Positions 1 to 64,000 of a DNA stretch of 64,000 nt are shown here, piece after piece (the stretch's first letter is position 1; each line of letters opens with the position of its first letter). Both the position numbers and the translations under genes were made by a program. The notes below the pieces were generated by a model, which worked only from the letters and a program-made list of their open reading frames with translations, made no database searches and had not been told where the DNA came from. The DNA is taken from NCBI RefSeq assembly GCF_030246885.1, contig NZ_CP126739.1, forward strand, positions 3,504,985-3,568,984, written 5' to 3'. Origin of the DNA: Microbacterium sp. zg-B185. GTDB lineage: Bacteria > Actinomycetota > Actinomycetes > Actinomycetales > Microbacteriaceae.

Positions 1-487
1 TCGCGGCGAATGTCTTGCCCGCCAGTTGCGACATGTCCTCGGCAAGCGTGGCCGCCTCGGCCGAGGAACCTGCCAGCTGGGACGAGACGATGAAGTAGTC
101 CTCGATGTAGCCCGCGTGCATCGGTGCGACGTACCGGACCGGCAATCCTTCGTCCACAGCGTTGTAGGCGGCAGAACCGATCCCGGCGAACCCGGCATCG
201 TACTGAGCGGTCGCAACGCCGGTGATCGATTCGTTGCCGCTCGCGACCTCGACGAGTTCGACGTCGATCCCGACCTCTTCGGCGTACTTCTCCGCAGTGA
301 CGAACAGCGGCAGCGACGACCCGGTGGCCAGATACGCGACCCGGATGGTCCCGCCCTCCGCAGTGTTGTCCTCGCCGCCCGGCGATGCACCCTCGGGATC
401 GCCGGCGCAGCCGGCGAGGACGAGAACGGCGGCGGCCCCGGCGGCGACCAGCAGACGGCGAGCACGAATGGCTGTGGCGTGGGTCAT
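1..487 (-). CDS. ABC-type substrate-binding lipoprotein, C-terminus cut by window edge
   Basis: Reading from 487 the frame stays open to the window edge, so about the first 162 residues are present. The N-terminus has an Arg-rich stretch, a hydrophobic core and a lipobox LAGC with Cys at residue 27, so it should be a lipid-anchored extracellular protein. The following residues (IRVAYLATGSSLPLFVTAEKYAEEVGIDVELV) resemble NMT1/SsuA-type solute-binding proteins that feed an ABC importer. An AAGGGAG ribosome binding site lies 8 bases before the ATG. It is 31 bases downstream of the TPP-dependent enzyme on the same strand, so the two probably share a transcript and a substrate. The substrate cannot be read from the sequence, and transporter permease and ATPase genes would lie to the left. 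Confidence 0.75.
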   Translation of the reverse strand, partial: MTHATAIRARRLLVAAGAAAVLVLAGCAGDPEGASPGGEDNTAEGGTIRVAYLATGSSLPLFVTAEKYAEEVGIDVELVEVASGNESITGVATAQYDAGFAGIGSAAYNAVDEGLPVRYVAPMHAGYIEDYFIVSSQLAGSSAEAATLAEDMSQLAGKTFAA

Positions 488-518
488 GATGAACTCCCTT
501 GTTCCTGTGATTCGGGTT

Positions 519-2171
519 CTAGTGGCCGTCTTCCCTGGCCATGAGCCAGGAAGGACGACCAGTGATCTTCGCGTCGATCACCAGAGGGCGCGCTTGATCG
601 GACTCGAGCCAGGCCGATACGCCGCCGAGATCTTCGAGCGACCGCACGGTGATCGCTTCGCACCCGTAGCCGCGGGCGATCGCCGCGATGTCGGTGTCCG
701 GAAATCGGACGATCTCCTGCTCCTGGGCTGTGGAGTCCGGGAAGAGATGGATCTCGGCACCATAGGCGCTGTCATTGAACGCGATGATCAGCAGCTTGAG
801 GCGCAGGCGCACCGCCGTCTCCAGCTCCACGGCCCCCATCAGCAGCGACCCGTCGCCGGTGCCCAGCACGGCGAGGCGATCCGGACGTGCGACGGCAGCG
901 CCGATCACACTGGCCAGCCCGAGGCCGATGGACTGGAACGACAGCGGCAGCACGTAGCCCTCGTCGTCGGGCACGCGCAGGTGCGCCCCCGGATACGCGT
1001 TCACGTTGCCACCGTCGACGACCACGACGCGTTCGTCGGGCAGCATCGCGTCGAGGGCGTTCGTCAGCGCGGCAGGGTCGACGAAGCCGGGTTCTTCGAC
1101 CGCGTCCACCGACTGCTCGGACCAGTATCGGGCGGCGCGGACGCGCTCGGCCACCTCGGGTGTGCGGTAGCCCGTGCGGGGCGGGCCCATGGCCTCGAGC
1201 GCCTCGCACGCGGCCCGTGCCACAGCGGCGGTGTCGCCGACGATGCCCAGATCCACCAGACGGTGCTTGCCGATCGCCTCGACGCGGTCGTCGACCTGGA
1301 CCAGGGTCGCCTTGTCGAGGAGGGTCCCTCCGCGCGTCGTCCAGTCATTGAGTGCGACCCCGAATGCGACGATGAGGTCGGCGTCGCGAACGAGCTCTGC
1401 GGCGCTGTCCGTCGCGAATCCTCCGACGACATCGAGCGCCCATTCGTCGCCCTCGAAGATCCCACGGCCGCCTCCCGAGGCGATCAGGAGGGCACCCGAA
1501 GCTGCGGCGAGTTCCCGCAGACCGCCCTTTGCGCCTCGCGCGCCTCGGCCGCCGATGATGACCGGCCGATCCGCATGCGCGAGCAGTTCCACCAGGGCCG
1601 CGGCATCCGAGCCAGAGACGAGCGGCGTCGGCACGTGCACGTTCGAGGCGGGGCGCGTTCCCGGATACGAGATCGTGCGGTCCTGGATGTCGATCGGCAA
1701 TGACAGGACGACCGTGGTCCGCTCGATCTGCGCGACTCGAAACGCCCGCGCCGCGTCCGCCAGCGCAGTTTCGGCCGAATGAATGCGCATCGGCGTGGCA
1801 CCGACGGCCATCACCGCGGCATCCTGATCGATATGGAAGTTCGAGGTGACATCACCCACCGCGGTGTCCGCGGCGAGGACGAGCAGCGGCGTGTGGCACT
1901 TGGCCGCTTCGGTCACCCCGGTCAGCGCGTTGGTGAGTCCGCAGCCCTGATGCAGGCTCAGCGCGCTGACTTGCCCGGTGATGCGCGAGAACGCGTCGGC
2001 CATGGACGCCGCACCCGCCTCATGGCGCGCCGCGACGAAATTCGCTCCGGCCGCCACCAGCGCATTGGTCAGCCGGAAGTTGCCGCTGCCCACCACTCCG
2101 AACACCTGCGATACACCCAGCTCGGCCAGCATGCGGCCGAGCGCATCGGCCACCCTCATCGTCTGCGACAT
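519..2171 (-). CDS. Thiamine-diphosphate-dependent enzyme, acetolactate synthase-like
   Basis: A 550-residue protein with the three-domain layout of the acetolactate synthase/benzoylformate decarboxylase superfamily. Near the N-terminus is RHEAGAASMADAF with the expected cofactor-activating Glu at residue 51. The C-terminal domain has the TPP/Mg motif GDGS at 439-442 followed by the Asn at 466 (FNDSAYG). No small regulatory subunit gene is beside it, so a catabolic decarboxylase or lyase is as likely as branched-chain amino acid synthesis. It precedes a substrate-binding lipoprotein gene and is divergent from a LysR regulator, a common layout for a regulated catabolic unit. The exact substrate is unknown. 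Confidence 0.8.
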   Translation of the reverse strand: MSQTMRVADALGRMLAELGVSQVFGVVGSGNFRLTNALVAAGANFVAARHEAGAASMADAFSRITGQVSALSLHQGCGLTNALTGVTEAAKCHTPLLVLAADTAVGDVTSNFHIDQDAAVMAVGATPMRIHSAETALADAARAFRVAQIERTTVVLSLPIDIQDRTISYPGTRPASNVHVPTPLVSGSDAAALVELLAHADRPVIIGGRGARGAKGGLRELAAASGALLIASGGGRGIFEGDEWALDVVGGFATDSAAELVRDADLIVAFGVALNDWTTRGGTLLDKATLVQVDDRVEAIGKHRLVDLGIVGDTAAVARAACEALEAMGPPRTGYRTPEVAERVRAARYWSEQSVDAVEEPGFVDPAALTNALDAMLPDERVVVVDGGNVNAYPGAHLRVPDDEGYVLPLSFQSIGLGLASVIGAAVARPDRLAVLGTGDGSLLMGAVELETAVRLRLKLLIIAFNDSAYGAEIHLFPDSTAQEQEIVRFPDTDIAAIARGYGCEAITVRSLEDLGGVSAWLESDQARPLVIDAKITGRPSWLMAREDGH

Positions 2172-2245
2172 TGCATTGATCCGTTTCTGAGGTCGTCGGC
2201 ATCCTCACCAAGACCGTACGGAGGATCGAGATCTTCGTCCAATGA

Positions 2246-3190
2246 ATGATGAGTATCCACGATATTCCGCTGTTGCATAATGAGGGGGTGCTGGCCAGTA
2301 TCGATTTGAACCTGTTGCGCACCTTCGTCGCGATATACCGGGCGCAGAACCTGAGCACCGCGGCGGGGACGCTGCGCGTGTCGCAGCCGGCGGTCAGTCA
2401 CGCGCTCCGACGCCTGCGGCTGCACTTCGACGATCCGCTGTTCTTCCGGACTGGGACCGGGGTCCGCCCCTCCCGGATGGCCACCGACCTGTACGCCGAA
2501 ATCAGCGGGCCGCTCTCGCGCATCGTGGCCAGCACAGAAGACGGCGCCCGCTTCGATCCGTCCACATCGCGACGCCGGTTTCGAATGGCGCTCACCGATC
2601 TGGGCGAGGCGGGGCTTCTCCCGCGGATCCTGTTGGCCACGGGGCGCACCGGCCCGGGCATCTCGATCGAAGTCATCCCGCTGGACATCGACAGTGTGGC
2701 GCAGGACGTGCTTTCCGGTGAGATCGATGCGGCGATCACCAGTTCGCCGGTTGTCGGCCCGGTGAACCAGGAGGTCCTCTTTCAGGATCGTTACGCGTGC
2801 CTGGTGCCCTCCGACCTGCAAGACGACAACGGACGGATCCGCGTCGAAGATCTGAGACGGTTGCCCGAGGCCAGAGTCGGGCCCTCGGCCGGTCACCGTG
2901 CGATCATGGAGGCCGTCACCGGCCTGGGCGCCGGCGTTCTCTCGCCCATTCCCCACGTCGAGGTTCCCCGGTTCACTTCGTTGCCGTGGATCGTCGCACG
3001 TTGCGGATTCGTCGCCATCGTGCCGATCGACGCCTTCGCCGCGCTGGCCCTGCCCTCAGGCGCGAAACTCCTGGAACTGCCCCTGCCCACGCCCACGACT
3101 GCCGTGCACCTCATCTCGCCCCACGACGCGGGCGGGACATCCGCGACCGCATGGTTCCTCGACACGGTGCGATCGGCACTGGCCGGTTGA
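2246..3190 (+). CDS. LysR family transcriptional regulator
   Basis: A 314-residue protein with an N-terminal winged helix-turn-helix typical of LysR regulators (DLNLLRTFVAIYRAQNLSTAAGTL, then VSQPAVSHALRRLR) and a C-terminal periplasmic-binding-protein-like effector domain. The start is uncertain: ATG at 2246 gives a 14-residue leader before the conserved helix, while GTG at 2288 fits the usual family N-terminus but is pressed against its GAGGGG. It is divergent from the TPP-enzyme gene with a 74-base gap, so it probably controls that unit, with the 2-oxoacid or its transport substrate as effector. That role is inferred from position. Confidence 0.85.
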   Translation: MMSIHDIPLLHNEGVLASIDLNLLRTFVAIYRAQNLSTAAGTLRVSQPAVSHALRRLRLHFDDPLFFRTGTGVRPSRMATDLYAEISGPLSRIVASTEDGARFDPSTSRRRFRMALTDLGEAGLLPRILLATGRTGPGISIEVIPLDIDSVAQDVLSGEIDAAITSSPVVGPVNQEVLFQDRYACLVPSDLQDDNGRIRVEDLRRLPEARVGPSAGHRAIMEAVTGLGAGVLSPIPHVEVPRFTSLPWIVARCGFVAIVPIDAFAALALPSGAKLLELPLPTPTTAVHLISPHDAGGTSATAWFLDTVRSALAG

Positions 3191-3213
3191 GGACCGCGTG
3201 GCCGGCCGCGCGC

Positions 3214-4053
3214 TCACGCAGCAGCCAGGAACGGCCGGTGGTGGTAACCATCGGCACCCAGGATGTGCACGGTGGCCTCCGGCACCTCCACGAACGAGCC
3301 GGGCAGATCGTTCAGCGGCTCGGAGACCACGACGTGCGCGTTGTCGTCGAAGATCCGGAACCGTTCGATGTCCGGGTACAGCTCGCGCAGCGTGGGGATG
3401 TCCGCTGAGTGGAACAGCGAGCGCGACCGCCCCTGCGACGAGTACCGGAACGCCCAGAGGGTCTGCCCGTCCGAGACGGCCAGAGTCCCCTGCATGGGAT
3501 ACGCCACGCCGTGCTCTCGACCGACCGACTCGACGCGTCGGATGGCCTGCTCCATCGCCGCCACCGGGTCCTGCTGCAGACCATAGGTCAGGGCGAGGTG
3601 AAACAGCACCTCGGAGTCGGTCGTCCCGCGGACGTGCGGGTACAGCGAGGGGTCGATCGCGAAGGTCAGATCGCGTTTGACCCGGCCGAACTCCGACAGG
3701 AATCCGTTGTGCATGAACAGCCAGTTCTCGTAGCGGAACGGGTGGCAGTTGGTCTGCTGAATCGGCGGGCCGCCGGCCGCGCGGACATGCCCGAAGAACA
3801 GCGGGCTGCGCACCGCCCGGCTGATCTCGCGCAGGTTCTGGTCGTACCACGCCGGCTCGATGCTGCGGAAGACGGCCGGGATGCCGCCGGCCTCTGCCTC
3901 GGCGGGATACCAGCCGAGGCCGAACCCGTCGCCGTTGACGGTCTCTGCCCCCAACGGCGAGTTCAAGGACTGGGCGACGAGCGAGTGCTGCGCGTCCAGG
4001 ATGAGCAGGGAGGGCTGCAGGGGCGCCCCTCGATACGCGAGCCAGCGACACAT
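3214..4053 (-). CDS. Class II glutamine amidotransferase (YafJ/EgtC-like)
   Basis: A 279-residue protein starting MCRWLAYRG, so after Met removal Cys2 would be the N-terminal nucleophile of an Ntn-type glutaminase domain. NGDGFGLGWY and a later FGHVRAAGG...NCHPF segment are the usual substrate-pocket motifs of this family. There is only the glutaminase domain, with no synthetase half. Family members include EgtC of ergothioneine synthesis, but no egtB or egtD lies nearby, so the specific substrate is left open. It is convergent with the LysR gene, with 23 bases between the stops. Confidence 0.8.
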   Translation of the reverse strand: MCRWLAYRGAPLQPSLLILDAQHSLVAQSLNSPLGAETVNGDGFGLGWYPAEAEAGGIPAVFRSIEPAWYDQNLREISRAVRSPLFFGHVRAAGGPPIQQTNCHPFRYENWLFMHNGFLSEFGRVKRDLTFAIDPSLYPHVRGTTDSEVLFHLALTYGLQQDPVAAMEQAIRRVESVGREHGVAYPMQGTLAVSDGQTLWAFRYSSQGRSRSLFHSADIPTLRELYPDIERFRIFDDNAHVVVSEPLNDLPGSFVEVPEATVHILGADGYHHRPFLAAA

Positions 4054-4193
4054 GCGGTGCGTCCTCTCCGAGTGCCCGGGCGGCCGGGAGCGGAGGCCCT
4101 CGCGACACTCGCGACCAGGCTACGCGCGCGACTCGCGCCCCGGCATCCCCCCTCGGCACCGCTGCGCCGGGTGCCTCCGGCGGCACCGCATCG

Positions 4194-5153
4194 TCACGCC
4201 AGCGGCTCAGCGAACGGCGTCTCGGGCTCTCGGCCGGGGTTCCGGTCGGACAGCCGGTCGGATCGGTCGGCTGCGGCATCCCGTGCCGATGCGGCTGCGC
4301 GCCCCGCCCTGCTCGAGGAGCGCACGGCCCCGATGCTGGCGGCGATGACCAGGGCGATGCCGAGGATCTCCAGCCAGACCAGCTCCTGCCCGAGCAGCAG
4401 CCAGCCGGCCAGTGATGCGGTGGCCGGCGCGAGCGACATCAGGATCGCGAACGCCGCGGCGGGGAGCCGCCGCAGGGCGATCAGCTCGAAGGCGTACGGA
4501 ATGGTGGAGGAGAGGATGGCGACCGCGGCTCCGAGCGCGAGCAGATCCGGACGCAGGAGCGCCGTGCCTGCCGAGGCGATGCCGAAGGGAAGGGCGATGA
4601 GTGCGCCGACGGTCATCGCAAGCGCAAGCCCGTCCAGCTTCGGGAACTCCCTCCCCACCCGTGCCGATCCCAGGATGTAGAACACCCAGCTCGCTGCCGC
4701 ACCGAGGGCGAAAATGACGCCGATCGGATCCAGCCGCTCCCATCCGCCGCCGCCGAGCGCGACGACACCGAGCAGTGCGAGCAGCGCCCACAGCCAGGCC
4801 GACAGCCGCCTGCTGGCGACGATGGACAGGACCAGCGGACCCAGCACCTCGATCGTCACGGTGACGCCGAGGGGGAGGCGCTCGAGCGCGAGGTAGAACA
4901 GTCCGTTCATCACGGCGAGCACGACGCCGAAGCCCACGACGGCGAGCCAGCCGTCGCGTGAATGACCGCGGAGCCCCGGCCGGGCGATCAGCAGCAGCAG
5001 CGCGGCCGAGAAGACCAGGCGGAGCATGACCATGCCGAGCGGACCCACCTGCGGGAACAGCAGCATCGCCAGGGATGCGCCCACTTCCTGACAGGCCAAG
5101 CCGACCAGGACCAGGACGACCGCGGGCGTGGTGCCCGCTCGGGACGTCACCAC
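4194..5153 (-). CDS. EamA (DMT superfamily) inner-membrane exporter
   Basis: A 319-residue protein with about ten hydrophobic segments in two EamA repeats, as in RhtA-type amino acid or metabolite exporters (LERLPLGVTVTIEVLGPL, then IPYAFELIALRRLPAAAFAILMSLAPATASLAGW). The C-terminus is a hydrophilic Ala/Arg-rich tail. Its start lies 7 bases after the stop of the beta-lactamase-fold gene, so the two are probably co-transcribed. Substrate is unknown; threonine/homoserine export is known for the RhtA branch only. Confidence 0.8.
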   Translation of the reverse strand: MVTSRAGTTPAVVLVLVGLACQEVGASLAMLLFPQVGPLGMVMLRLVFSAALLLLIARPGLRGHSRDGWLAVVGFGVVLAVMNGLFYLALERLPLGVTVTIEVLGPLVLSIVASRRLSAWLWALLALLGVVALGGGGWERLDPIGVIFALGAAASWVFYILGSARVGREFPKLDGLALAMTVGALIALPFGIASAGTALLRPDLLALGAAVAILSSTIPYAFELIALRRLPAAAFAILMSLAPATASLAGWLLLGQELVWLEILGIALVIAASIGAVRSSSRAGRAAASARDAAADRSDRLSDRNPGREPETPFAEPLA

Positions 5154-5160
5154 GCCGGGC

Positions 5161-6453
5161 TCACCCAGCGGGTGCGGAGCAGATCGCGGAGGCCGCGATC
5201 AGTTCGTGGTACTGCTGCGCAGTCCACGGCAGCCCGGCATCGGGGGCGGTCGCCCCTGCCGCTGCCGGAGCCTTCGAGGCGATCGCTGCCAGCTCCCATG
5301 CCAGATACTGGGTGAACCCGCCACCGACGGCCGAGTTGTTCAGCACCACGGCGACCGTCAGCCCTGATTTCGGGTCTGAGAAGGCGGCCGTGGCATATCC
5401 GGGGACCGAGCCGGACTGACCGACGAGGGAGCCGGCCTGGATCGCTCCACCGCGGGTCGTGTACCAGGAGGGCGCGTCGGCGTAGACGGCGAGGGGCTGT
5501 TCGAAGCGGTCCGCACCCTCGGGCAGGAGCGCGCCGGTGGCCAGGCCCTGCACGTAGCGGCCGATGTCGTCGATGTCGGTGACCACACCCGAATCGGTGA
5601 AGCCGCTGCTTGCCGAGAGCGAGGTCATCTCGAGCGGCTCGGCGCAGTTCATGGTGCCGGCACCATCGCGCAGGGAATGATGACCGGTCAGCACCGGGCC
5701 GGTCGACGGCGGAGCGGCGAGCGCGCCGGGCAGGCGGGTCTCGGTCAGATCCAGCGGATCGAACACGTACTCGGTGAGCAGTTGCGCGGCGCTGCGCCCG
5801 GTGGCGCGTTCCAGAGCCACGCCGAGGATCACGTACCCGGCGTCGGAGTCGCGGTATGCGGCACCGGGCTCGCCCCCGCGGGGCTGTCCGATGCCGTAGC
5901 TGGCCAGCTCGCGCGGGTTCCACACGCGGCCCGGGTTGGACAGGAACATGCCGGCCAGCTGCGAGCTGTACGAGCCGATGCCGGAGGTGCTGTCGCACAG
6001 CTGATCCAGCGTGATATCGGTGAGGTCCGGGAACCCGGAGACCCACTCGGCGACGGCGTCGTCCAGTCGGACGGTGCCCTCGTCGGCGACCGCGTAGAGG
6101 ACATCGCAGATCATCGGACGGGTCAGCTGGGCCGCGCGGAACTGCATTTCCGCGCTGACCGGCTGATCGCCTCCGGGCGATTCCACGCCCAGTCCGGTGA
6201 CGAATTCGCCGCTCCACGGCGCCCACACTCCGACGATCGCTCCGGATGCGCCGGCGGCGGTCATGGCATGGGTGACGGCATCCTGCAGCTGCTGTACGGT
6301 CTCGTCCGGGAGCGCCGCGGCGGTCTGAGGGGGCACGTCGATCTCGACGTGCGCATCGGGAGCGCAGGCCGTCGCGACCAGTGAGAGCGCGACGATGGAC
6401 GCGAACGCGAACGCGAACGTCGCACGTCGTCGTCTTGTCGGTCGAGCCCGCAT
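5161..6453 (-). CDS. Beta-lactamase-fold lipoprotein, probably non-catalytic
   Basis: A 430-residue protein with an Arg-rich N-terminus, hydrophobic segment and a lipobox-like VATAC, so probably lipid-anchored outside the membrane. The rest matches the serine beta-lactamase/D-alanyl-D-alanine carboxypeptidase family in order and spacing (FRAAQLTRPM, then LDDAVAEWVSGFPDLTDITLDQLC, then GYVILG, then GSVPGY). The active-site residues appear lost: the SxxK position reads QLTR, the YxN position reads DSD, and the K/HxG position reads QSG. I infer a binding or regulatory pseudoenzyme. GGGGGGTGAAGA before the ATG is a plausible ribosome binding site. EamA follows in the same direction. Confidence 0.75.
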   Translation of the reverse strand: MRARPTRRRRATFAFAFASIVALSLVATACAPDAHVEIDVPPQTAAALPDETVQQLQDAVTHAMTAAGASGAIVGVWAPWSGEFVTGLGVESPGGDQPVSAEMQFRAAQLTRPMICDVLYAVADEGTVRLDDAVAEWVSGFPDLTDITLDQLCDSTSGIGSYSSQLAGMFLSNPGRVWNPRELASYGIGQPRGGEPGAAYRDSDAGYVILGVALERATGRSAAQLLTEYVFDPLDLTETRLPGALAAPPSTGPVLTGHHSLRDGAGTMNCAEPLEMTSLSASSGFTDSGVVTDIDDIGRYVQGLATGALLPEGADRFEQPLAVYADAPSWYTTRGGAIQAGSLVGQSGSVPGYATAAFSDPKSGLTVAVVLNNSAVGGGFTQYLAWELAAIASKAPAAAGATAPDAGLPWTAQQYHELIAASAICSAPAG

Positions 6454-6520
6454 TCTTCACCCCCCGGTCTCTGCAATGAATTCAAACACACCGCGGCCGC
6501 GTGGCCGTCAACGCCATCGG

Positions 6521-6532
6521 TAGGCTGGGCGG
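6521..6532 (+). promoter_or_regulatory. Leaderless -10 element for the DUF2470 gene
   Basis: TAGGCT at 6521-6526 followed by six bases and the ATG at 6533. No ribosome binding site is present, so transcription probably starts at or one base before the start codon. Confidence 0.55.
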
Positions 6533-6844
6533 ATGAGGCACGGATTCGACGACGCCGCGGTCGCGGGCGTCCTCGCCCATATGAACGGCGATCACGACGA
6601 CGACAATCTTCTCATTGCCCGGGCCTACGCTCCGGACGCCGACATCGTCGCCGCGACGATGATCGGCTTCGACGGAGCGGGCGGCGAATGGCGGGCCACG
6701 CTGGCCACCGGGGAAGAGACGTTCGTGCGGGTGCCGTGGCCGGGCGGATCGATCACGGAACGGCGGGAGGTGCGCCGCGAGATCGTCGCCCTGTATGACG
6801 AATCGTGCCGGAGGCTGGGGATCGCACCTCGCGCCCACGACTGA
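6533..6844 (+). CDS. DUF2470 domain protein, heme-oxygenase partner
   Basis: A 103-residue protein that consists of one DUF2470 domain. It opens AAVAGVLAHMNGDHDDDNLLIARAY, the signature also seen at the C-terminus of HugZ-like heme utilisation proteins. DUF2470 is known as a heme-related domain next to or fused with heme-handling enzymes. Here the heme oxygenase gene starts 68 bases downstream on the same strand, but an iron-box-like promoter sits between them, so the second gene can be transcribed separately. A role in passing or binding heme is inferred. Confidence 0.8.
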   Translation: MRHGFDDAAVAGVLAHMNGDHDDDNLLIARAYAPDADIVAATMIGFDGAGGEWRATLATGEETFVRVPWPGGSITERREVRREIVALYDESCRRLGIAPRAHD

Positions 6845-6877
6845 GGCCGGTCACGAGCGCACCACGCGGACCGGAAG

Positions 6878-6905
6878 TTAGGCGAGCCTTACTTGCCCCT
6901 AGAAT
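6878..6905 (+). promoter_or_regulatory. DtxR/IdeR-like iron box overlapping a leaderless promoter
   Basis: Bases 6878-6896 (TTAGGCGAGCCTTACTTGC) match 13 of 19 positions of the actinobacterial iron box TTAGGTTAGCCTAACCTAA. The -10 hexamer TAGAAT follows at 6900-6905, seven bases before the heme oxygenase ATG at 6913. A bound iron repressor would cover the -35/spacer region, so repression under iron-replete conditions is predicted. Confidence 0.6.
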
Positions 6906-6912
6906 GTGGATC

Positions 6913-7569
6913 ATGAGCGATCTGATCCCGTTTTCCGCCGCGCTGCGCGAGCGTTCCAGTTCTGCGCATTCCAGCAGTGAGGGTGCGGGCTTCATGTCCG
7001 ACCTCATGAAGGGCGACGGGACGCGCGCGGACTACATCGCGCTCGTCGCTCAGCACTGGTTCATGTACGACGCTCTGGAGCGTGCCGCAGAGCGGATGCG
7101 CCGGGACCCCATCGCATCCGTGTTCATCAGCGACCGGCTGACGCGGCTGCCCGCGCTCGAGGCGGACCTGGAGTTCCTGCTCGGCGGGGACTGGCGGGAC
7201 GAGATCTCACCGCTGCCCACGACCCGGCGCTATGTCGATCGGATCGAGCTGGTGGGCAGGACCTGGGCGGGCGGGTTCGTCGCCCACCACTACACCCGCT
7301 ACCTGGGAGATCTGTCCGGCGGTCAGTTCATCGGCCGGCTGATGGCCCGCCGCTTCGGCTTCGAGACCAACGGCATCGGCTTCTACGTCTTCGACGACAT
7401 CGCCGACCCCAGTGCGTTCAAGGACGTCTACCGTCGGCAGCTGGATGCCGCACCGTGGGATGCCGAGGAGCAGGCGCGCGTCATCGACGAAGTGCTGCTC
7501 GCGTACCGGATGAACACCGAGGTGTTCGAGGACCTCGCCGCCGCGAAGGCGCAGTCTCAGGTCGCCTGA
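6913..7569 (+). CDS. Heme oxygenase (biliverdin-producing)
   Basis: A 218-residue protein of the bacterial HmuO type, which cleaves heme to biliverdin, CO and free iron. The proximal heme ligand is expected in RSSSAHSSSEGAGF, and the distal helix motif YTRYLGDLSGGQFIGRL is intact. The length fits the family. I chose the ATG at 6913 (MSDLIPFSAALRERS) because it lies seven bases after a TAGAAT -10 box and matches the family N-terminus; upstream in-frame starts would overlap the promoter and the DUF2470 gene. The iron box fits a job in iron recovery from heme. Confidence 0.92.
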   Translation: MSDLIPFSAALRERSSSAHSSSEGAGFMSDLMKGDGTRADYIALVAQHWFMYDALERAAERMRRDPIASVFISDRLTRLPALEADLEFLLGGDWRDEISPLPTTRRYVDRIELVGRTWAGGFVAHHYTRYLGDLSGGQFIGRLMARRFGFETNGIGFYVFDDIADPSAFKDVYRRQLDAAPWDAEEQARVIDEVLLAYRMNTEVFEDLAAAKAQSQVA

Positions 7570-7610
7570 CCCGACCACCCCCACCCCCACCCCACCCCAC
7601 CCCACCGCAC

Positions 7611-7681
7611 CGCGAGACTGCAGAGGCGCCGCGAAACAGGGTCGAACGCCCACAGTCTCGAGGCGCCTATGCAGTCTCGCG
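7611..7681. repeat. Long inverted repeat between convergent genes
   Basis: The 20-base arm 7611-7630 (CGCGAGACTGCAGAGGCGCC) pairs with 7662-7681, with a single mismatch and a 31-base loop. The loop itself holds another AGTCTCG word. It lies between the convergent heme oxygenase and helicase genes, so it could terminate both transcripts, but it has no T tract and may instead be a dispersed palindromic repeat. A C-rich stretch (7570-7610) precedes it. Confidence 0.7.
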
Positions 7682-7696
7682 GGTGGAGAGGGCGGC

Positions 7697-9055
7697 TCAG
7701 GATGCCGCGGCGCGAACCCCGGCCATGAACCGCTGCACATCCGGATCCACCCGGATGTCGCTCGGCCGCAGCGGTCGGGTCAGATACAGCCCCTCGAGCG
7801 AGGTCAGCCGGCTGAGGGCGACGTACGTCTGCCCCGGGGCGAACGCACCCGAGCCGAGATCCACCACCGCCCGCTCGTACGTCTTGCCCTGCGACTTGTG
7901 GATTGTGACGGCCCACGCCAGCCGCAGCGGGAACTGCGTGAACTCCGCGACGATCTCGCGGGTGAGCGACTTCGAGCCGGCATCGTAGGCGTACCGGAAC
8001 CTCTCCCACACGGCGGGCTCGACGTCGAATTCCTTCCCTTCCACCTCGACCCGCACGGTGCCGCCGGCGATCCGCGTGACCGTCCCGATCGTCCCGTTCA
8101 CCCACCGCGGTGGGTCGCCGTACGAGCCGGTGTCGTTGCGCAGGAACATCACCTGCGCGCCGACCTTGAGTTTCAGGTCCACGTCGGCCGGGTACGAGGC
8201 ATCCCCCCGCCCGAAGTCCCCGCTGATCTCGGCGCTGGCCGTCTGCTCGCGGCCGATCAGCTCGGACAGGTGCCGCCGGTTGATGTTGTTCACGATGTCG
8301 TTGCGGGTGGCCAGCGTGATGATGGGATGCTCACCGTCGGCGGGGTTCGGCGGAGTACGGGCTCCGGTGTCGTTGAGAACCTGCGCGATGTCGGCGGTCA
8401 CGCGGCCGTAGCGGACCGCGTTGAGCATGGCCTTGAAGGCCGGATCGGCTTGACGGTGGATCTCGATCAGCTCGCGGATGTGCAGGTCGGCGCCGTACGC
8501 GCCGATGTCCATGATCCCGTCGCCGCCGACACTGCCGACCCACACCTTCGCGTCGAAGAACCAGAACGATCGGTAGTGGTCGCGGATGTAATGCGCCTCG
8601 TCCCCGCGCGGCGGCACCGGGGCCAGCTGGTAGGGGTCGCCGAACATGACGATCTGCACGCCGCCGAACGGCTCGGCCCGCCGGCCGCGGGCCTGGCGCA
8701 GCGACCGGTCGATCGCATCCATCAGGTCGGCGTTGACCATGGATATCTCGTCGATGACCAGCGTGTCGATCGCGTTGAGGATCTTGCGGGTCGCGTCGGT
8801 CTGCTCGATCTGGCTGCCCGCGATCAGGCCGATGGGCAGCCGGAACAGCGAGTGGATGGTCTGGCCCTCGACATTCAGCGCCGCCACCCCGGTGGGCGCG
8901 CAGACGGCGATCTGCTTGCTGGTGTTCCAGGCGAGGTGCTGCAGCAGGGTCGACTTGCCGGTCCCGGCGCGTCCGGTCACGAAGACGTGCTCTCGGGTGT
9001 CCTCGATCAGGCGGAAGAGCGCCTCCTGCTCGGGCGAGAGCGGAGGTGTGATCAC
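7697..9055 (-). CDS. PIF1-like superfamily 1 DNA helicase / AAA ATPase
   Basis: A 452-residue protein with Walker A GRAGTGKST at about 28-36, CAPTGVAALNVEGQTIHS (motif Ia region), Walker B DEIS at 102-105, FGDPYQLAPV (motif III) and, near the C-terminus, AVTIHKSQGKTYERAVVDLG plus YVALSRLTSLEGL (motifs V and VI). This is the arrangement of PIF1/RecD2-related 5'-3' helicases. It starts with GTG and has TAGCAT six bases before it, so the mRNA is probably leaderless. It stands alone. A role in replication or repair of structured DNA is inferred from family only. Confidence 0.85.
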   Translation of the reverse strand: MITPPLSPEQEALFRLIEDTREHVFVTGRAGTGKSTLLQHLAWNTSKQIAVCAPTGVAALNVEGQTIHSLFRLPIGLIAGSQIEQTDATRKILNAIDTLVIDEISMVNADLMDAIDRSLRQARGRRAEPFGGVQIVMFGDPYQLAPVPPRGDEAHYIRDHYRSFWFFDAKVWVGSVGGDGIMDIGAYGADLHIRELIEIHRQADPAFKAMLNAVRYGRVTADIAQVLNDTGARTPPNPADGEHPIITLATRNDIVNNINRRHLSELIGREQTASAEISGDFGRGDASYPADVDLKLKVGAQVMFLRNDTGSYGDPPRWVNGTIGTVTRIAGGTVRVEVEGKEFDVEPAVWERFRYAYDAGSKSLTREIVAEFTQFPLRLAWAVTIHKSQGKTYERAVVDLGSGAFAPGQTYVALSRLTSLEGLYLTRPLRPSDIRVDPDVQRFMAGVRAAAS

Positions 9056-9064
9056 CGGTTCATG

Positions 9065-9553
9065 CTAACCAGTGGATGCTGTGACCCGGCGCACATGGGC
9101 ATGCCCGGTGGACAGCGGCTGCGGGATCTCCGCGTCATGCGGGTCCAGCGACCACGACGCGGTCCCTTCGATCACTCCCCCGACGATCGTGCGGAACCGG
9201 GGGCAGGTCGAGATGTCGTGGGACCGGCAGTTCAGCGCATGCAGGGTCATTTCGCGGGAGCGCTCCATCTCCGCCATCCGCCGGCTCAGGTCCTCGATGT
9301 GCTGCTCGAGAACCCTGTGCCGCGAGGGCGCCTGCTCATCCAGCAGCACCCCGATCTGCTCGAGCGTCATGCCTGCGGCCTTGCTGCGCAGGATCACCGC
9401 GATGCGGACGAGGTCCCTGTCCCCGTAGCGCCGGCGTCCCGCGGCATCCCGGTCGGGTCGGAGCAGTCCGACGTCCTCCCAGTGCCGCAGGACGTGCGTG
9501 TCGAGGCCGAAGCGGGCCGCCGCCACGCCGATCGGGATGGGACTTGACTTCAT
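9065..9553 (-). CDS. MerR family transcriptional regulator
   Basis: A 162-residue protein with an N-terminal MerR winged helix (PIGVAAARFGLDTHVLRHWEDVGLL, then GRRRYGDRDLVRIAVI), a dimerising coiled helix (about 85-105) and a short effector region with two Cys (NCRSHDISTCPRF). It is divergent from a flavin-disulfide oxidoreductase gene. A perfect palindrome covers its own start codon, so autoregulation together with control of the neighbour is likely. The inducer is unknown; the Cys pair would allow a thiol or metal signal. Confidence 0.88.
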   Translation of the reverse strand: MKSSPIPIGVAAARFGLDTHVLRHWEDVGLLRPDRDAAGRRRYGDRDLVRIAVILRSKAAGMTLEQIGVLLDEQAPSRHRVLEQHIEDLSRRMAEMERSREMTLHALNCRSHDISTCPRFRTIVGGVIEGTASWSLDPHDAEIPQPLSTGHAHVRRVTASTG

Positions 9554-9568
9554 GTTGACATGAAGTCA
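9545..9568. promoter_or_regulatory. MerR operator palindrome
   Basis: TGACTTCATG at 9545-9554 and CATGAAGTCA at 9559-9568 are a perfect 10-base inverted repeat around TTGA. The centre creates TTGACA (9555-9560) on the + strand, which can serve as the -35 box for the rightward gene. The repeat also spans the merR start codon at 9551-9553. Confidence 0.7.
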
Positions 9569-9604
9569 CAGAATCGCTGTGGACGCAACCAGAGGGGAGA
9601 GATC

Positions 9605-10447
9605 ATGTACGACACGATCGTCATCGGGGGCGGCCCGGCCGGCCTGCAGGCCGCCCTGACGCTGGGCAGGATGCACCGGCAGGTCCTGCTGCTGGACTCG
9701 GGCGAGTACCGCAACGGCATGGTCGAGCACGCGCAGAACCTCATCACGCACGACGGACGGCCACCGGCGCAGCTGCGCGCGCTGGCTCGCGCAGACATCG
9801 CCGCGTACGACACGGTCGAGATCCGGGATGCCGCGGCGCAGGCGGTCGCGCCGGCCGCCGGGGGTTTCGTGGTCGACGTCGAAGGCGCTGCGGTGGGCAC
9901 GCGGACCGTTCTGCTGGCCACGGGGCTGCGCGACGAACTGCCCGCCATCCCCGGACTGGCCGCGGTCTGGGGCCGCGGGGCCGCCAGCTGTCCGTTCTGT
10001 CACGGACACGAGCTGAGCGGAAAGCGCATCGCGATCCTGGGCGGCGGCGCCCACGCTGACATGCAGTCGGCCATGCTCGGCCGCATCGCGTCGGAACTGG
10101 TGGTGCTCGAACCGGCGGAGGTCGCCGCCGTAGAACCGGCCGCAACGGGTCTCACGCTGCGGCTCAGCGACGGCTCGCTCCTCGAGGTCGGCGGGGTCTT
10201 CCTCGCCCCGACGGCGACACAGCGCGCGCCGTTCGCGGCGCAACTGGGCGTACGGATGCTGGAGTCGGGGTGCGTGGCGATCGACCTGATGGGACACACG
10301 AGCATGCCCGGGGTCTTCGCGGCCGGCGACATGGCGCACTCCCCCGACGCTCCGGGTCCGCTGGCCTCGCTCGCGGCCGCCACGAGCGCGGGGCAGTTGG
10401 CGGCGGTGGGATGCGTCCGGATGCTGATCGCCGCGGAGCCGGGTTGA
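9605..10447 (+). CDS. Thioredoxin-reductase-like FAD/NAD(P) oxidoreductase
   Basis: A 280-residue flavoprotein with an FAD dinucleotide fold (VIGGGPAG at 7-13), a redox-active CPFC at Cys129/Cys132, a second nucleotide fold (IAILGGGAHADMQ) and a C-terminal GVFAAGDMAHSPDAP FAD-contact motif. It belongs to the thioredoxin-reductase-like family whose members reduce small proteins or dithiol metabolites. Start ATG 9605 was chosen because GGGGAGA precedes it by 4 bases and the FAD fold begins at once; an earlier ATG at 9560 lies inside the MerR operator. It is distinct from the housekeeping trxB at 53676. Control by the divergent MerR protein is inferred. Confidence 0.88.
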   Translation: MYDTIVIGGGPAGLQAALTLGRMHRQVLLLDSGEYRNGMVEHAQNLITHDGRPPAQLRALARADIAAYDTVEIRDAAAQAVAPAAGGFVVDVEGAAVGTRTVLLATGLRDELPAIPGLAAVWGRGAASCPFCHGHELSGKRIAILGGGAHADMQSAMLGRIASELVVLEPAEVAAVEPAATGLTLRLSDGSLLEVGGVFLAPTATQRAPFAAQLGVRMLESGCVAIDLMGHTSMPGVFAAGDMAHSPDAPGPLASLAAATSAGQLAAVGCVRMLIAAEPG

Positions 10448-10490
10448 CGGCATCCGGCTTCTCCCAGCCGCGGCTTCCTAGACTGAGGGC

Positions 10491-11618
10491 GTGGACACGG
10501 ACGCAGGCGGCACGGCGACCAACCCCGGTGCCGCGGCACCAGCGGCGCCGGCCGGCGCGCCGGGCCGTGCCGCGCCGCCGCGCAGGCGTCCCCGCCTCGC
10601 GGCCGATCTCCTGCTGCTCGGGATGGTCGGCGTTCTGCTGGTGACGGCGGTCATCGCGGCATCCGCATCGCTGTACCGCGAGTTCTACAGTCCGACGGCG
10701 TTCGTGGAGCGCTATCTGGGGATGCTTGCGGACGGCAGCGCCGCGGACGCCCTGGCCGTGCCGGGGGTCGCGGTCGATTCGGCCCAGCTCGAAGCCGCGG
10801 GGCTGCCTGCCGCCGCCTCGGACGCGCTGCTGCGCCGCAACGCGCTGGCCACGCTGACGGACATCGAGATCGTGTCGGAGGAGACGCGTGCGGACGGCGT
10901 GGTCCTGGTGACCGTGCAGTACCGCGCGGGCGCGTACCCGGGCACCACCACCTTCGAAGTGCAGCCCGTCGACGCCCTCGGCCTGCCGACCTGGCGGTTC
11001 GCGACGAGTCCGCTCGCGCTGATGGACCTGTCCGTCCAGGGGTCGATGACCTTCGACGTGAACGGGTTCACCATCGACAAGCGCCAGATCTCACCCGACG
11101 GCGTCGAGGCAGACCCCCAGGCGCCGATGTCGCTGTTGGTCTTCTCCCCGGGCATCTACTCCGTGTCGGTCGACACCGCGATCTCTGCGACCCGGGGCGT
11201 GGCCGTCCTCTCCGACAGCCCGTTCGCGAGGGTGCCGGTGGATGTCCAGGCCCAGGCGACGCCGGAGTTCGTGCAGATCGTCCAGGAGAAGGTCGAGGAA
11301 TTCCTCTCCGGGTGCGCGACGCAGGACGTGCTGCAGCCCACCGGGTGCCCGTTCGGCTTCATCGTGCAGGATCGCATCGTCTCGCCCCCGACCTGGTCGA
11401 TCGCCGCCCAACCGACCGTCACGGTCGTTCCCGACGGCGCCGGCTGGGCTATACCCGCCGCCGACGCCGTCGCTCACATCGAGGTCGAGATCCGCTCTCT
11501 GTTCGACGGCTCGGTGCGCGACGTGGCCGAAGACGTCCCGTTCGTCGTCACGGGGACCATCACGGTGCAGCCGGACGGTTCCGCCTCGATCACGGTGACC
11601 GCCCCCGGCACCCCGTGA
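10491..11618 (+). CDS. Single-pass membrane protein of unknown function
   Basis: A 375-residue protein that I do not recognise by domain. Residues 1-35 are Ala/Pro/Arg-rich and cytoplasmic, one transmembrane helix follows (LAADLLLLGMVGVLLVTAVIAA, about 36-57), and the remaining roughly 310 residues should be outside the membrane, with two Cys in SGCATQDVLQPTGCPFGF that may form a disulfide. Beta-rich, Val/Thr-rich text suggests an extracellular sandwich fold. Start is GTG, six bases after TAGACT at 10479-10484, which fits a leaderless mRNA. It is convergent with the CopD-CtaG gene. Confidence 0.75.
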   Translation: MDTDAGGTATNPGAAAPAAPAGAPGRAAPPRRRPRLAADLLLLGMVGVLLVTAVIAASASLYREFYSPTAFVERYLGMLADGSAADALAVPGVAVDSAQLEAAGLPAAASDALLRRNALATLTDIEIVSEETRADGVVLVTVQYRAGAYPGTTTFEVQPVDALGLPTWRFATSPLALMDLSVQGSMTFDVNGFTIDKRQISPDGVEADPQAPMSLLVFSPGIYSVSVDTAISATRGVAVLSDSPFARVPVDVQAQATPEFVQIVQEKVEEFLSGCATQDVLQPTGCPFGFIVQDRIVSPPTWSIAAQPTVTVVPDGAGWAIPAADAVAHIEVEIRSLFDGSVRDVAEDVPFVVTGTITVQPDGSASITVTAPGTP

Positions 11619-11643
11619 GGGATGCCGCGGCGCGGCGGCCGGT

Positions 11644-13659
11644 TCAGCCGCGTGCGTCCCGCTCGGCGAGCGCGGCGAGCTGGGCGTTGTAGGCCTCGAG
11701 CTCGGCGTCGCCCGAGCGGTCGGCATGCCGGTCCGCGCTGCGCTGCGCACGCTCATCGCTGCGACTCCACTGGATGGCCACCGTGATCGCCAGGATCAGC
11801 GTGGGCAGCTCGCCGATCGACCAGGCAACACCGCCGCCGATGTACTGATCCTCCAGCGGTGACGCGCCCCACGTGCGGCCCATCGCACCGAACCACTCCG
11901 CGACCATCAGACCCGACTGCATCATGATCGCGATGCCGAAGAACGCATGGATCGCCATCACGGCGATCAGTGTCACCAGCCGGCCCGCGTACGGCAGCCG
12001 GTAGGCGACGGGATCGATCCCGATCAGCGAGAGGACGAACAGGTACCCGGTGATCAGGAAGTGCGCCGTCATCCACTCGTGCCCGAGGTGGTCGTACAGC
12101 GACCAGCGGAAGAGGTCGGTGAAATAGAACACCCAGAGGGATCCGACGAACAGGCCGGCGGCGACGAAGGGATGGGTGAGCACGCGCGCAACCGGCGTGT
12201 GCACGGCCCACAGGATCCACTCTCGTCCGCCGCGGGTGCCGTCGTCGCGCTTGCGGATGGCGCGCGCGGCGAGGGTGACCGGTGCCCCCGCGACCAGGAG
12301 GACCGGTATCGCCATGGTCAGCAGCATGTGCCCCACCATGTGCACGCTGAACAGATACTCGCCGTAGGCATTGATCGGCCCGCAGGTGACCCAGAACAGC
12401 AGCACGAGCCCGGTGATCCACAGCACCGTGCGGTAGATCGGCCAGCCATCGCCGCGGCGGCGCAGGCGCAGCGCCCCGGCGACGTAGAGGAAGATGCCGA
12501 ATCCGGCCGCGAACGCCCACAGCAGGTCCAGGTTCCACGAAGTCAACCAGCGATCCAGCGTCAGCTCCGGCGGCAGGGGCGACCCGGCGAGGATCTCCGC
12601 GGGTGTGCGCACGGCCGGCAGGTTGGATGTCGTCGGGGGTGCGGTGCGGGCCAGGGCCACCGCCGCGCCGCTGGCCAGCCCCATGAAGGCCAGCTCGAGG
12701 GCGATGAGCCCCCAGAAGTGACGCGAGGCGGGATCCTCCCGCATTCTGCCGATCAGTCGCTTGCGGTACCAGGCGCCGAGGATGCCCAGAACCAGCAGCG
12801 CGCCGACCTTGGCCAGCAGGATGACCCCGTACGGCGAAGCGAGATTCTGCCACGCACCGACTCCGATCACCGCCCGTACGGTGCCCGAGATCGCGACCAC
12901 CACGAACGCCGCCAGCGCGAAGGTCGAGTAGCGCGCCATGGCGTCGGCGAGGGTCTGCCGGTCGGTGAGCGGCCGGATCACCACCATCAGCAGCAGACCG
13001 CCGAGCCACACCGCGGCGGCGATGATGTGCAGCACGAGCGCCATGACGGCGGCGCTGTGGTTCGCCTCCTCGCCGGAGTGGCCCTGCGTGCCCATCGGGA
13101 CGAGTGCGGCGATGGCCAGGATGGCCACGAAGAGGGTCGGGGTCCATGAGCGCACCGCGAACGTCAGCACGGTGATCGCAGCGCCGGCGATCGCGGTGAT
13201 CAGCCAGGTGCGCCCGGCTTCGGTCTCGATCAGGAACCGACCCAGCTGTGCCCCGAACTCAGGACCCAGCCCCCACGCCGGGTTGAAGGTGTTCACGAAC
13301 GTCAGGAACCCGGTGGATGCCGCCGCCACGGTGAAGATCGCCGCCGAGACCGAAGCCAGATCCAGCGCGGCATCGAACTCCCGCTCACCCGCCTTCAGCG
13401 CGAACAGCGCCGTCACCAGCGCGCCGACCATGCCGGCGGCGCAGAGGTTGACGACCAGCGTCGCGGCGGGCAGGCCCCATCTGACCAGTGGGCCCGGGTC
13501 GCCGATCGCGAAGGGCGCGGCACCGCCGCCGACGATCAGACCCCAGATCATCGCGGTCACGGCGGACACGACCAGGATCACGGGTCCGGCGGCCCGCAGC
13601 AAACGCGCCGCGTCTCCGCGCGGCACGGTGCCGCGGACGGGAGCGGTGGTGGAGGTCAC
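11644..13659 (-). CDS. CopD-CtaG fusion: copper import / cytochrome oxidase assembly membrane protein
   Basis: A 671-residue polytopic protein. The N-terminal half (to about residue 330) has the CopD-type copper-transport domain with HSGEEANHSAAVMALVLHIIAAAVWLGGLL, whose His residues are expected copper ligands. The C-terminal half is a CtaG/Caa3 assembly domain (FSVHMVGHMLLTMAIPVLLVAGAP, and HAFFGIAIMMQSGLM). Such fusions are usual in actinobacteria and supply copper to cytochrome c oxidase. Start GTG 13659 lies six bases after TAGGCT (13666-13671 on the minus strand), again a leaderless layout. A short charged C-tail follows the last helix. Confidence 0.88.
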   Translation of the reverse strand: MTSTTAPVRGTVPRGDAARLLRAAGPVILVVSAVTAMIWGLIVGGGAAPFAIGDPGPLVRWGLPAATLVVNLCAAGMVGALVTALFALKAGEREFDAALDLASVSAAIFTVAAASTGFLTFVNTFNPAWGLGPEFGAQLGRFLIETEAGRTWLITAIAGAAITVLTFAVRSWTPTLFVAILAIAALVPMGTQGHSGEEANHSAAVMALVLHIIAAAVWLGGLLLMVVIRPLTDRQTLADAMARYSTFALAAFVVVAISGTVRAVIGVGAWQNLASPYGVILLAKVGALLVLGILGAWYRKRLIGRMREDPASRHFWGLIALELAFMGLASGAAVALARTAPPTTSNLPAVRTPAEILAGSPLPPELTLDRWLTSWNLDLLWAFAAGFGIFLYVAGALRLRRRGDGWPIYRTVLWITGLVLLFWVTCGPINAYGEYLFSVHMVGHMLLTMAIPVLLVAGAPVTLAARAIRKRDDGTRGGREWILWAVHTPVARVLTHPFVAAGLFVGSLWVFYFTDLFRWSLYDHLGHEWMTAHFLITGYLFVLSLIGIDPVAYRLPYAGRLVTLIAVMAIHAFFGIAIMMQSGLMVAEWFGAMGRTWGASPLEDQYIGGGVAWSIGELPTLILAITVAIQWSRSDERAQRSADRHADRSGDAELEAYNAQLAALAERDARG

Positions 13660-13681
13660 GGGTTAAGCCTAGGCGGCATGC

Positions 13682-13718
13682 AGAAGGGGGATGCCGCGTG
13701 ATGCGGCATCCCCCTTCT
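13682..13718 (-). terminator. Perfect hairpin downstream of the HU gene
   Basis: A 16-base perfect stem (13682-13697 with 13703-13718) and a 5-base loop, between the HU stop and the start of the CopD-CtaG gene. There is no U tract, so it may stop transcription only partly. Confidence 0.65.
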
Positions 13719-13782
13719 CGTGCTCGGCCTGGACGTCGCGACATGCCGCCTGCGGCGGCTGGTCGCCCTCGAGCCGAAGGCT

Positions 13783-14070
13783 CTACTTGACGGCGGCCTT
13801 CAGCTTGGAGCCGGCGGTGACCTTGACGCGCTGGCCGGCCGGGATCTTGATCTCGGCACCGGTCTGCGGGTTGCGACCCGTGCGTGCCGACGTCTCGACC
13901 CGCTCGAACGAGAGCCAGCCGGGAATCGACACCTTGCTGCCCTTGGCGACCGCCTCCGAGACGGTGGAGAAGAGGGAGTCGAGCACGCCCGACACGGCGG
14001 ACTGGCTCTGCCCCGTCGCGCTGGCGATGCTCGCAACGAGTTCGGTCTTAGTGATGGACTTGTCAGCCAT
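13783..14070 (-). CDS. HU-family nucleoid DNA-binding protein
   Basis: A 95-residue protein, full length for HU/IHF. It has the N-terminal helical dimer region (MADKSITKTELVASIASATG) and the DNA-binding arm signature GRNPQTGAEIKIPAGQRVKVTAGSKLK with the intercalating Pro. It bends and compacts DNA as a dimer. The ATG at 14070 is preceded by TTGGAGGAC, an 8-base-spaced ribosome binding site. Upstream lie a TATATT -10 box and a perfect 16-base palindrome that may be an operator. It lacks the Lys-rich tail of mycobacterial HupB, so it is the short form. Confidence 0.92.
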   Translation of the reverse strand: MADKSITKTELVASIASATGQSQSAVSGVLDSLFSTVSEAVAKGSKVSIPGWLSFERVETSARTGRNPQTGAEIKIPAGQRVKVTAGSKLKAAVK

Positions 14071-14161
14071 GTGGTTGTCCTCCAAGGCGGCGGATGCGCC
14101 GACTTTCATTGCTCGGACCGGACGGGCGAAACCCTCCGGCTGGTCGGATCGACCGCCCCCG

Positions 14162-14191
14162 AATATACCTACTTTCCGCGGAATTCCGCGG
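14162..14191 (-). promoter_or_regulatory. HU promoter -10 with adjacent perfect palindrome
   Basis: On the minus strand TATATT (14162-14167) is a good -10 box. CCGCGGAATTCCGCGG at 14176-14191 is a perfect 16-base palindrome lying in the spacer/-35 area. It is a candidate operator; no regulator is identified. Confidence 0.5.
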
Positions 14192-14355
14192 ATCTGCGAG
14201 CTCCTTGACGTAATCCGTCGGCGTGTTGGTGGTGCAGATGTGACTGATGGGGCAGTTGTGGCTGACGAGCAGTCGATCTTCGCGTTGCCGCTCACACCCG
14301 CCTCCGACCGCGCAGCGAGTGGTCCCGCCCGGGTACGGGCATAGTCCGGGCAACG

Positions 14356-14389
14356 AGAAGAGGCGGACCCGGACGGGTCCGCCTCTTCT
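14356..14389 (-). terminator. Terminator hairpin after rpsN
   Basis: A 15-base perfect stem (14356-14370 with 14375-14389) and a 4-base loop, 20 bases after the rpsN stop on the minus strand. No T run follows, as is common in high-GC actinobacteria. Confidence 0.75.
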
Positions 14390-14408
14390 GAGGTGCTGGT
14401 GGTGCTGC

Positions 14409-14714
14409 TTACCAGGACGACTTGGTCACACCGGGCAGCTCGCCACGGTGCGCCATGTCGCGGAAGCGGACACGCGAGATGCCGAACTTCGTCAGGACAC
14501 CGCGGGGGCGTCCGTCGATGACGTCGCGGCTGCGAACGCGCACCGGCGAGGCGTTGCGGGGAAGCTTCTGCAGGCCCACGCGTGCGGCCTCGCGCTGCTC
14601 GTCGGTCGAGGTCGGGTCGACCAGGGCCTTCTTCAGTTCGGCGCGCTTGGCGGCGTAGCGCTCGACGACGACCTTGCGCTGCTCGTTGCGCGCGATCTTG
14701 CTCTTCTTAGCCAT
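14409..14714 (-). CDS. rpsN: 30S ribosomal protein S14
   Basis: A 101-residue S14 of the long type without the CXXC zinc ribbon ([14 protein letters not shown]...[39 protein letters not shown]). S14 sits in the head of the small subunit near the decoding centre. It is the third gene of rpmB-rpmG-rpsN, with only 3 bases after the rpmG stop. In other actinobacteria zinc-free copies of L28, L33 and S14 cluster and are Zur-controlled; here no Zur-type palindrome is visible upstream, so constitutive expression is as likely. Confidence 0.95.
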
Positions 14715-14717
14715 TGA

Positions 14718-14888
14718 TCAACGCTCCTCTCGGAATTCGACGTGCTTGCGGATGACCGGGTCGTACTTCTTGAGCACGATGCGGTCGGGGTTGTTGCGGC
14801 GGTTCTTGCGTGTCACGTAGGTGTACCCCGTGCCCGCGGTCGAACGCAGCTTGATGATCGGACGTACGTCCTGAGCCTTCTTGGCCAT
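14718..14888 (-). CDS. rpmG: 50S ribosomal protein L33
   Basis: A 56-residue protein ([20 protein letters not shown], then [21 protein letters not shown]). The length and the segment [23 protein letters not shown] are typical of L33. It lacks the two CXXC pairs of zinc-binding L33, so it is the zinc-independent form. Its ATG overlaps the rpmB stop by one base (TAATG), which suggests translational coupling. Confidence 0.95.
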
Positions 14889-15124
14889 TAGAGCTTCACA
14901 CCCCTCGCCTGCATGTCACGGACGACGGACTCGATGCCGCGGGCGTCGATGACCTTGATGCCCTTCGCCGACACGTTGAGCTTGATGTTGCGACCCAGCG
15001 ACGGAACGAAATAAGTCTTCTTCTGCACGTTCGGATCGAAGCGGCGCTTCGTCCGGCGGTGCGAGTGCGAAATGCTGTGACCGAAGCCGGGAACCGCTCC
15101 GGTCACCTGGCACACTGCTGCCAT
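14888..15124 (-). CDS. rpmB: 50S ribosomal protein L28
   Basis: A 78-residue L28 ([34 protein letters not shown], then [14 protein letters not shown]). Only one Cys is present, so this is the E. coli-like form without a zinc ribbon. AAGGAGTT lies 8 bases before the ATG. It heads rpmB-rpmG-rpsN. The 175 bases upstream contain no clear palindromic operator. Confidence 0.95.
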
Positions 15125-15299
15125 GGTTTCAACTCCTTAATACCGTGGAACCGGACGGCTCCACCCAAGATCCCTTGTCTGCACCCGCCAGGACAGCGGC
15201 CGTTTCGGGCCGGATCACGGGGAGGGTACGAACTGCGTGCTGGAGTGCGCGCAGACAAGGAGTCAGTTTAGCATGTGCCGGCGCGCCTCCTTGCGCTGG

Positions 15300-15995
15300 T
15301 CAGGAGGGTCTTGCCCCGCGCCCCCACCGAAAGGCGGAGACGGTGCGGTCGCCGGCGATCCAGAAGCGCCACGGGAAGAGGTCCGTCCCCGCAACGCCGG
15401 CCACCCCGACGCGGGGTCCGGTCGCGACCGCGTCCAGGGGTTCGGTGCGCAGCTCCAGTCGGGCCACCGCGCCGGCACGTTCGACACCGGTCACCGCATC
15501 GATGCCGTCGTGCATCGGGTGACGCAGACCGACCGCGTCCCCCAGCCGTCCCGGTCCGCTGGCCAGGTCGCGGTCCGAGCGCACGACGCCCCGGCGTTCG
15601 AGGCGACGCCGGGTCGCGGCATCCCGCCCCTCCAGCACCTCACCGGCCCGCAGCAGCACTCCCCCGGCGATACCGTCCGGGCCGCACACCACGTTCACGC
15701 ACGAATGGATGCCGTGGCTCAGGTACACGTACAGGTGCCCGGGTTCGCCCCACATGGTGGCGTTGCGGACAGTGCGGCCCATGCGCGCATGCGACCCCGG
15801 GTCGGGAATGTCGCCGGTGCCGGCACCGTGGTATGCCTCCACCTCGGTCAGCCGGACGGCCACCGTCTGCCCGTCCACGACGGTGGTCAGCACTCCGCCC
15901 AGCAGACGCGGTGCGACCTCGAGGGGCAGTCCCGCCAAGGCATGGCGCGTCGCGGGCCGCAGGGTCGGCAGGACAGGTCCGATCGGATCGGTCAT
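15300..15995 (-). CDS. DNA-3-methyladenine glycosylase (AAG/MPG family)
   Basis: A 231-residue monofunctional base-excision enzyme that removes alkylated purines. Diagnostic text includes LTEVEAYHGAGTGDIPDPGSHARMGRTVRNATMWGEPGHLYVYLSHGIHSCVNVV, with the catalytic Glu and DNA-intercalating Tyr of the family. Start ATG 15995 overlaps the stop of the beta-propeller gene (ATGA), so it is translated as the last gene of the zur operon. Why a repair glycosylase ends a metal-related operon is not obvious. Confidence 0.9.
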   Translation of the reverse strand: MTDPIGPVLPTLRPATRHALAGLPLEVAPRLLGGVLTTVVDGQTVAVRLTEVEAYHGAGTGDIPDPGSHARMGRTVRNATMWGEPGHLYVYLSHGIHSCVNVVCGPDGIAGGVLLRAGEVLEGRDAATRRRLERRGVVRSDRDLASGPGRLGDAVGLRHPMHDGIDAVTGVERAGAVARLELRTEPLDAVATGPRVGVAGVAGTDLFPWRFWIAGDRTVSAFRWGRGARPS

Positions 15996-17404
15996 CGCGG
16001 CGGCACCTGGCACCAGGAGATGTCGAAGCCGTTGATGGCCAGGACCTGTTCGCCGCCGGCGATCTCGACGATCCGCGTCTGCACCTTCTTGGGCATCGGA
16101 AGCCGGTAAAGGTCGTACCGATTGGTCACCGCATCCGGTGCCACCACCAGCGCGGCGTATCTGCCGCTCGGCGAGACACAGGTCTGCAGCGCGACGTCCG
16201 TCGACGGCAGCTCCATGAGCACGGTGGTGCTCCCGTCGTCCGTCGCCGCCGCGACGGTGGTGCCGATCGGGATGCCTGCGGCGTCGGTCGGCGCCCCCAG
16301 CCGGATCGTGCCGCCGCCCGGCACCGGCGTGACCGCGCCGAGCAGGCCCAGATCGACGTCGGCGGGGGCGAGCGCTGCCTCGCTCGCGTCGGCGAGGTCG
16401 ATGGTCACCATGCCGCCGCCGCGCAGGACGACCGCCTGGGACGATCCGCGGGCGATGCCCTCGATCGCCAGCGCGGTGCCCAGGGCGGTGGCCGTCTCGC
16501 CCTTCGGGTCGGTCACGAGAAGCGAGCCGTCGAAGGTCAGCAGGAGGATGTTGTCCGTGTCGGGGACGAAGCGCCATTCCGCGACCCGCGGCTCGGCGCC
16601 GGTCACCACGACGGGGGCGGGCTCGGCGTGTGCCGCGCTCTGCTTCAGGGACACCGTGAACAGCGCGCTTTCCAGGCCGCCGGTCTCATCCAGATCGGCA
16701 TCCGAGAAGGTGTAGCCGATCAGTTCGCTGCGGTCGGCGCTCTGCAGATTCGTGACGAAGCCGTCGCCGGGGAGGGCGAGATCGCGTTCCGCGCCGCCCT
16801 CCAGATCGGTCACCACCAGGCGAGCCCGGTCGCCCTCGCGCACCGACATCACGAGATGGCTGGAGGTCGCCCGGAAATCCTCGATGTGCTCGTGGCTGAA
16901 CACGGGCACCGCCTCTTCGCCGGTCAGATCGGTGCGGAAGACGGTGTCGCCGCTCTCGGTGCGCTGCAGGATGAACACCTCCGCCGGCGGCGTGCGGAAC
17001 GTGTGCGTGAGCGTCACGCCGGGGCCGCCGCCCACCCCGCGCACATCGTCGAAGCGGACGCGGTACTCCGTCTCGTCGTGCAGCGGCAGGCCGAATCGCA
17101 CGCCCACGCTCCGCCCGGACGTGTCCACCGAGAAGGGCACCGCGGGCGTGACCGTCACCTGATCGGCCCGGACCGGCTCCAACGACTGCGAGGTGGTCAC
17201 GATCAGCCGCGACCCGGATGCCGCGGCCGCCGTGGCGGGATCGACGTGCACCTCGGTCACCCGCGGCCCCTGCGCGACGCCGGCGGCCGCGCCGACCAGC
17301 CCGACCGTCCCCAGAACGGCGGCGACGATCGCGAACGACACGGCGAACGCGCGAGTGCGGCGGGTGCGGGTGCGGCCGCGGCGGGTGCCGGCCTCAGTAT
17401 TCAT
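15992..17404 (-). CDS. Membrane-anchored beta-propeller-like protein of unknown function
   Basis: A 470-residue protein with a short Arg-rich cytoplasmic N-terminus, one hydrophobic helix at about 20-44 (FAVSFAIVAAVLGTVGLVGAA) and a large exported part. Residues 48-140 look like an Ig-like adhesion or Big_5-type domain (VTPAVPFSVDTSGRSVGVRF). From about 140 on, repeated blade-like segments (VFILQRTESGDTVFRTDL, RLVVTDLEGGAERDLAL, GSLLVTDPKGETATAL) suggest a TolB-like propeller. It overlaps both neighbours in the operon. Function unknown; its position suggests a part in the permease/TIGR03943 system or its surroundings. Confidence 0.75.
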   Translation of the reverse strand: MNTEAGTRRGRTRTRRTRAFAVSFAIVAAVLGTVGLVGAAAGVAQGPRVTEVHVDPATAAAASGSRLIVTTSQSLEPVRADQVTVTPAVPFSVDTSGRSVGVRFGLPLHDETEYRVRFDDVRGVGGGPGVTLTHTFRTPPAEVFILQRTESGDTVFRTDLTGEEAVPVFSHEHIEDFRATSSHLVMSVREGDRARLVVTDLEGGAERDLALPGDGFVTNLQSADRSELIGYTFSDADLDETGGLESALFTVSLKQSAAHAEPAPVVVTGAEPRVAEWRFVPDTDNILLLTFDGSLLVTDPKGETATALGTALAIEGIARGSSQAVVLRGGGMVTIDLADASEAALAPADVDLGLLGAVTPVPGGGTIRLGAPTDAAGIPIGTTVAAATDDGSTTVLMELPSTDVALQTCVSPSGRYAALVVAPDAVTNRYDLYRLPMPKKVQTRIVEIAGGEQVLAINGFDISWCQVPPR

Positions 17405-18260
17405 ACGGGTCCCCGGGCTCGGTGATCGGCTCGATCGCCGTCGCGTCGATCTCGAGGCGCCCGTCGGTGGTCGAGCCGATCGTGCCGGTGATCGTCACCC
17501 ACTGCCCGGTGTCGGGAGCCGGGTCGGATCCGGCGACGTGCACGCTGGCGGGCTGTGCATCGATGACGCAGTGCGTGATCACCAGGCGCGTGAGGTCGAA
17601 GCCGCCATGGTCGCCGGGCGTGACGAAGCCGGTGAGGGTGACGGAGTCCCCCGCGAAGGCATCCGGATCGGTGGCGGTCGCGAAGACGGTCGCCCACTCG
17701 CCGATCCCGAACGAGGACGTGTCGCCGGTCGCGGCGAGGGTGACGGCATCCGCACCGGCGAAGAGCGGCGGCGCGCCGACATCGCGGGCCATCGCAAGCT
17801 CTGCGGACAGGGAGGCGGGCGGCAGGACCAGGGCCAGGAGCACGACTCCGGATGCCGTCACTGCGCCGACCGCGCTCGCCGCGAGCGCCGCCGGGTGTAC
17901 GGGCCGCGCTGCGCGCACCCGGTCCCTCGCGGGCCGTTCCGGCAGGGCGCGCGCGGCAGCGGGGGGAGACGGAGCGGCGGCGGAGACGAGTACCTGGTCC
18001 GCGTGCGGGTGCGGATGGTCGTGTCCATGCTCGTGTCCATGCTCGTGTCCGTGGTCGGCCTCGGCGCCGAGCGGAAGCGTGAAACTCAGCGCGGTGCCCG
18101 CCAGCGTGAGCACCGCCATCGTCACTGCGAACCACGCCGATTCCGGGTTGATGTACAGCCCGAGGCGTCCGGTCAGCGCCAGCCCGAGCGTGATCACGGC
18201 GAGCACCGACGCCAGGCCTACGCCCAGCCAGCGGGTGCTCAGAAGTCCCGGCCTACGCAA
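17394..18260 (-). CDS. TIGR03943/DUF1980 family partner of a DUF318 permease
   Basis: A 288-residue protein. Two transmembrane helices near the N-terminus (about 10-32 and 40-62) are followed by a His-rich stretch at about 70-90 (DHGHEHGHEHGHDHPHPHAD) and a third helix near 130. The C-terminal domain reads SVTLTGFVTPGDHGGFDLTRLVITHCVIDAQPASVHV, the mark of TIGR03943, which is known as the partner of YraQ/DUF318 permeases. The permease gene overlaps it just upstream by 8 bases. The His-rich loop and the zur gene at the head of the operon suggest zinc or another transition metal as ligand. Confidence 0.85.
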   Translation of the reverse strand: MRRPGLLSTRWLGVGLASVLAVITLGLALTGRLGLYINPESAWFAVTMAVLTLAGTALSFTLPLGAEADHGHEHGHEHGHDHPHPHADQVLVSAAAPSPPAAARALPERPARDRVRAARPVHPAALAASAVGAVTASGVVLLALVLPPASLSAELAMARDVGAPPLFAGADAVTLAATGDTSSFGIGEWATVFATATDPDAFAGDSVTLTGFVTPGDHGGFDLTRLVITHCVIDAQPASVHVAGSDPAPDTGQWVTITGTIGSTTDGRLEIDATAIEPITEPGDPYEY

Positions 18261-19338
18261 CGAGGTTCACCACCGTCCCGATCGCGAACGCCGACAGCAC
18301 CACGATGACCACCAGCCCCGCGAGGGTGCGGGTGGTGAAGGTCGTGCGCATCAGCGCGAGCATCTTGACATCCACGAGCGGACCGACCAGGAGGAACGCG
18401 ACGATCGACCCCGGGGTGAAGGTCGAGGCGAACGACAGGGCGAAGAACGAGTCCACGTTCGAGCAGATGGCCACCACCATGGCCAGGGCCATCATCGCCA
18501 CGATCGACAGCGCCGGGTTCGAGCCGATGGCAAGCAGCGCATCGCGCGGGATGAGCACCTGCACCGCTCCGGCCAGCGCCGAGCCGATGATCAGCGCCGG
18601 CATGACAGCGCGCAGCTCGACGACGAACTGCGCCAGACTGCGCCGCCCGCGTCCGCCCCGCTCCCCCTCGACCAGCTCGCACGTCTCGCGGAAGCGGTCG
18701 GTCAGCAGGGCGTCCGGGTTGGGGTGCCGGCTGTACAGCCAGCCGATCAGGTTCGCGATCGCGTAGCCGCCGAGAAGGCGCGCGATCAGGATGCCGTCAC
18801 TGGATCCGAACGCCTGGTGGGTGGTCAGGATCACGATCGGGTTGACGATCGGCGCGGCGATCAGGAAGGTCAGCGTCTCGGGCACCGTGAAGCCGCGGAT
18901 CAGCAGTCCCCGTGCGAAGGGCACGTTGCCGCACTCGCACACCGGCACGATCATGCCCAGCAATGAGAGCACTGCGCGCCGCGCCCAGGCCCGGCGCGGC
19001 ATCCACCGCTCGATCACTCCCGGCGGCACCCACACCTGCACGACGATGGAAAGCAGGACCCCGAGGGCGACGAACGGCAGCGACTCGATGAGCACGCTGA
19101 TCGCGAGGGTCAGCCCGTCCTGCGCGCGGGTGGGCAGAGGTGCCGCGAACAGGGCCGGCGCGGAGGCGTCGATCAGGAACAGCGCCGCGATCACCAGAAC
19201 ACCGGCCGCGACCGCCACCACCGGCCGGCCGGGACGTCCGCCGCGCACTGCCCCCAGCTCTCCGGCCCGCGCCGCCGCCGGGGCTCTGCCGCCCCGGATC
19301 CCCGGTTCGCTGGCGCGCGGCCGGTCAGTCCCCAGCAC
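18253..19338 (-). CDS. YraQ/DUF318 family membrane permease
   Basis: An integral membrane protein with about eight helices. Hallmarks are LIESLPFVALGVLLS, the Cys motif VPVCECGNVPFARGL, APIVNPIVILTT and a duplicated second half with ICSNVDSFFALSF and VGPLVDVKMLALM. The start is unsure: GTG 19338 overlaps the zur stop by 14 bases and gives 361 residues, while GTG 19248 (with GGGGG just before it) gives 331 residues, closer to the family. The gene sits between zur and its TIGR03943 partner in one operon. The transported species is not established for the family. Confidence 0.85.
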   Translation of the reverse strand: MLGTDRPRASEPGIRGGRAPAAARAGELGAVRGGRPGRPVVAVAAGVLVIAALFLIDASAPALFAAPLPTRAQDGLTLAISVLIESLPFVALGVLLSIVVQVWVPPGVIERWMPRRAWARRAVLSLLGMIVPVCECGNVPFARGLLIRGFTVPETLTFLIAAPIVNPIVILTTHQAFGSSDGILIARLLGGYAIANLIGWLYSRHPNPDALLTDRFRETCELVEGERGGRGRRSLAQFVVELRAVMPALIIGSALAGAVQVLIPRDALLAIGSNPALSIVAMMALAMVVAICSNVDSFFALSFASTFTPGSIVAFLLVGPLVDVKMLALMRTTFTTRTLAGLVVIVVLSAFAIGTVVNLVA

Positions 19339-19738
19339 GTTCAGGCGCTCTGGCCTGCGCGCACGGCGTGCACAGGCCGAAGATGTCCACGACGTGCTCG
19401 GCCTCACTGAACCCGTGCAGCGCGGCGGTGCGGCGCGCCCACTGCTCGACGTCGGTGGCCGCGATCTCGATCGTCAGACCGCAGGATCGGCAGATGAGGT
19501 GATGGTGGTGGCCGGGCGAGGTGCACGCGCGGTAGAGGCTCTCGCCTTCCGGGCTCTGCAGCGAGTCCGCCTCCCCCTGCGCGGCAAGCCCTGCCAGGGC
19601 GCGGTAGACGGTGGCCAGCCCGATCCCGGTGTTCTCCTCGCGCAGAGTGGCGTGCAGGCTCTGCGCGCTGACGAATCCGCTGGCGTCGCCGAGCGCCTCG
19701 CGCACCCGATCGCGCTGCCACGTGTTCCGCTGAGCCAT
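19325..19738 (-). CDS. zur: Fur-family regulator, probably Zur
   Basis: A 137-residue Fur-type repressor: winged helix (residues 1-75, IGLATVYRALAGLAAQG) and a metal/dimer domain with PGHHHHLICRSCG and CTPC. Cys83/86 and Cys123/126 make the structural zinc site, and the HHHH run and later Glu/His supply the sensing site. I call it Zur rather than Fur because znuABC lies next to it with a Zur-type palindrome. Start ATG 19738 follows TAGAAT by 7 bases, so the mRNA is probably leaderless. It is the first gene of a five-gene overlapping operon ending at 15300. Confidence 0.88.
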   Translation of the reverse strand: MAQRNTWQRDRVREALGDASGFVSAQSLHATLREENTGIGLATVYRALAGLAAQGEADSLQSPEGESLYRACTSPGHHHHLICRSCGLTIEIAATDVEQWARRTAALHGFSEAEHVVDIFGLCTPCAQARAPERAGD

Positions 19739-19885
19739 GTGCCGGATTCTACCGATCGCCCCTGAGCGAGAGCCTGGGTGTGGTCGGATTGCGGGCCTCT
19801 GCGGAGGTCCCGGTGCAAGCGCGGGGTGGATTCGCCGCCGCGGGCACATCGTTCCCCCGCGCGGCGCCGGTTTCTCCCCGGCTTC

Positions 19886-20746
19886 TCACGCGGCCCTCGT
19901 CACACGGTCGCGCCTGCTCCCCACGCCGCGGCACACGAGGTAGATCAGGAACGAGATCGTCGTGATGTAGGGGCTGACCGGCAGCGTCCCCGCGATGGCC
20001 AGGAGGATGCCGCCGACGGCCGACACGAATCCGAACACCGCCGCCAGCACCGGAACGGCGATCGGTCCCGTTGCGACGCGCATGGCGGCCGCGGCCGGGG
20101 TCACCAGCAGCGCCATGACCAGGAGCGCACCGATGATGTGCACGCTGACCGCGACGATCAGGCCCAGCAGCAGCATGAAGGCCAGGGAGACCGCGGTGGT
20201 CGGCACCCCGCGCGCGGCCGCGGACTGCGGGTCGAGGGAATCGAACCGGAGGGGGCGCCAGATGAGCAGGATGCCGAGGAGGACGACCGCGCTGATCGCG
20301 ATCAGCCAGCTCAGCTGTCCGCTCTGCACCGACACGATCTGACCGGTGAGCAGGCTGAACCGGTTGGCGCTGCGACCGTCGTACAGGGACAGGAAGAGGA
20401 TGCCCAGGCCCAGGCCGAACGGCATCAGCACGCCGATGATCGAGTTGCGGTCGCGGGCGCGGGCGCCCAGGACGCCGATGATGGCCGCCGCGACGAGCGA
20501 GCCGACGATGGATCCGGTCACCACGTCGAAGCCGACCAGGAGTGCGAACGCCGCGCCGGCGAAGGACAGCTCGCTGATGCCGTGCACGGCGAATGCCATG
20601 TCGCGCTGCATCACGAAGACGCCGACGAGACCGCCGACCAGGCCCAGCACCGCCCCGGCGATGACGGAGTTGGAGACAAGGGCGAGGATGTCGCCGTAGT
20701 CGGCGAGGCCACCGAACATGGCGTCGGCGATGTCCGGCCAGTTCAC
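19886..20746 (-). CDS. znuB: Zinc ABC transporter permease ZnuB
   Basis: A 286-residue membrane protein of the ABC-3 permease family with about eight helices (GLVGVFVMQRDMAFAVHGISELSFAGAAFALL, then IIGALLVMALLVTPAAAA). It forms the channel for metal delivered by ZnuA. GTG 20746 overlaps the znuC stop (GTGA), so translation is coupled. A longer open frame runs upstream in the same phase but lies across znuC. Confidence 0.92.
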   Translation of the reverse strand: MNWPDIADAMFGGLADYGDILALVSNSVIAGAVLGLVGGLVGVFVMQRDMAFAVHGISELSFAGAAFALLVGFDVVTGSIVGSLVAAAIIGVLGARARDRNSIIGVLMPFGLGLGILFLSLYDGRSANRFSLLTGQIVSVQSGQLSWLIAISAVVLLGILLIWRPLRFDSLDPQSAAARGVPTTAVSLAFMLLLGLIVAVSVHIIGALLVMALLVTPAAAAMRVATGPIAVPVLAAVFGFVSAVGGILLAIAGTLPVSPYITTISFLIYLVCRGVGSRRDRVTRAA

Positions 20747-21552
20747 TCGCGGACCTCGTCGTGGTGGTGGTGGTGGGACTCCTCGGCATCGGGGGCTCCC
20801 ACCACGACCAGCCGGTCGCCGGCACGGAGGACATATACCTCGGCGCCGTAGAGCTCGGTCAGCACGCTGGAGCGCAGCACCTCGTCGGGCGAGCCGAGCG
20901 TGAACCGGCCGTTGGCGATGTACAGGATGCGGTCGACCTTCCCCAGCAGGGGGTTGATGTCGTGCGTGACCAGCAGCACCGCCGCTCCGGTCTGCTTGCG
21001 GTGTCGATCGATCAGACCGACGACGGCTTGCTGATTGGCCAGGTCCAGACTGGTGAGCGGCTCGTCGCACAGCAGCAGGCGCGGCCGGTCCGCCAGCGCC
21101 TGACCGACCCGCAGCCGCTGCTGTTCACCACCGGACAGCAGCCCCACGGGGCGGTCGGCGAACTCCCGCGCACCCACGGCGTCGATCAGGGCCTCCACGC
21201 GCGCCCGGTCGCTGCGACGCGGGAACGGCAGGCCGAAGCGGTGACCGTCCACGCCCAGACCGACCAGGTCGCGGCCGCGCAGCGCTGCGTCGCGGGGCAG
21301 CGGGCGCTGCTGCGGGATGTAGCCGATGCGGCGATTGCCGCGGGCGCGGACCGGCGCGCCGAGCGCCTCGATGCTTCCCGAGCTGAGGCGGTCCAGTCCG
21401 AGGATCGCGCGCAGCAGTGTGGTCTTGCCCGATCCGCTCGGACCGAGCACCGCGATCAGCTCGCCGGGCTCGACGGTCAGATCCAGCCCGCTCCACAGTT
21501 CTCGGTTTCCGCGGCGCAGCGCGGCGTCGCGGATCTGCAGCGGCGCGGTCAC
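20743..21552 (-). CDS. znuC: Zinc ABC transporter ATPase ZnuC
   Basis: A 269-residue ATPase with Walker A GPSGSGKT at 37-44, the ABC signature LSGGEQQ at 139-145, Walker B LLLCDEP at 159-165 and the switch His in VTHD. The C-terminus ends SHHHHHDEVRE, a His-rich tail that could bind zinc. GTG 21552 overlaps the znuA stop as GTGA. It powers zinc import through ZnuB. Confidence 0.93.
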   Translation of the reverse strand: MTAPLQIRDAALRRGNRELWSGLDLTVEPGELIAVLGPSGSGKTTLLRAILGLDRLSSGSIEALGAPVRARGNRRIGYIPQQRPLPRDAALRGRDLVGLGVDGHRFGLPFPRRSDRARVEALIDAVGAREFADRPVGLLSGGEQQRLRVGQALADRPRLLLCDEPLTSLDLANQQAVVGLIDRHRKQTGAAVLLVTHDINPLLGKVDRILYIANGRFTLGSPDEVLRSSVLTELYGAEVYVLRAGDRLVVVGAPDAEESHHHHHDEVRE

Positions 21553-22544
21553 GGTTGGAGGGCGCCCGCCAGCGCCTCGATGTTCGCCTTCATCCACGAG
21601 AGGTAAGTCTGGCCGTCCGGGAGCGTTTCGGAGAACTCGATGACGGGGATCGACAGTGATTCCGCCTCGGCGATCACCTCGGTCGTCTCCGCCCCGCCTG
21701 TCTGCGAGTTGGCGATGACGGCCCGCACGTCCCCGGAGCGCAGCAGTTTGAGGGACTCCAGGAGCGTCGCGGGTGCGACGTCCTGTCCCTCCTCCACGGC
21801 CTCGGTGAAGGCCTCCGGGCTGACGTTGTGCAGGCTCGCGGCCTGCACGAGGGGCAACGCGACCGGCTCGGTGACGAAGACGTCGACACCCGCGGAGGCG
21901 GTGCCGATCGCGGTGAGCGACACCTCGAGGTCGCCGATGCCCTCCGCGAACGCGGCTGCGCGCTCCTCGATCGCCCCACTCTGGGCCGGCAGGAGCGCGA
22001 TCAGCTCGTCGGCGATCGCCTCGGCCACGTGCTCGATGGTGTGCGGGTCGTACCAGACGTGTTCGTTGAATCCCGCGACGTGCTCGTGTTCGCCGTGCTC
22101 GTGCACGTTCTGTTCGCCGGGCTCGTCCGCGGCCTCCGTGTTCGCGGCCTCGTCGTGGCCGGGGTTGTCCGGCCAGTCGTGGGAGAACTCCGCGGCCGTG
22201 ATCACCGGCGCCGTCGACCCGCTCGCGTCGATGAGCGCGTCCACGAATGCGTCGTATCCGACGCCGTTCTCGATGATCAGATCGGCTCGTTGAACGGCGA
22301 GCTGGTCACGCGCGCTGGGTTCGAACGAGTGCGGATCCTGCGCCGTCGAGGACACGATCGCGGTCGCATCCACCAGGTCGCCGCCGATCTCGGAGGCCAG
22401 CTGCGCGTAGACGTTCGTGCTGGCCACGACGCGCAGGCGCCCCTCCCCCTCTGCCGCGGAACCGGTCGACGCGCATCCCGCGAGCGCGAGCGCACCCGTC
22501 ACGGTCAGAGCAAGCAGGGCGAGGGCGTGGCTGCTACGGGGCAT
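21549..22544 (-). CDS. znuA: Zinc-binding lipoprotein ZnuA
   Basis: A 331-residue cluster A-I (ZnuA/TroA) solute-binding protein. Signal peptide with lipobox LAGC (Cys24). SFEPSARDQLAVQRADLIIENGVGYD and DPHTIEH carry the metal-site His residues, and between them is a His/Glu-rich loop (VHEHGEHEHVAGFNEH) usual in zinc importers. Start ATG 22544 lies six bases after TAGGGT, so the transcript may be leaderless. A perfect Zur-type palindrome sits just upstream. First gene of znuACB. Confidence 0.93.
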   Translation of the reverse strand: MPRSSHALALLALTVTGALALAGCASTGSAAEGEGRLRVVASTNVYAQLASEIGGDLVDATAIVSSTAQDPHSFEPSARDQLAVQRADLIIENGVGYDAFVDALIDASGSTAPVITAAEFSHDWPDNPGHDEAANTEAADEPGEQNVHEHGEHEHVAGFNEHVWYDPHTIEHVAEAIADELIALLPAQSGAIEERAAAFAEGIGDLEVSLTAIGTASAGVDVFVTEPVALPLVQAASLHNVSPEAFTEAVEEGQDVAPATLLESLKLLRSGDVRAVIANSQTGGAETTEVIAEAESLSIPVIEFSETLPDGQTYLSWMKANIEALAGALQP

Positions 22545-22550
22545 GCCCCC

Positions 22551-22579
22551 ACCCTAAGGCTATTGATAATCATTATCAA
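22551..22579 (-). promoter_or_regulatory. znuA promoter with Zur box
   Basis: TTGATAATCATTATCAA (22563-22579) is a perfect 8-1-8 palindrome and matches the core of actinobacterial Zur boxes. The minus-strand -10 TAGGGT (22551-22556) is 6 bases from it and 6 bases from the znuA ATG. A bound Zur dimer would block the spacer and -35 region. Confidence 0.85.
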
Positions 22580-22675
22580 ACCCGACTCCGGACGCGATCT
22601 CCGGGACGACCGTCGCGGGCCGAACCCCAGGGGAGCGGCCGCACGAGCGCGATCGCTGCAGCCCGCCCGGCCCGC

Positions 22676-24031
22676 TCAATCCAGCAGCAGGGCCGGTTCC
22701 TCCAGGATGGAGGCGATGTCGGCGATGAACCGGGACACCCCGTCGCCGTCCACGACGCGGTGGTCGAACGAGCCCGAGACGGTGGTGACCCAGCGGGGCC
22801 GGACCTCTCCGTCCACGACCCAAGGCTTCTGGCGGATGGTGCCGAGTGCGACGATCCCGACTTCGCCGGGATTGATGATCGGCGTACCGGCATCCATTCC
22901 GAAGACGCCGATGTTCGTGATGGTGATCGTGCCGCCGGTCTGGTCCGCGGGGGTCGATTTGCCCTCGCGTGCCGTCACGGTGAGCTTCTCCAGGGCGCGG
23001 GCCAGATCGCGCATGTTCAGCTCCTGGGCGTCCTTGATGTTCGGCACCAGCAGACCGCGGGGGGTGGCGGCGGCGATGCCGAGATTCACGTAGTGACGCA
23101 CCCGGATCTGGGCGCCACCGCCCTCGGGGTCGTCGATCCACGCCGCGTTGACCATCGGCGTGCGCCGCACGGCCCAGATCACCGCGCGGGCCATGATCAG
23201 CAGCGGCGAGACCCGGACGTCCGCGAAGTCCGGCGAGGCCTTGAGCCGCTTGACCAGCTCCATGGTGCGGCTCGCATCGACGTCGGTCCAGACCGACACG
23301 TGCGGCGCGGTGTAGGCGCTGCGGACCATTCCGCTGGCCACCGCCTTGCGCACGCCCCGGACCGGGATGGACTCCTCGCGCCCGGCGGCATCCGGCGCAG
23401 GAGCCGGGACGGCCGGCACCTGCGCGGCGACCGGGGGAGTGCCGACGGCGATCGTCTCTTCGCGCACCGCTCCCCATTCCGGGGTCTGGATGTTGCGGAA
23501 GACGCTGGCCTGCGACGCCTGCTTCATCACATCGTCACGCGTCACCTCGCCCGCCGGGCCACTGGGTGCGATGTCGGTCAGGTCGACGTTCAGGTCCCGC
23601 GCCAGCTTGCGGATCGGCGGCTTGGCGATGACCCCCACGGATGCCGCTGCCGGGCGGCCGGCCGGCTTGCGGCGGCGCGACTGGACGTGACCCGCGCTGC
23701 CGTACCCGACCAGGACGGCACCGCCGGCATCCGGTTCGTGCGCCTCGCCGTGCTCGCTCTGACCCGCCGTGGCCGGCGGTGCGGACGCGTCCGCGCTCGC
23801 GATCGTGATGATCGCCGCCCCGACCGCGACCGTGTCGCCCTCGGCGACGAGCACGTCGCCGACGACGCCGGCGAACGGGGAGGGCAGTTCGACCAGCGAC
23901 TTCGCGGTCTCGATTTCGACGAGGACGTCATTGACTTCGACCCGGTCGCCGGGGGAGACCCGCCAGGACACGATCTCGGCCTCGGTGAGGCCCTCGCCGA
24001 CGTCGGGGAGGAGGAAGGTCTGTGTGCTCAT
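22676..24031 (-). CDS. Branched-chain/2-oxoacid dehydrogenase E2 (dihydrolipoamide acyltransferase)
   Basis: A 451-residue E2. One lipoyl domain at 1-80 with the lipoylated Lys44 ([15 protein letters not shown]), a peripheral-subunit-binding domain near 140-175 ([31 protein letters not shown]) and a C-terminal catalytic domain ending in [15 protein letters not shown] with the active His and Asp. It transfers the acyl group from E1 to CoA. It is 46 bases after the E1 beta gene and closes the operon. No E3 gene is present, so lipoamide dehydrogenase must be supplied from elsewhere. Confidence 0.92.
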
Positions 24032-24077
24032 CCGTTGTCCTTTCCGGCCGCCCTCTGACCGGGAGAGTCGGGGGTCA

Positions 24078-25097
24078 TCAATACGCCAGCGTACGGTCGA
24101 CGGCCTCGAGGATGCGGTCCGCGTCCGGGAGGAAGGTTCCTTCGAGCTTGGCCGGAGGGAACGGAGCGTCGAAGCCGGAGACGCGCAGCACCGGCGCCTC
24201 GAGCGCGTAGAACGCCTTCTCCATGACCGTCGCCGCCACCTCGCTGCCGAGACTGGTGAAGCCCGGCGCCTCCTGCGCGTAGACCATGCGTCCGGTGCGG
24301 CGCACCGAGTCCAGGATCGGGCCGTAGTCGACGGGGGACAGGGAGCGCAGGTCGATCACCTCGCAGCTGGTGCCCTCGGACTCCGCGAGCGCAGCAGCCT
24401 GCAGCAGCGTCGCGACCATGGCGCCGTGACCGACCAGCGTGACATCCGTGCCGCGGCGGACCAGGCGGCTGGCGTGCAGCGGCAAAGCCCGGGCAGCGGC
24501 ATCCACCTCGCCCTTCTGCCAGTACCTGCTCTTCGGCTCGAGGAAGATCACCGGATCGGTCGAGGTGATCGCGTCCTGGATCATCCAGTACGCGTCGTTC
24601 GGGGTGGATGGGCTCACCACGCGAAGACCGGGCGTGTGGGTGAAGTACACCTCGGGGCTCTCCTGGTGGTGCTCCACCGCGCCGATGTGGCCGCCGTAGG
24701 GGATGCGGATCACCACCGGCATGCTCAGCGCACCCTCGTGCCGATTCGTGATCTTCGCCAGCTGCGAGGTGATCTGGTCGAACGCCGGGAACACGAACCC
24801 GTCGAACTGGATCTCGCACACGGGCCGGAATCCGGCCATCGCGAGTCCGATCGCGGTGCCGACGATGCCCGATTCGGCCAGCGGGGTGTCCAGCACCCGC
24901 TGCTCGCCGAACTCTGCCTGCAGGCCCTCGGTGACACGGAAGACCCCGCCCAGCCGACCGATGTCCTCGCCCATCATGATCACCCGGTCGTTCTCGGTCA
25001 TCGCCCGCCGCAGCCCGGCGTTGAGCGCGCGGCTGAACGGCATGGTCTCGATCGACGACGTCCGCGCGTCGGCGGGTGCGGCCTTGAGGTCGGTCAC
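24078..25097 (-). CDS. 2-oxoacid dehydrogenase E1 beta subunit
   Basis: A 339-residue transketolase-like protein ([14 protein letters not shown] type start, [59 protein letters not shown]). With E1 alpha it forms the TPP-dependent decarboxylase. The branched-chain type is favoured over pyruvate because alpha and beta are separate genes next to E2. GTG 25097 overlaps the E1 alpha stop (GTGA). Confidence 0.92.
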
Positions 25098-26242
25098 GAC
25101 GGCTCCTCCTCGAACGATGCCTCATAGCCGGCGAGCCACGCGCGCTGCTCGTCGATCAGAGGATGCGGTTCGGTGTAGACGTGGTCGAACATGAGATCGG
25201 TCGGGATGCCGCCGAGCGCGGCGGTGCGGACGCGGGCGTCCTCGGCCACCGCGGCGGCTTGGGCCTCGACCTCGGCGAAGAACGCGTCCGACGCTCCGCG
25301 CCCCCGCAGATAGGCGCGCATGCGCGCGATCGGGTCCCGGCGCGCCCACGACTCTTCCTCGTCGGCGGTGCGGTACTTCGTGGGGTCGTCACTGGTGGTG
25401 TGCGCTCCCATGCGATACGTCATGGCCTCGATGGCGCGCGGGCCCGCGCCGGCGCGCGCCTCGTCGAGGGCGACCCGGGTGACCGCGTAGCTGGCCAGCA
25501 CGTCGTTGCCGTCGATGGGGATGCTCGGGATGCCGTATCCGGCGCCGCGGCGGTACAGCGGCGACCGGGACTGGGTGGCGACGGGGACCGAGATGGCCCA
25601 CTGGTTGTTCTGCAGGAAGAACACCTCGGGGGTGCGGTAGCTGGCGGCGAAGACCATCGCCTCGTGCACATCGCCCTGACTGGATGCGCCGTCTCCGTAG
25701 TAGACGATGACGGCCTCGTCGGTCTGAGGGTCCCCGGAGCCGGACTTGCCGTCCAGCGTGAGGCCCATGGCCAGTCCGGTCGCGTGCAGCGTCTGGGACC
25801 CGAGGACCAGCGTGTAGATGTGCGTGTTCCCGTTCTTCGGATCGGCCGGGTTCCAGCCGCCGTGCGTGAGACCGCGCATCACGCGGATGATGTCCACCGG
25901 GTCGACGCCGCGGATCATGCACACGACGTGCTCGCGGTAGGACGGGAAGAGGTGGTCCTGGGGGCGCGCGGCGCGGGCCGAGCCGACCTGTGCCGCCTCC
26001 TGGCCGAAGCTCGGCGGCCACAGCGCGAGCTGGCCCTGGCGCTGCAGGTTCGTGGCCTGCTGGTCGAAGGCGCGCACGACGAACATGTCGCGGTAGAAGC
26101 CTTCGAGCTCCGCGTCCGTGAGCGCATCGATGAGTTCGAGGTACGGTTCGGCTGCCGGAGTCGGCGCGACCGACCCGTCCGCCGCGAGCACGCGGACGAG
26201 TTCCGGCGCGTCGTCCGGCCCGGTGTTCTGGTGCAGAGTCAC
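25094..26242 (-). CDS. 2-oxoacid dehydrogenase E1 alpha subunit
   Basis: A 382-residue protein with the TPP-binding signature [36 protein letters not shown] and the conserved [15 protein letters not shown] loop. It decarboxylates the 2-oxo acid and reductively acylates the E2 lipoyl group. GTG 26242 overlaps the aminotransferase stop (GTGA), so amine removal and oxidation are encoded as one unit. Confidence 0.92.
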
Positions 26243-27378
26243 CGTTCTACGCTAGCCCGCGACCCCGGATGGTCCTCTGGGAGGTCTTTCACAACGGATT
26301 CCGCGATCGATAGGACCTTGTCGACAGAGTCCTCCTCGCCGACACTGACCCGCAGACCGTCGCCGGCGAACGGACGCACGATCAGACCGGCCGCATCGAA
26401 GGCGCTTGCGATCTGCATCGTCTCGGCACCGCCGGGCAGCCAGAGGAAGTTGCCCTGCGCTTCGGGCACGCGCCACCCGGCATCGCGGAGGGCTGCGGCG
26501 AGCCGGTCGCGCCGCGCGGCGATCGTTCGCACGCGTTCCAGCAGCGCGTCCTCCGCGTCCAGGCTCGCCAGGGCGGCGACCTCGGCGTGCGCCGTGACGG
26601 ACAGCGGGATGCTGGTGCTGCGGGCGGCATCCAGGATGCGCGGGTGCCCGATGGCGTAGCCGATGCGCAGCCCGGCCAGACCGAACGCCTTGGAGAACGT
26701 GCGCAGCGCGACCACGTTCGGGTGTCCCTGCGTGCCCAGCACGCGCAGACCGTCCACGGCCGCCGGGTCGGTGATGAACTCGGCATACGCCTCGTCCAGA
26801 ATGACCAGGACATCACGGGGGACCAGAGCCAGGAACGCGTCGAACTCGGCCTGGGTGACGATCGGGCCGGTGGGGTTGTTGGGGCTGCAGACGATGATCG
26901 CCCTGGTGCGCGGGGTGACCGCCGCGGCCATCGCCGGGAGGTCGTGGCGGGCATCGTCGGTCAGCGGCACCTGCACGGGGGTGGCACCGGCGACGATCGC
27001 GAGCCACGGATAAGCCTCGAAGGAGCGCCACGCGAAGATCACCTCGTCGCCGGGACCAGACGTGGCGAGCACGAGCTGCGTGAGGATCGAGACACTGCCC
27101 GCGCCGATATGCACCGACGAGGGCGAAACGCCGAACCGGTCGGCCAGCCGCTCGCGCAACCGTCCGGCGGTCGCGTCCGGGTACCGGTTCAGCTCCGTCG
27201 CGGCACGCACCGCTTCGAGGACCCCGGGAAGCGGGTCGAACGGGTTCTCGTTGCTGGACAGCTTGAACGCGTCCGCACCGGCCTGCTTGCCCTGCTGGTA
27301 GGGCGGCAGCGCGGCGATCTCGGGCCGGACCCGGACCGGGATCTGCGCGTCATCGAAAGGAATCGGAGCGTCGGTCAC
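26239..27378 (-). CDS. hisC: Histidinol-phosphate/aromatic aminotransferase
   Basis: A 379-residue fold-type I PLP enzyme with [23 protein letters not shown], the Asp of [10 protein letters not shown] and the PLP Lys at 230 in [15 protein letters not shown]. It is the HisC/Pat family. Lying in front of E1-E2 genes it more probably makes an aromatic or branched-chain 2-oxo acid than histidine; that is inferred from context. GTG 27378 was chosen because TAGACT sits 7 bases before it (27386-27391, minus strand), a leaderless start; the open frame upstream overlaps unrelated sequence. Confidence 0.85.
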
Positions 27379-27514
27379 CCTGCCGAGTCTATGGGTCCGC
27401 TCTCGGCCGTCGGGGTGCGCTGCCGCGGTCGCGATCGGGCCGTTCGCCCGTGCCCCGCCCGGGTTTCGCGTGGATCCGGGGCCAGGAAGTACCCGCATGG
27501 CAGACTGACGAACT

Positions 27515-27907
27515 ATGGGCTTCCTCATCCGTGTCGTCGTCAACGCGTTCGCCATCTGGATCGTCACACTGATCCCCGCGCTCATGGTCTCGGTCATCCC
27601 GTTCCCACCGGGGGAGACGCTGCAATTCGTGCTCACGCTGCTGATCGTGGCCGCCATCTTCGCGCTGGTGAACACCATCATCGGCACCGTCATCAAGATC
27701 CTCGCGTTCCCGCTCTACATCCTGACGCTGGGCCTGATCGGGTTGATCATCAATGCGTTCCTGCTCTGGCTGACCGCATGGATCACCGGCTTCTGGAGCT
27801 GGGGTCTTCGCGTCGAAGATTTCTGGTGGGGCGTCTTGGCGGCGATCGTCATCTCGCTCATCAACTGGATCTTCGGCATCATCCTGCGCCCGAAGAGGAC
27901 GGATTGA
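27515..27907 (+). CDS. Phage-holin-like (superfamily IV) membrane protein
   Basis: A 130-residue protein with four hydrophobic helices and very few charges, of the mycobacterial 4TM holin-like family ([51 protein letters not shown]). Despite the name, such chromosomal genes are common in actinobacteria without any prophage, and nothing phage-like is near. The -10-like CAGACT lies 8 bases before the ATG. Its 3' end overlaps the convergent hydrolase gene by 29 bases. Confidence 0.8.
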
Positions 27908-29252
27908 CCTCACCGGGCACAGGTCCGGGACTGGGATCCGGCAGCGGCAGGATCCGTTCCGCGGCGTACTCGGTGACCTGCACGGATGCCGCGGATGCGA
28001 GGTCCGCGAACACCTGCCGCACCGCCGCCATGCGCGGATCGGCGGAGGTGTCCAGCATCCGCGCGGTCGCGGTGTAGCTGTCCAGGGCATGCGCGGGCAG
28101 GCCGAAGTCGTGCAGGCCGGCACGCGGGTCGGCGGCGCGTTCAGCGACGAAGCTGCCGGGCGCACCCACAGTCCCCGCATGACCGCCGCCGGCCAGCGCG
28201 GCGACCGGGTCATCGGCGTGGCGCACCGAGACGCTGAGCGTGCCCTCGCCGAGATCGGCCTCCACGGGCGAGCCGAACGAGACGAGCGTCTGCGTGTCGT
28301 AGTCGCCCTCCAGCGCCAGGTGCGCGGCGACCATGGCGCCCTGCGAGTGGCCGAAGGCGTGCACGATATCGCCTGGCCGCGCACCGGACTCGCGGAGCGC
28401 GAGCTCGGTGGCCTCATAGGAGGCCGCGCGTGCACCCGTGTACAGCTCGATGTTGGCGTCCATGTCGAACGGTTCCGTCGTCCGGGGGGCGATCGTCTGC
28501 GTGCCGGTCACGTAGACGGCGAACCGGCGGGAGCCGTCGGGCATCGAGTACCGCTCCACCCTGACCCGGGCTTGGCCACCGGTCGGTATGCGCTCTGCGG
28601 CGCCGGCCAGTGAGGTGGGAGCCGTGGCCCGTGCCGGCGGGGCGACCGGCGAGAGGACGAGGTCGCCGGGCTGACCGCGCAGCCGGGCGGTGGCCGGCAC
28701 TGTGCCGGAGCCCAGCGCGCCGACGGCACGCTGAAGCGCCCACGCCGTCGGCACGGCGAGCAGGTGGAAGCCCGGACTCAGCCACCAGAGCGCTCCGGGA
28801 GCCTGACGTGCCAGTTCGCCGGGCCAGCTGACCCAGTGCCCGAGGGCGGCGAGGGTTGCCTGCGCGTCGGCGTCCGGGTGCTCGATGGCCAGCGCCGCCA
28901 GGCGGGAGTCGATCCGCCGCACCGCACCGGCATCGCCCGCGGCATCCGCCGCCGCCCGTTCGGTGCGCAGCTCGACGATCTCGTAGACGGCCGCGGCAGC
29001 GCGCAGCGCCCGACTCAGCTCGCCCGCGGCCTCGACCACCTCTTGGATCCGCCGGCTTGCGCAGGACATCGTGTACGCGACGTCCCACATCGCCCGTGTC
29101 GTGCCGGCCAGGTGCATCGAGGACGACCCGATCCTGGCGGCGATGTCCTCGAGCTCCCCGGCCGCCACCTGGAAGGCGTCGGCGGCCGTGCGCAGCGTGA
29201 CGGTGTCCACAGCGACCGCCCCGCCGCCGCGGATGTCCAGGTCGTCGCTCAT
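27879..29252 (-). CDS. Alpha/beta hydrolase with N-terminal WXG100-like helical domain
   Basis: A 457-residue protein. Residues 10-130 are mostly helical and Ala-rich (TLRTAADAFQVAAGELEDIAARIGSSS, then MWDVAYTMSCASRRIQEVVEAAGEL), like the WXG100 or DUF1023-associated coiled domains. The C-terminal part carries a serine-hydrolase elbow FGHSQGAMVAAHLAL with Ser in GHSQG, preceded by YTGARAASYEATELALRESGARPGDIVH, and ends with a Pro-rich tail. No signal peptide is seen, so if exported it may use a type VII-like path. ATG 29252 overlaps the upstream small gene as ATGA. Substrate unknown. Confidence 0.75.
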   Translation of the reverse strand: MSDDLDIRGGGAVAVDTVTLRTAADAFQVAAGELEDIAARIGSSSMHLAGTTRAMWDVAYTMSCASRRIQEVVEAAGELSRALRAAAAVYEIVELRTERAAADAAGDAGAVRRIDSRLAALAIEHPDADAQATLAALGHWVSWPGELARQAPGALWWLSPGFHLLAVPTAWALQRAVGALGSGTVPATARLRGQPGDLVLSPVAPPARATAPTSLAGAAERIPTGGQARVRVERYSMPDGSRRFAVYVTGTQTIAPRTTEPFDMDANIELYTGARAASYEATELALRESGARPGDIVHAFGHSQGAMVAAHLALEGDYDTQTLVSFGSPVEADLGEGTLSVSVRHADDPVAALAGGGHAGTVGAPGSFVAERAADPRAGLHDFGLPAHALDSYTATARMLDTSADPRMAAVRQVFADLASAASVQVTEYAAERILPLPDPSPGPVPGEVNPSSSGAG

Positions 29253-29533
29253 AGTCCGTGCCGCCACGCGTCTGCTTCCGACCGTGCCCGAGCCAGAGCC
29301 AGAGCATCCCGCGCGTCCTCGACGAGTGGGACGAGGGCCGCCACATCCCGCCGCCACGAGTCGGCGGTCGAATGGAACACCGTCGCGGCATCGGTGCACC
29401 AGCGGGTCTGGTCGGCCAGTCCGGCGGATCGAGCGGACACCTGCCGCAGCCGATCGATCGCATCGCCGAGCTGACGCCGGACGAGGTCCAGGACATCCAG
29501 GTCCTCCGCCGCCAGGCCGGATGGGGTCGACAT
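29249..29533 (-). CDS. Small WXG100-like helical protein
   Basis: A 94-residue protein from ATG 29533 (MSTPSGLAAEDLDVLDLVRRQLGDAIDRLRQ), all helical, with a central CTDAATVFHSTADSWRRDVAALVPLVEDARDAL. A Trp lies within the turn region, and the size is that of WXG100 proteins, but the exact WXG triplet is absent. It overlaps the hydrolase gene by 4 bases, so the two are coupled and probably interact. An earlier in-frame ATG at 29593 would add 20 low-complexity residues and is less likely. Confidence 0.65.
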   Translation of the reverse strand: MSTPSGLAAEDLDVLDLVRRQLGDAIDRLRQVSARSAGLADQTRWCTDAATVFHSTADSWRRDVAALVPLVEDARDALALARARSEADAWRHGL

Positions 29534-29647
29534 CCCGCCACTCTGGCGCGCACCGGCGGCCGGGAAGCGGCGGGCCGCCGAGGTGGGGGACAACCCGCGC
29601 CCGCGGCGCGTTGTGCAGGAGTGGTCCGGTCGTCGCAGAATGTATCC

Positions 29648-30163
29648 ATGACTGCGAGCGCGCTGGAGCCGTTCCGCGTCGTCTTCGTGTGCACCGGTAA
29701 CATCTGCCGCTCACCCATGGCCGACGTGGTGCTGCGTGCGTTCGCGGATGCCGGCAGCGTGGGTGAACGGGTCAGCTCGACCAGCGCCGGAACCGGCGAC
29801 TGGCACGTCGGCGAGCGCGCGGATCAACGCACCCTGGAGGCGCTGGATCGCCGCGGGTACGACGGGACCCGGCACCGCGCGCGGCAGTTCACGCACGCCG
29901 ACTTCGCGCGCAACGACCTCGTCGTGGCCCTGGACCGCAGCCATGAGCGCATTCTGCACGGCTGGGCGCGTTCGGATGCGGACTCGGACAAGATCGCGCT
30001 GCTGATGTCCTTCGACTCCTCCGCTCGCACGCTCGACGTTCCCGATCCGTATTACGCCGGGCCGGGCATGTTCGATGACGTCCTGCTGATGATCGAGAGC
30101 GCGAGCCATGCGCTCTACCGGCAGATCGAGCCTGCGATCCGGTCAACGATCCGACACAGGTAG
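29648..30163 (+). CDS. Low-molecular-weight protein tyrosine phosphatase
   Basis: A 171-residue enzyme with the phosphate loop CTGNICRS (nucleophile Cys15, Arg21) and the general-acid motif DPYYAG near residue 137. The family dephosphorylates tyrosine on kinases or cell-surface polysaccharide enzymes. ATG 29648 is preceded by CAGAAT with 6 bases between, so it is probably leaderless; the upstream frame overlaps the divergent WXG-like gene. Its 3' end overlaps the convergent nuclease gene by 49 bases. Confidence 0.9.
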   Translation: MTASALEPFRVVFVCTGNICRSPMADVVLRAFADAGSVGERVSSTSAGTGDWHVGERADQRTLEALDRRGYDGTRHRARQFTHADFARNDLVVALDRSHERILHGWARSDADSDKIALLMSFDSSARTLDVPDPYYAGPGMFDDVLLMIESASHALYRQIEPAIRSTIRHR

Positions 30164-32895
30164 GCGAGCAGGCGTCTCGGCGTCGGCTCCACCGACACCG
30201 TGTCAGTGGCCGTCGTGGTGTTTCCTGCGGCGTCCCTCGCCTCGTACGTGAAGGAGTAGGTCGCGCCGACGACCGCTTTCACGGCGAAGCTGCGGTCGGA
30301 GAGCTGACGCACGACCGCCTTCTTGCTGCCCTCCGCGGTGGCGGACAGGAGCCGGACCGTCACCTCGCCGCTGTCGTCGGCCGCGTCGGCCGTCACCGTC
30401 ACCGTGCGGGTCTTGCCGTTGGGCGGAAAGAGGAAAGCCGGATCTGCCGTCACGGTCAGCGCCGGCGCCACCGTGTCCGGCAGGCTCAGGTCCACGCCCA
30501 CGATCACCGGGTCGTGGTCGCTGGAGCGGTACGGGTCCGGCGCGAACAGGGCATCCTGCGCGGGCGCCTTGAACGACATGTCGTAGTCGATGAGGCTCGG
30601 CTCGTCCGCGTTGATGTGCCACGCCGCCGCTCCGGTCACATCGGCGACCAGAGCCGGTCCGGCGAGCGCGTAGTCGAGGTAGCCGAGCTGGCCGTCGAAC
30701 ACGTAGGAGTACGCGCCCTCGCCCTGGTATCGGGCGAGCAGGTCGGCGAACCCGCTCGTCAGCAGCGCGGCGATCGGCGCCTCCTTGTCGTACGAGTTGA
30801 GGTCTCCGATGATCAGCTCGCGGCCGGCGCCCTGTCCGGTCGGATCGGTGGCCAGCCAGTCGCCGAGCGCGGCGGCGGCCTGCGTCCGCGTGATGTTGCA
30901 GTTTCCGGCGCCGTCGCCGGTATCTGGGTCGCCGACGGCGTTGCAGTCGGACCCCTTGGATTTGAGGTGGTTCACCACGACCGTGATCGTGCCGCCCTCC
31001 GCGTCGGCGAAGGTCTGGGTCAGCCCCGGCCGGTTGTATTCGTCCAACCAGCGCGGGTCCTTGCTCTCGTCCATCAGCGCGAAGTCCCCGACGGGGGTGA
31101 GCACGGCCGGCTTGTAGATCAGAGCGGTGGTGATCACGTCCGAGCCGATCGGTCCGGTCTCGATGAGGTCGTAGACGTCCGCCCCGAGGTACTCGTTCAG
31201 CGCCGCGGTCAGCGTGGCCAGTGCGGTCCCGTTGTTCTCGATCTCGATCAAGCCGAACACGTCCGCGTCGATCTGCGCGAGCGCCGCGACGATCTTGGCC
31301 TCCTGCCGCTCGAACTCGACCGGGTCGTTCGCGCCGCGCGCGTCCGGCCCGGTCAGGGTGGTGAAGTAGTTCAGCACGTTGAAGCTGGACACGGTGACGC
31401 GCCCGCCGACCTCCGGCGGCGCGGTGCGTGGGTTCGCCGCCGCGTGGTCGGCCCCTTGGGTCGGCTGCAGCGCCCACGTGTCGTCACGGTAGTCCAGGAC
31501 ACCGGTCGCGTCGGTGAGGAGGTCTCCGCCGCGGAAGGTGTTGACCAGCGTGAACACGTCGCCGTCGGGGTGGATCGCAGGATCGGGGTTCTGCACCGCG
31601 CGGCCGTCGTCGATCGTGATGCGCTCGGCGAGGTTCTGCTGCGCGAGGGCGGCCGCCTCCGCCGATCCCGGCGTGTACACCGCCGTCGGCGTCATCTGGC
31701 GGTCCAGGCCGACGTCGATCCTGCCGAACCGGCCGTACTCGAAGTACTCGAGGATCGTCAGCGTCTGCGGGAGCGTCACGTACATGCCCTCCACCGCTTC
31801 GCGCTGCTGGGCCGCGGCCGGCAACGTGAGCGGAACGGCATCCGGCAGCACCGCGCCCACGGCGCAGATCTCGGCGTCGGCAGCGTCGATGCCGGTCATC
31901 TGGTGAGCAGCGCCGGCCGTCCCGGATTCGCGCACCACGCCGGTCACGTTCACGACGTCGCCGACCGCGACATCCGTCCCGGTCGGCGCGGAGACGAAGA
32001 TGCCGTCCGAGGATGCCGGGTCACCGTCACCGGCGTCCTGCACGTAGTAGCCGCCGAAGCCGCCGGCTTCCTGGAAGTCGCCGACGACCGTGCCCTCGAC
32101 GCGCACTGCGGTCCCGGCCGCCGGCGAGAGCGCCCCTGTTCCCTGCACCGAGCCGATCGACGCGACCTCGAGATCGCACCCCGCCTCCCCGGGCGCAGGA
32201 CCGACGGGCGGCGCCGTCAGCGAGTTGGCCGAGCCGGGGGTGTTGGCGGCCTCGCCGTCGATCAGCGTGCCGGGGATGCCGGGGGTGCCGGCGAGGTCGA
32301 AGTCGTTGCGCACCCAGTCGCCGACCGCGTCGCTGTCGGCGCCGTCCGGGATGCGGGAGGCGGCGCCGGGGGCGAACGGCAGACCGTCATAGGAGACGCC
32401 GAGGACAACTCCGCCGTAGGCCTGGTCGCCCGCACCGCCGTCGTGGACCGCGACCGCGTCGAGCACCGCGAACCCCAGACCGTCGTCGATGACGCCGTCG
32501 TCGTCCGCGTCGATGTCCGAGCCGGCAGCGGGGACCGTGCCGGTGACCAGCAGCAGGCTGACGGTGCCGTTCTCGAGCGCGTTGGCCGGGAGGGTCGCCA
32601 GCGAGCGGCCGGACGCGTCCGGTGCCGGGAAGGCGATGACCTCGTCCACGACACCGAGCGCGGGCATCGCGCCGCCGGCGTCGCCCTCGACCTCGAGCAC
32701 GCGGGTGCCGGAGGAGTCGGCGTCGGCCGGGACCAGCAGTTCCACGTACTCGACGTCGGTGCCGGCGGTGCTGGCCGAGAACTCGTTGATCACGGGGCCG
32801 CCGTCGGCGGCGCCTGCGGCGGAGCTCACCCCCGACAGTCCGGCGATGAGCACAGCGGTGAGGAGGGATGCCGGGAGGACAGCGGGACGGCGCAC
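30115..32895 (-). CDS. Secreted ExeM/NucH-type extracellular endonuclease
   Basis: About 926 residues from GTG 32895, which has GGAG 8 bases upstream. A signal peptide (VRRPAVLPASLLTAVLIAGL, cleavage near SSAAGA) leads to a lamin-tail domain (VINEFSASTAGTDVEYVELLV), an OB-fold insert (VEGTVVGDFQEAGGFGGYYVQD), an endonuclease/exonuclease/phosphatase domain (VSSFNVLNYFTTLTGPDARG...DVFGLIEIENNG, ending SSDHDPVIVGVDL) and a C-terminal Ig-like domain. It should degrade extracellular DNA. No sortase or membrane anchor is seen. Confidence 0.88.
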   Translation of the reverse strand: MRRPAVLPASLLTAVLIAGLSGVSSAAGAADGGPVINEFSASTAGTDVEYVELLVPADADSSGTRVLEVEGDAGGAMPALGVVDEVIAFPAPDASGRSLATLPANALENGTVSLLLVTGTVPAAGSDIDADDDGVIDDGLGFAVLDAVAVHDGGAGDQAYGGVVLGVSYDGLPFAPGAASRIPDGADSDAVGDWVRNDFDLAGTPGIPGTLIDGEAANTPGSANSLTAPPVGPAPGEAGCDLEVASIGSVQGTGALSPAAGTAVRVEGTVVGDFQEAGGFGGYYVQDAGDGDPASSDGIFVSAPTGTDVAVGDVVNVTGVVRESGTAGAAHQMTGIDAADAEICAVGAVLPDAVPLTLPAAAQQREAVEGMYVTLPQTLTILEYFEYGRFGRIDVGLDRQMTPTAVYTPGSAEAAALAQQNLAERITIDDGRAVQNPDPAIHPDGDVFTLVNTFRGGDLLTDATGVLDYRDDTWALQPTQGADHAAANPRTAPPEVGGRVTVSSFNVLNYFTTLTGPDARGANDPVEFERQEAKIVAALAQIDADVFGLIEIENNGTALATLTAALNEYLGADVYDLIETGPIGSDVITTALIYKPAVLTPVGDFALMDESKDPRWLDEYNRPGLTQTFADAEGGTITVVVNHLKSKGSDCNAVGDPDTGDGAGNCNITRTQAAAALGDWLATDPTGQGAGRELIIGDLNSYDKEAPIAALLTSGFADLLARYQGEGAYSYVFDGQLGYLDYALAGPALVADVTGAAAWHINADEPSLIDYDMSFKAPAQDALFAPDPYRSSDHDPVIVGVDLSLPDTVAPALTVTADPAFLFPPNGKTRTVTVTADAADDSGEVTVRLLSATAEGSKKAVVRQLSDRSFAVKAVVGATYSFTYEARDAAGNTTTATDTVSVEPTPRRLLAYLCRIVDRIAGSICR

Positions 32896-33171
32896 AGCGC
32901 ACTCCGATCCGGGGGGTCGTCGGAAGTTGCCGCCAGGGTATGCGAATCCCCCGACACGCAACACCCCCGGCCAGGTGCCCGCCGGGCACACCTGGCCGTC
33001 ATCGCCGGGGCGGATCCGACAACCCGTCGGCCACCCGATCCGGGAAGCGACCGGAAGCCCCTCGGTATGATCGGACTGCGCGCCGGGTGCACCGCCCGGC
33101 AGTCCTCACTCCGTGCTCCGCCCCGCGATTGACCGTCGCCCGCGGTCGGAACGCGTCCCGACGGGAGTCCC

Positions 33172-34551
33172 GTGTCTTCTCTTCCCCCCCAGCCGCTGAG
33201 CCCGCTCGACGGTCGCTACTTCGCCGCGGTCGGCGACCTCGCCGACTACCTCTCCGAGGCCGGGCTGAATCGTGCACGCGTCGAGGTCGAGGTCGAGTGG
33301 CTGCTCACCCTCACCGACCGGTCGCTGTTCGGCACGACGCCCCTCGCCGAGACGGACAAGCAGCAGCTGCGCGCCCTGTACCGCGACTTCGGCCAGGTCG
33401 AGATCGACTGGCTCGCCGAGAAGGAGGCCGTGACCCGGCACGACGTGAAGGCGGTCGAGTACCTGGTGCGGGACCGCCTGGCCAGCCTCGGCCTGGACGG
33501 GATCGCCGAGCTGACCCACTTCGCGTGCACGAGCGAGGACATCAACTCGGCCTCCTACGCGCTGACCGTCCAGCGCGCCGTCACGACGGTGTGGCTGCCC
33601 AAGCTGCGCGCGGTGATCGACGCGCTGCGCATGCTGGCTCAGCAGCATCGGGATGCCGCGATGCTCGCGCGCACGCACGGTCAGCCCGCCACGCCCACCA
33701 CGATGGGCAAGGAGATCGCAGTCTTCGTCTGGCGCCTGGAGCGGGTCGCGGCGCAGGTGGCGGCATCCGAGTATCTGGCCAAGTTCTCCGGCGCGACCGG
33801 CACCTGGTCCGCGCACCTCGCCGCCGATCCCGACGTGGACTGGCCGGCACTGACCCGCGCCTTCATCGAAGGTCTGGGAATCGGCTTCAACCCGCTGACC
33901 ACCCAGATCGAGTCGCACGACTGGCAGGTGGAGCTCTACGACCGGGTCCGGCATGCCGGCGGCATCCTGCACAACCTCGCAACGGACGTATGGACGTACA
34001 TCTCGCTCGGCTACTTCTCGCAGATCCCGGTCGCGGGCGCCACCGGGTCATCGACGATGCCGCACAAGATCAACCCGATCCGCTTCGAGAACGCCGAGGC
34101 GAATCTCGAGATCGCCGGCGGACTGCTCACCACTCTGGCCGCCACACTCGTGACATCGCGGCTGCAGCGCGACCTGACCGACTCCACCACGCAGCGCAAC
34201 ATCGGCGTCGCGCTCGGGCACTCGCTGCTCGCGCTGGACAACCTGCAGCGCGGTCTCGGCGAGATCTCGCTGGCCCAGCCGGTGCTGGATGCCGACCTCG
34301 ACGCGAACTGGGAGGTCCTGGCCGAGGCGATCCAGACGGTGGTGCGGGCGGAGATCGCCGCCGGACGCTCCCAGATCACCGACCCCTACGCGCTGCTGAA
34401 GGACCTCACCCGCGGCCGCCGCGTGGGCGGCGCCCAGCTGGCCGAGTTCGTTGCGGGCCTGGACATCGGCGCGGCCGCCAAGCAGCGGCTTCTCGCGCTG
34501 ACTCCCGCGACGTATGTCGGGCTCGCGTCGCAGCTGGTCGACCGGATCTAG
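33172..34551 (+). CDS. purB: Adenylosuccinate lyase
   Basis: A 459-residue enzyme of purine synthesis (SAICAR to AICAR, adenylosuccinate to AMP). It has the fumarase-superfamily signature SSTMPHKINPIRFENAE, HFACTSEDINSASYAL and ARTHGQPATPTTMGKE. The N-terminus SSLPPQPLSPLDGRYFAAVGDLADYLSE is that of the E. coli-type PurB. GTG 33172 is preceded by GGGAG. No other purine gene is adjacent. Confidence 0.95.
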   Translation: MSSLPPQPLSPLDGRYFAAVGDLADYLSEAGLNRARVEVEVEWLLTLTDRSLFGTTPLAETDKQQLRALYRDFGQVEIDWLAEKEAVTRHDVKAVEYLVRDRLASLGLDGIAELTHFACTSEDINSASYALTVQRAVTTVWLPKLRAVIDALRMLAQQHRDAAMLARTHGQPATPTTMGKEIAVFVWRLERVAAQVAASEYLAKFSGATGTWSAHLAADPDVDWPALTRAFIEGLGIGFNPLTTQIESHDWQVELYDRVRHAGGILHNLATDVWTYISLGYFSQIPVAGATGSSTMPHKINPIRFENAEANLEIAGGLLTTLAATLVTSRLQRDLTDSTTQRNIGVALGHSLLALDNLQRGLGEISLAQPVLDADLDANWEVLAEAIQTVVRAEIAAGRSQITDPYALLKDLTRGRRVGGAQLAEFVAGLDIGAAAKQRLLALTPATYVGLASQLVDRI

Positions 34552-34565
34552 TCGACCCCGATCCG

Positions 34566-34928
34566 TCAGATGCGCGTTCCGCCGGATGCCGCGGCATCCG
34601 GATCCGTGCCGTTCGCGTTCGTGCCGCCCGCCGAGCCGTTCGGCTTGTCGCGCGGAAGCAGGACAGGGCCGTCGATCGTCTTGTGCACCTGAGCCGGGTC
34701 GATCGCCAGCAGCAGCAGGGAGACCACCAGCAGGACCACGATGAAGGTGACGCCGGCGAAGATGAGCGCAAGTTGCAGCGCGGCGGGGGCCTGCTCGGGG
34801 CTGCGCTGCTGGAAGAACCCCATGGCGACGAGGGTGACCACGCCGGCGAACACGGCCGCGCCGAAGGCGAGGCCGAGCAGCTGCAGCGGCTTCATCAGGT
34901 CTCGGCGGGTGGGCTTGTCGTCGCTCAT
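34566..34928 (-). CDS. Small two-helix membrane protein of unknown function
   Basis: A 120-residue protein with two hydrophobic helices (about 16-36 and 49-73) and a hydrophilic Gly/Asn/Asp-rich tail. I do not recognise a domain. The tail-coding DNA holds a perfect 20-base palindrome at 34582-34601, 14 bases before the stop, which may also act as a transcription stop. ATG overlaps the upstream membrane gene (4 bases), so the two are an operon. Confidence 0.7.
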   Translation of the reverse strand: MSDDKPTRRDLMKPLQLLGLAFGAAVFAGVVTLVAMGFFQQRSPEQAPAALQLALIFAGVTFIVVLLVVSLLLLAIDPAQVHKTIDGPVLLPRDKPNGSAGGTNANGTDPDAAASGGTRI

Positions 34929-35647
34929 GAGACGCCCCTTTCGTCGTTCGTCGTGGGCGAGGCATCGGCGACCCGCAGTGCCGTGGGCGCGGTCGCGTCC
35001 GGATTCTGGGCGGTGATCGGCTGCGGTTTCCGCGGTGAGAATCCGGCGATCCCGAGGTAGACCGCGACGATCGCGGCGTAGGCGCCGAAGATGCCGACGG
35101 CGAGGATGATGCCGGTGAGCGTGAAGGTCGTGTCCGCCTCCTCCACCCGGTACTGCAGCGCGTACTGCGCCGGAACCAGCAGCAGCGCCAGGCCCAGCAC
35201 GAGGGTCAGGATGCCGATCACCAGCGCATCGCGCGACTCGGTCCGGTCTGCGTCGCCCGACTGCTGGCGACGAGCATGGCGAACACCACGCGCGCCGGCG
35301 ATCGTCTCGACCAGACCGGTGGACAGCGCCCAGACGATCACGAGCACGAAGAAGGTCGCCACCGAGCGCAGCGGGACGACTCCGCCGGCCATTCCGGTCA
35401 GCACCGAGAGCACCCCGAGAAGCACCGCCGGCCAGCGCCGACCCGCGGGATAGACCAGCCAGGCCGAGACCAGCAGGATCAGCGCGTTCACCAGCACGAA
35501 GCCGCTGAAGATGGACAGGCCGACCGCCGCGGAATGATCCGGCGAGAAGGTCACCATCAGAGCGGCGATGGCCGCGCTGGCAGCTCTCGCGATCTGCACG
35601 TGCCGCGCATCGAAGGTGCGGGCGGCGGAGGTTGTGGTCACGGGCAT
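34925..35647 (-). CDS. Polytopic membrane protein of unknown function
   Basis: About 240 residues from ATG 35647 (MPVTTTSAARTFDARHVQIARA) with six predicted helices in a DUF308-like arrangement (AVGLSIFSGFVLVNALILLVSAWLVYPAG; VVPLRSVATFFVLVIVWALS; ALVIGILTLVLGLALLLVPAQYALQYRVEEADTTFTLTGIILAVGIFGAY). AGGA lies directly before the ATG. A -10 TAGACT lies at 35692-35697 on the minus strand, next to a 31-base direct repeat. Function unknown. Confidence 0.75.
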   Translation of the reverse strand: MPVTTTSAARTFDARHVQIARAASAAIAALMVTFSPDHSAAVGLSIFSGFVLVNALILLVSAWLVYPAGRRWPAVLLGVLSVLTGMAGGVVPLRSVATFFVLVIVWALSTGLVETIAGARGVRHARRQQSGDADRTESRDALVIGILTLVLGLALLLVPAQYALQYRVEEADTTFTLTGIILAVGIFGAYAAIVAVYLGIAGFSPRKPQPITAQNPDATAPTALRVADASPTTNDERGVS

Positions 35648-35697
35648 TCCTGGCGCGGAGCGGTTCCTGCGTTCACAGGACGGACACTCCAGTCTAG

Positions 35698-35728
35698 TTC
35701 GTGCGCGGATGTGGACCCGCTGGGGGTG
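35698..35728. repeat. 31-base direct repeat, copy 1
   Basis: Bases 35698-35728 match 39767-39797 at 30 of 31 positions (single G/C difference at base 17). It lies in the gap between the lipoprotein stop and the preceding membrane gene, immediately upstream of that gene's -10 box. The two copies bracket three accessory genes. Confidence 0.75.
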
Positions 35729-35785
35729 ACGCACCCTCGGAGCGGCTCGCCGCCCGGCGAGGACGTGCAACGAGCCCCTCTGCCG

Positions 35786-37147
35786 CTACGGGGCGGCGGC
35801 GAGCCGGTCGAAGAATCCGGCGATCTGCGCCTCGACGGTGCCGACGGCGTCCGCTTGGTCACGCCCCTCGACGGTGAACGAGCTCTCGATGACCAGCAGC
35901 ACATCCCCGCCCGAGACCGCCCCCCGGATATCGAACCGCGGGTCGCCGATGCGACCGTCGAGATGGACGAATCGGGCCTCGAACAGCGTGAGCCGACCCG
36001 TCCAGCCCTCACCCGCGATGTCGATGATCTCGCCGCGGCCCTTCACACCGTAGTCGTAGCCGTAATCGGTCTTCGTCGCGGGGGTGTCAAGCTCCCCGAC
36101 CAGCGCATCGGCTGCACCCGTGCGCTCGGCGACCGCTGCCTGCGCCGCCGCTTCGTCGGACTGGATGTACGCCCGCAGCCAGAAGTTCTCGCTCCACTCG
36201 CCGCCCTGGACCCTGAAACGATCGGGGCCGTCACCCTGTGGGGTGACGCCCGCGGGCAGGGCGAGGTCGACGCTCAGCGAGGCGTCCTGATCCTGGCGCT
36301 CATCCTCGCACTCGGGGTCTCCGGGGCACCGAACCGACACCTCGTGTCCCGCCGGAAGGTCGCCCTCGGCCGGCAGGGCCGCGGCGAGTCGACTCACGGT
36401 GGTGACTCGGGGTGCGTCGGCGGGATCGATCGCGGCAAGGCGCTCGAGGTAGTCGGCGACGGCCTCCGCGCAGTCGGCTTCCGCGACGGCCCCGGCGTCG
36501 ATGGCGTAACGCTGCGCGCTGCAGGCGATGAGCGCAGCGTCGTGGACGATCGCGATGAGCGCCGAGTGGCGCTCGGCGCTCGGGTCGCCGTCCGGCGCGG
36601 TGAGCACCGACGTCCACAGACCCTGCACGCCCTCCCAGCCTGCGATCTCGATGTCGCCGGACTCGCCCGTTCCTGTCTCGCCGGCGGTGAAGCCGTCCTC
36701 GAGCGTCCCGGGAGCGATGTCGAAGTCTCCAGTCCTCTCGGCGGCCCGGTCTCGCTCGCCCGCAAGCGCCTCCTGCGCCGCCTCGGCGTCCGAGTACACG
36801 GCGACGCGGAAGGTGAAGTAGGTTCCGCCCCAGCCTTCCGGCTCGACCACCTCGGGCGGGACCGGCATCGAGGCGAGCAGCATGACCTCGTCGTGGTCGG
36901 ATATCGGGCCGCAATACTCCCCGCCGGGACAGCGGCGTTCCATCACGAAACCGGCAGGCAGCTCATCGGCGCTCGGGAGCGCCGCGACACCATGGTCGAA
37001 GGATGCGAGCGCGGGCACCACGTCATCACCGGTGGGGCCATCACTCTCTGCCGGGCCGACGCCTGGCGCGCTGCATCCCACGAGCGCCATCGCCAGCATC
37101 CCGAGCAGTGCCGCGGCCCGCCGCTTCCTCGTCGTGATCACGGTCAT
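35786..37147 (-). CDS. Lipoprotein with internally duplicated domain, function unknown
   Basis: About 453 residues from ATG 37147 (MTVITTRKRRAAALLGML), with a lipobox LVGC. An earlier ATG at 37186 would add 13 residues. Two related halves follow: one has DELPAGFVMERRCPGGEYC...FTFRVAVYSDAEAAQEAL, the other GDLPAGHEVSVRCPGDPEC...FWLRAYIQSDEAAAQAAV. Each half has a paired-Cys RCPG segment that could form a disulfide. No known family is recognised. The gene lies within the interval bracketed by the 31-base repeats. Confidence 0.75.
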   Translation of the reverse strand: MTVITTRKRRAAALLGMLAMALVGCSAPGVGPAESDGPTGDDVVPALASFDHGVAALPSADELPAGFVMERRCPGGEYCGPISDHDEVMLLASMPVPPEVVEPEGWGGTYFTFRVAVYSDAEAAQEALAGERDRAAERTGDFDIAPGTLEDGFTAGETGTGESGDIEIAGWEGVQGLWTSVLTAPDGDPSAERHSALIAIVHDAALIACSAQRYAIDAGAVAEADCAEAVADYLERLAAIDPADAPRVTTVSRLAAALPAEGDLPAGHEVSVRCPGDPECEDERQDQDASLSVDLALPAGVTPQGDGPDRFRVQGGEWSENFWLRAYIQSDEAAAQAAVAERTGAADALVGELDTPATKTDYGYDYGVKGRGEIIDIAGEGWTGRLTLFEARFVHLDGRIGDPRFDIRGAVSGGDVLLVIESSFTVEGRDQADAVGTVEAQIAGFFDRLAAAP

Positions 37148-37360
37148 GTCCTCCCGGTCGGTGCCGGGAGAGCCGACCTTCCCCACGTTAAAGGTGCGAC
37201 TTCACGGAACACAATTTCGCGGACCCCATGGGGATGCCTGTTTTCACTCGACGCGCAAGGGCCTCGCGCGCCGCCCCACGGCGGCGTTGAGTGGACGGCG
37301 TGTTCGACGAGGTGGGGGGGCGCGAAGTCCTCCCCCCATCACGCAGAAGCGGAGCGACGC

Positions 37361-38218
37361 ATGAGCATCCTGAACGAGACATACGCCCTGTCAAACGGGG
37401 TCCAGATCCCGAAGCTGGGCCTGGGCACCTGGTTCATCGACGACGACAGGGCCGGGCAGGCGGTGCGGGATGCCGTGGAGATCGGCTACCGGAACATCGA
37501 CACCGCGCAGGCGTACGGCAATGAACGGGGCGTCGGCGACGGCATCCGCACCTCCGGCATTCCCCGTTCGGAACTCTTCGTATCCACGAAGGTCGCGGCC
37601 GAGCTCAAGGACTATGACGCCGCGCTCGCCTCGATCGACACCTCGCTGGGGCGTCTCGGACTCGAGTACGTCGATCTGATGCTGATCCACAGTCCGCAGC
37701 CGTGGGCGGACTTCCGCGGCGGTGACTACGCCGACGGGAATCTCGCGGCATGGCGTGCTCTGGAGAACGCGCACACCGACGGGAGGCTCCGCGCCATCGG
37801 CGTCTCGAACTTCCTCGAAGCAGACCTCGAGAACATCATCGACCGGGGCACCATCCGACCCCATGTCAACCAACTCCTCGTGCACGTCGGCAACACGCCC
37901 ATCGATCTGCTCGCGTTCTGCACGGACCGCAGCATCCTCGTGCAGGCATACTCGCCGATCGCGCACGGGCAGATGCTCAAGAACGATTTCGTGGCCGGGA
38001 TGGCCGAGACCTACGGCGTCACAGTGCCGCAGCTGTGCATCCGCTACACGCTGCAGCTGAACACCGTATCGCTGCCGAAGACCGCCAATCCGGAACACAT
38101 GCGTGCCAACGCCGAGGTCGACTTCGCCATCTCGGACGAGGACATGGACGTGTTGAGGAATCTGAAAGCCCGCGACTACGGCGAGGACAGCAGATTCCCC
38201 GTCTACAGCGGAAGGTGA
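37361..38218 (+). CDS. Aldo/keto reductase
   Basis: A 285-residue AKR barrel with the catalytic tetrad recognisable in GYRNIDTAQAYGNE (Asp, Tyr), VSTKV (Lys) and LMLIHSPQP (His), and the NADPH-binding PKTANPEHMRANAEVDF near the end. ATG 37361 has GGAG 7 bases before it; the very long open frame upstream of this ATG is antisense to the lipoprotein gene and not coding. It reduces carbonyl compounds; specific substrate unknown. It stands alone between two leftward genes. Confidence 0.88.
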   Translation: MSILNETYALSNGVQIPKLGLGTWFIDDDRAGQAVRDAVEIGYRNIDTAQAYGNERGVGDGIRTSGIPRSELFVSTKVAAELKDYDAALASIDTSLGRLGLEYVDLMLIHSPQPWADFRGGDYADGNLAAWRALENAHTDGRLRAIGVSNFLEADLENIIDRGTIRPHVNQLLVHVGNTPIDLLAFCTDRSILVQAYSPIAHGQMLKNDFVAGMAETYGVTVPQLCIRYTLQLNTVSLPKTANPEHMRANAEVDFAISDEDMDVLRNLKARDYGEDSRFPVYSGR

Positions 38219-38262
38219 GGGCGAGCACTCAATGGATGCCGCCCTCGGTGAATCGACTGCCG

Positions 38263-39627
38263 TCAGCGGCTCCCCTCGCGGTCGCCCAGGAACTCGCCGG
38301 GCTGGGTCGCGACGAATGCCGAGCCGCTGTCGTCGAGCGACGCGGCGAGCCGGTTCATCACCGTCGCCGAGTTGCCCGACCAGTGCCCGGATTCCACGCG
38401 CTGCTGGAGCACCTCGATGCCTGCGGCGATCTCGGCCGGGGTGAAGTTGCAGTGTCCGACGTGATCGACGAAGAACTGGCGCAGCAGGTTGGCGTCGTGC
38501 GCACCGCGGACGTCCTCGGCATACTCCTGCTCGACCTGCACCGGGGCCAGCACATCGTCGAGGGTGTGCATGCTGACCACGGGCATCTGCAGGTCGCCGG
38601 TGAGAGTGGATGACGCGCGGAGGGTCTCGACGGATCCCGGGTCGGCCGCGATGTCGGCGGTCTGCGTCAGCGTCTCAAGATCAGCCTTGAGGTCGAGCCC
38701 GGCCTCGCGGTACAGCTTGGCGACCAGAGCGCGATCCTCTGACTGCGCGAACAGCTTGCCGTAGTCCACCCCGACGTTCCACGTCGCGTTGCCTCCGGCG
38801 GTCGATTCGATGTCGAAACGACCGGGCGTGACGAAGCCGATCGTGCCGAGCAGCTGCGTGTACAGCGACTCCTGCTGCACCGCGGTGTCTTTCGTCGCCT
38901 CCGCAGCCGGAACGCCGTCGGAGAGGTGGAACAGCGCCGCGGCGAGCGCCACGCGCGCGCGGCCTTCGGGCCTCTTCTGACCTTCCTGCACGGCTGCGCT
39001 CAGCGCAGCCGACGTCGCGAACGCCTCGTCCAGCGAGGCGTAGCCCTCGATCTTCAGCTCCTGGCCGGCCAGGAGCTGCTCGATCGCGTGGGATCCATCG
39101 AGCTGATAGTTGTTCAGGTCGACCGCACCCTCCATCAGCCCGCACGTGGGCATGGCGCCGTCGATGACATCACCCGCCGACTCGGCGATGCGCCCGGTGA
39201 CCAGACCACCCATCGACGTGCCGTAGGCCATGATGTGGTCCGGCTCGAGCCCGGTCTGATCGAGCATCGCGTCGAGCGACTGCAGCTGGTCGTCGACGGC
39301 CGTCGGAACGGCCCAGCCGCTGGCGGCGTACGACGAGCCTACGAGGGCGTAGCCACGTTCGAGCAGCAGCGCCTTCGTGGCGTCGTCCGGAGCAACCGAC
39401 GCCGGGTTCCCGGGCACGAACGACGGATGGTAGCCGTGGCTGTACAGCAGCACGGTGCCGTTCCAGTCCGACGGCACCGACGCGAGCCACGTCGTGCCGT
39501 TGGATAGCGAGCCGGCGTAGTCGGCGCTGGCATCGGCCATCGCCGGCGGAGCCACGAGGGCGACCGAGAGGGCGGCGCCTGCGGCTGCGGCGACCGCCAG
39601 CGAACGAGCGCGAACGCGTGGAGACAT
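38263..39627 (-). CDS. Secreted alpha/beta hydrolase (lipase/peptidase-like)
   Basis: About 454 residues from ATG 39627. Signal peptide RVRARSLAVAAAAGAALSVALVAPPAMADA with cleavage near AMA-DA. The catalytic elbow is YGTSMGGLVTGRIAE (Ser in GTSMGG); the likely acid and His are in SMHTLDDVLAPV and VDHVGHCNF near the C-terminus. AAGGA lies 10 bases before the ATG. A strong SigA-type promoter lies upstream. Exported serine hydrolase; substrate unknown. Confidence 0.8.
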   Translation of the reverse strand: MSPRVRARSLAVAAAAGAALSVALVAPPAMADASADYAGSLSNGTTWLASVPSDWNGTVLLYSHGYHPSFVPGNPASVAPDDATKALLLERGYALVGSSYAASGWAVPTAVDDQLQSLDAMLDQTGLEPDHIMAYGTSMGGLVTGRIAESAGDVIDGAMPTCGLMEGAVDLNNYQLDGSHAIEQLLAGQELKIEGYASLDEAFATSAALSAAVQEGQKRPEGRARVALAAALFHLSDGVPAAEATKDTAVQQESLYTQLLGTIGFVTPGRFDIESTAGGNATWNVGVDYGKLFAQSEDRALVAKLYREAGLDLKADLETLTQTADIAADPGSVETLRASSTLTGDLQMPVVSMHTLDDVLAPVQVEQEYAEDVRGAHDANLLRQFFVDHVGHCNFTPAEIAAGIEVLQQRVESGHWSGNSATVMNRLAASLDDSGSAFVATQPGEFLGDREGSR

Positions 39628-39689
39628 GGCGGTGGGTCCTTCCATTGTCATCATCGACAGATGGCGCCGCATGGGCAGCACTAGGACCA

Positions 39690-39717
39690 ATTATCAAATC
39701 TCCTGATGGTTAGTCAA
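39690..39717 (-). promoter_or_regulatory. Sigma-70 promoter for the secreted hydrolase gene
   Basis: On the minus strand TTGACT (39712-39717) and GATAAT (39690-39695) are 16 bases apart, close to consensus. The predicted start is near 39683, giving a leader of about 56 bases before ATG 39627. Confidence 0.7.
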
Positions 39718-39766
39718 CGGGTGCGCCGGCTCCTCGAGCGCGTGCGTCGCATCTTGCCGCCGCCGG

Positions 39767-39797
39767 TTCGTGCGCGGATGTGCACCCGCTGGGGGTG
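39767..39797. repeat. 31-base direct repeat, copy 2
   Basis: Second copy of the repeat at 35698-35728, same orientation, in the gap between the secreted hydrolase promoter and the DUF1697 stop. Confidence 0.75.
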
Positions 39798-39868
39798 TGG
39801 GCCCCATCCGCGGCCCGATCCACCGGGCGACCAGCATCCCGGTGCCGTTCTGCCCAGCCTCCGCCCAC

Positions 39869-40405
39869 TCAGCACCACCGCTGCGCGATGGCGCGGATCA
39901 CGGTCGCGTTGCGGTTCGTGGACACCCCGAGCTGCTTGGCGAATTTCGTGGTGGCCGCTCCACCCAGCGGCGCCGTGGCGGACAAGAAGGTGTGCACCGC
40001 CCGCCCGCGCACCACGACGTGCACGTCCTGTGTCGTCGCGGCCTCCAGCTGCGCGGCCACCGCCGGCGTCAGTGCGGTTCGCAGCAGCTCGACGTAGTGT
40101 CGGGTGGCGCCGGCGTGGTCGACGGGGAGGCTGTGGGCATCCGCGGCGACAGCGCGGAACTCGTCGAGGCCGAAGACGATCGTCGGCACCTCGAAGCCCC
40201 GGTCTCGGCGGAACGCCGCTTCCAACGCGGTCTCGATCCGCGGAATCGACCTCATCCGTGACGAGAAGCGGACATTGCCGGTGTTGATGTGGGTTTCGAC
40301 GTCATCGAATCCGATCGACTCCACGGCCCGGCGGATGCGGTCCTTGGGGAACTGGCGCGTGGCGCCGAGGTTGATGGCACGAAGGAACGCGAGGTAGGTC
40401 GGCAT
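39869..40405 (-). CDS. DUF1697 family protein
   Basis: A 178-residue protein from ATG 40405 with the family opening MPTYLAFLRAINLGATRQFP and INTGNVRFSS. DUF1697 proteins are small cytoplasmic proteins without an assigned activity. CAGACT lies 6 bases before the ATG (40412-40417), so the mRNA is probably leaderless. It ends next to the 31-base repeat. Confidence 0.85.
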   Translation of the reverse strand: MPTYLAFLRAINLGATRQFPKDRIRRAVESIGFDDVETHINTGNVRFSSRMRSIPRIETALEAAFRRDRGFEVPTIVFGLDEFRAVAADAHSLPVDHAGATRHYVELLRTALTPAVAAQLEAATTQDVHVVVRGRAVHTFLSATAPLGGAATTKFAKQLGVSTNRNATVIRAIAQRWC

Positions 40406-40521
40406 CCCCACAGTCTGCGACCCGGCAGGTGTCCCTCTCCAGTGGTGTGGCAGAGCCGATCGGCGACCGAGACGTTCAGCTACGGACACGACGACTCGAG
40501 CGGAGCCGCCACCAGTCGCCG

Positions 40522-41889
40522 CTACAGCCCCACGGCCATGTCGGTGAAGCGGGAGAAGTGACCCTGGAAGGCCACGGTGATGGTGTCGGTCGGGCCGTTA
40601 CGGTGCTTGGCGACGATCAGGTCGGCCTCGCCGGCGCGCGGGCTGTCCTTCTCGTAAGCGGACTCGCGGTGCAGCAGCACCACCATGTCGGCATCCTGCT
40701 CGATCGAGCCGGATTCACGCAGGTCCGACAGGGCCGGCTTCTTGTCGGCGCGCTGCTCGGGACCACGGTTCAGCTGCGAGAGCGCGATCACCGGAACCTG
40801 CAGCTCCTTGGCGAGCAGCTTGAGCGCACGCGAGAACTCGCTGACCTCCTGCTGACGCGACTCGACCCGCTTGCCGCTGGTCATCAGCTGCAGGTAGTCG
40901 ATGATCACCATCTTCAGGCCGTGGCGCTGCTTGAGTCGACGGCACTTCGCGCGGATCTCGACCAGCGTCATGTTCGGGCTGTCGTCGATGTAGAGCGGGG
41001 CGTCGTTGATGCGGCCGCGCGTGGAGGCGATCGTGGTCCAGTCGCGCGAGTCCAGGGTGCCCTTGCGCATGCTCTGCAGCGGCACCGAGCCCTCGGCGCT
41101 CATCAGGCGCATCGCGATCTCGCTGCGGCCCATCTCGAGCGAGAAGACGATCGTCGGGAACCCGTGCTTGATCGCCGCGGAGCGGGCGAAGTCCAGCGCC
41201 AGCGTGGACTTACCCATCGCCGGACGAGCGGCGATGATGATCATCTGGCCGGCGTGCAGGCCGTTGGTGAGCTGGTCCAGACCGGAGAAGCCGGTCGGGA
41301 TGCCGGTCATCTGACCGTCGCGGCCGCGCGCGGCCTCGATCTCATCGACGGCCGCGCTGACGGCGACCTCGAGCGGCACATAGTCCTCGGCGGTGTCGGC
41401 CCCGGTCACGCCGTAGATCTCGGCCTGCGCGTTGTTGACCAGGTCCAGTGCTTCGCCCTGACCGGAGTAGCCCATCTGCACGATGCGCGTGCCGGCGTCC
41501 ACGAGGCGGCGCAGCAGCGCGCGCTCCGCGACGATCGAGGCGTAGTAGCCCGCGTTGGCCGCGGTCGGCACGATCGAGGTCAGGGTGTGCAGGTAGTCCG
41601 CACCGCCGGCGCGCTGCAGTTCGCCGGTCTTGATCAGCTCGTCGGTGACCGCGACGACGTCGGTGGGCTCGCCGTGCGAGTAGAGGGTGAGGATCGCCTC
41701 GAAGATCAGCTCATGCTTGGGAACGTAGAAGTCGACACCGCGCAGGCTCTCGATGACGTCGGCCACGGCATCCTTGGACAGCAGCATGCCGCCCAGGGCG
41801 CTCTGTTCGGCGAGCAGGTCGTGCGGGGGGGTGCGCTCGTGCTCCCGGCGGCCACCGAGGCGTTCCTCCGAGATGTCGGCAATCGACAT
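40522..41889 (-). CDS. dnaB: Replicative DNA helicase DnaB
   Basis: A 455-residue hexameric helicase: N-terminal primase-interacting domain (PPHDLLAEQSALGGMLLSKDAVADVIESL) and a RecA-like C-terminal domain with Walker A ARPAMGKST, FSLEMGRSE, Walker B VIIDYLQLM and SQLNRGPEQRADKKPALSDLRESG. No intein interrupts it. ATG 41889 was chosen because GGAGG precedes it by 9 bases; a GTG two codons upstream is possible. A promoter and a run of DnaA-box-like 9-mers lie upstream. Confidence 0.95.
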   Translation of the reverse strand: MSIADISEERLGGRREHERTPPHDLLAEQSALGGMLLSKDAVADVIESLRGVDFYVPKHELIFEAILTLYSHGEPTDVVAVTDELIKTGELQRAGGADYLHTLTSIVPTAANAGYYASIVAERALLRRLVDAGTRIVQMGYSGQGEALDLVNNAQAEIYGVTGADTAEDYVPLEVAVSAAVDEIEAARGRDGQMTGIPTGFSGLDQLTNGLHAGQMIIIAARPAMGKSTLALDFARSAAIKHGFPTIVFSLEMGRSEIAMRLMSAEGSVPLQSMRKGTLDSRDWTTIASTRGRINDAPLYIDDSPNMTLVEIRAKCRRLKQRHGLKMVIIDYLQLMTSGKRVESRQQEVSEFSRALKLLAKELQVPVIALSQLNRGPEQRADKKPALSDLRESGSIEQDADMVVLLHRESAYEKDSPRAGEADLIVAKHRNGPTDTITVAFQGHFSRFTDMAVGL

Positions 41890-42066
41890 ATGCACTGTCC
41901 TCCACGTTTCTGGCCATGCGGGACCCGACTCGAACCGCGCCGGGCACGACGCACGTCAGCGGGACGATATGGGATGCCACCGGCATCCCGCATCGGTTCA
42001 GCAGATCACGAACCCCTGACAGCCGTCTGCACCGACGGCGGTTCGTCATCCCCCTGGGCGCACCCC

Positions 42067-42095
42067 ACGCTAGGCAGGGGTCCGACCGCATGCAA
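42067..42095 (-). promoter_or_regulatory. Candidate dnaB promoter
   Basis: On the minus strand TTGCAT (42090-42095) and TAGCGT (42067-42072) are 17 bases apart. The predicted start near 42060 gives a leader of about 170 bases. The nearest DnaA-box-like site is only 8 bases upstream of the -35. Confidence 0.5.
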
Positions 42096-42102
42096 CAAGC
42101 CC

Positions 42103-42300
42103 TGTGGATAAGTCTGTGGAGAGGTTGCGCGAAACGCCGCCCAGCCTGTGTACAACGCCTGTGGAGAACTTTCTCGTTCAGCCGATTCCGAGAATCTTTT
42201 ACACCGCTGGCCAGGGCTTTTCTCCGAACACTGCTGTGGAAACAGATGTGCCTGAAGTACGAGTTGAAGGTTGAGATGTGCATGGGTGACCTGTGCACAA
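42103..42300. promoter_or_regulatory. Cluster of DnaA-box-like sites
   Basis: TGTGGATAA at 42103-42111 is the exact complement of the DnaA box TTATCCACA. Same-direction near matches follow: TGTGGAGAG (42115), TGTGTACAA (42147), TGTGGAGAA (42160), TGTGGAAAC (42235) and TGTGCACAA (42292). Spacings of 12-13 bases within pairs suit side-by-side DnaA protomers. Confidence 0.6.
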
Positions 42301-42447
42301 TTCCGACGCCGTATGCACGAACCGGACTGTCTCCCCGGGTTACCGCACCGCCCGAGACGCAGTCGGGCGGGGCCTGGGCCGCGCCAGAGCCATCGGGGCA
42401 GCAAGCCTCGTCCCGCGGTTCCCGCGCGTGCGTGCGGTCGCGAAAAA

Positions 42448-42498
42448 GGCGGATGCCGCAGACCGAGCCCTCGCGAGAGGGAGTCTGCGGCATCCGCC
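42448..42498 (-). terminator. Rho-independent terminator of rpsF-ssb-rpsR-rplI
   Basis: A 16-base perfect stem (42448-42463 with 42483-42498) with a smaller CCCTC/GAGGG stem inside its loop, followed on the minus strand by TTTTT (42443-42447). It lies 50 bases after the rplI stop. Confidence 0.88.
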
Positions 42499-42547
42499 GT
42501 CTTCGGATTGCGGGTCGGCCCTGAGGCCGGCTCGACCGCCGATGTGA

Positions 42548-43000
42548 CTACTTGGCGGCGACCACCAGGAGGGTGATCACGGCGGTGAGGTCATCACGCA
42601 GGCGGATCGTCGCCTCGTGCTCGCCCACCGACTTGATCGGAGAGGTGATCTGGATCTTGCGCTTGTCCAGATCGCCCAGGCCCGAGGCCTTGACGGCATC
42701 CGCGACATCGCCGGTCTTGACCGAGCCGAACAGACGTCCTTCGGCACCGGCCTTCACGGCCAGCTTGACCTTGGTGGACTCGAGGGCGTCCTTGAGGGCC
42801 ACGGCCTCTTCGTGGTCGTGGATCGCGCGGGATTCGCGGCCGGCCCGAATGGACGCGACCTGCTTCTCGCCACCGCGGGTCCAGGCCACGGCAAAGCCCT
42901 GGGGGATGAGGTAGTTGCGGGCGTACCCGTTCTTGACCTCGACGACGTCGCCGGCGCTACCGAGCCCGGTGACCTCGTTCGTGAGAATCAGCTTCGACAT
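42548..43000 (-). CDS. rplI: 50S ribosomal protein L9
   Basis: A 150-residue L9 with the N-terminal RNA-binding domain [44 protein letters not shown], a long helix and a C-terminal domain ([16 protein letters not shown]). Last gene of the operon; a strong terminator follows. Confidence 0.96.
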
Positions 43001-43012
43001 ATCCGGGTTCCC

Positions 43013-43267
43013 CTACCTGCCGGCGCCGGCGTAAGGCAGGAGCGCCATTTCGCGCGCGTTCTTGATCGCACGGGCGATCAGACGCTGCTCCTGCACCGAG
43101 ACACCGGTGATGCGACGGGCGCGGATTTTTCCACGCTCCGAGATGAACTTGCGAAGAGTGGCGACATCCTTGTAGTCGATGAGGCCAACGCGGGTCGGCT
43201 TCGCCGGGGCTGCGTTCTTCGCGCCCTTCCGCGGCTTGCGGCGGTCGCCGCTTGACTTTCCAGCCAT
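43013..43267 (-). CDS. rpsR: 30S ribosomal protein S18
   Basis: An 84-residue S18 ([52 protein letters not shown]), zinc-free. It pairs with S6 on the platform of the small subunit. AAGGAAAC lies before ATG 43267. A 143-base hairpin-rich gap separates it from ssb. Confidence 0.96.
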
Positions 43268-43325
43268 GTTGTTTCCTTACTTGACAGAGATTCGGATGCC
43301 TCGTCAGAAGCTTCCGGGAAATGAA

Positions 43326-43414
43326 GGTCTCGATACGCCCGCTTCGCGGGCTACTGGACCTTGAGTCGCAGTCACATCAACGCCGCTTCGCGGCGTTGAT
43401 CCGCCTCGACTCAA
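43326..43414. repeat. Palindromic element and nested hairpins between ssb and rpsR
   Basis: Bases 43326-43360 are a copy of the 34-36 bp palindromic repeat family found at 59.5-60.5 kb (TCTCGATACGCCCGC, TTC loop, GCGGGCTACT). Next to it 43376-43386 and 43390-43400 form an 11-base perfect stem with a TTC loop, bracketed by TTGAGTCG (43361-43368) and CGACTCAA (43407-43414), the latter overlapping the ssb stop. This lies inside a ribosomal protein operon. Confidence 0.8.
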
Positions 43415-43926
43415 AACGGGGTGTCGTCGCCGTAGGCGCCAGGAGCGGCCCACGAGTCGCCGCCGCCCGCTGCGGCACCGGCGGCCGGAGCGGCCGGGGT
43501 GCCAGGGGTCGACCACGGCTCGTTGGAGACCTGGCCGCGGGACTGCTGTCCGCCGCCCGTGGAGGCTGCGCGCGTGACCTGCGCGGTCGCATAACGCAGC
43601 GAAGGACCGATCTCGTCGACCTCGAGCTCGATGGAAGTGCGCTTCTCGCCTTCCTTCGTCTCGTAGGAACGCTGCTTCAGGCGGCCGGTCGCGATGACAC
43701 GGGAACCCTTCGTGAGCGATCCTGCGACGTGCTCGGCGAACTCGCGCCAGACCGACGCGCGGAGGAACAGCGCTTCGCCGTCCTTCCACTCGTTCGCCTG
43801 ACGGTCGAAGTTGCGCGGCGTCGACGCGATCGTGAAGTTCGCGACGGGGAGTCCGCCCTGCGTGTAGCGCAGCTCGGGATCGGCCGTGAGGTTTCCCACG
43901 ACGGTGATGATCGTCTCGCCGGCCAT
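43411..43926 (-). CDS. ssb: Single-stranded DNA-binding protein
   Basis: A 171-residue SSB: OB-fold in residues 1-110 ([34 protein letters not shown], then [36 protein letters not shown]), a Gly/Ala/Pro-rich linker and the partner-binding tail ending GDDTPF. It is 5 bases after rpsF, as in most bacteria. Confidence 0.95.
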
Positions 43927-43931
43927 CGTCG

Positions 43932-44315
43932 CTACGCGTCCTGCTTGACGGGCTTCGCCGGGCGCGCCGCCTTGCGGGCCGCCTTCTCGTCGGCGCGCTG
44001 CTTCTCGGAGGCGATCATCGCGATCGCTTCCTCGGCGCGGAGGACCTTGGTGCGCATGATCTGCTCACTCAGGCCCAGCTGACGGTCGAGTTCCTGCGTG
44101 GCTGCGCTCGTCGCGGTGAAGCTGACGACGGCGTAGACGCCTTCGGTCTTCTTCTGGATCTCATACGCGAGACGACGGCGACCCCAAATGTCGACGTTGT
44201 CGATCGAGCCACCGTCTGCGGTGATGACCTTCAGGAACTTGTCGAGACTCGGAGCGACCATGCGCTCGTCGATCTCGGGCTGGAAGATGACCATGAGTTC
44301 GTACTGGTGCGTCAC
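43932..44315 (-). CDS. rpsF: 30S ribosomal protein S6
   Basis: A 127-residue S6 ([29 protein letters not shown], then [27 protein letters not shown]) with a Lys/Ala-rich tail. The start is GTG with a strong AAGGAGGTG site. It heads rpsF-ssb-rpsR-rplI. Confidence 0.96.
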
Positions 44316-44527
44316 TGACCCACCTCCTTCGGACTAGAACGGCTGCCGGGCATTTCCCGACAGCAGGAGGGTGTGTGCACGTGTCACGGGCTTCCGCGCA
44401 CTGGGGCGCCGCCGGACAACCTTCACAGTGTAGCGGATCGACGGACCGATCCTGAATCCGGACCCGCGGCGATGCGCGCGGACGCCGTGGTCGCGCCGCC
44501 TCGGCTGGCTGGCAGCAGCGCGCCCGG

Positions 44528-44576
44528 TAGCGTGAACGCCATGGACACGACGCCCTGCGCCGGATCGAACCGATGA
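44528..44576 (+). CDS. Possible leaderless mini-ORF coupled to the next gene
   Basis: ATG 44541 follows TAGCGT (44528-44533) by seven bases and encodes 11 residues (MDTTPCAGSNR). Its TGA overlaps the ATG of the downstream gene (ATGA at 44573-44576). The downstream gene has no ribosome binding site of its own, so translation may pass from the mini-ORF by coupling. The feature span includes the -10 box. Confidence 0.45.
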
Positions 44577-45787
44577 GCACACCGCGGGCATCGCTGTCCT
44601 TCGACCCAGGCCCCCTGGTGGAGCCGGTCGACGGAAACGCCGTGCGCGAACACGCGCAGCGGCTGGCGCACAGCGGCAGCGGGAGCGGTTCCGGGGCGCT
44701 CATCCCGGTCGTGATCGGCGGCGCCTTCGTCTTGATCTTCGGCAGCGTCTTCCTGACGGTGATCGGAACCATCGTCGGCTCGCTCGGATCCACCGGCAGC
44801 GAGGCCCCGTTCCTGATCTCGGCTTTCGTCGGCGTGCTGCCGACCATCCTCGTGCTGGCCGCGGCGGCGGTCGTGATCGTCCTGCTCGTGCGCGGTGGTC
44901 GGCGACGGAAGGAGCGCCGGTACCGCCTGGACCGCTTCGCGACCGCGAACGGGATGAGCTACCTGCCGACGCTGGCCGCACCCGCCCTGCCGGGCATGAT
45001 CTTCGGGGTCGGCAGAGCACGATCGGCCAGCGACCTGGTGCGCGGCGAGAGGCCGCGGTTCGTCGAGTTCGCGAACTACCAGTACACGACCGGGTCGGGC
45101 AAGAACCGCACCACCCACCGATGGGGATACGTCGCGATCAAGCTCGACGTGCCCCTGCCGCACATCGTGCTGGATGCCACGAGCAACAACGGGCTGTTCG
45201 GCTCCAACCTGCCGGCGACCTTCGACAAGGACCAGCGGCTGAGCCTGGAAGGCGACTTCGACCGGCACTTCTCGCTGTACTGCCCCGAGGGGTACGAACG
45301 CGACGCGCTGTACCTGTTCACGCCCGACATCATGGCGCGGTTCATCGACAACGCCGCCGCGCTGGACGTCGAGATCGTCGATGACTGGCTGTTCCTGTAC
45401 GGCAAGCGCGAGTTCTCCGGTCTGGACCCGGCCACATGGGCATGGCTGTTCTCGGTGGTCGGGGCGCTGCTGGACAAATTCGCGCAGTGGGCGCGATGGC
45501 GCGACGAAAGGCTGCGAGCGGATGCCGCGGGCTCGGCGCCGGGCGCGTTCCCGCTCGCGGACGGTGGCTTCGCCGAATCGTCGAGTCCGACCGCGGCATC
45601 CGCCGGTCCTGGCGCGCTGCCGTTCGCCCCGCCTGGCGGGCTGCTGCGTCCGCCGCCGGGCGTCGCCGCCCCCGGCCGACGGCTGACCCGCGGCGTCTCC
45701 TGGGTCTCGATCGTCGCTGTCGGCGGTGTGGTGCTGTTCTGGTTGCTCAGCCAGTCCGGAGTGCTGAGACTCTTGTTCTTCCGCTGA
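44573..45787 (+). CDS. DUF3137-like membrane protein of unknown function
   Basis: A 404-residue protein. Two helices near the N-terminus (GALIPVVIGGAFVLIFGSVFLTVIGTIVG; FVGVLPTILVLAAAAVVIVLLV) are followed by a soluble domain with FVEFANYQYTTGSGKNRTTHRWGYVAIKLDVPLPHIVLDA, and a low-complexity Ala/Pro tail with one C-terminal helix (WVSIVAVGGVVLFWLL). The middle domain resembles DUF3137-type proteins. Function unknown. Translation seems to depend on an overlapping short upstream frame. Confidence 0.7.
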   Translation: MSTPRASLSFDPGPLVEPVDGNAVREHAQRLAHSGSGSGSGALIPVVIGGAFVLIFGSVFLTVIGTIVGSLGSTGSEAPFLISAFVGVLPTILVLAAAAVVIVLLVRGGRRRKERRYRLDRFATANGMSYLPTLAAPALPGMIFGVGRARSASDLVRGERPRFVEFANYQYTTGSGKNRTTHRWGYVAIKLDVPLPHIVLDATSNNGLFGSNLPATFDKDQRLSLEGDFDRHFSLYCPEGYERDALYLFTPDIMARFIDNAAALDVEIVDDWLFLYGKREFSGLDPATWAWLFSVVGALLDKFAQWARWRDERLRADAAGSAPGAFPLADGGFAESSSPTAASAGPGALPFAPPGGLLRPPPGVAAPGRRLTRGVSWVSIVAVGGVVLFWLLSQSGVLRLLFFR

Positions 45788-45812
45788 GGTGTGAGACCAC
45801 GATCGCAGCCGC

Positions 45813-46442
45813 TCAGCGGCGCGTGCCCGCCAGCCATGCGCTGACCGGGCTGGTCAGCAGCACCAGGAACAGCGACCAGTAGCCGATCGCCGGAACGGTG
45901 ACCGCCAGCACGAGCGCCGCGGCGAACAGCGTCGACATCGTCACGGCCCCGATCATGCCGGCGCGCTGGTGGTCCTCCGCGATGGCGTGCAGTTCCGGCC
46001 GACGACGGATGTAGATCCGCGTGGCGAGCAGGACGAGGCTCGTCGCCAGCAGCGTGCCGATGTACAGCACCTTCTGAACCGGGTCGATCCCCAACTGGCC
46101 GACGACCGCCGTCGCCACCGGCAGCCAGACGATCGTGAGCATCCACGCCAGCGACAGCCACAGCAGCGGGACCGTGACGTGCTGAACCCGGTCGAACAGG
46201 CGGTGATGGATGATCCAGAAGATCGCGGTCAGCACGAAGCTGAGCACGAAACTGAACAGCTGCGGCCATTCGCCGACCAACCAGGTGCCGGCCGACATGC
46301 CGTCGTCGGACGCGTCGCCGATGCTCTCCATCAGCGGGAGGATCAGCAGGGTCATCGCGATCGCCACGACCGCGTCGGTGAAGCTCTTCAGCCGCTCGGC
46401 CGTCAACGGCTGACGCGGGGCATGACTGGTCTCGGCGCTCAC
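45813..46442 (-). CDS. TMEM175/DUF1211-like potassium channel
   Basis: A 209-residue protein with six helices. The first helix carries the family signature RLKSFTDAVVAIAMTLLILPL (canonical form RxxxFSDAVFAIAMTLL), which lines the pore of lysosomal and bacterial TMEM175 channels; the usual FSD is FTD here. WIIHHRLFDRV fits the third helix. GTG 46442 is preceded by CAGGAT with 6 bases between, a weak leaderless signal. The longer frame upstream is antisense to the CCA gene and non-coding. Confidence 0.8.
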   Translation of the reverse strand: MSAETSHAPRQPLTAERLKSFTDAVVAIAMTLLILPLMESIGDASDDGMSAGTWLVGEWPQLFSFVLSFVLTAIFWIIHHRLFDRVQHVTVPLLWLSLAWMLTIVWLPVATAVVGQLGIDPVQKVLYIGTLLATSLVLLATRIYIRRRPELHAIAEDHQRAGMIGAVTMSTLFAAALVLAVTVPAIGYWSLFLVLLTSPVSAWLAGTRR

Positions 46443-46555
46443 TCGGCCATCCTGGCCGGAGGATGGCCGCTTCGCCAATCGCGCCGTTTCCCACACCGTG
46501 CGGGTGTGCCGCCGGCGGCGGACCGCGCCGACCCGACGGGACGTTCGCGAACCGA

Positions 46556-48001
46556 TCAGTCCTGCTCGGCCCACCACGCGCGCAAGCGCTGTTCGGCTGC
46601 GCCCTCGTCCAGGACGCCTTCGTCCAGCCGTAGATCCAGCAGGTACCGGTACGCCATGCCCACCTGGGGTCCGGGACGGATCCCGAGCACCTCCTGGATG
46701 CGATTGCCGTCCAGCGCCGGGCGCATCGCGTTGAGCTCTTCCTGCTCGGCGAGCTCGGAGATGCGCCGCTCGATGTCGTCGTAGGCTCCTGCCAGCCGCC
46801 CGGCCTTGCGCTTGTTGCGCGTGGTCACGTCGGCGCGAGTCAGGATGTGCAGCCGTTCGAGTTCCGGCCCGGCATCGCGGACGTACCGCCGCACCGCGGA
46901 GTCGGTCCAGGCGCCTTCGGCGTATCCGAAGAAGCGCAGGTGCTGCTCGATCAGCTGGGTGACCGAGCCGATCGTGTCGGAGTCGAACCGCAGCGCCTGC
47001 AAGCGCTTGCGGGCCAGGCGCGCGCCCTTCAGATCGTGGTGGTGGAAGGTCACGCCACCCCCGGCCTCGAGGCGCCGGGTCGCGGGTTTGCCGATGTCGT
47101 GCAGCAGCGCCGCCAGCCGCAGCAGCACATCGGGATCGGCATCCGGAGTGCGCGCCCGCTCGAGGTCGATCGTCTGGCGCAGCACCGTCAGCGAGTGCTC
47201 GTAGACGTCCTTGTGGTGGTGGTGCTCGTCGATCTCCAGGCGAAGCGCGGGCACCTCGGGCAGGAACTGGTCCATCAGCCCGGTCTCGACCAGCAGGCGG
47301 ATTCCGCGCACCGGGTCGTCGGTCTGCAGCAGCCGCACCAACTCGCCTTGGATGCGCTCCGGGCTGACGATGGACAGCGTCTCGCGCAGCTGCGCCATCG
47401 CCTCGACCGTGGCCGGGTCCACGTCGAATCCGAGTTGCGCGGAGAAGCGCGCGGCGCGGAGCATGCGCAGCGGATCGTCCCCGAAGCTGACCTGCGGGTC
47501 GGCGGGCGTGCGCAGGCGGCGGGCCAGGAGATCCTCGACACCGCCGGTCGGGTCGACGAGCGTGCGCCCGGGGATGCGCAATGCCATCGCGTTGACGGTG
47601 AAGTCGCGGCGGGCGAGGTCGCCCTCCAGCGTGTCGCCGAACTCGACGGTGGGCTTGCGGGTGACCCCGTCGTAGCTGTCCGCGCGGTAAGTGGTGACTT
47701 CCACCTGCTCGACGACGCCCCTGCTCGGGTCGCGGACGCGTGCACCGATGGTGCCGAACTCGCGGCCGACGTCCCACTGCGCGGTGCTGATCGGCTTGAT
47801 GATCCGGAGGATCTCGTCGGCGCGCGCATCCGTGGTGAAGTCGAGGTCGTGCGTCCGGCGGCCCAGCAGGGCGTCCCGGACCGGCCCGCCCACGATGGAA
47901 AGCTCATGACCGGCGTCCGCGAACGCCGCTCCGAGCGCCGCGACGACCGGCGACTCGGCGAGCGCACCCAGGCGCGCCACACCATCGGCCATGTTGAGCA
48001 T
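46556..48001 (-). CDS. CCA tRNA nucleotidyltransferase
   Basis: A 481-residue enzyme that adds or repairs the 3'-CCA of tRNAs. The polymerase head has GGPVRDALLGRRTHDLDFTTDA (GG motif and metal-binding DxD) and TYRADSYDGVTRKPTVEFGDTLEGDLARRDFTVNAMAL. An HD domain follows (LRLAALLHDIGKPATRRLE, FHHHDLKGARLARKRLQAL). ATG 48001 lies six bases after TAGGCT, a leaderless start. It is often near murJ and trx genes in actinobacteria, as here. Confidence 0.93.
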   Translation of the reverse strand: MLNMADGVARLGALAESPVVAALGAAFADAGHELSIVGGPVRDALLGRRTHDLDFTTDARADEILRIIKPISTAQWDVGREFGTIGARVRDPSRGVVEQVEVTTYRADSYDGVTRKPTVEFGDTLEGDLARRDFTVNAMALRIPGRTLVDPTGGVEDLLARRLRTPADPQVSFGDDPLRMLRAARFSAQLGFDVDPATVEAMAQLRETLSIVSPERIQGELVRLLQTDDPVRGIRLLVETGLMDQFLPEVPALRLEIDEHHHHKDVYEHSLTVLRQTIDLERARTPDADPDVLLRLAALLHDIGKPATRRLEAGGGVTFHHHDLKGARLARKRLQALRFDSDTIGSVTQLIEQHLRFFGYAEGAWTDSAVRRYVRDAGPELERLHILTRADVTTRNKRKAGRLAGAYDDIERRISELAEQEELNAMRPALDGNRIQEVLGIRPGPQVGMAYRYLLDLRLDEGVLDEGAAEQRLRAWWAEQD

Positions 48002-48074
48002 GTATCGAGCCTAGAGCCGAGGCGGATCAATGCGTGCCCCAGCACGCGTTGATGCGCCTCCGGCTCTGGATCGA

Positions 48075-48100
48075 GTCTCGATACGCTCGCGCTACTCGAC
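48075..48100. repeat. Shortened palindromic element
   Basis: GTCTCGATACGCTCGCGCTACTCGAC keeps the outer arms of the 59.5-60.5 kb repeat family but has a short central stem. It lies between the methyltransferase stop and the CCA gene start. Confidence 0.65.
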
Positions 48101-48116
48101 GTGCGCGAGCGCGCCG

Positions 48117-49643
48117 CTAGTCACCGAAGCGCAGGAACCCCGTGAACAGCAGCTCGCGCACCGCGGGGAGCAGCTCGCTGCGCAGCTCGTCCGCGTCCAC
48201 CTCGAGCAAGGATGCGATCGCGTCCACCAGCACGCCTACGGGCAGGTCGCCGTCGGAGGCGCCGACCAGGGCGGCCAGGCCGGGATCCACCGGCACGGTC
48301 CGCGCGAAACCGGCGCCCTGCCGCAGCTCCAGGACGCTCGGCGACTCGACGCCGGGAAGGTGATGGCGCGCTTCGGTGACATCCGAGGCGACGACCAGCA
48401 CCGCTGCGGCGAGCCCGTCGTCGTCCAGGCGCACCAGCCGGTCATGGGCAGCCAGCGCGTCGGCGTAGTGCGAGCCGAGCGCCGTGCGCGGGTCGAGCGC
48501 CTGCGGGATCCGCTCGTACCGGGCCAGCGTCGGATCGCCCGCCACCGGACGCCGGAGCAGGACGTACCCGAAGCCGACCTCGGTCACCCCGCGTGCGGCG
48601 AAGTCGTCCAGCCAGGCGTCCACGAGCGCCGCGAACGCCGGCGTGCCCGGCACCGTGCCTCCGTCTCGGATCCACAGCTCCGCGTACGAGAGCGGGTCAA
48701 GCGCCTCGCGCTCCACGATCCAGGCATCCAGCGGCACAGCGGAAGCCTCCACCCAGGCTCGGACGCGATCCAGGCCGGTCGCGCCGTCCCGGCTCTCCCA
48801 ATTGCCCAGCAGCTGAGCGACACCGCCCGGCTCCAGGTGCGCGCCCACGCCGCCGACGACTGCGGCCACCAGGTCATCGCCCTGCATTCCGCCGTCGCGG
48901 TACTCGTACGCCGGAACGCCGGCGACACGGGGGGTGATCACGAACGGCGGATTCGACACGATCCGGTCGAAGCGTTCCCCCGCAACCGGTTCGAAGAGGG
49001 AACCGCTGCGCGTCCGGATGCCGGAGACGTCGTTGAGCAGCGCGTTCAGGCGGGTGAACCGCAGGGCGGCCTCGGACACGTCGGTCGCGACGACCTCGGC
49101 CACGTCGCGACGGGCGCGCAGCGCCTGGATGCCGCATCCGGTGCCGACGTCCAGGCCGCGGGCGACCGGGGTGGGCAGCTGAAGGCCGGCCAGGGAGAGG
49201 GATGCCCCGCCGACGCCGAGCACGTGATCCTCCGGCAGCGGGCCGCCGAGCGCGGCCTCGTCCAAGTCGCTGGCGATCCACCATTGCCCCGATCCGCGAT
49301 CGTCGGCGTAGGCCTGCGGTCGGATGATCGCGCGCGGCCGCACCACGTCGCCCTCCCGCCGGACCAGTCCGAGCCGGGCCAGCCCGTCCGGCCCGGTGCG
49401 CGGCAGCGCCAGGCGCACGGACGCGGCCGGCTGCGGCATCCCGAGCACGAGCAGTCGGCCCAGGACGGCGAGAGGATCGGCGCGCGCCCCGAGCTGCCGA
49501 TCGGCCGGACCGCGCAGGCCGCGGGCGATCGCGGTGTCCGCCACCGCACCCCAGGCCGCGCGCAGGGCGTCGGAGGTGAATCCGGCATCATTCAGATCGG
49601 ACGCCAGGGCGCGGCACAACAGCGGATCGGGTTCGGCAAGCAC
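48117..49643 (-). CDS. DUF7059 plus class I SAM methyltransferase
   Basis: A 508-residue protein from GTG 49643. The first roughly 150 residues are an actinobacterial helical domain (DUF7059-type) and the centre is a PrmC/HemK-like methyltransferase with GLDVGTGCGIQALRAR (SAM loop), ATDVSEAALRFTRLNAL and RIVSNPPFVITPR, whose NPPF motif marks methylation of an amide or amino group. The last 150 residues are a winged-helix-like tail. Substrate not known; ribosomal protein or rRNA is likely from the NPPF type. Frames upstream of the GTG overlap the next gene's promoter. Confidence 0.82.
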   Translation of the reverse strand: MLAEPDPLLCRALASDLNDAGFTSDALRAAWGAVADTAIARGLRGPADRQLGARADPLAVLGRLLVLGMPQPAASVRLALPRTGPDGLARLGLVRREGDVVRPRAIIRPQAYADDRGSGQWWIASDLDEAALGGPLPEDHVLGVGGASLSLAGLQLPTPVARGLDVGTGCGIQALRARRDVAEVVATDVSEAALRFTRLNALLNDVSGIRTRSGSLFEPVAGERFDRIVSNPPFVITPRVAGVPAYEYRDGGMQGDDLVAAVVGGVGAHLEPGGVAQLLGNWESRDGATGLDRVRAWVEASAVPLDAWIVEREALDPLSYAELWIRDGGTVPGTPAFAALVDAWLDDFAARGVTEVGFGYVLLRRPVAGDPTLARYERIPQALDPRTALGSHYADALAAHDRLVRLDDDGLAAAVLVVASDVTEARHHLPGVESPSVLELRQGAGFARTVPVDPGLAALVGASDGDLPVGVLVDAIASLLEVDADELRSELLPAVRELLFTGFLRFGD

Positions 49644-49733
49644 CGGTCCATTCAACCCCGTGCCGGCGGACCCGCCGGCCCCCGGCGCCCGGCCGCGCGG
49701 GCGCGGTACCGGGCCCTCGGCGGCTCGGACCGT

Positions 49734-49784
49734 AGAATCGCACCTGATCGTGCGGTCATGAATCGCACAGGAGACAAATCCCAC
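49734..49784 (+). promoter_or_regulatory. Promoter and RBS for the DUF6049 gene
   Basis: TAGAAT at 49734-49739 is a good -10 box, predicting a start near 49746. CAGGAG (49769-49774) precedes ATG 49785 by about 10 bases. A further in-frame ATG at 49758 has no such site. Confidence 0.5.
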
Positions 49785-51974
49785 ATGACCGTCACCTCCC
49801 CGCCCTCGGGACTCAGCGTCTTGCGACGCGGGTTCCGCGCACGCCTCCGCGCCGCCATCGCCATCGCCGCGCTGTCCGCGATCGGTCTGCCGCTGGGCAC
49901 CGCGGCGGCGGTCGCCGCCCCGCCGAGCCCGGTATCGACCTCGCCGTCGCCCTCACCGACCCCCCAGCCGCCCACCGGGGTGGTCGAGTTCACACTCTCG
50001 CCCGTCGCCAACGGCATCGTGCGGCCGGGCGAGGGACTCGCGGTGTCGGTCACGGTGCAGAACGGGACGGATGCCGCCACCGAAGCGGCCGCCGTCACGC
50101 TGTCGCTGGGCTCCACGCCGTTGCCGGATCGGGCGGCGCTGAGCACCTGGCTGAACGCCCGCACCACCGACGTGGAACTGATCCCCGTGGGCGCGACGAC
50201 GCTGGAGGCCGTGCTCCCGGGTGCAGAGCTGATCAACGGCATCCTCATCGCGCCGGGCGATCCGGTGCTCACCGCCCGCGCGCCGGGGGTATACCCGCTG
50301 TCTGCGACGTACGAGACGCCCACCGGTCGCGTGCAATCCACGAGCGCCATGATCGTACCGGCGGAGAACCCGGCAGCCGTCGGCCTGGGCATCGTCGTGC
50401 CCATCACAGCCGGCGCCAGCGCCGAAGGCATCCTGACCGCGGAGGATCTGACCGCGCTGACCTCCGCCGCCGGTTCGCTGACCAGTCAGCTGGACGCCGT
50501 CGACGGCACCACCGCCATCCTCGCCGTCGACCCGGCGATTCCCGCCGCCATCCGCGTCCTCGGCGCTGCCGCGCCGACCAGCGCGCTCGCATGGCTGGCT
50601 CGGCTCGAAACGCTGCCGAACTCCCGCTTCGCACTGCAGTTCGGCGACGCCGACGTCGCCGCCCAGCTGCAGACCGGTCTCGCGCGACCGCTGCAACCCG
50701 CCTCGCTGCAGGCCTACATCGACCCCGCGAACTTCGTCCCGGTCGCCAACGCAACGCCCACCCCGACCCCGACCCCGACGCCGACACCGACACCGACCGG
50801 CGATCCGGATGCGCCGGCCTACCCGGACACCGCGGAGCTGCTGGGCATCGGCGGGGCACGACCCGGGGTCTACTGGCCGGCCACCGGCACCGCGACGCCT
50901 GAGGTCGTGGCGACTCTGGGGTCGCTCGTGGTCGATGACCGGGACGCCCTCACACTGGTGCCCTCCACCTCCACCCAGGCCGGCGCGACGGGAGCGACGG
51001 TGCCGGGTCGCGCCATCGCCGGCGACGCCGACCTGCTCGTCTACGACGCCGATGTGTCCCGGGCACTGCACGACGCGTCCGTGCTGGAAGAGACCGCGCT
51101 GCGGGGCGCGCCGCTGACCGCGGCGACGGCGTTCCTCTCCTTCGCGACCGCGGAGGCTGACGGGCAGCCGATCGTCGTGACCGTGGACCGCGACCTCGAT
51201 CGCTCCCGCGTCGGCCTGCGCACCGCGATCACCTCCGCCACCCAGGCTCCCGGGGTGACCCCGATGACTCTCGGCGGCGTCGCCACGAGACTCCCCGCGG
51301 CGGTGGAGGTCGCGGCCGCGGCCGCTGATCAGGCGCGGGTGGACGCGGCATCCGCGCTGATCTCCGGCGAGAGTCAGCTGAACCGCTTCGCCACGATCCT
51401 CGAGGACCCGACGCAGATCACCGGACCCGAGCGGGCCGAGATCCTGCAGCTTCTCGGCCTGGCGTGGCTGCCCGAGACCGCGCTGTGGCAGGAGGCCGTC
51501 GCGGCGCAGTACACGGCGACGGCGACCACCCTGGACAGCGTCGGCATCCTCCCGCCGAGTCCGATCAACCTCTTCAGTGCGGGGGCGCCGATCCCGATCT
51601 GGGTCCGCAACGACCTGCCGTACCCGGTCGAGGTGGTGCTCTACGCGACCCCGGATGATCTTCGCCTCGAAGTCGCCACGGCCACAGAGGCGACGGCGGG
51701 AGCGCAGAGCAACACGCGCGTGCAGGTGCCCGTACAGGCTCGCGTCGGCAACGGCGACGTCACGGTCCAACTGCAGCTGCGCAGCCGCACCCTGGAGCCC
51801 ATCGGCGCTCCACAGGCGGTGGACGTGAACGTCCGAGCCGACTGGGAGGGCGTGGGCATCGTCATCCTGTCGGTGCTCGTCGGCGGGTTCATCCTGCTCG
51901 GCATCGTGCGCACCGTGCTGCGGCTGCGTTCGCGTCGCACGCGACGTGCGCAGGCGCACGAGGAGACCTCATGA
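49785..51974 (+). CDS. DUF6049 family cell-envelope protein
   Basis: A 729-residue protein. An N-terminal hydrophobic signal (LRAAIAIAALSAIGLPLGTAAAVAAP) leads to a large exported region with a Thr-Pro dipeptide linker at about 325-340, and a single helix near the C-terminus (VGIVILSVLVGGFILLGIVRTVL) with a basic cytoplasmic tail. DUF6049 genes sit directly before murJ in many actinobacteria, and here the stop overlaps the murJ start by 4 bases. A role with MurJ in envelope assembly is inferred. Confidence 0.85.
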   Translation: MTVTSPPSGLSVLRRGFRARLRAAIAIAALSAIGLPLGTAAAVAAPPSPVSTSPSPSPTPQPPTGVVEFTLSPVANGIVRPGEGLAVSVTVQNGTDAATEAAAVTLSLGSTPLPDRAALSTWLNARTTDVELIPVGATTLEAVLPGAELINGILIAPGDPVLTARAPGVYPLSATYETPTGRVQSTSAMIVPAENPAAVGLGIVVPITAGASAEGILTAEDLTALTSAAGSLTSQLDAVDGTTAILAVDPAIPAAIRVLGAAAPTSALAWLARLETLPNSRFALQFGDADVAAQLQTGLARPLQPASLQAYIDPANFVPVANATPTPTPTPTPTPTPTGDPDAPAYPDTAELLGIGGARPGVYWPATGTATPEVVATLGSLVVDDRDALTLVPSTSTQAGATGATVPGRAIAGDADLLVYDADVSRALHDASVLEETALRGAPLTAATAFLSFATAEADGQPIVVTVDRDLDRSRVGLRTAITSATQAPGVTPMTLGGVATRLPAAVEVAAAAADQARVDAASALISGESQLNRFATILEDPTQITGPERAEILQLLGLAWLPETALWQEAVAAQYTATATTLDSVGILPPSPINLFSAGAPIPIWVRNDLPYPVEVVLYATPDDLRLEVATATEATAGAQSNTRVQVPVQARVGNGDVTVQLQLRSRTLEPIGAPQAVDVNVRADWEGVGIVILSVLVGGFILLGIVRTVLRLRSRRTRRAQAHEETS

Positions 51975-53566
51975 GCGGCATCGGCCGGGCCAGCCTGCTC
52001 ATCGGAGCCGGCACCATCGTGTCCCGGCTGACCGGGTTCCTGCGGGCGGTCGTGCTCGTCTCCGCGGTCGGTGCCACCACCGGCGCCGGAAACGCCTTCG
52101 CGATCGCGAACCAGTTGCCGAACAACATCTACGCGGTCATCTCGACCGGGTTGCTCACCGCCGTGATCGTGCCGCAGATCGTCAAGGCCGCAAGCCACGA
52201 GGACGGCGGACGTGCCTTCGTCTCCAAGCTGTTCACGCTGGGCACGGTGGTGCTGCTGGTGGTCACGGCGCTGGCCACGCTCTGCGCGCCCTGGCTCGTC
52301 CAGCTGTATGCGCCCGGGTTCCCGCCCGCCCAGCAGGCGCTGGCCACCGCGTTCGCCTACTGGTGCCTGCCGCAGATCCTGTTCTACGGTCTCTACGCGC
52401 TCGTCGGCGAGGCCCTGAACGCGCGCCGCGTCTACGGTCCGTTCACCTGGGCGCCGATCGTCAACAACATCGTCTCGATCGCCGGGTTCCTGCTGTTCAT
52501 CCTGCTGTTCGGCTCCGATGTCGCCGTGGCGGTATGGACCCCTGCGATGATCGCCCTGCTGGCCGGCACCGCGACGCTCGCCATCGTGGTGCAGGCCGTC
52601 ATCCTGCTCATGTTCTGGCGCCGCACCGGTCTGCACGTGCGTCCCGACTTCCGCTGGCGGGGCGTCGGCCTGAACCAGCTGGGCAGGCTCGCCGGCTGGA
52701 CCTTCCTGATGGTCGTCGCCGGCCAGCTGGCCGGCCTGGTGCAGTCCCGGGTGCTGTCGGAGGCCGCGCAGGACTACCCGGGTGTGCTGGTCTCCCAGAA
52801 CGCGTGGCTGCTGTTCATGCTCCCCTACTCGATCATCGTGCTCTCGATCGGGACCCCGTACTTCACCCAGCTCAGCGAGCACGCCGCCGCGGGTCGCGAC
52901 GATGACGTCCGCGGCGACGTGGGCCGCAGCATCCGCACCCTCGGGGTGTTCATCGTGATCGCCACGGCCGCGCTGGCGGCCGCGGCCGTGCCGGCATCGC
53001 GCATCTTCACCGACAGTCGCGACGAAGCCGCCGCGGCGGCTGGGGTGCTGCTGTGCTTCCTGGTCAGCCTGATCCCGCTGGCCGTGCTGTTCGTCATACA
53101 GCGGACCTTCTACGCCTACAACGACACCCGGACCCCGTTCTTCTTCACGCTCCTGCAGTGCGCGCTGGTGGTGGTCACGGCCCTGGTCGCCTCGACCCTG
53201 CCGGTCGAGTTCATCGCCGCCGGCATCGCCCTGGGCCAGTCCTTCGCGAGCATCGTGCAGGTCATCCTGGCGACCTGGCTGCTGCAGCGGCGCCTGGGCG
53301 GACTGCGGGTCGGGTCCTGGATGCTGGCGCTGGGCAGGTTCGCGCTCGCGGCCGTCCCCGCCGCCGCCGCCGGGTGGCTCACGTTCCTCCTCCTGGGGGG
53401 CACCGGTGGCTGGACGGTCTCCGACAAGCTGCTCGGTGCACTCGGCGCCGCCGTGATCGGCATCGTGTCGCTGGTGGTCTACGTCGGCTTCCTCGCACTG
53501 CTGCGGGCACCGGAATTAGGGCCCGCGATGCGGCTGGCTCGCCGAGTGCTGCCCGGCGGCCGGTGA
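51971..53566 (+). CDS. murJ: Lipid II flippase MurJ
   Basis: A 531-residue MATE/MOP-fold membrane protein with about 14 helices. It opens GIGRASLLIGAGTIVSRLTGFLRAVVL, and has AIANQLPNNIYAVISTGLLTAVIVPQIVKA and FYAYNDTRTPFFFTLLQ, typical of MurJ/MviN. It moves lipid II across the membrane for peptidoglycan synthesis. It lacks the pseudokinase C-terminal extension known from mycobacterial MviN. Start overlaps the DUF6049 stop. Confidence 0.93.
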   Translation: MSGIGRASLLIGAGTIVSRLTGFLRAVVLVSAVGATTGAGNAFAIANQLPNNIYAVISTGLLTAVIVPQIVKAASHEDGGRAFVSKLFTLGTVVLLVVTALATLCAPWLVQLYAPGFPPAQQALATAFAYWCLPQILFYGLYALVGEALNARRVYGPFTWAPIVNNIVSIAGFLLFILLFGSDVAVAVWTPAMIALLAGTATLAIVVQAVILLMFWRRTGLHVRPDFRWRGVGLNQLGRLAGWTFLMVVAGQLAGLVQSRVLSEAAQDYPGVLVSQNAWLLFMLPYSIIVLSIGTPYFTQLSEHAAAGRDDDVRGDVGRSIRTLGVFIVIATAALAAAAVPASRIFTDSRDEAAAAAGVLLCFLVSLIPLAVLFVIQRTFYAYNDTRTPFFFTLLQCALVVVTALVASTLPVEFIAAGIALGQSFASIVQVILATWLLQRRLGGLRVGSWMLALGRFALAAVPAAAAGWLTFLLLGGTGGWTVSDKLLGALGAAVIGIVSLVVYVGFLALLRAPELGPAMRLARRVLPGGR

Positions 53567-53675
53567 GCCTCGACCGCAACGCAGTCCTCCACTGCGCGGA
53601 AACCCGCCCCAGGCGTGGAATGCGCCGCGGTTACCATGTGTTGAAGCATCCGGAGCTACGAAAGAGGGGGCGCAC

Positions 53676-54695
53676 GTGCGTCAGGTAATCATCATCGGGT
53701 CAGGCCCGGCGGGCTTCACGGCTGCGATCTATGCGGCGCGTGCGAACCTGGAGCCGCTCGTCGTGGCCAGCTCGGTCGAGGTCGGCGGCGAACTCATGAA
53801 CACCACGGACGTGGAGAACTTCCCCGGCTTCCCCGATGGCATTCAGGGTCCGGAGCTTATGACCAAGATGCAGGCCCAGGCCGAGCGCTTCGGCGCGGAG
53901 ATCCTGTACGACGATGTCATCGAGCTGGATCTGGCCGGTCCCGTCAAGACCGTCAAGCTGGGCAGCGGTGCCGTCCACCAGGCGTCCTCGGTGATCTTCG
54001 CGACCGGCTCGGCGTACCGCAAGCTCGGCCTGCCGGGTGAGGAGCGTCTGTCCGGACGCGGAGTGTCGTGGTGCGCGACCTGCGACGGTTTCTTCTTCCG
54101 CGACCGCACCATCGCCGTGGTCGGCGGCGGTGACTCCGCGATGGAGGAGGCCACGTTCCTGACGCGCTTTGCGAGCAAGGTGTATGTGATTCACCGCAAG
54201 GACTCGCTCCGGGCCTCGAAGATCATGCAGGAGCGCGCCTTCGCGAACGACAAGATCGAGTTCGTGTGGAACACCGAGGTGGCCGACATCCTGGGTGAGG
54301 ACGCCGTCAACGGTGTCCTGCTGCGCTCGACGGTGGACGGCTCGACGCGGGAGCTGCCGCTGGACGGACTCTTCGTGGCCATCGGCAACGACCCGCGCAC
54401 GCACCTCGTGCACGGCAAGCTGGAGCTCACGCCCGAGGGCACGATCTGGGTGCACGGCCGCTCGTCCCGCACGTCGGAGCCCGGCGTGTTCGCGGCCGGC
54501 GACGTGATCGACCCCACGTATCGTCAGGCCGTCACCGCCGCATCCAGCGGCACCGTCGCGGCGCTGGATGCCGAGCACTTCCTGGCGGCCCTCGAACAGA
54601 CCGGCGACCCGCAGATCGCAGAGGACGTGGAAGTCGCCACCGAGACGCCCGACCCCGCGACCGACGAAGCCGAGACCGGCGTCCCCGCAGCCTGA
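53676..54695 (+). CDS. trxB: Thioredoxin-disulfide reductase
   Basis: A 339-residue flavoenzyme with IIIGSGPAGFTAAIYAARA, redox CATC (Cys133/Cys136), the NADPH fold VVGGGDSAMEEATFL and the C-terminal GVFAAGDVIDPTYRQAVTAA. It reduces thioredoxin with NADPH. The start is GTG with GAGGGGGCG upstream. The last roughly 30 residues are an acidic extension. It is followed by trxA. Confidence 0.95.
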   Translation: MRQVIIIGSGPAGFTAAIYAARANLEPLVVASSVEVGGELMNTTDVENFPGFPDGIQGPELMTKMQAQAERFGAEILYDDVIELDLAGPVKTVKLGSGAVHQASSVIFATGSAYRKLGLPGEERLSGRGVSWCATCDGFFFRDRTIAVVGGGDSAMEEATFLTRFASKVYVIHRKDSLRASKIMQERAFANDKIEFVWNTEVADILGEDAVNGVLLRSTVDGSTRELPLDGLFVAIGNDPRTHLVHGKLELTPEGTIWVHGRSSRTSEPGVFAAGDVIDPTYRQAVTAASSGTVAALDAEHFLAALEQTGDPQIAEDVEVATETPDPATDEAETGVPAA

Positions 54696-54772
54696 CGGCC
54701 GGCCCCTCCGGAACAATCCGGGACCCGGCGACGTTTGCACTAGCAGTGACTTTCCACAAAGGAGAAATGAAT

Positions 54773-55096
54773 ATGACCGCCAAGGCGACGACATCCGCGA
54801 CCTTCGAGCAGGATGTCCTGCAGGCCGAAGGTCCCGTGCTCGTGGACTTCTGGGCAGAGTGGTGCGGGCCGTGTCGCATGGTCGCGCCCGTGCTCGACGA
54901 GATCCAGGCAGCCAACCCTGACAAGATCACGGTGCTGAAGCTGAACGTCGACGAGAACCCCGACCTCGCCCTGAAGTACCAGATCACCTCCATCCCGGCG
55001 ATGAAGCTCTTCAAGAACGGTCAGGTCGAGACCACCATCATCGGTGCCAAGCCGAAGTACGCGATCGAGCAGGACCTCGCGGCGTACCTCGCCTGA
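54773..55096 (+). CDS. trxA: Thioredoxin
   Basis: A 107-residue thioredoxin with DFWAEWCGPCRMVAPVLDEI (Cys31/Cys34), the cis-Pro in TSIPAMKLF and the usual C-terminus. ATG 54773 has AAAGGAG 8 bases before it. It lies 77 bases after trxB and is its direct partner. A long stem-loop follows. Confidence 0.95.
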   Translation: MTAKATTSATFEQDVLQAEGPVLVDFWAEWCGPCRMVAPVLDEIQAANPDKITVLKLNVDENPDLALKYQITSIPAMKLFKNGQVETTIIGAKPKYAIEQDLAAYLA

Positions 55097-55112
55097 TCAC
55101 TGAATCCTCGAA

Positions 55113-55183
55113 GAAAGCCCCGGTAGGCGGGGGGTTCGGGGCATCCACTCGGATGCGTCGATCCCTCGATCCCCGGGGCTTTC
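55113..55183 (+). terminator. Stem-loop after trxA
   Basis: GAAAGCCCCGG (55113-55123) pairs perfectly with 55173-55183 across a 49-base loop that holds its own GCATCC/GGATGC hairpin (55141-55156). It begins 17 bases after the trxA stop. No T tract. Confidence 0.6.
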
Positions 55184-55237
55184 TCGATGTACGCTCCGAT
55201 CGGCATCCATCGGGTGCACGGTGGGTTTTCCTCGATC

Positions 55238-55264
55238 TGTCGATCTGGGCGGGAATCGTTCGAC
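55238..55264 (+). promoter_or_regulatory. ECF42-type promoter for the DGPF gene
   Basis: TGTCGA (55238-55243) and CGAC (55261-55264) are 17 bases apart. ECF42 sigma factors are reported to use a TGTCGA -35 element, and their own targets are DGPF genes. The predicted leader is about 60 bases. Confidence 0.55.
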
Positions 55265-55331
55265 GCACAGGATGAGGTCGGCGAACCCGCCGTCCCGAGC
55301 TCCGGCTCGCACATCCCGAAGGAGAACGACG

Positions 55332-55751
55332 ATGCGATACATGATGATCATGCAGGTCCAGCCCGACGCCGCCGCCCGCGCCGCCCAGGACCTGGACATG
55401 GAGCAGGTGGTCGCCGTCATGGGCGCCTACAACGAAGAGCTCCAGAGGGCCGGGGTGTTCCTGACCGCCGAAGGACTCAGCGACGCCGCGGATGGGTTCC
55501 GCGTCGACTTCTCAACGACCCCGCCGGTCGTCACCGACGGCCCCTACGCCGAGGCGCGGGAGGTCTTCACCGGATTCTGGATCCTCGAGGTCGCCAGCCG
55601 GGAGGAGGCCGAGCACTGGGCCAAGAAGTGCCCGCTCGGACCGGGTGTCAGCCTTGAGGTGCGCCGGGTGAACGAGTTCGCCGACGTCGATCTGCCCGAA
55701 GACAACGAGTGGCTGCAGAAGGCGCAGGAGTGGCGCGCGGCCCAGCCGTGA
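55332..55751 (+). CDS. DGPF/YciI-like domain protein
   Basis: A 139-residue ferredoxin-like-fold protein (MRYMMIMQVQPD, GVFLTAEGLSDA, then VVTDGPYAEAREVFTGFWILEVASREEAEHWAKKCP); DGPY is the family's DGPF motif. GAAGGAG lies 7 bases before ATG 55332. These proteins are the usual partners and targets of ECF42 sigma factors, and such a sigma gene lies 408 bases downstream. Biochemical activity is not established. Confidence 0.87.
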   Translation: MRYMMIMQVQPDAAARAAQDLDMEQVVAVMGAYNEELQRAGVFLTAEGLSDAADGFRVDFSTTPPVVTDGPYAEAREVFTGFWILEVASREEAEHWAKKCPLGPGVSLEVRRVNEFADVDLPEDNEWLQKAQEWRAAQP

Positions 55752-55753
55752 AC

Positions 55754-56101
55754 TCAGGACGCGTCGGCTCGCACTGCGGCATCCCACACGCGATGCGAGC
55801 CGCCGTCGCCGATCAGCCGCCACACCGCCGTGGTCAGTGGCGGATAATCCAACGCGATCTGCCGCAGGACACGGTAGTGACGTGCGGCGTTGGGGCGGGC
55901 ACCCCCGTTCGCGGCGATGTTCTCGGCGCGCAGGATGAGCACGACCAGCTCGTCGACGGTCGGCAGATCCTCCATGAACTCCCACGGATCCTCGCCGGCG
56001 CGCAGGCGCTCGTGCACCAGGACGGAGAGTTCGTCGGATGCCTCGGCCCGGAGAAGCTCGAGACTTGCCCGCCGACGCGGGCCCTCATCGTGCGTCGCCA
56101 T
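55754..56101 (-). CDS. Small protein of unknown function
   Basis: A 115-residue protein (MATHDEGPRRRASLELLRAEASDELSVLVHERLRAGEDPWEFMEDLPTVDELVVLILRAENIAANGGARPN). Acidic, helical, no membrane segment. It is believable as a gene because its ATG lies six bases after a TAGGCT -10 box (56108-56113) and because the codon usage fits. It lies antiparallel between the DGPF gene and the sigma gene, whose promoter faces its own. Confidence 0.65.
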   Translation of the reverse strand: MATHDEGPRRRASLELLRAEASDELSVLVHERLRAGEDPWEFMEDLPTVDELVVLILRAENIAANGGARPNAARHYRVLRQIALDYPPLTTAVWRLIGDGGSHRVWDAAVRADAS

Positions 56102-56159
56102 CCATCCAGCCTACGATGCGAATCCCCCGAACCGGCGCTCGCACGCCTACGCTGACGGG

Positions 56160-57431
56160 ATGAGCGAGGGCGGAGCGCGCCGGGCGGCGGAGGCCGTGTG
56201 GCGCAGCGAATCCGCCCGGATCGTCGGGGCGCTGACGCGTCACACCGGCGATTTCGAATGGGCGGAGGATCTGGCCCAGGACTCTCTGCTGGAGGCCCTC
56301 GCCAAGTGGCCGGTGACCGGCATCCCCGACAATCCGGGTGCGTGGCTGCTGGCCGTCGCCAAGCTCCGCGCGATCGACGGTTGGCGCCGCCGGGAGCGGT
56401 TGTCCGAGCGGGAGAAGCTGATGGCCGGCGAACTGCGCGCGCTCGAGGCATGGGATGGAGTACCCGAGCTCGGCGATCCGGACCGGATCGACGACGACGT
56501 ACTGCGCCTGATCTTCATCTCCTGCCACCCCGTGCTGCCGGCCCAAGCGCGCCTGGCACTCACGCTGCGCACCGTGGCCGGACTGACCACCGAACAGATC
56601 GCCCGGATGCTGCTGATGACCGTCCCGGCGGTGCAGCAGCGGATCGTGCGCGCCAAGCGCACCCTCGGGGAGGCCGAGATCCCGTTCGAGGTGCCGGATC
56701 GAGCCGAGCGCCCGGCACGGCTGGCCAGCGTGCTGCAGGTGATCTATCTGCTGTTCACCGAGGGGTATTCCGCGGGCGCCGGCGCGCACCCGATCCGCCC
56801 GGACGTCGCGCGGGAAGCGGTCCGTCTCGCCCGTCAGCTGGCCGCTCTCGTGCCGACCGAACCTGAGGTCTTCGCGCTGATCGCCCTCATGGAGTTCCAA
56901 TCCTCCCGTTTCGCGGCGCGCGTGGACGGCGCGGGGCTCCCGGTCACCCTGGCCGACCAGGACAGACGGCGCTGGGATCGCTCCGCCATCGCACGCGGCC
57001 GCGCCGCGCTGGCCATTGCCCAGGCGAACGCTCGAGGTCTCGGATACTATGGCCTGCAGGCATCCGTCGCGGAGTGCTATGCCATCGCCCCCACGTCCGC
57101 CGACACCGACTGGCCGCGCATCGTGGCGCTGTACGACGCCCTTGCCTCGCTGACCGCCTCGCCGGTCGTGCAATTGAACCGGGCGGTCGCGGTTTCGATG
57201 GTCAATGGGCCCGAGGCAGCGCTGGCCGAGGTCGCCGAGGTCGCCGAGGAGCTGAGCGAGTTCCGGCCCCTGCATGCGGTGCGCGCCGAGCTGCTCGAGC
57301 AGCTGGGCCGACCGGAGGCCGCGGCCGCGGCCTTCTCGGTGGCTGCCGCGCTCCCCGGAAACGAGGCCGAAGCGACCGTGCTACGGCGCCGAGCGCGGGA
57401 CCTGCTACACGATGCTCAGCGCGAGCTGTAG
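56160..57431 (+). CDS. ECF42-type RNA polymerase sigma factor with C-terminal TPR-like domain
   Basis: A 423-residue protein from ATG 56160. The first roughly 180 residues are sigma region 2 (FEWAEDLAQDSLLEALAKWPVTGIPDNPGAWLLAVAKLRAIDGWRRRERL) and region 4 (RTVAGLTTEQIARMLLMTVPAVQQRIVRAKRTL). The long C-terminal part (RLARQLAALVPTEPEVFALIALMEFQSSRFAAR, LNRAVAVSMVNGPEAALAEV) is the helical repeat domain typical of ECF42, where it is reported to be needed for activity. There is no anti-sigma gene. TACGCT lies 6 bases before the ATG. The end overlaps the parB stop by 16 bases. Confidence 0.9.
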   Translation: MSEGGARRAAEAVWRSESARIVGALTRHTGDFEWAEDLAQDSLLEALAKWPVTGIPDNPGAWLLAVAKLRAIDGWRRRERLSEREKLMAGELRALEAWDGVPELGDPDRIDDDVLRLIFISCHPVLPAQARLALTLRTVAGLTTEQIARMLLMTVPAVQQRIVRAKRTLGEAEIPFEVPDRAERPARLASVLQVIYLLFTEGYSAGAGAHPIRPDVAREAVRLARQLAALVPTEPEVFALIALMEFQSSRFAARVDGAGLPVTLADQDRRRWDRSAIARGRAALAIAQANARGLGYYGLQASVAECYAIAPTSADTDWPRIVALYDALASLTASPVVQLNRAVAVSMVNGPEAALAEVAEVAEELSEFRPLHAVRAELLEQLGRPEAAAAAFSVAAALPGNEAEATVLRRRARDLLHDAQREL

Positions 57432-58381
57432 CCGGTCTCGCCGAGCTCTTCGAGGATCCGGTTCAGGTCCTGAATGCTAGCGAAATCGATGCTGATCTGG
57501 CCTTTTCGTGCGCCGAGATTGATCTTGACACGTGTGTTCAGTCGGTCGCCGAGGCGCTCGGCGAGCTCGTCGAGATGCGCGCGACGCGCACCCGGCTGAG
57601 GTTTCGAGGGGCGCTGGCGGGCAGCATCCGGTGCCTTCGAGGCGGCCTCGGCGGCCCGCACCGAGAGGTCCTCGTTCACGATCTTGTCGGCCAGCCACTG
57701 CATCGTGTCGGCATCCTCGAGCGAAAGGATCGCCCGGGCGTGCCCGGCCGTGAGCACGCCGGCCGCGACACGCTGCTGGACGGGCACGGGCAGCTTCAGC
57801 AGCCGGATGGTGTTGCTGATCTGCGGGCGCGACCGGCCGATGCGGCTTGCCAGCTCTTCCTGCGTGATACCGAAATCCGCCAGCAGCTGCTGGTATGCAG
57901 ATGCCTCCTCGAGCGGGTTCAGCTCGGAGCGGTGGAGGTTCTCCAGCAGCGCGTCACGGAGCAGGTGCTCGTCGGCGGTGTCGCGGATGACCGCGGGGAT
58001 CGAGGTGAGCCCGGCCTCGCGCGCAGCACGGGTGCGCCGTTCCCCCATGATGAGCTCGTACGTGCCGTCGCCGACGTCGCGGACCACGACCGGCTGCAGG
58101 ACACCGAACTCGCGGACGCTGTGCACGAGTTCCGCCAGATCGTCCGCGTCGAAGTGGATCCGGGGCTGACGCGGGTTCGGGACGATCGCGTGCGGGTCGA
58201 TCTCGGCGAGCCGGGCGCCCGGGACCTCCAGGAGCTCCTCGTCGGCAGAGGCTTCGGGCGCCTCGGCGGTCGCGACCGGAGCGCCGGGGAAGAACACGTC
58301 GACGGGACGCGCCTCCGACGAGGCCTCACTGGTGGGGATCAGCGCGCCGATCCCCCTGCCCAAGCCGGTTCTCTTCGCCAT
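57416..58381 (-). CDS. parB: Chromosome partitioning protein ParB
   Basis: A 321-residue CTP-dependent clamp. N-terminal ParA-contact segment (KRTGLGRGIGALIP), CTPase domain with GERRTRAAREAGL and ENLHRSELNPLEEA, helix-turn-helix (QEELASRIGRSRPQISNTIRLLKLP) and a C-terminal dimer domain. It loads at parS and spreads on flanking DNA. Its ATG overlaps the parA stop by one base (TGATG). The parS array lies just beyond parA. Confidence 0.95.
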   Translation of the reverse strand: MAKRTGLGRGIGALIPTSEASSEARPVDVFFPGAPVATAEAPEASADEELLEVPGARLAEIDPHAIVPNPRQPRIHFDADDLAELVHSVREFGVLQPVVVRDVGDGTYELIMGERRTRAAREAGLTSIPAVIRDTADEHLLRDALLENLHRSELNPLEEASAYQQLLADFGITQEELASRIGRSRPQISNTIRLLKLPVPVQQRVAAGVLTAGHARAILSLEDADTMQWLADKIVNEDLSVRAAEAASKAPDAARQRPSKPQPGARRAHLDELAERLGDRLNTRVKINLGARKGQISIDFASIQDLNRILEELGETGYSSR

Positions 58382-59349
58382 CAGGAGTCCCCTTCATTTC
58401 CGGGCGCGCTGGCGTTCCCGGGGTCTTTCGCGGTGGCATCCGGACCGTCGCGGCGGATGATCTCGACGGCAGCCTCGCGGTACGCGACGGCGCCGGCAGA
58501 ATGCCCATCGTAGGCGATGACCGTCTGCCCGAAACTGGGCGCTTCGGACACGCGCACCGACCGCGGGATCACGGTTGCCAGCACCTCATCGGGAAAGTGC
58601 TGACGGACCTCCTCGGCGACCTGCTGCGCGAGCCGCGTTCGCCCGTCGTACATCGTGAGCAGGATCGTGGAGAGGCGCAGTCCGGGGTTCAAGTGCTTCT
58701 GGATCATCCTCACCGTCCCCAGAAGCTGACTGAGGCCCTCGAGCGCGTAATACTCGCACTGAATCGGGATCAGCAGTTCGTGAGCGGCGGCGAATGCGTT
58801 GATCGTGAGCAGACCCAATGACGGGGGGCAGTCGATCAGCACGAAGTCGAGCCGGTCAGTCGTGTGCGCCAGATATTCGTCGAGCGCGGTGCGCAGTCGG
58901 TGCTCGCGGGCGACCTGCGAGACCAGCTCGATCTCAGCGCCGGCCAGGTGGATCGTGCTCGGAGCGCACAGCAGATTCGGCGACTCAGGGCTGGTCTGGA
59001 TGATGTCGGCGAGCGGAAAGTCATCGATCAGCACGTCGTAGATGCTCGGGATCTCCGCGGTGTGCGGAACTCCCAGGGCTGTGGAGGCGTTCCCCTGCGG
59101 GTCCAGGTCGATCACGAGCACTCTGGCACCCACCGAGGCCAGGGATGCCGCGATATTGACGGTCGTCGTCGTCTTGCCGACGCCGCCCTTCTGGTTCGAG
59201 ACGGTGATCACACGGGTGTGACCACTCAGCTTCACGTCGACGGCTTCGAGTGAGCGGCGTCGGGCGGTCAGGTCGGCCAGTTCACGGGCGATGGGACTGT
59301 CGTCGAGCGAGAAAGACGCCGCAGATTCGGCGTTCTCGGGTTGTTTCAC
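58381..59349 (-). CDS. parA: Chromosome partitioning ATPase ParA
   Basis: A 322-residue deviant Walker ATPase with SNQKGGVGKTT (54-61), VIDLDPQGNAST and FVLIDCPPSLGLLT. I place the start at GTG 59349 because AGGGAGGG ends 8 bases before it and the next upstream GTG at 59358 touches that site. The start codon and the following codons (GTGAAA) are part of a perfect parS site, so ParB binding should interfere with parA expression. Confidence 0.93.
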   Translation of the reverse strand: MKQPENAESAASFSLDDSPIARELADLTARRRSLEAVDVKLSGHTRVITVSNQKGGVGKTTTTVNIAASLASVGARVLVIDLDPQGNASTALGVPHTAEIPSIYDVLIDDFPLADIIQTSPESPNLLCAPSTIHLAGAEIELVSQVAREHRLRTALDEYLAHTTDRLDFVLIDCPPSLGLLTINAFAAAHELLIPIQCEYYALEGLSQLLGTVRMIQKHLNPGLRLSTILLTMYDGRTRLAQQVAEEVRQHFPDEVLATVIPRSVRVSEAPSFGQTVIAYDGHSAGAVAYREAAVEIIRRDGPDATAKDPGNASAPGNEGDS

Positions 59350-59357
59350 GTGAAACA
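59342..59357. promoter_or_regulatory. parS site 1 (perfect), on the parA start
   Basis: TGTTTCACGTGAAACA, the full 16-base consensus. It spans the spacer between the parA ribosome binding site and its GTG, and the start codon itself. Confidence 0.95.
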
Positions 59358-59515
59358 CCCTCCCTTTGGCGCGCCGACGGACATCGATCTCTACTCTAGT
59401 CGCGGCCTGGCTCCCCACTCGCCGCCGCGCCCGTCCGAGCGCTCCTTGACCCTCCTCGACGTCGTGTATGCGGCGGAGGGCACCGTATTGAGACCAGCCG
59501 CCAGCCCCCGGTGGC

Positions 59516-59531
59516 CGTTTCACGTGAAACA
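59516..59531. promoter_or_regulatory. parS site 2
   Basis: CGTTTCACGTGAAACA, 15 of 16 consensus bases with the 14-base core intact. Confidence 0.95.
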
Positions 59532-59544
59532 TCCCACTCCCGGT

Positions 59545-59579
59545 GGTCGAGTAGGCGGCGCAGCCGCCGTGTCGAGACC
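59545..59579 (+). repeat. Palindromic element R2
   Basis: 35 bases opening GGTCGAGTAGGCGGC and ending GTCGAGACC, with GGCGGC/GCCGCC as inner stem. It lies 13 bases after parS site 2. Confidence 0.85.
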
Positions 59580-59594
59580 AGCCACCCCGGTGGC

Positions 59595-59610
59595 CGTTTC
59601 ACGTCAAACA
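59595..59610. promoter_or_regulatory. parS-like site 3 (one core mismatch)
   Basis: CGTTTCACGTCAAACA; G to C at the first base of the right GAAAC arm. Binding may be weak. Confidence 0.7.
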
Positions 59611-59623
59611 TCCGGACTTCGGT

Positions 59624-59658
59624 CGTCGAGTAGGCGGCGCACCCGCCGGATCGAGACC
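59624..59658 (+). repeat. Palindromic element R3
   Basis: CGTCGAGTAGGCGGC then ACCCGCCGGATCGAGACC; inner stem GGCGG/CCGCC. It lies 13 bases after parS-like site 3, the same spacing as R2 from site 2. Confidence 0.85.
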
Positions 59659-59680
59659 ACGCGCGTTGTACGCTCCGCAG

Positions 59681-59714
59681 GATCTCGATACGCCCGCTTC
59701 GCGGGCTACTCGAT
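59681..59714 (-). repeat. Palindromic element R4, opposite orientation
   Basis: GATCTCGATACGCCCGC, TTC loop, GCGGGCTACTCGAT. Same element read from the other strand, with a CCCGC/GCGGG inner stem. Confidence 0.88.
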
Positions 59715-59746
59715 CGCCGGTTCCCCGGTGGAATACACGGCACACG

Positions 59747-59762
59747 TGTTTCACGTGAAACA
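59747..59762. promoter_or_regulatory. parS site 4 (perfect)
   Basis: TGTTTCACGTGAAACA, full consensus. Confidence 0.95.
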
Positions 59763-59775
59763 CGCGGACTTCGGT

Positions 59776-59811
59776 GGTCGAGTAGGCGGCGGAAGCCGCC
59801 GTACCGAGACC
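59776..59811 (+). repeat. Palindromic element R5
   Basis: GGTCGAGTAGGCGGC, GGAA loop region, GCCGCCGTACCGAGACC. It lies 13 bases after parS site 4, and a degraded opposite copy (59835-59868) follows. Confidence 0.85.
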
Positions 59812-59931
59812 CCACGCAATGCACGGCCCCGTGAGATCGTGATGCAGCGGATTCGCGCGCTACTCGATCACCGGTCCCCGACGGCCGAGTAGGCAGCTAT
59901 GCCCCTCTTAAGGTCCAAGCCCCAACGGATC

Positions 59932-59947
59932 CGTTTCACGTGAAACA
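59932..59947. promoter_or_regulatory. parS site 5
   Basis: CGTTTCACGTGAAACA, core intact. It lies 12 bases beyond the 3' end of the GIY-YIG gene. Confidence 0.95.
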
Positions 59948-59959
59948 TCCGACCGCCAG

Positions 59960-60253
59960 CTACACGCCGCGCTCACGCGGCGGCTTTCGACTCAGCCGGT
60001 TCAGCTTCTCGACCTCGCCTTTCACGAGAGCCAGTCGTTTCGCCCTACCCCACCCTTGTACCTGCTTTTCGCGGTGGAATGCATCCGCTATGCGGTCGAA
60101 GTGTTCGTAGTAGAGCAGACGTACCGGTCGGCGTGTTCGGGTGTACTCGGCTCCCTCTCCTCCCTGGTGCTGAGCCAGACGACGATCAAGATCCCATGTG
60201 CTGCCGACGTAGAGAGCACGGTCTCGGCACTCGAGGATGTACATGAAGGGCAT
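59960..60253 (-). CDS. GIY-YIG nuclease family protein (UPF0213-like)
   Basis: A 97-residue single-domain protein ([52 protein letters not shown]...[17 protein letters not shown]). YILEC and LYVGST are the GIY-YIG strands, with the catalytic Arg (DLDRRLAQH) and the Glu expected in [10 protein letters not shown]. Family members nick or cut structured DNA; many are uncharacterised. ATG 60253 or 60244 could start it. It is the only gene inside the parS/palindrome array and has repeat copies on both sides. Confidence 0.85.
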
Positions 60254-60344
60254 GATCGATGATGCCCTGGCCGTGTGCGAGGAATGGAACACGGTGCAGG
60301 TACGACGCCAACATCGCGCAGCGTGACGCATGTGGAGGAGGGGG

Positions 60345-60378
60345 GATCTCGATATGCCCGCTCCGCGGGCTACCCGAT
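60345..60378 (-). repeat. Palindromic element R8
   Basis: GATCTCGATATGCCCGC, TCC loop, GCGGGCTACCCGAT; two changes from R4 outside the stem. Confidence 0.82.
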
Positions 60379-60452
60379 CACCGGAAACGCGGCCCCGCGC
60401 ACCGAATACCGCCCCTTTGAGGGCTACGGATCACCGCAGAGTGGCACCCGGC

Positions 60453-60487
60453 GGTCGAGTAGGCGGCAACGCCGCCGTATCGAGACC
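60453..60487 (+). repeat. Palindromic element R10
   Basis: GGTCGAGTAGGCGGC, AAC loop, GCCGCCGTATCGAGACC. Full outer and inner stems. Confidence 0.88.
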
Positions 60488-60509
60488 ACAGCACCGCCGA
60501 AAGCAGGGG

Positions 60510-60543
60510 GATCTCGATACGCCCGCTGCGCCGGTTACTCGAT
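60510..60543 (-). repeat. Palindromic element R11
   Basis: GATCTCGATACGCCCGC, TGC, GCCGGTTACTCGAT; opposite to R10, forming a head-to-head pair like R3/R4. Confidence 0.8.
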
Positions 60544-60589
60544 CACCGCGAACGCAAGTCCCGCCGGCTGCCCGACAACTCCGAGCCTA

Positions 60590-60605
60590 TGTTTCACGTG
60601 AAACG
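60590..60605. promoter_or_regulatory. parS site 6
   Basis: TGTTTCACGTGAAACG, 15 of 16 bases, core intact, 5 bases beyond the rsmG stop. Confidence 0.95.
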
Positions 60606-60609
60606 TGGG

Positions 60610-61236
60610 TCAGCCGCGAACGGTGGCGCGAACGACTCGGGTCGGCTCGTCGAGCAGACCCTGGCCGAGGACCTCGAGCCGGACATCGTTCACACGATAC
60701 TTCCGCAGCTGCTTGTCCGCGGTCTCGATCTCGGTCGACGCGTTGGCGCCTTTCAGCAGGATCAACTCGCCGCCGTCTCGGACGAGCGGCGCGGTCAGCG
60801 GCACCAGAGTGCGCAGTGCACTCACGGCGCGTGCCGTCGCGGCATCCAGAACCGGCCCCCGGCTCCAGTCCTCGGCGCGTGCGCGCAGGACCTCGACGTT
60901 GTCCAGCCGCAGGGCTGCGACCTGCTCATTCAGCCAGGTGACGCGGCGCTCCATCGGTTCGATGAGGATCCACTCCACGTCCGGTCGCGCGATGGCCAGC
61001 ACCAGTCCCGGCAGTCCCGCGCCCGAGCCGACGTCGCCTACGCGCCCGGAGAAGAGAGGTGCTGCCACTGCGCTGTTCAGGATGTGCCTGCTCCACAGCC
61101 GGGGTGGCTCCAGCGGGCCGATCAGCCCGCGCTCCTCGCCGTGCTCGGCCAGAGCCCGGGTGAATTCCCGGGCCAGATCGATTCGGTTGCCGAAGATCTC
61201 GGCCGCGACCGGTGGTTCCGCCTCGACGTCGCTCAT
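60610..61236 (-). CDS. rsmG: 16S rRNA 7-methylguanosine methyltransferase RsmG
   Basis: A 208-residue class I methyltransferase that makes m7G527 in 16S rRNA. It has RHILNSAVAAPLFSGRVGDVGSGAGLPGLVLAIARPDVEWILIEPMERRVTWLNEQ, with the SAM loop GSGAGLPG. ATG 61236 lies 19 bases after the khpB stop, and that gap is filled by a parS-like site, so a normal ribosome binding site is missing. Confidence 0.94.
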   Translation of the reverse strand: MSDVEAEPPVAAEIFGNRIDLAREFTRALAEHGEERGLIGPLEPPRLWSRHILNSAVAAPLFSGRVGDVGSGAGLPGLVLAIARPDVEWILIEPMERRVTWLNEQVAALRLDNVEVLRARAEDWSRGPVLDAATARAVSALRTLVPLTAPLVRDGGELILLKGANASTEIETADKQLRKYRVNDVRLEVLGQGLLDEPTRVVRATVRG

Positions 61237-61239
61237 CAG

Positions 61240-61255
61240 TGTTTCACGTGGAACA
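61240..61255. promoter_or_regulatory. parS-like site 7 between khpB and rsmG
   Basis: TGTTTCACGTGGAACA, one mismatch in the core. It fills the 19-base gap between khpB and rsmG where the rsmG ribosome binding site would be. Confidence 0.75.
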
Positions 61256-61780
61256 TCAGCCGCGGCTGATCACCGTGTGGCGGTCGGCGCCCTCACCGTA
61301 CGACTCCGAGACCAGTCCGCGGTCGGACACGATGTCGTGCACGAGCTTGCGCTCGTAACTGGACATCGGGGGGAGGGAGGCCTGGGTCGCGCCTTCGTCC
61401 AGACGGGCGATCGCCAGGTCGACCAGCGTCTCCAGCTCACGCTGGCGCGTGTCCCGAGACCCGCCGATGTCGAGGATGAGCCGCGAGAACCGGCCGGTAC
61501 GGTTCTGCACCGCGATGCGTGTGATCTCCTGCAGAGCCTGAACCGTGTCCGGCGCGGCCAGGAGCGACAGTGAACCGGGCTCGTCCGACTCGAGCGAGAC
61601 ATATGCGCGCCCCGAGCGGACATCCAGCGCGAGGTCTCCGTCGATGTCGGCGATGTCCATCAGCTCTTCAAGGAAGTCCGCTGCGACATCGCCCTCCTGC
61701 TCAAGCTGCTCGACGGTGGCCGCGGTGCGCTCGACGGGCGGCGCATCCTCGGTGGGGGAGGTTTCGGGGTTGCTGGTCAT
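61256..61780 (-). CDS. khpB: Jag/KhpB RNA-binding protein
   Basis: A 174-residue protein with a KH-type domain (DFLEELMDIADIDGDLALDVRSGRAYVSL) and a C-terminal R3H domain (SLPPMSSYERKLVHDIVSDRGLVSESYGEGADRHTVIS). The N-terminal Jag domain of Firmicutes is replaced by a short acidic region, as usual in actinobacteria. It works with KhpA on RNAs for cell-wall and division genes in other species. It follows yidC by 38 bases. Confidence 0.9.
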   Translation of the reverse strand: MTSNPETSPTEDAPPVERTAATVEQLEQEGDVAADFLEELMDIADIDGDLALDVRSGRAYVSLESDEPGSLSLLAAPDTVQALQEITRIAVQNRTGRFSRLILDIGGSRDTRQRELETLVDLAIARLDEGATQASLPPMSSYERKLVHDIVSDRGLVSESYGEGADRHTVISRG

Positions 61781-61818
61781 CGGGTCCTCGCGCTATTAGA
61801 AGGGGAAGAGCAGGAAAA

Positions 61819-62928
61819 TCAGGATGCCGCGCCGGTCGTGCCCGCTGCGGGGTCGGCCTTGCCGCCGCGTGGCGATTCTCCCGGCTTCGTGCCCGCATCG
61901 CCAGGCTGCTTCTGGGCCTGCTTCTTGGCCCGTTGCTTGCCGACCGGCTGCTGGCGCTTCGGGGCTGCGGCCTTGGCGCGCTCCGCCTCTTCATACAGAC
62001 GCTGCTGCTCGGCCTGGTACCGCTCGAGCGGGATGATCTTGCCCTGCGCATCGAGCGCCTTGCCCTTGCGGGCCAGCCTCTCTTCACGCAGCTTGGCGGC
62101 CTCGGAACCCGGTGTGGGCATGTTGCGGATGACGACGAACTGCTGGACCATCGTCCACACGTTGCTCGTGAACCAGTAGATGACGACACCGAGCGGGAAG
62201 AACACACCCGAGAACACGAAGGCGAACGGCAGGACCCAGAGCATGATCTTCTGCATCTGGTACGCCTGGCCGGTCTTGGCCTCGGGCGAGAGGTTCTTGG
62301 AGATGATCTGCAGCTGGGTGAAGAACTGCGAGACGATCATCAGCACGACCAGCACCAGCAGGATGCCGACGGTGACCTGCCAGCCGGTCTCCTGCGCTTC
62401 CCACGCGCCCACGAGGGTGTCGTGCAGGGACGCGACGTTGAACAGCTTGGCGTTGTAGAACTCGGTCATGAGCTCGTTGTTCAGCAAGCCCACGCCGGCG
62501 TGGTTCTCGTCGGTGCGGATGGTCTGCACACCATTGAGCACGCTGAACAGCGCGAAGAACACGGGCATCTGCACGAGCAGCGGGAGGCAGCCCGAGACGG
62601 GGCTGGTGCCGTGCTTCTTGTACAGGCCCATGGTCTCGCGGCTCATCGCCTCACGGGAGAGCTGATCCTTCTTGCCCTTGTACTTTTCCTGAACTTTCCG
62701 CAGTTCAGGGGCAATTTCCATCATCTTCCGCTGGCTCTTGATCTGCTTGACGAAGAGCGGGATCAGCGCCGAGCGGACAACCAGGACGAGACCCACGATG
62801 GCGAGCACCCACGTGACGCCGGACGCAGCCGGAAGTCCCATCAGCGTGAACAGGTAATGCCACGCGACAAGCACGAGCTCCACCAGCCACTTGAGCGGCC
62901 AGAGGATGATTCCGATCAGATCCGGCAC
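61819..62928 (-). CDS. yidC: Membrane protein insertase YidC
   Basis: A 369-residue Oxa1-family insertase with five helices, starting MPDLIGIILWPLKWLVELVLVAWHYLFTLMG. The groove Arg lies in VLVVRSALIPLFVKQIKSQRKM, and YKKHGTSPVSGCLPLLVQMPVFFALF is conserved. A basic C-tail (KQRAKKQAQKQPGD) contacts the ribosome. Signal-peptide-less Gram-positive form. It is 3 bases after yidD. Confidence 0.94.
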   Translation of the reverse strand: MPDLIGIILWPLKWLVELVLVAWHYLFTLMGLPAASGVTWVLAIVGLVLVVRSALIPLFVKQIKSQRKMMEIAPELRKVQEKYKGKKDQLSREAMSRETMGLYKKHGTSPVSGCLPLLVQMPVFFALFSVLNGVQTIRTDENHAGVGLLNNELMTEFYNAKLFNVASLHDTLVGAWEAQETGWQVTVGILLVLVVLMIVSQFFTQLQIISKNLSPEAKTGQAYQMQKIMLWVLPFAFVFSGVFFPLGVVIYWFTSNVWTMVQQFVVIRNMPTPGSEAAKLREERLARKGKALDAQGKIIPLERYQAEQQRLYEEAERAKAAAPKRQQPVGKQRAKKQAQKQPGDAGTKPGESPRGGKADPAAGTTGAAS

Positions 62929-62931
62929 GGA

Positions 62932-63294
62932 TCAGTCCTTTCTCAGGGGGACCGGCACGACGAACCCACGCGGGGTCAGTTCGTACCGAAAGTTCTTGTG
63001 CAGAGGAACGTCATCGACGCCCCCCTTGGCCCACGGATGGCAGCGTGCGATCCGAGCCGCCGCCATCACGGACCCTTTCAGAGCACCGTGCTGCTGAACC
63101 GCGCCGACCGCGTAGGCCGAGCACGAGGGGTAGTACTTGCAGACGTCGCCGTAGGCATGGGAGATCGTGGCACGGTAACCATGGAGCAAGCTCAACACGG
63201 TGTTCCGGGGGAGCAGCGGCAGCGCGTGCAACGCGGTCCCGGCTTCGAAGTGACCGTGACCGGTCGATGCGGCCGGCAGCGTCGTCGCACTCAT
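62932..63294 (-). CDS. yidD: Membrane protein insertion efficiency factor YidD
   Basis: A 120-residue protein with the family core LLHGYRATISHAYGDVCKYYPSCSAYAVGAVQQHGALKGSVMAAARIARCHPWAKGGVDDVP, including the three conserved Cys. ATG 63294 overlaps the rnpA stop as ATGA. It assists insertion by YidC. Confidence 0.92.
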   Translation of the reverse strand: MSATTLPAASTGHGHFEAGTALHALPLLPRNTVLSLLHGYRATISHAYGDVCKYYPSCSAYAVGAVQQHGALKGSVMAAARIARCHPWAKGGVDDVPLHKNFRYELTPRGFVVPVPLRKD

Positions 63295-63626
63295 GCGGCC
63301 CTCCGCGCGATGCACCGGGAGACCTCGGCGCGAAGCGCGGCGAAGTCCGCGGTCGCCGCCGAGGGCAGTGCCCGGATCACGATGTCTGCCCCGGGCCGGA
63401 CGCGCTGCAGCTCGTCGCGGCACACCGCCTTCAACCGCCGGCGAACGGTGTTGCGGACAACGGCGGAGCCGACCTGTTTGCTGACGATGAAACCGAACCG
63501 CGCTGCGCGATCCTCGCCGGACGCATTCACATACGTCACCGTGTGCGTGCTCGCACAGCGAGCCCCCCGACGGACGACGGCCTTGTAATCCGCTCCGCGG
63601 GTGAGTCGGTTCGGCCTTGCAAGCAC
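63291..63626 (-). CDS. rnpA: Ribonuclease P protein component
   Basis: A 111-residue basic protein with the RNR signature region RFGFIVSKQVGSAVVRNTVRRRLKAVCRDELQRV. It binds RNase P RNA for tRNA 5' processing. GTG 63626 lies 10 bases after the rpmH stop; TTAGAG touches the GTG, so initiation may rely on coupling. Upstream in-frame sequence overlaps rpmH. Confidence 0.92.
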   Translation of the reverse strand: MLARPNRLTRGADYKAVVRRGARCASTHTVTYVNASGEDRAARFGFIVSKQVGSAVVRNTVRRRLKAVCRDELQRVRPGADIVIRALPSAATADFAALRAEVSRCIARRAA

Positions 63627-63636
63627 CTCTAAAGGG

Positions 63637-63774
63637 TCAAGCAGACAGCTCGGTGCGCCCCTTGGCGCGGCGAGCGGAGAGAATGCCGCGGCCGGCGCGG
63701 GTGCGCATGCGAGCACGGAAGCCGTGCTTCTTGGCGCGGCGGCGGGTGTTGGGCTGGTACGTGCGCTTGGTCAT
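63637..63774 (-). CDS. rpmH: 50S ribosomal protein L34
   Basis: A 45-residue L34 ([20 protein letters not shown], then [20 protein letters not shown]). First gene of rpmH-rnpA-yidD-yidC-khpB-rsmG, the standard origin-proximal order. GGGAGGTGAC-like purine-rich sequence does not precede it on its own strand; the leader begins ACCTCCC on the + strand, that is GGGAGGT 1-7 bases upstream on the coding strand read backwards, so the exact site is unclear. Confidence 0.95.
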
Positions 63775-64000
63775 GGGAGGTCACTTCCGGATCAGGGTGT
63801 CCCGGCATTTCTACAACGACTGACGCTCAGACCGGGGACGTGGCTTACGGGACTGCCATCTAGGCAGAAGTCAACCGATTCAGGTTACGTTCCCCGGACC
63901 CAGAACTCAAACTGAGCCGGATCGCGGGGCATTATCCCCACCAGATTCCCATACTCCTGGAAATGACACGCCGCGCGGACCTACAGTGGAGTTTGCTCCC
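63775..64000. other. Left part of the rpmH-dnaA intergenic region
   Basis: No gene is seen. TTGACT on the minus strand (63871-63876) is a possible -35 box for rpmH but its -10 is weak. TTATCCCCA at 63932-63940 matches the DnaA box at 8 of 9 bases. The dnaA gene is expected just right of the window. Confidence 0.5.

Follow-up and report, generated by a model that had tools for sequence, protein, structure and literature searches.

The lone GIY-YIG gene enclosed in an array of short palindromes in Microbacterium sp. zg-B185 is predicted to encode a single-domain endonuclease of the Slx1/UPF0213 class, which probably recognises the surrounding palindromes and cuts them as single-stranded hairpins. 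The orientation of the elements nearest to the gene, the covariation within their stems and the correspondence between repeat type and protein clade all fit a nuclease reading these hairpins. In the window, i.e. the whole stretch of 64 kb that was analysed, the array lies in the parA-rsmG interval, which is found at the end of a genome of 3.57 Mb assembled as one contig.

Both flanking genes lie on the reverse strand: parA is contained in the ORF at 58381..59532 (Pfam AAA_31/CbiA), taken as the longest one, with a true start that is probably internal, and rsmG (gidB) is located at 60610..61236 (Pfam GidB, 5.3e-44). The enclosed gene, also on the reverse strand, extends over 59960..60253 and codes for 97 aa; its ORF can be extended to 60331, and alignment to homologues places the start at 60253. 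Its identification as GIY-YIG, originally proposed by a sequence-only reading of this DNA, was confirmed by a match to PF01541 (E=3.9e-16), which is the lone domain of the protein. In an alignment of 22 family rows the Tyr, Arg, His and Glu columns, among which we take the catalytic residues to be, are invariant, and the window gene is intact and has these residues. An AlphaFold model of the protein has a mean pLDDT of 90.7, and the closest solved structures, by both sequence and fold, are those of UPF0213 proteins, 1zg2 and 1ywl, and of the branched-DNA nuclease Slx1; the two PDB entries represent UPF0213, or bacterial Slx1-like, GIY-YIG proteins (PMC1564403). The genome contains one other GIY-YIG match, inside an open frame of 956 aa, UvrC by size.

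The array was defined by a fuzzy scan of the 64-kb window for the pattern GGTCGAGTA-N8..26-TATCGAGACC, with at most two mismatches per arm. The scan detected 13 matches to this pattern, called A-type, compared with 0-2 per 64 kb in each of five mononucleotide shuffles of the window. Eight of the 13, each with no more than three mismatches in total, fall at 59460-60544, within 1.1 kb. The A-type element is a 35-bp imperfect palindrome, and its copies are found in both orientations, in alternating pairs. Upstream of position 59960 in forward coordinates, a degraded copy with three mismatches (59460..59495, +) is followed by two copies of the GGTC/GACC subtype (59545..59579, + and 59624..59658, +, the latter with one end base changed), one of the GATC/GATC subtype (59681..59715, -) and a further GGTC/GACC copy (59776..59811, +). 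Beyond position 60253 are located a GATC/GATC copy (60345..60379, -), a copy with perfect arms (60453..60487, +) and another GATC/GATC copy (60510..60544, -). In general, + copies in the window mostly end in GGTC/GACC and the - copies of the array in GATC/GATC, a difference that the sequence-only reading does not mention. With degraded or cut copies included, the total is ten or eleven: a degraded one at 59831..59880 (-), 64% identical to the reference copy (family D1), a truncated one, corresponding to the 5' half, at 59877..59903 (+, family D6), and a strongly degraded one, recognised by eye alone, at about 60402..60435 (-). The proposed array in both orientations around the gene was thus recovered. 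Outside of it, isolated copies are present at 43326..43360 (-, one mismatch) and, in a short version, at 48074..48101 (-, two mismatches). The whole genome contains five strict A copies, two of which are in the array.

Homologues more distant than the A-type ones are also accompanied by arrays, built on other arms; for this reason 40 more places were added, for a total of 70 loci in the genus, the window's included. Outside these loci one weaker match (genome G091) and several gene fragments are found. Each array was given a repeat type, from A to D, by rule, some loci being typed on one or two copies, and the types were mapped onto a tree of 66 of the 70 proteins, leaving out four broken or short ones (L059, L068, L076 and L077). 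The tree includes 14 rows of type A, 29 of B, 5 of C and 17 of D, plus one odd row, L035, relabelled by hand. The four types and the odd row are explained by 4 changes, the fewest possible, against a mean of 32 for shuffled labels; 4 changes are also required when L035 keeps the label given by the rule, the least possible then being 3, and 3 when it is left out. Type D corresponds to one side of a well-supported branch (98/99) and so does type C, with lower support (84/89), while A and B need 2 changes each, i.e. neither is one clean clade. Some residues of the protein vary with the clade, being mostly REKQ in A and D, WEKR...GWSH in B and WERR...GWSR in C. When two typed paralogues among these loci share a genome, their arrays are of different types (9 of 9 genomes). 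The earlier interpretation is supported in part: its suggestion that the repeats may be binding or cutting sites of the nuclease gains good support from this co-segregation, repeat type following protein clade.

The relation between gene presence and copy number was evaluated over 149 genomes of the genus, 62 of which contain the protein. The strict A pattern was found in 18 genomes, 17 of them with an A-type gene or fragment and one, G003, with neither; the fragments in G074 and G110 owe their assignment to type A to the A copies next to them. The gene is present with no strict A copy in G018 and G068. Strict A copies therefore occur in 17 of the 19 genomes where an A-type gene, whole or as a fragment, is present versus 1 of the 130 where it is not. 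B copies are found in all 30 genomes with a gene of their own type versus 47 of 119 without (median 45.5 versus 0) and D copies in all 17 versus 71 of 132 (median 90 versus 1); these comparisons are partly circular, since an array both determines the type and contributes to the count, but both medians exceed the size of an array. The sequence-only reading had named equal abundance in genomes without the gene, and no tendency of the gene to sit among repeats, as observations that would speak against it, and it was refuted on neither count: abundance is not equal for strict A, and the gene sits among repeats in 69 of the 70 genus loci. At least 10 B copies are present in 21 genomes without a B-type gene, and at least 10 D copies in 27 without a D-type gene. 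A search for any GIY-YIG domain in 23 genomes (21 repeat-rich ones without a protein match, plus G003 and G041) returned matches that all fall in frames of at least 277 aa, most over 590, the exception being one sub-threshold fragment of 144 aa in G033. That repeats vanish without the gene is thus ruled out, many B- or D-rich genomes having only UvrC-sized or other long GIY-YIG frames: the repeats can outlive the gene.

Elements of all types follow a common layout: outer stem, GAG, stem/loop, CGA, outer stem. In order to avoid a choice of motif by eye, every pair of trinucleotides lying inside a 4-bp stem in the neighbourhood of the genes was counted, excluding fully complementary pairs. GAG/CGA ranks first near the gene in the genus loci, with 381 matches in 69 of 70 loci over 72,730 bases; the second-ranked core has 78. 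Farther from the gene, 52 GAG/CGA matches are found in 32 loci over 68,029 bases. In a scan of each genus locus the sole exception to GAG/CGA is L068, where the gene is broken. The ranking was repeated on 80 named loci, the best-scoring of at least 577 relatives found in one collection scan, which belong to Actinobacteria, Bacteroidetes, Cyanobacteria, Chloroflexi and other phyla and include two duplicates of genus loci. GAG/CGA was again first, with 428 matches near the gene in 78 of 80 loci, against 40 in 24 loci farther away, though the sequence there is 1.8 times more; 73 of the 80 contain two or more non-overlapping hairpins within 700 bases. The element nearest to the gene is mostly + on the upstream side (48 of 63 genus loci, 49 of 69 named loci) and - on the downstream side (48 of 62 and 46 of 68, respectively).

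A phylum-wide draw gave a different picture. Matches were obtained in 20 of 198 genomes, the window's own included, the other 19 being distant; 26 loci of these distant relatives contain 0-2 GAG/CGA hairpins each, with none in 19, and the hairpins are convincing in three loci at most (L270, L274 and L284). Since hairpins are mostly missing near distant members, the GAG/CGA rule marks one subfamily and not all UPF0213-like proteins; that every UPF0213-like gene has such repeats is ruled out.

Hairpin scans select for pairing, so that pairing inside the scanned elements is no evidence. Independent of this selection are the core ranking, the contrast between near and far sequences and the covariation within A elements found by pattern. 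The latter was evaluated on 127 elements from 14 places with A-type arrays, window included, leaving out matches with more than three mismatches and two weak window matches. Their ends are mainly GATC/GATC (48), GGTC/GACC (38) and GGTT/AACC (18). Among the 106 unique elements, outer pair 2 is Watson-Crick in 100 (shuffle mean 51.5, maximum 66) and outer pair 4 in 102 (mean 74.7, maximum 86); pairs 1 and 3 hardly vary, and are hence uninformative on covariation. The inner stem has a mean of 3.87 bp, versus 2.73 with halves swapped (at most 3.11 in 300 swaps). Conservation extends to the 5' flank, with CG at -4/-3 in 117 of 127 elements, mostly as CGGT, CGCT or CGCC. Nearest-neighbour folding of the DNA kept the 4-bp outer stem in 63 of the 247 elements from genus loci and in 82 of the 215 from named loci, and almost as often on the opposite strand (49 and 72, respectively); of the two strands, the one with GAG is predicted to be more stable in 185 and 165 of these elements, respectively. 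When four window elements were folded, a rival TCGA/TCGA pairing was preferred in two and the full proposed core was obtained in none.

The closest parallel is a family that Chenal, Veyrier and colleagues are said to have described in Nat Commun in 2025 as Ssn, site-specific single-stranded GIY-YIG nucleases, together with the NTS repeats of Neisseria. Its members reportedly consist of a lone GIY-YIG domain, have cognate repeated palindromes around the gene, cut single strands at these repeats, and include many homologues with differing cognate sequences. By this description, Ssn and the window system have in common the lone domain and the palindromic repeats of their own type around the gene; the NTS/dRS3 sequence is not known to contain the GAG/CGA core present here. 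As expected of an Ssn, the gene is tied to its own type of genomic repeat, which would presumably be its substrate. Among matches listed in the literature search, none connected GIY-YIG with Ssn, NTS or Neisseria or with REPIN/RAYT in the title or the start of the abstract, nor the D-type motif with GIY-YIG; within the literature searched, none was found for GIY-YIG with palindromic and REP sequences, or with UPF0213, or for site-specific single-stranded nucleases by that name, and no paper was found describing the common GAG/CGA core.

Bacterial genomes commonly contain short palindromic repeats. In the survey by Di Nocera (2013, PMC3733652), one of two large classes, the CGTC-tagged REPs, was left without a dedicated transposase; these repeats, which include the Neisseria dRS3, combine a stem of 8-9 bp with a CGTC tag that stays unpaired. 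A elements are likewise short palindromes, but with an internal GAG/CGA core in place of the unpaired tag: CGTC is directly upstream in 1 of the 127 A elements, and in 5 of the 127 the element itself starts with CGTC, a variant of GGTC. GAG/CGA repeats are thus a class additional to CGTC repeats, with a partner enzyme not found described in the literature searched. The chances seem evenly balanced that they make up one more large superfamily of palindromes scattered through bacterial genomes, ranging from Actinobacteria to Bacteroidetes, Cyanobacteria and Chloroflexi. Its hallmark would be a GAG...CGA core with tandem G.A mismatches instead of a tag; one GIY-YIG subfamily would read that core in all cases and take the outer stem and loop as the address of a particular clade, nuclease and repeats coevolving like lock and key. 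If the nuclease does read these hairpins, a widespread class of bacterial repeats would gain a dedicated enzyme, the cognate sites of many such nucleases could be predicted from sequence alone by core, outer stem and loop, and single-strand cutters of chosen specificity could be supplied; the question of what maintains bacterial palindromic repeats becomes directly testable.

In the proposed mechanism, the general recognition feature would be the GAG/CGA core, folded into two tandem G.A mismatches with a closing G-C pair, while outer stem and loop would provide clade specificity. By analogy with the Ssn enzymes, cutting may be specific to single strands, as exposed on the lagging strand, in incoming DNA or in an extruded cruciform. 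Repair or copying at the cut sites might enlarge the local array and occasionally seed copies elsewhere, which could then outlast the gene.

Other explanations assign the repeats a different origin or purpose. The nuclease might nick the hairpins mainly to copy them elsewhere, in a REP-like mobile system with GIY-YIG in the role of transposase. The regular tandem units of the arrays agree with such a selfish spread, as do the B and D copy numbers given above, partly circular and yet far above array size, and the many places occupied by genes of types B, C and D: a flanking ORF is common to 254 of 2415 locus pairs, mostly pairs at the parA-rsmG site. On the other hand, the GIY-YIG domain hydrolyses DNA and is not known to have a joining step; the 14 intact type A genes of the genus draw are all at one syntenic site, the window's genome has five strict copies in all, and the many B and D copies in genomes without the gene speak against the strong form of the idea, which on balance is possible but rather unlikely. 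It is improbable that RNA hairpins or terminators simply gathered around a small, weakly selected gene whose product does not touch them: hairpins are indeed near the gene ends (median distance from the protein match in genus loci, 92 upstream and 45.5 downstream), but they occur on both strands, and neither a repeat type that follows the clade nor a core common to several phyla would be explained. A classical REP/RAYT system, in which a tyrosine transposase would own the repeats and the GIY-YIG gene would be a bystander, has next to no likelihood. REP/BIME sequences with RAYT are described as imperfect palindromes of 20-40 bp in alternating pairs, with the enzyme gene flanked by its own repeats (PMC2817692, PMC3116915, PMC3733652); palindromes of this size, in both orientations and alternating pairs near an enzyme gene, are found here too, but the enzyme is a GIY-YIG nuclease and not a Y1 (HUH) tyrosine transposase, and repeat type tracks the GIY-YIG tree. 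PF01797, the RAYT transposase, was detected in 1 of 149 genus genomes (G041) and not in the window's, which rules it out as owner of the repeats.

Finally, gene and array could act with parS and ParB in chromosome segregation. The six ParB-type sites reported by the sequence-only reading between 59342 and 60605 were all found by a 14-mer scan allowing at most one mismatch, at 59343..59356, 59517..59530, 59596..59609 (one mismatch), 59748..59761, 59933..59946 and 60591..60604; a seventh, with one mismatch, lies outside the array interval at 61241..61254. Each of the 14 intact A-type loci contains parS-like sites (4-13) and has one or more flanking ORFs in common with the window locus, and six B-type loci with such sites, from one B-type clade, are also at the parA-rsmG place. 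A role in segregation is nevertheless very improbable, as 47 of the 70 genus loci, including all of types C and D, have no parS-like site, and the sites persist where the gene is missing. The latter was evaluated around rsmG in 30 genomes, 20 without a protein match and 10 with the gene elsewhere; the parA-rsmG gap was readable in 23 of them (six, plus 17 of 20 from longer stretches) and unreadable in seven. All 23 gene-less gaps contain parS-like sites, 2-12 each. Hairpins are absent from 17 of them, and 1-4, those printed looking random, are present in four; the remaining two, from D-rich G088 and B-rich G099, contain 8 and 6, with D-type and B-type ones among them, respectively. By comparison, 16 readable gaps with the gene contain 1-14 hairpins, median 5. 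As gene-less gaps keep parS and mostly lack hairpins, it is the hairpins that accompany the gene, whereas the parS cluster belongs natively to the origin region that houses gene and array; parS as a general part of the repeat unit is ruled out. In the window, a duplicated 75-nt unit (family D2) does carry one parS-like site together with one element.

The region immediately outside the A-type palindromes is conserved on the 5' side, where CGGT, CGCT or CGCC is found among the 127 A-type copies considered; CG occupies positions -4/-3 in 117 of these 127 elements, and the sequence that is recognised may include this conserved flank. The genome which contains the window has five strict A-type copies, and three of them (L001-L003) fall within 22 kb (G000:C1:2364536-2386365), about 1.2 Mb away from the nuclease gene.

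Within the array, at 59506-59659 of the window, there are two occurrences, 85% identical, of a 75-nt unit that includes a single element along with a single parS-like site, which indicates that parS copies can multiply along with the element. An A-like locus with parS-like sites was also detected in a record titled Stenotrophomonas maltophilia P13 (L175), possibly as a contamination of that assembly.

The place between parA and rsmG, where the A-type genes are located, is taken in other species by a single clade of B-type genes (L053, L055, L057, L058, L062, L064), as if the site had been reused, or one type had been replaced by the other. At L033, L065, L072 and some further D-type loci, D-type repeat sequence seemingly extends into the nuclease gene at its 3' end, according to a match read by eye; the predicted proteins carry repeated, DASTSSATQ-like C-terminal tails, which would result from the apparent entry of the repeat into the gene.

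In Bacteroidetes and Cyanobacteria (L123, L130, L151, L122, L134 and others) the same GAG/CGA core is built around very short loops (CGNAGY, GCTCT), so that the entire element measures about 20 bases.
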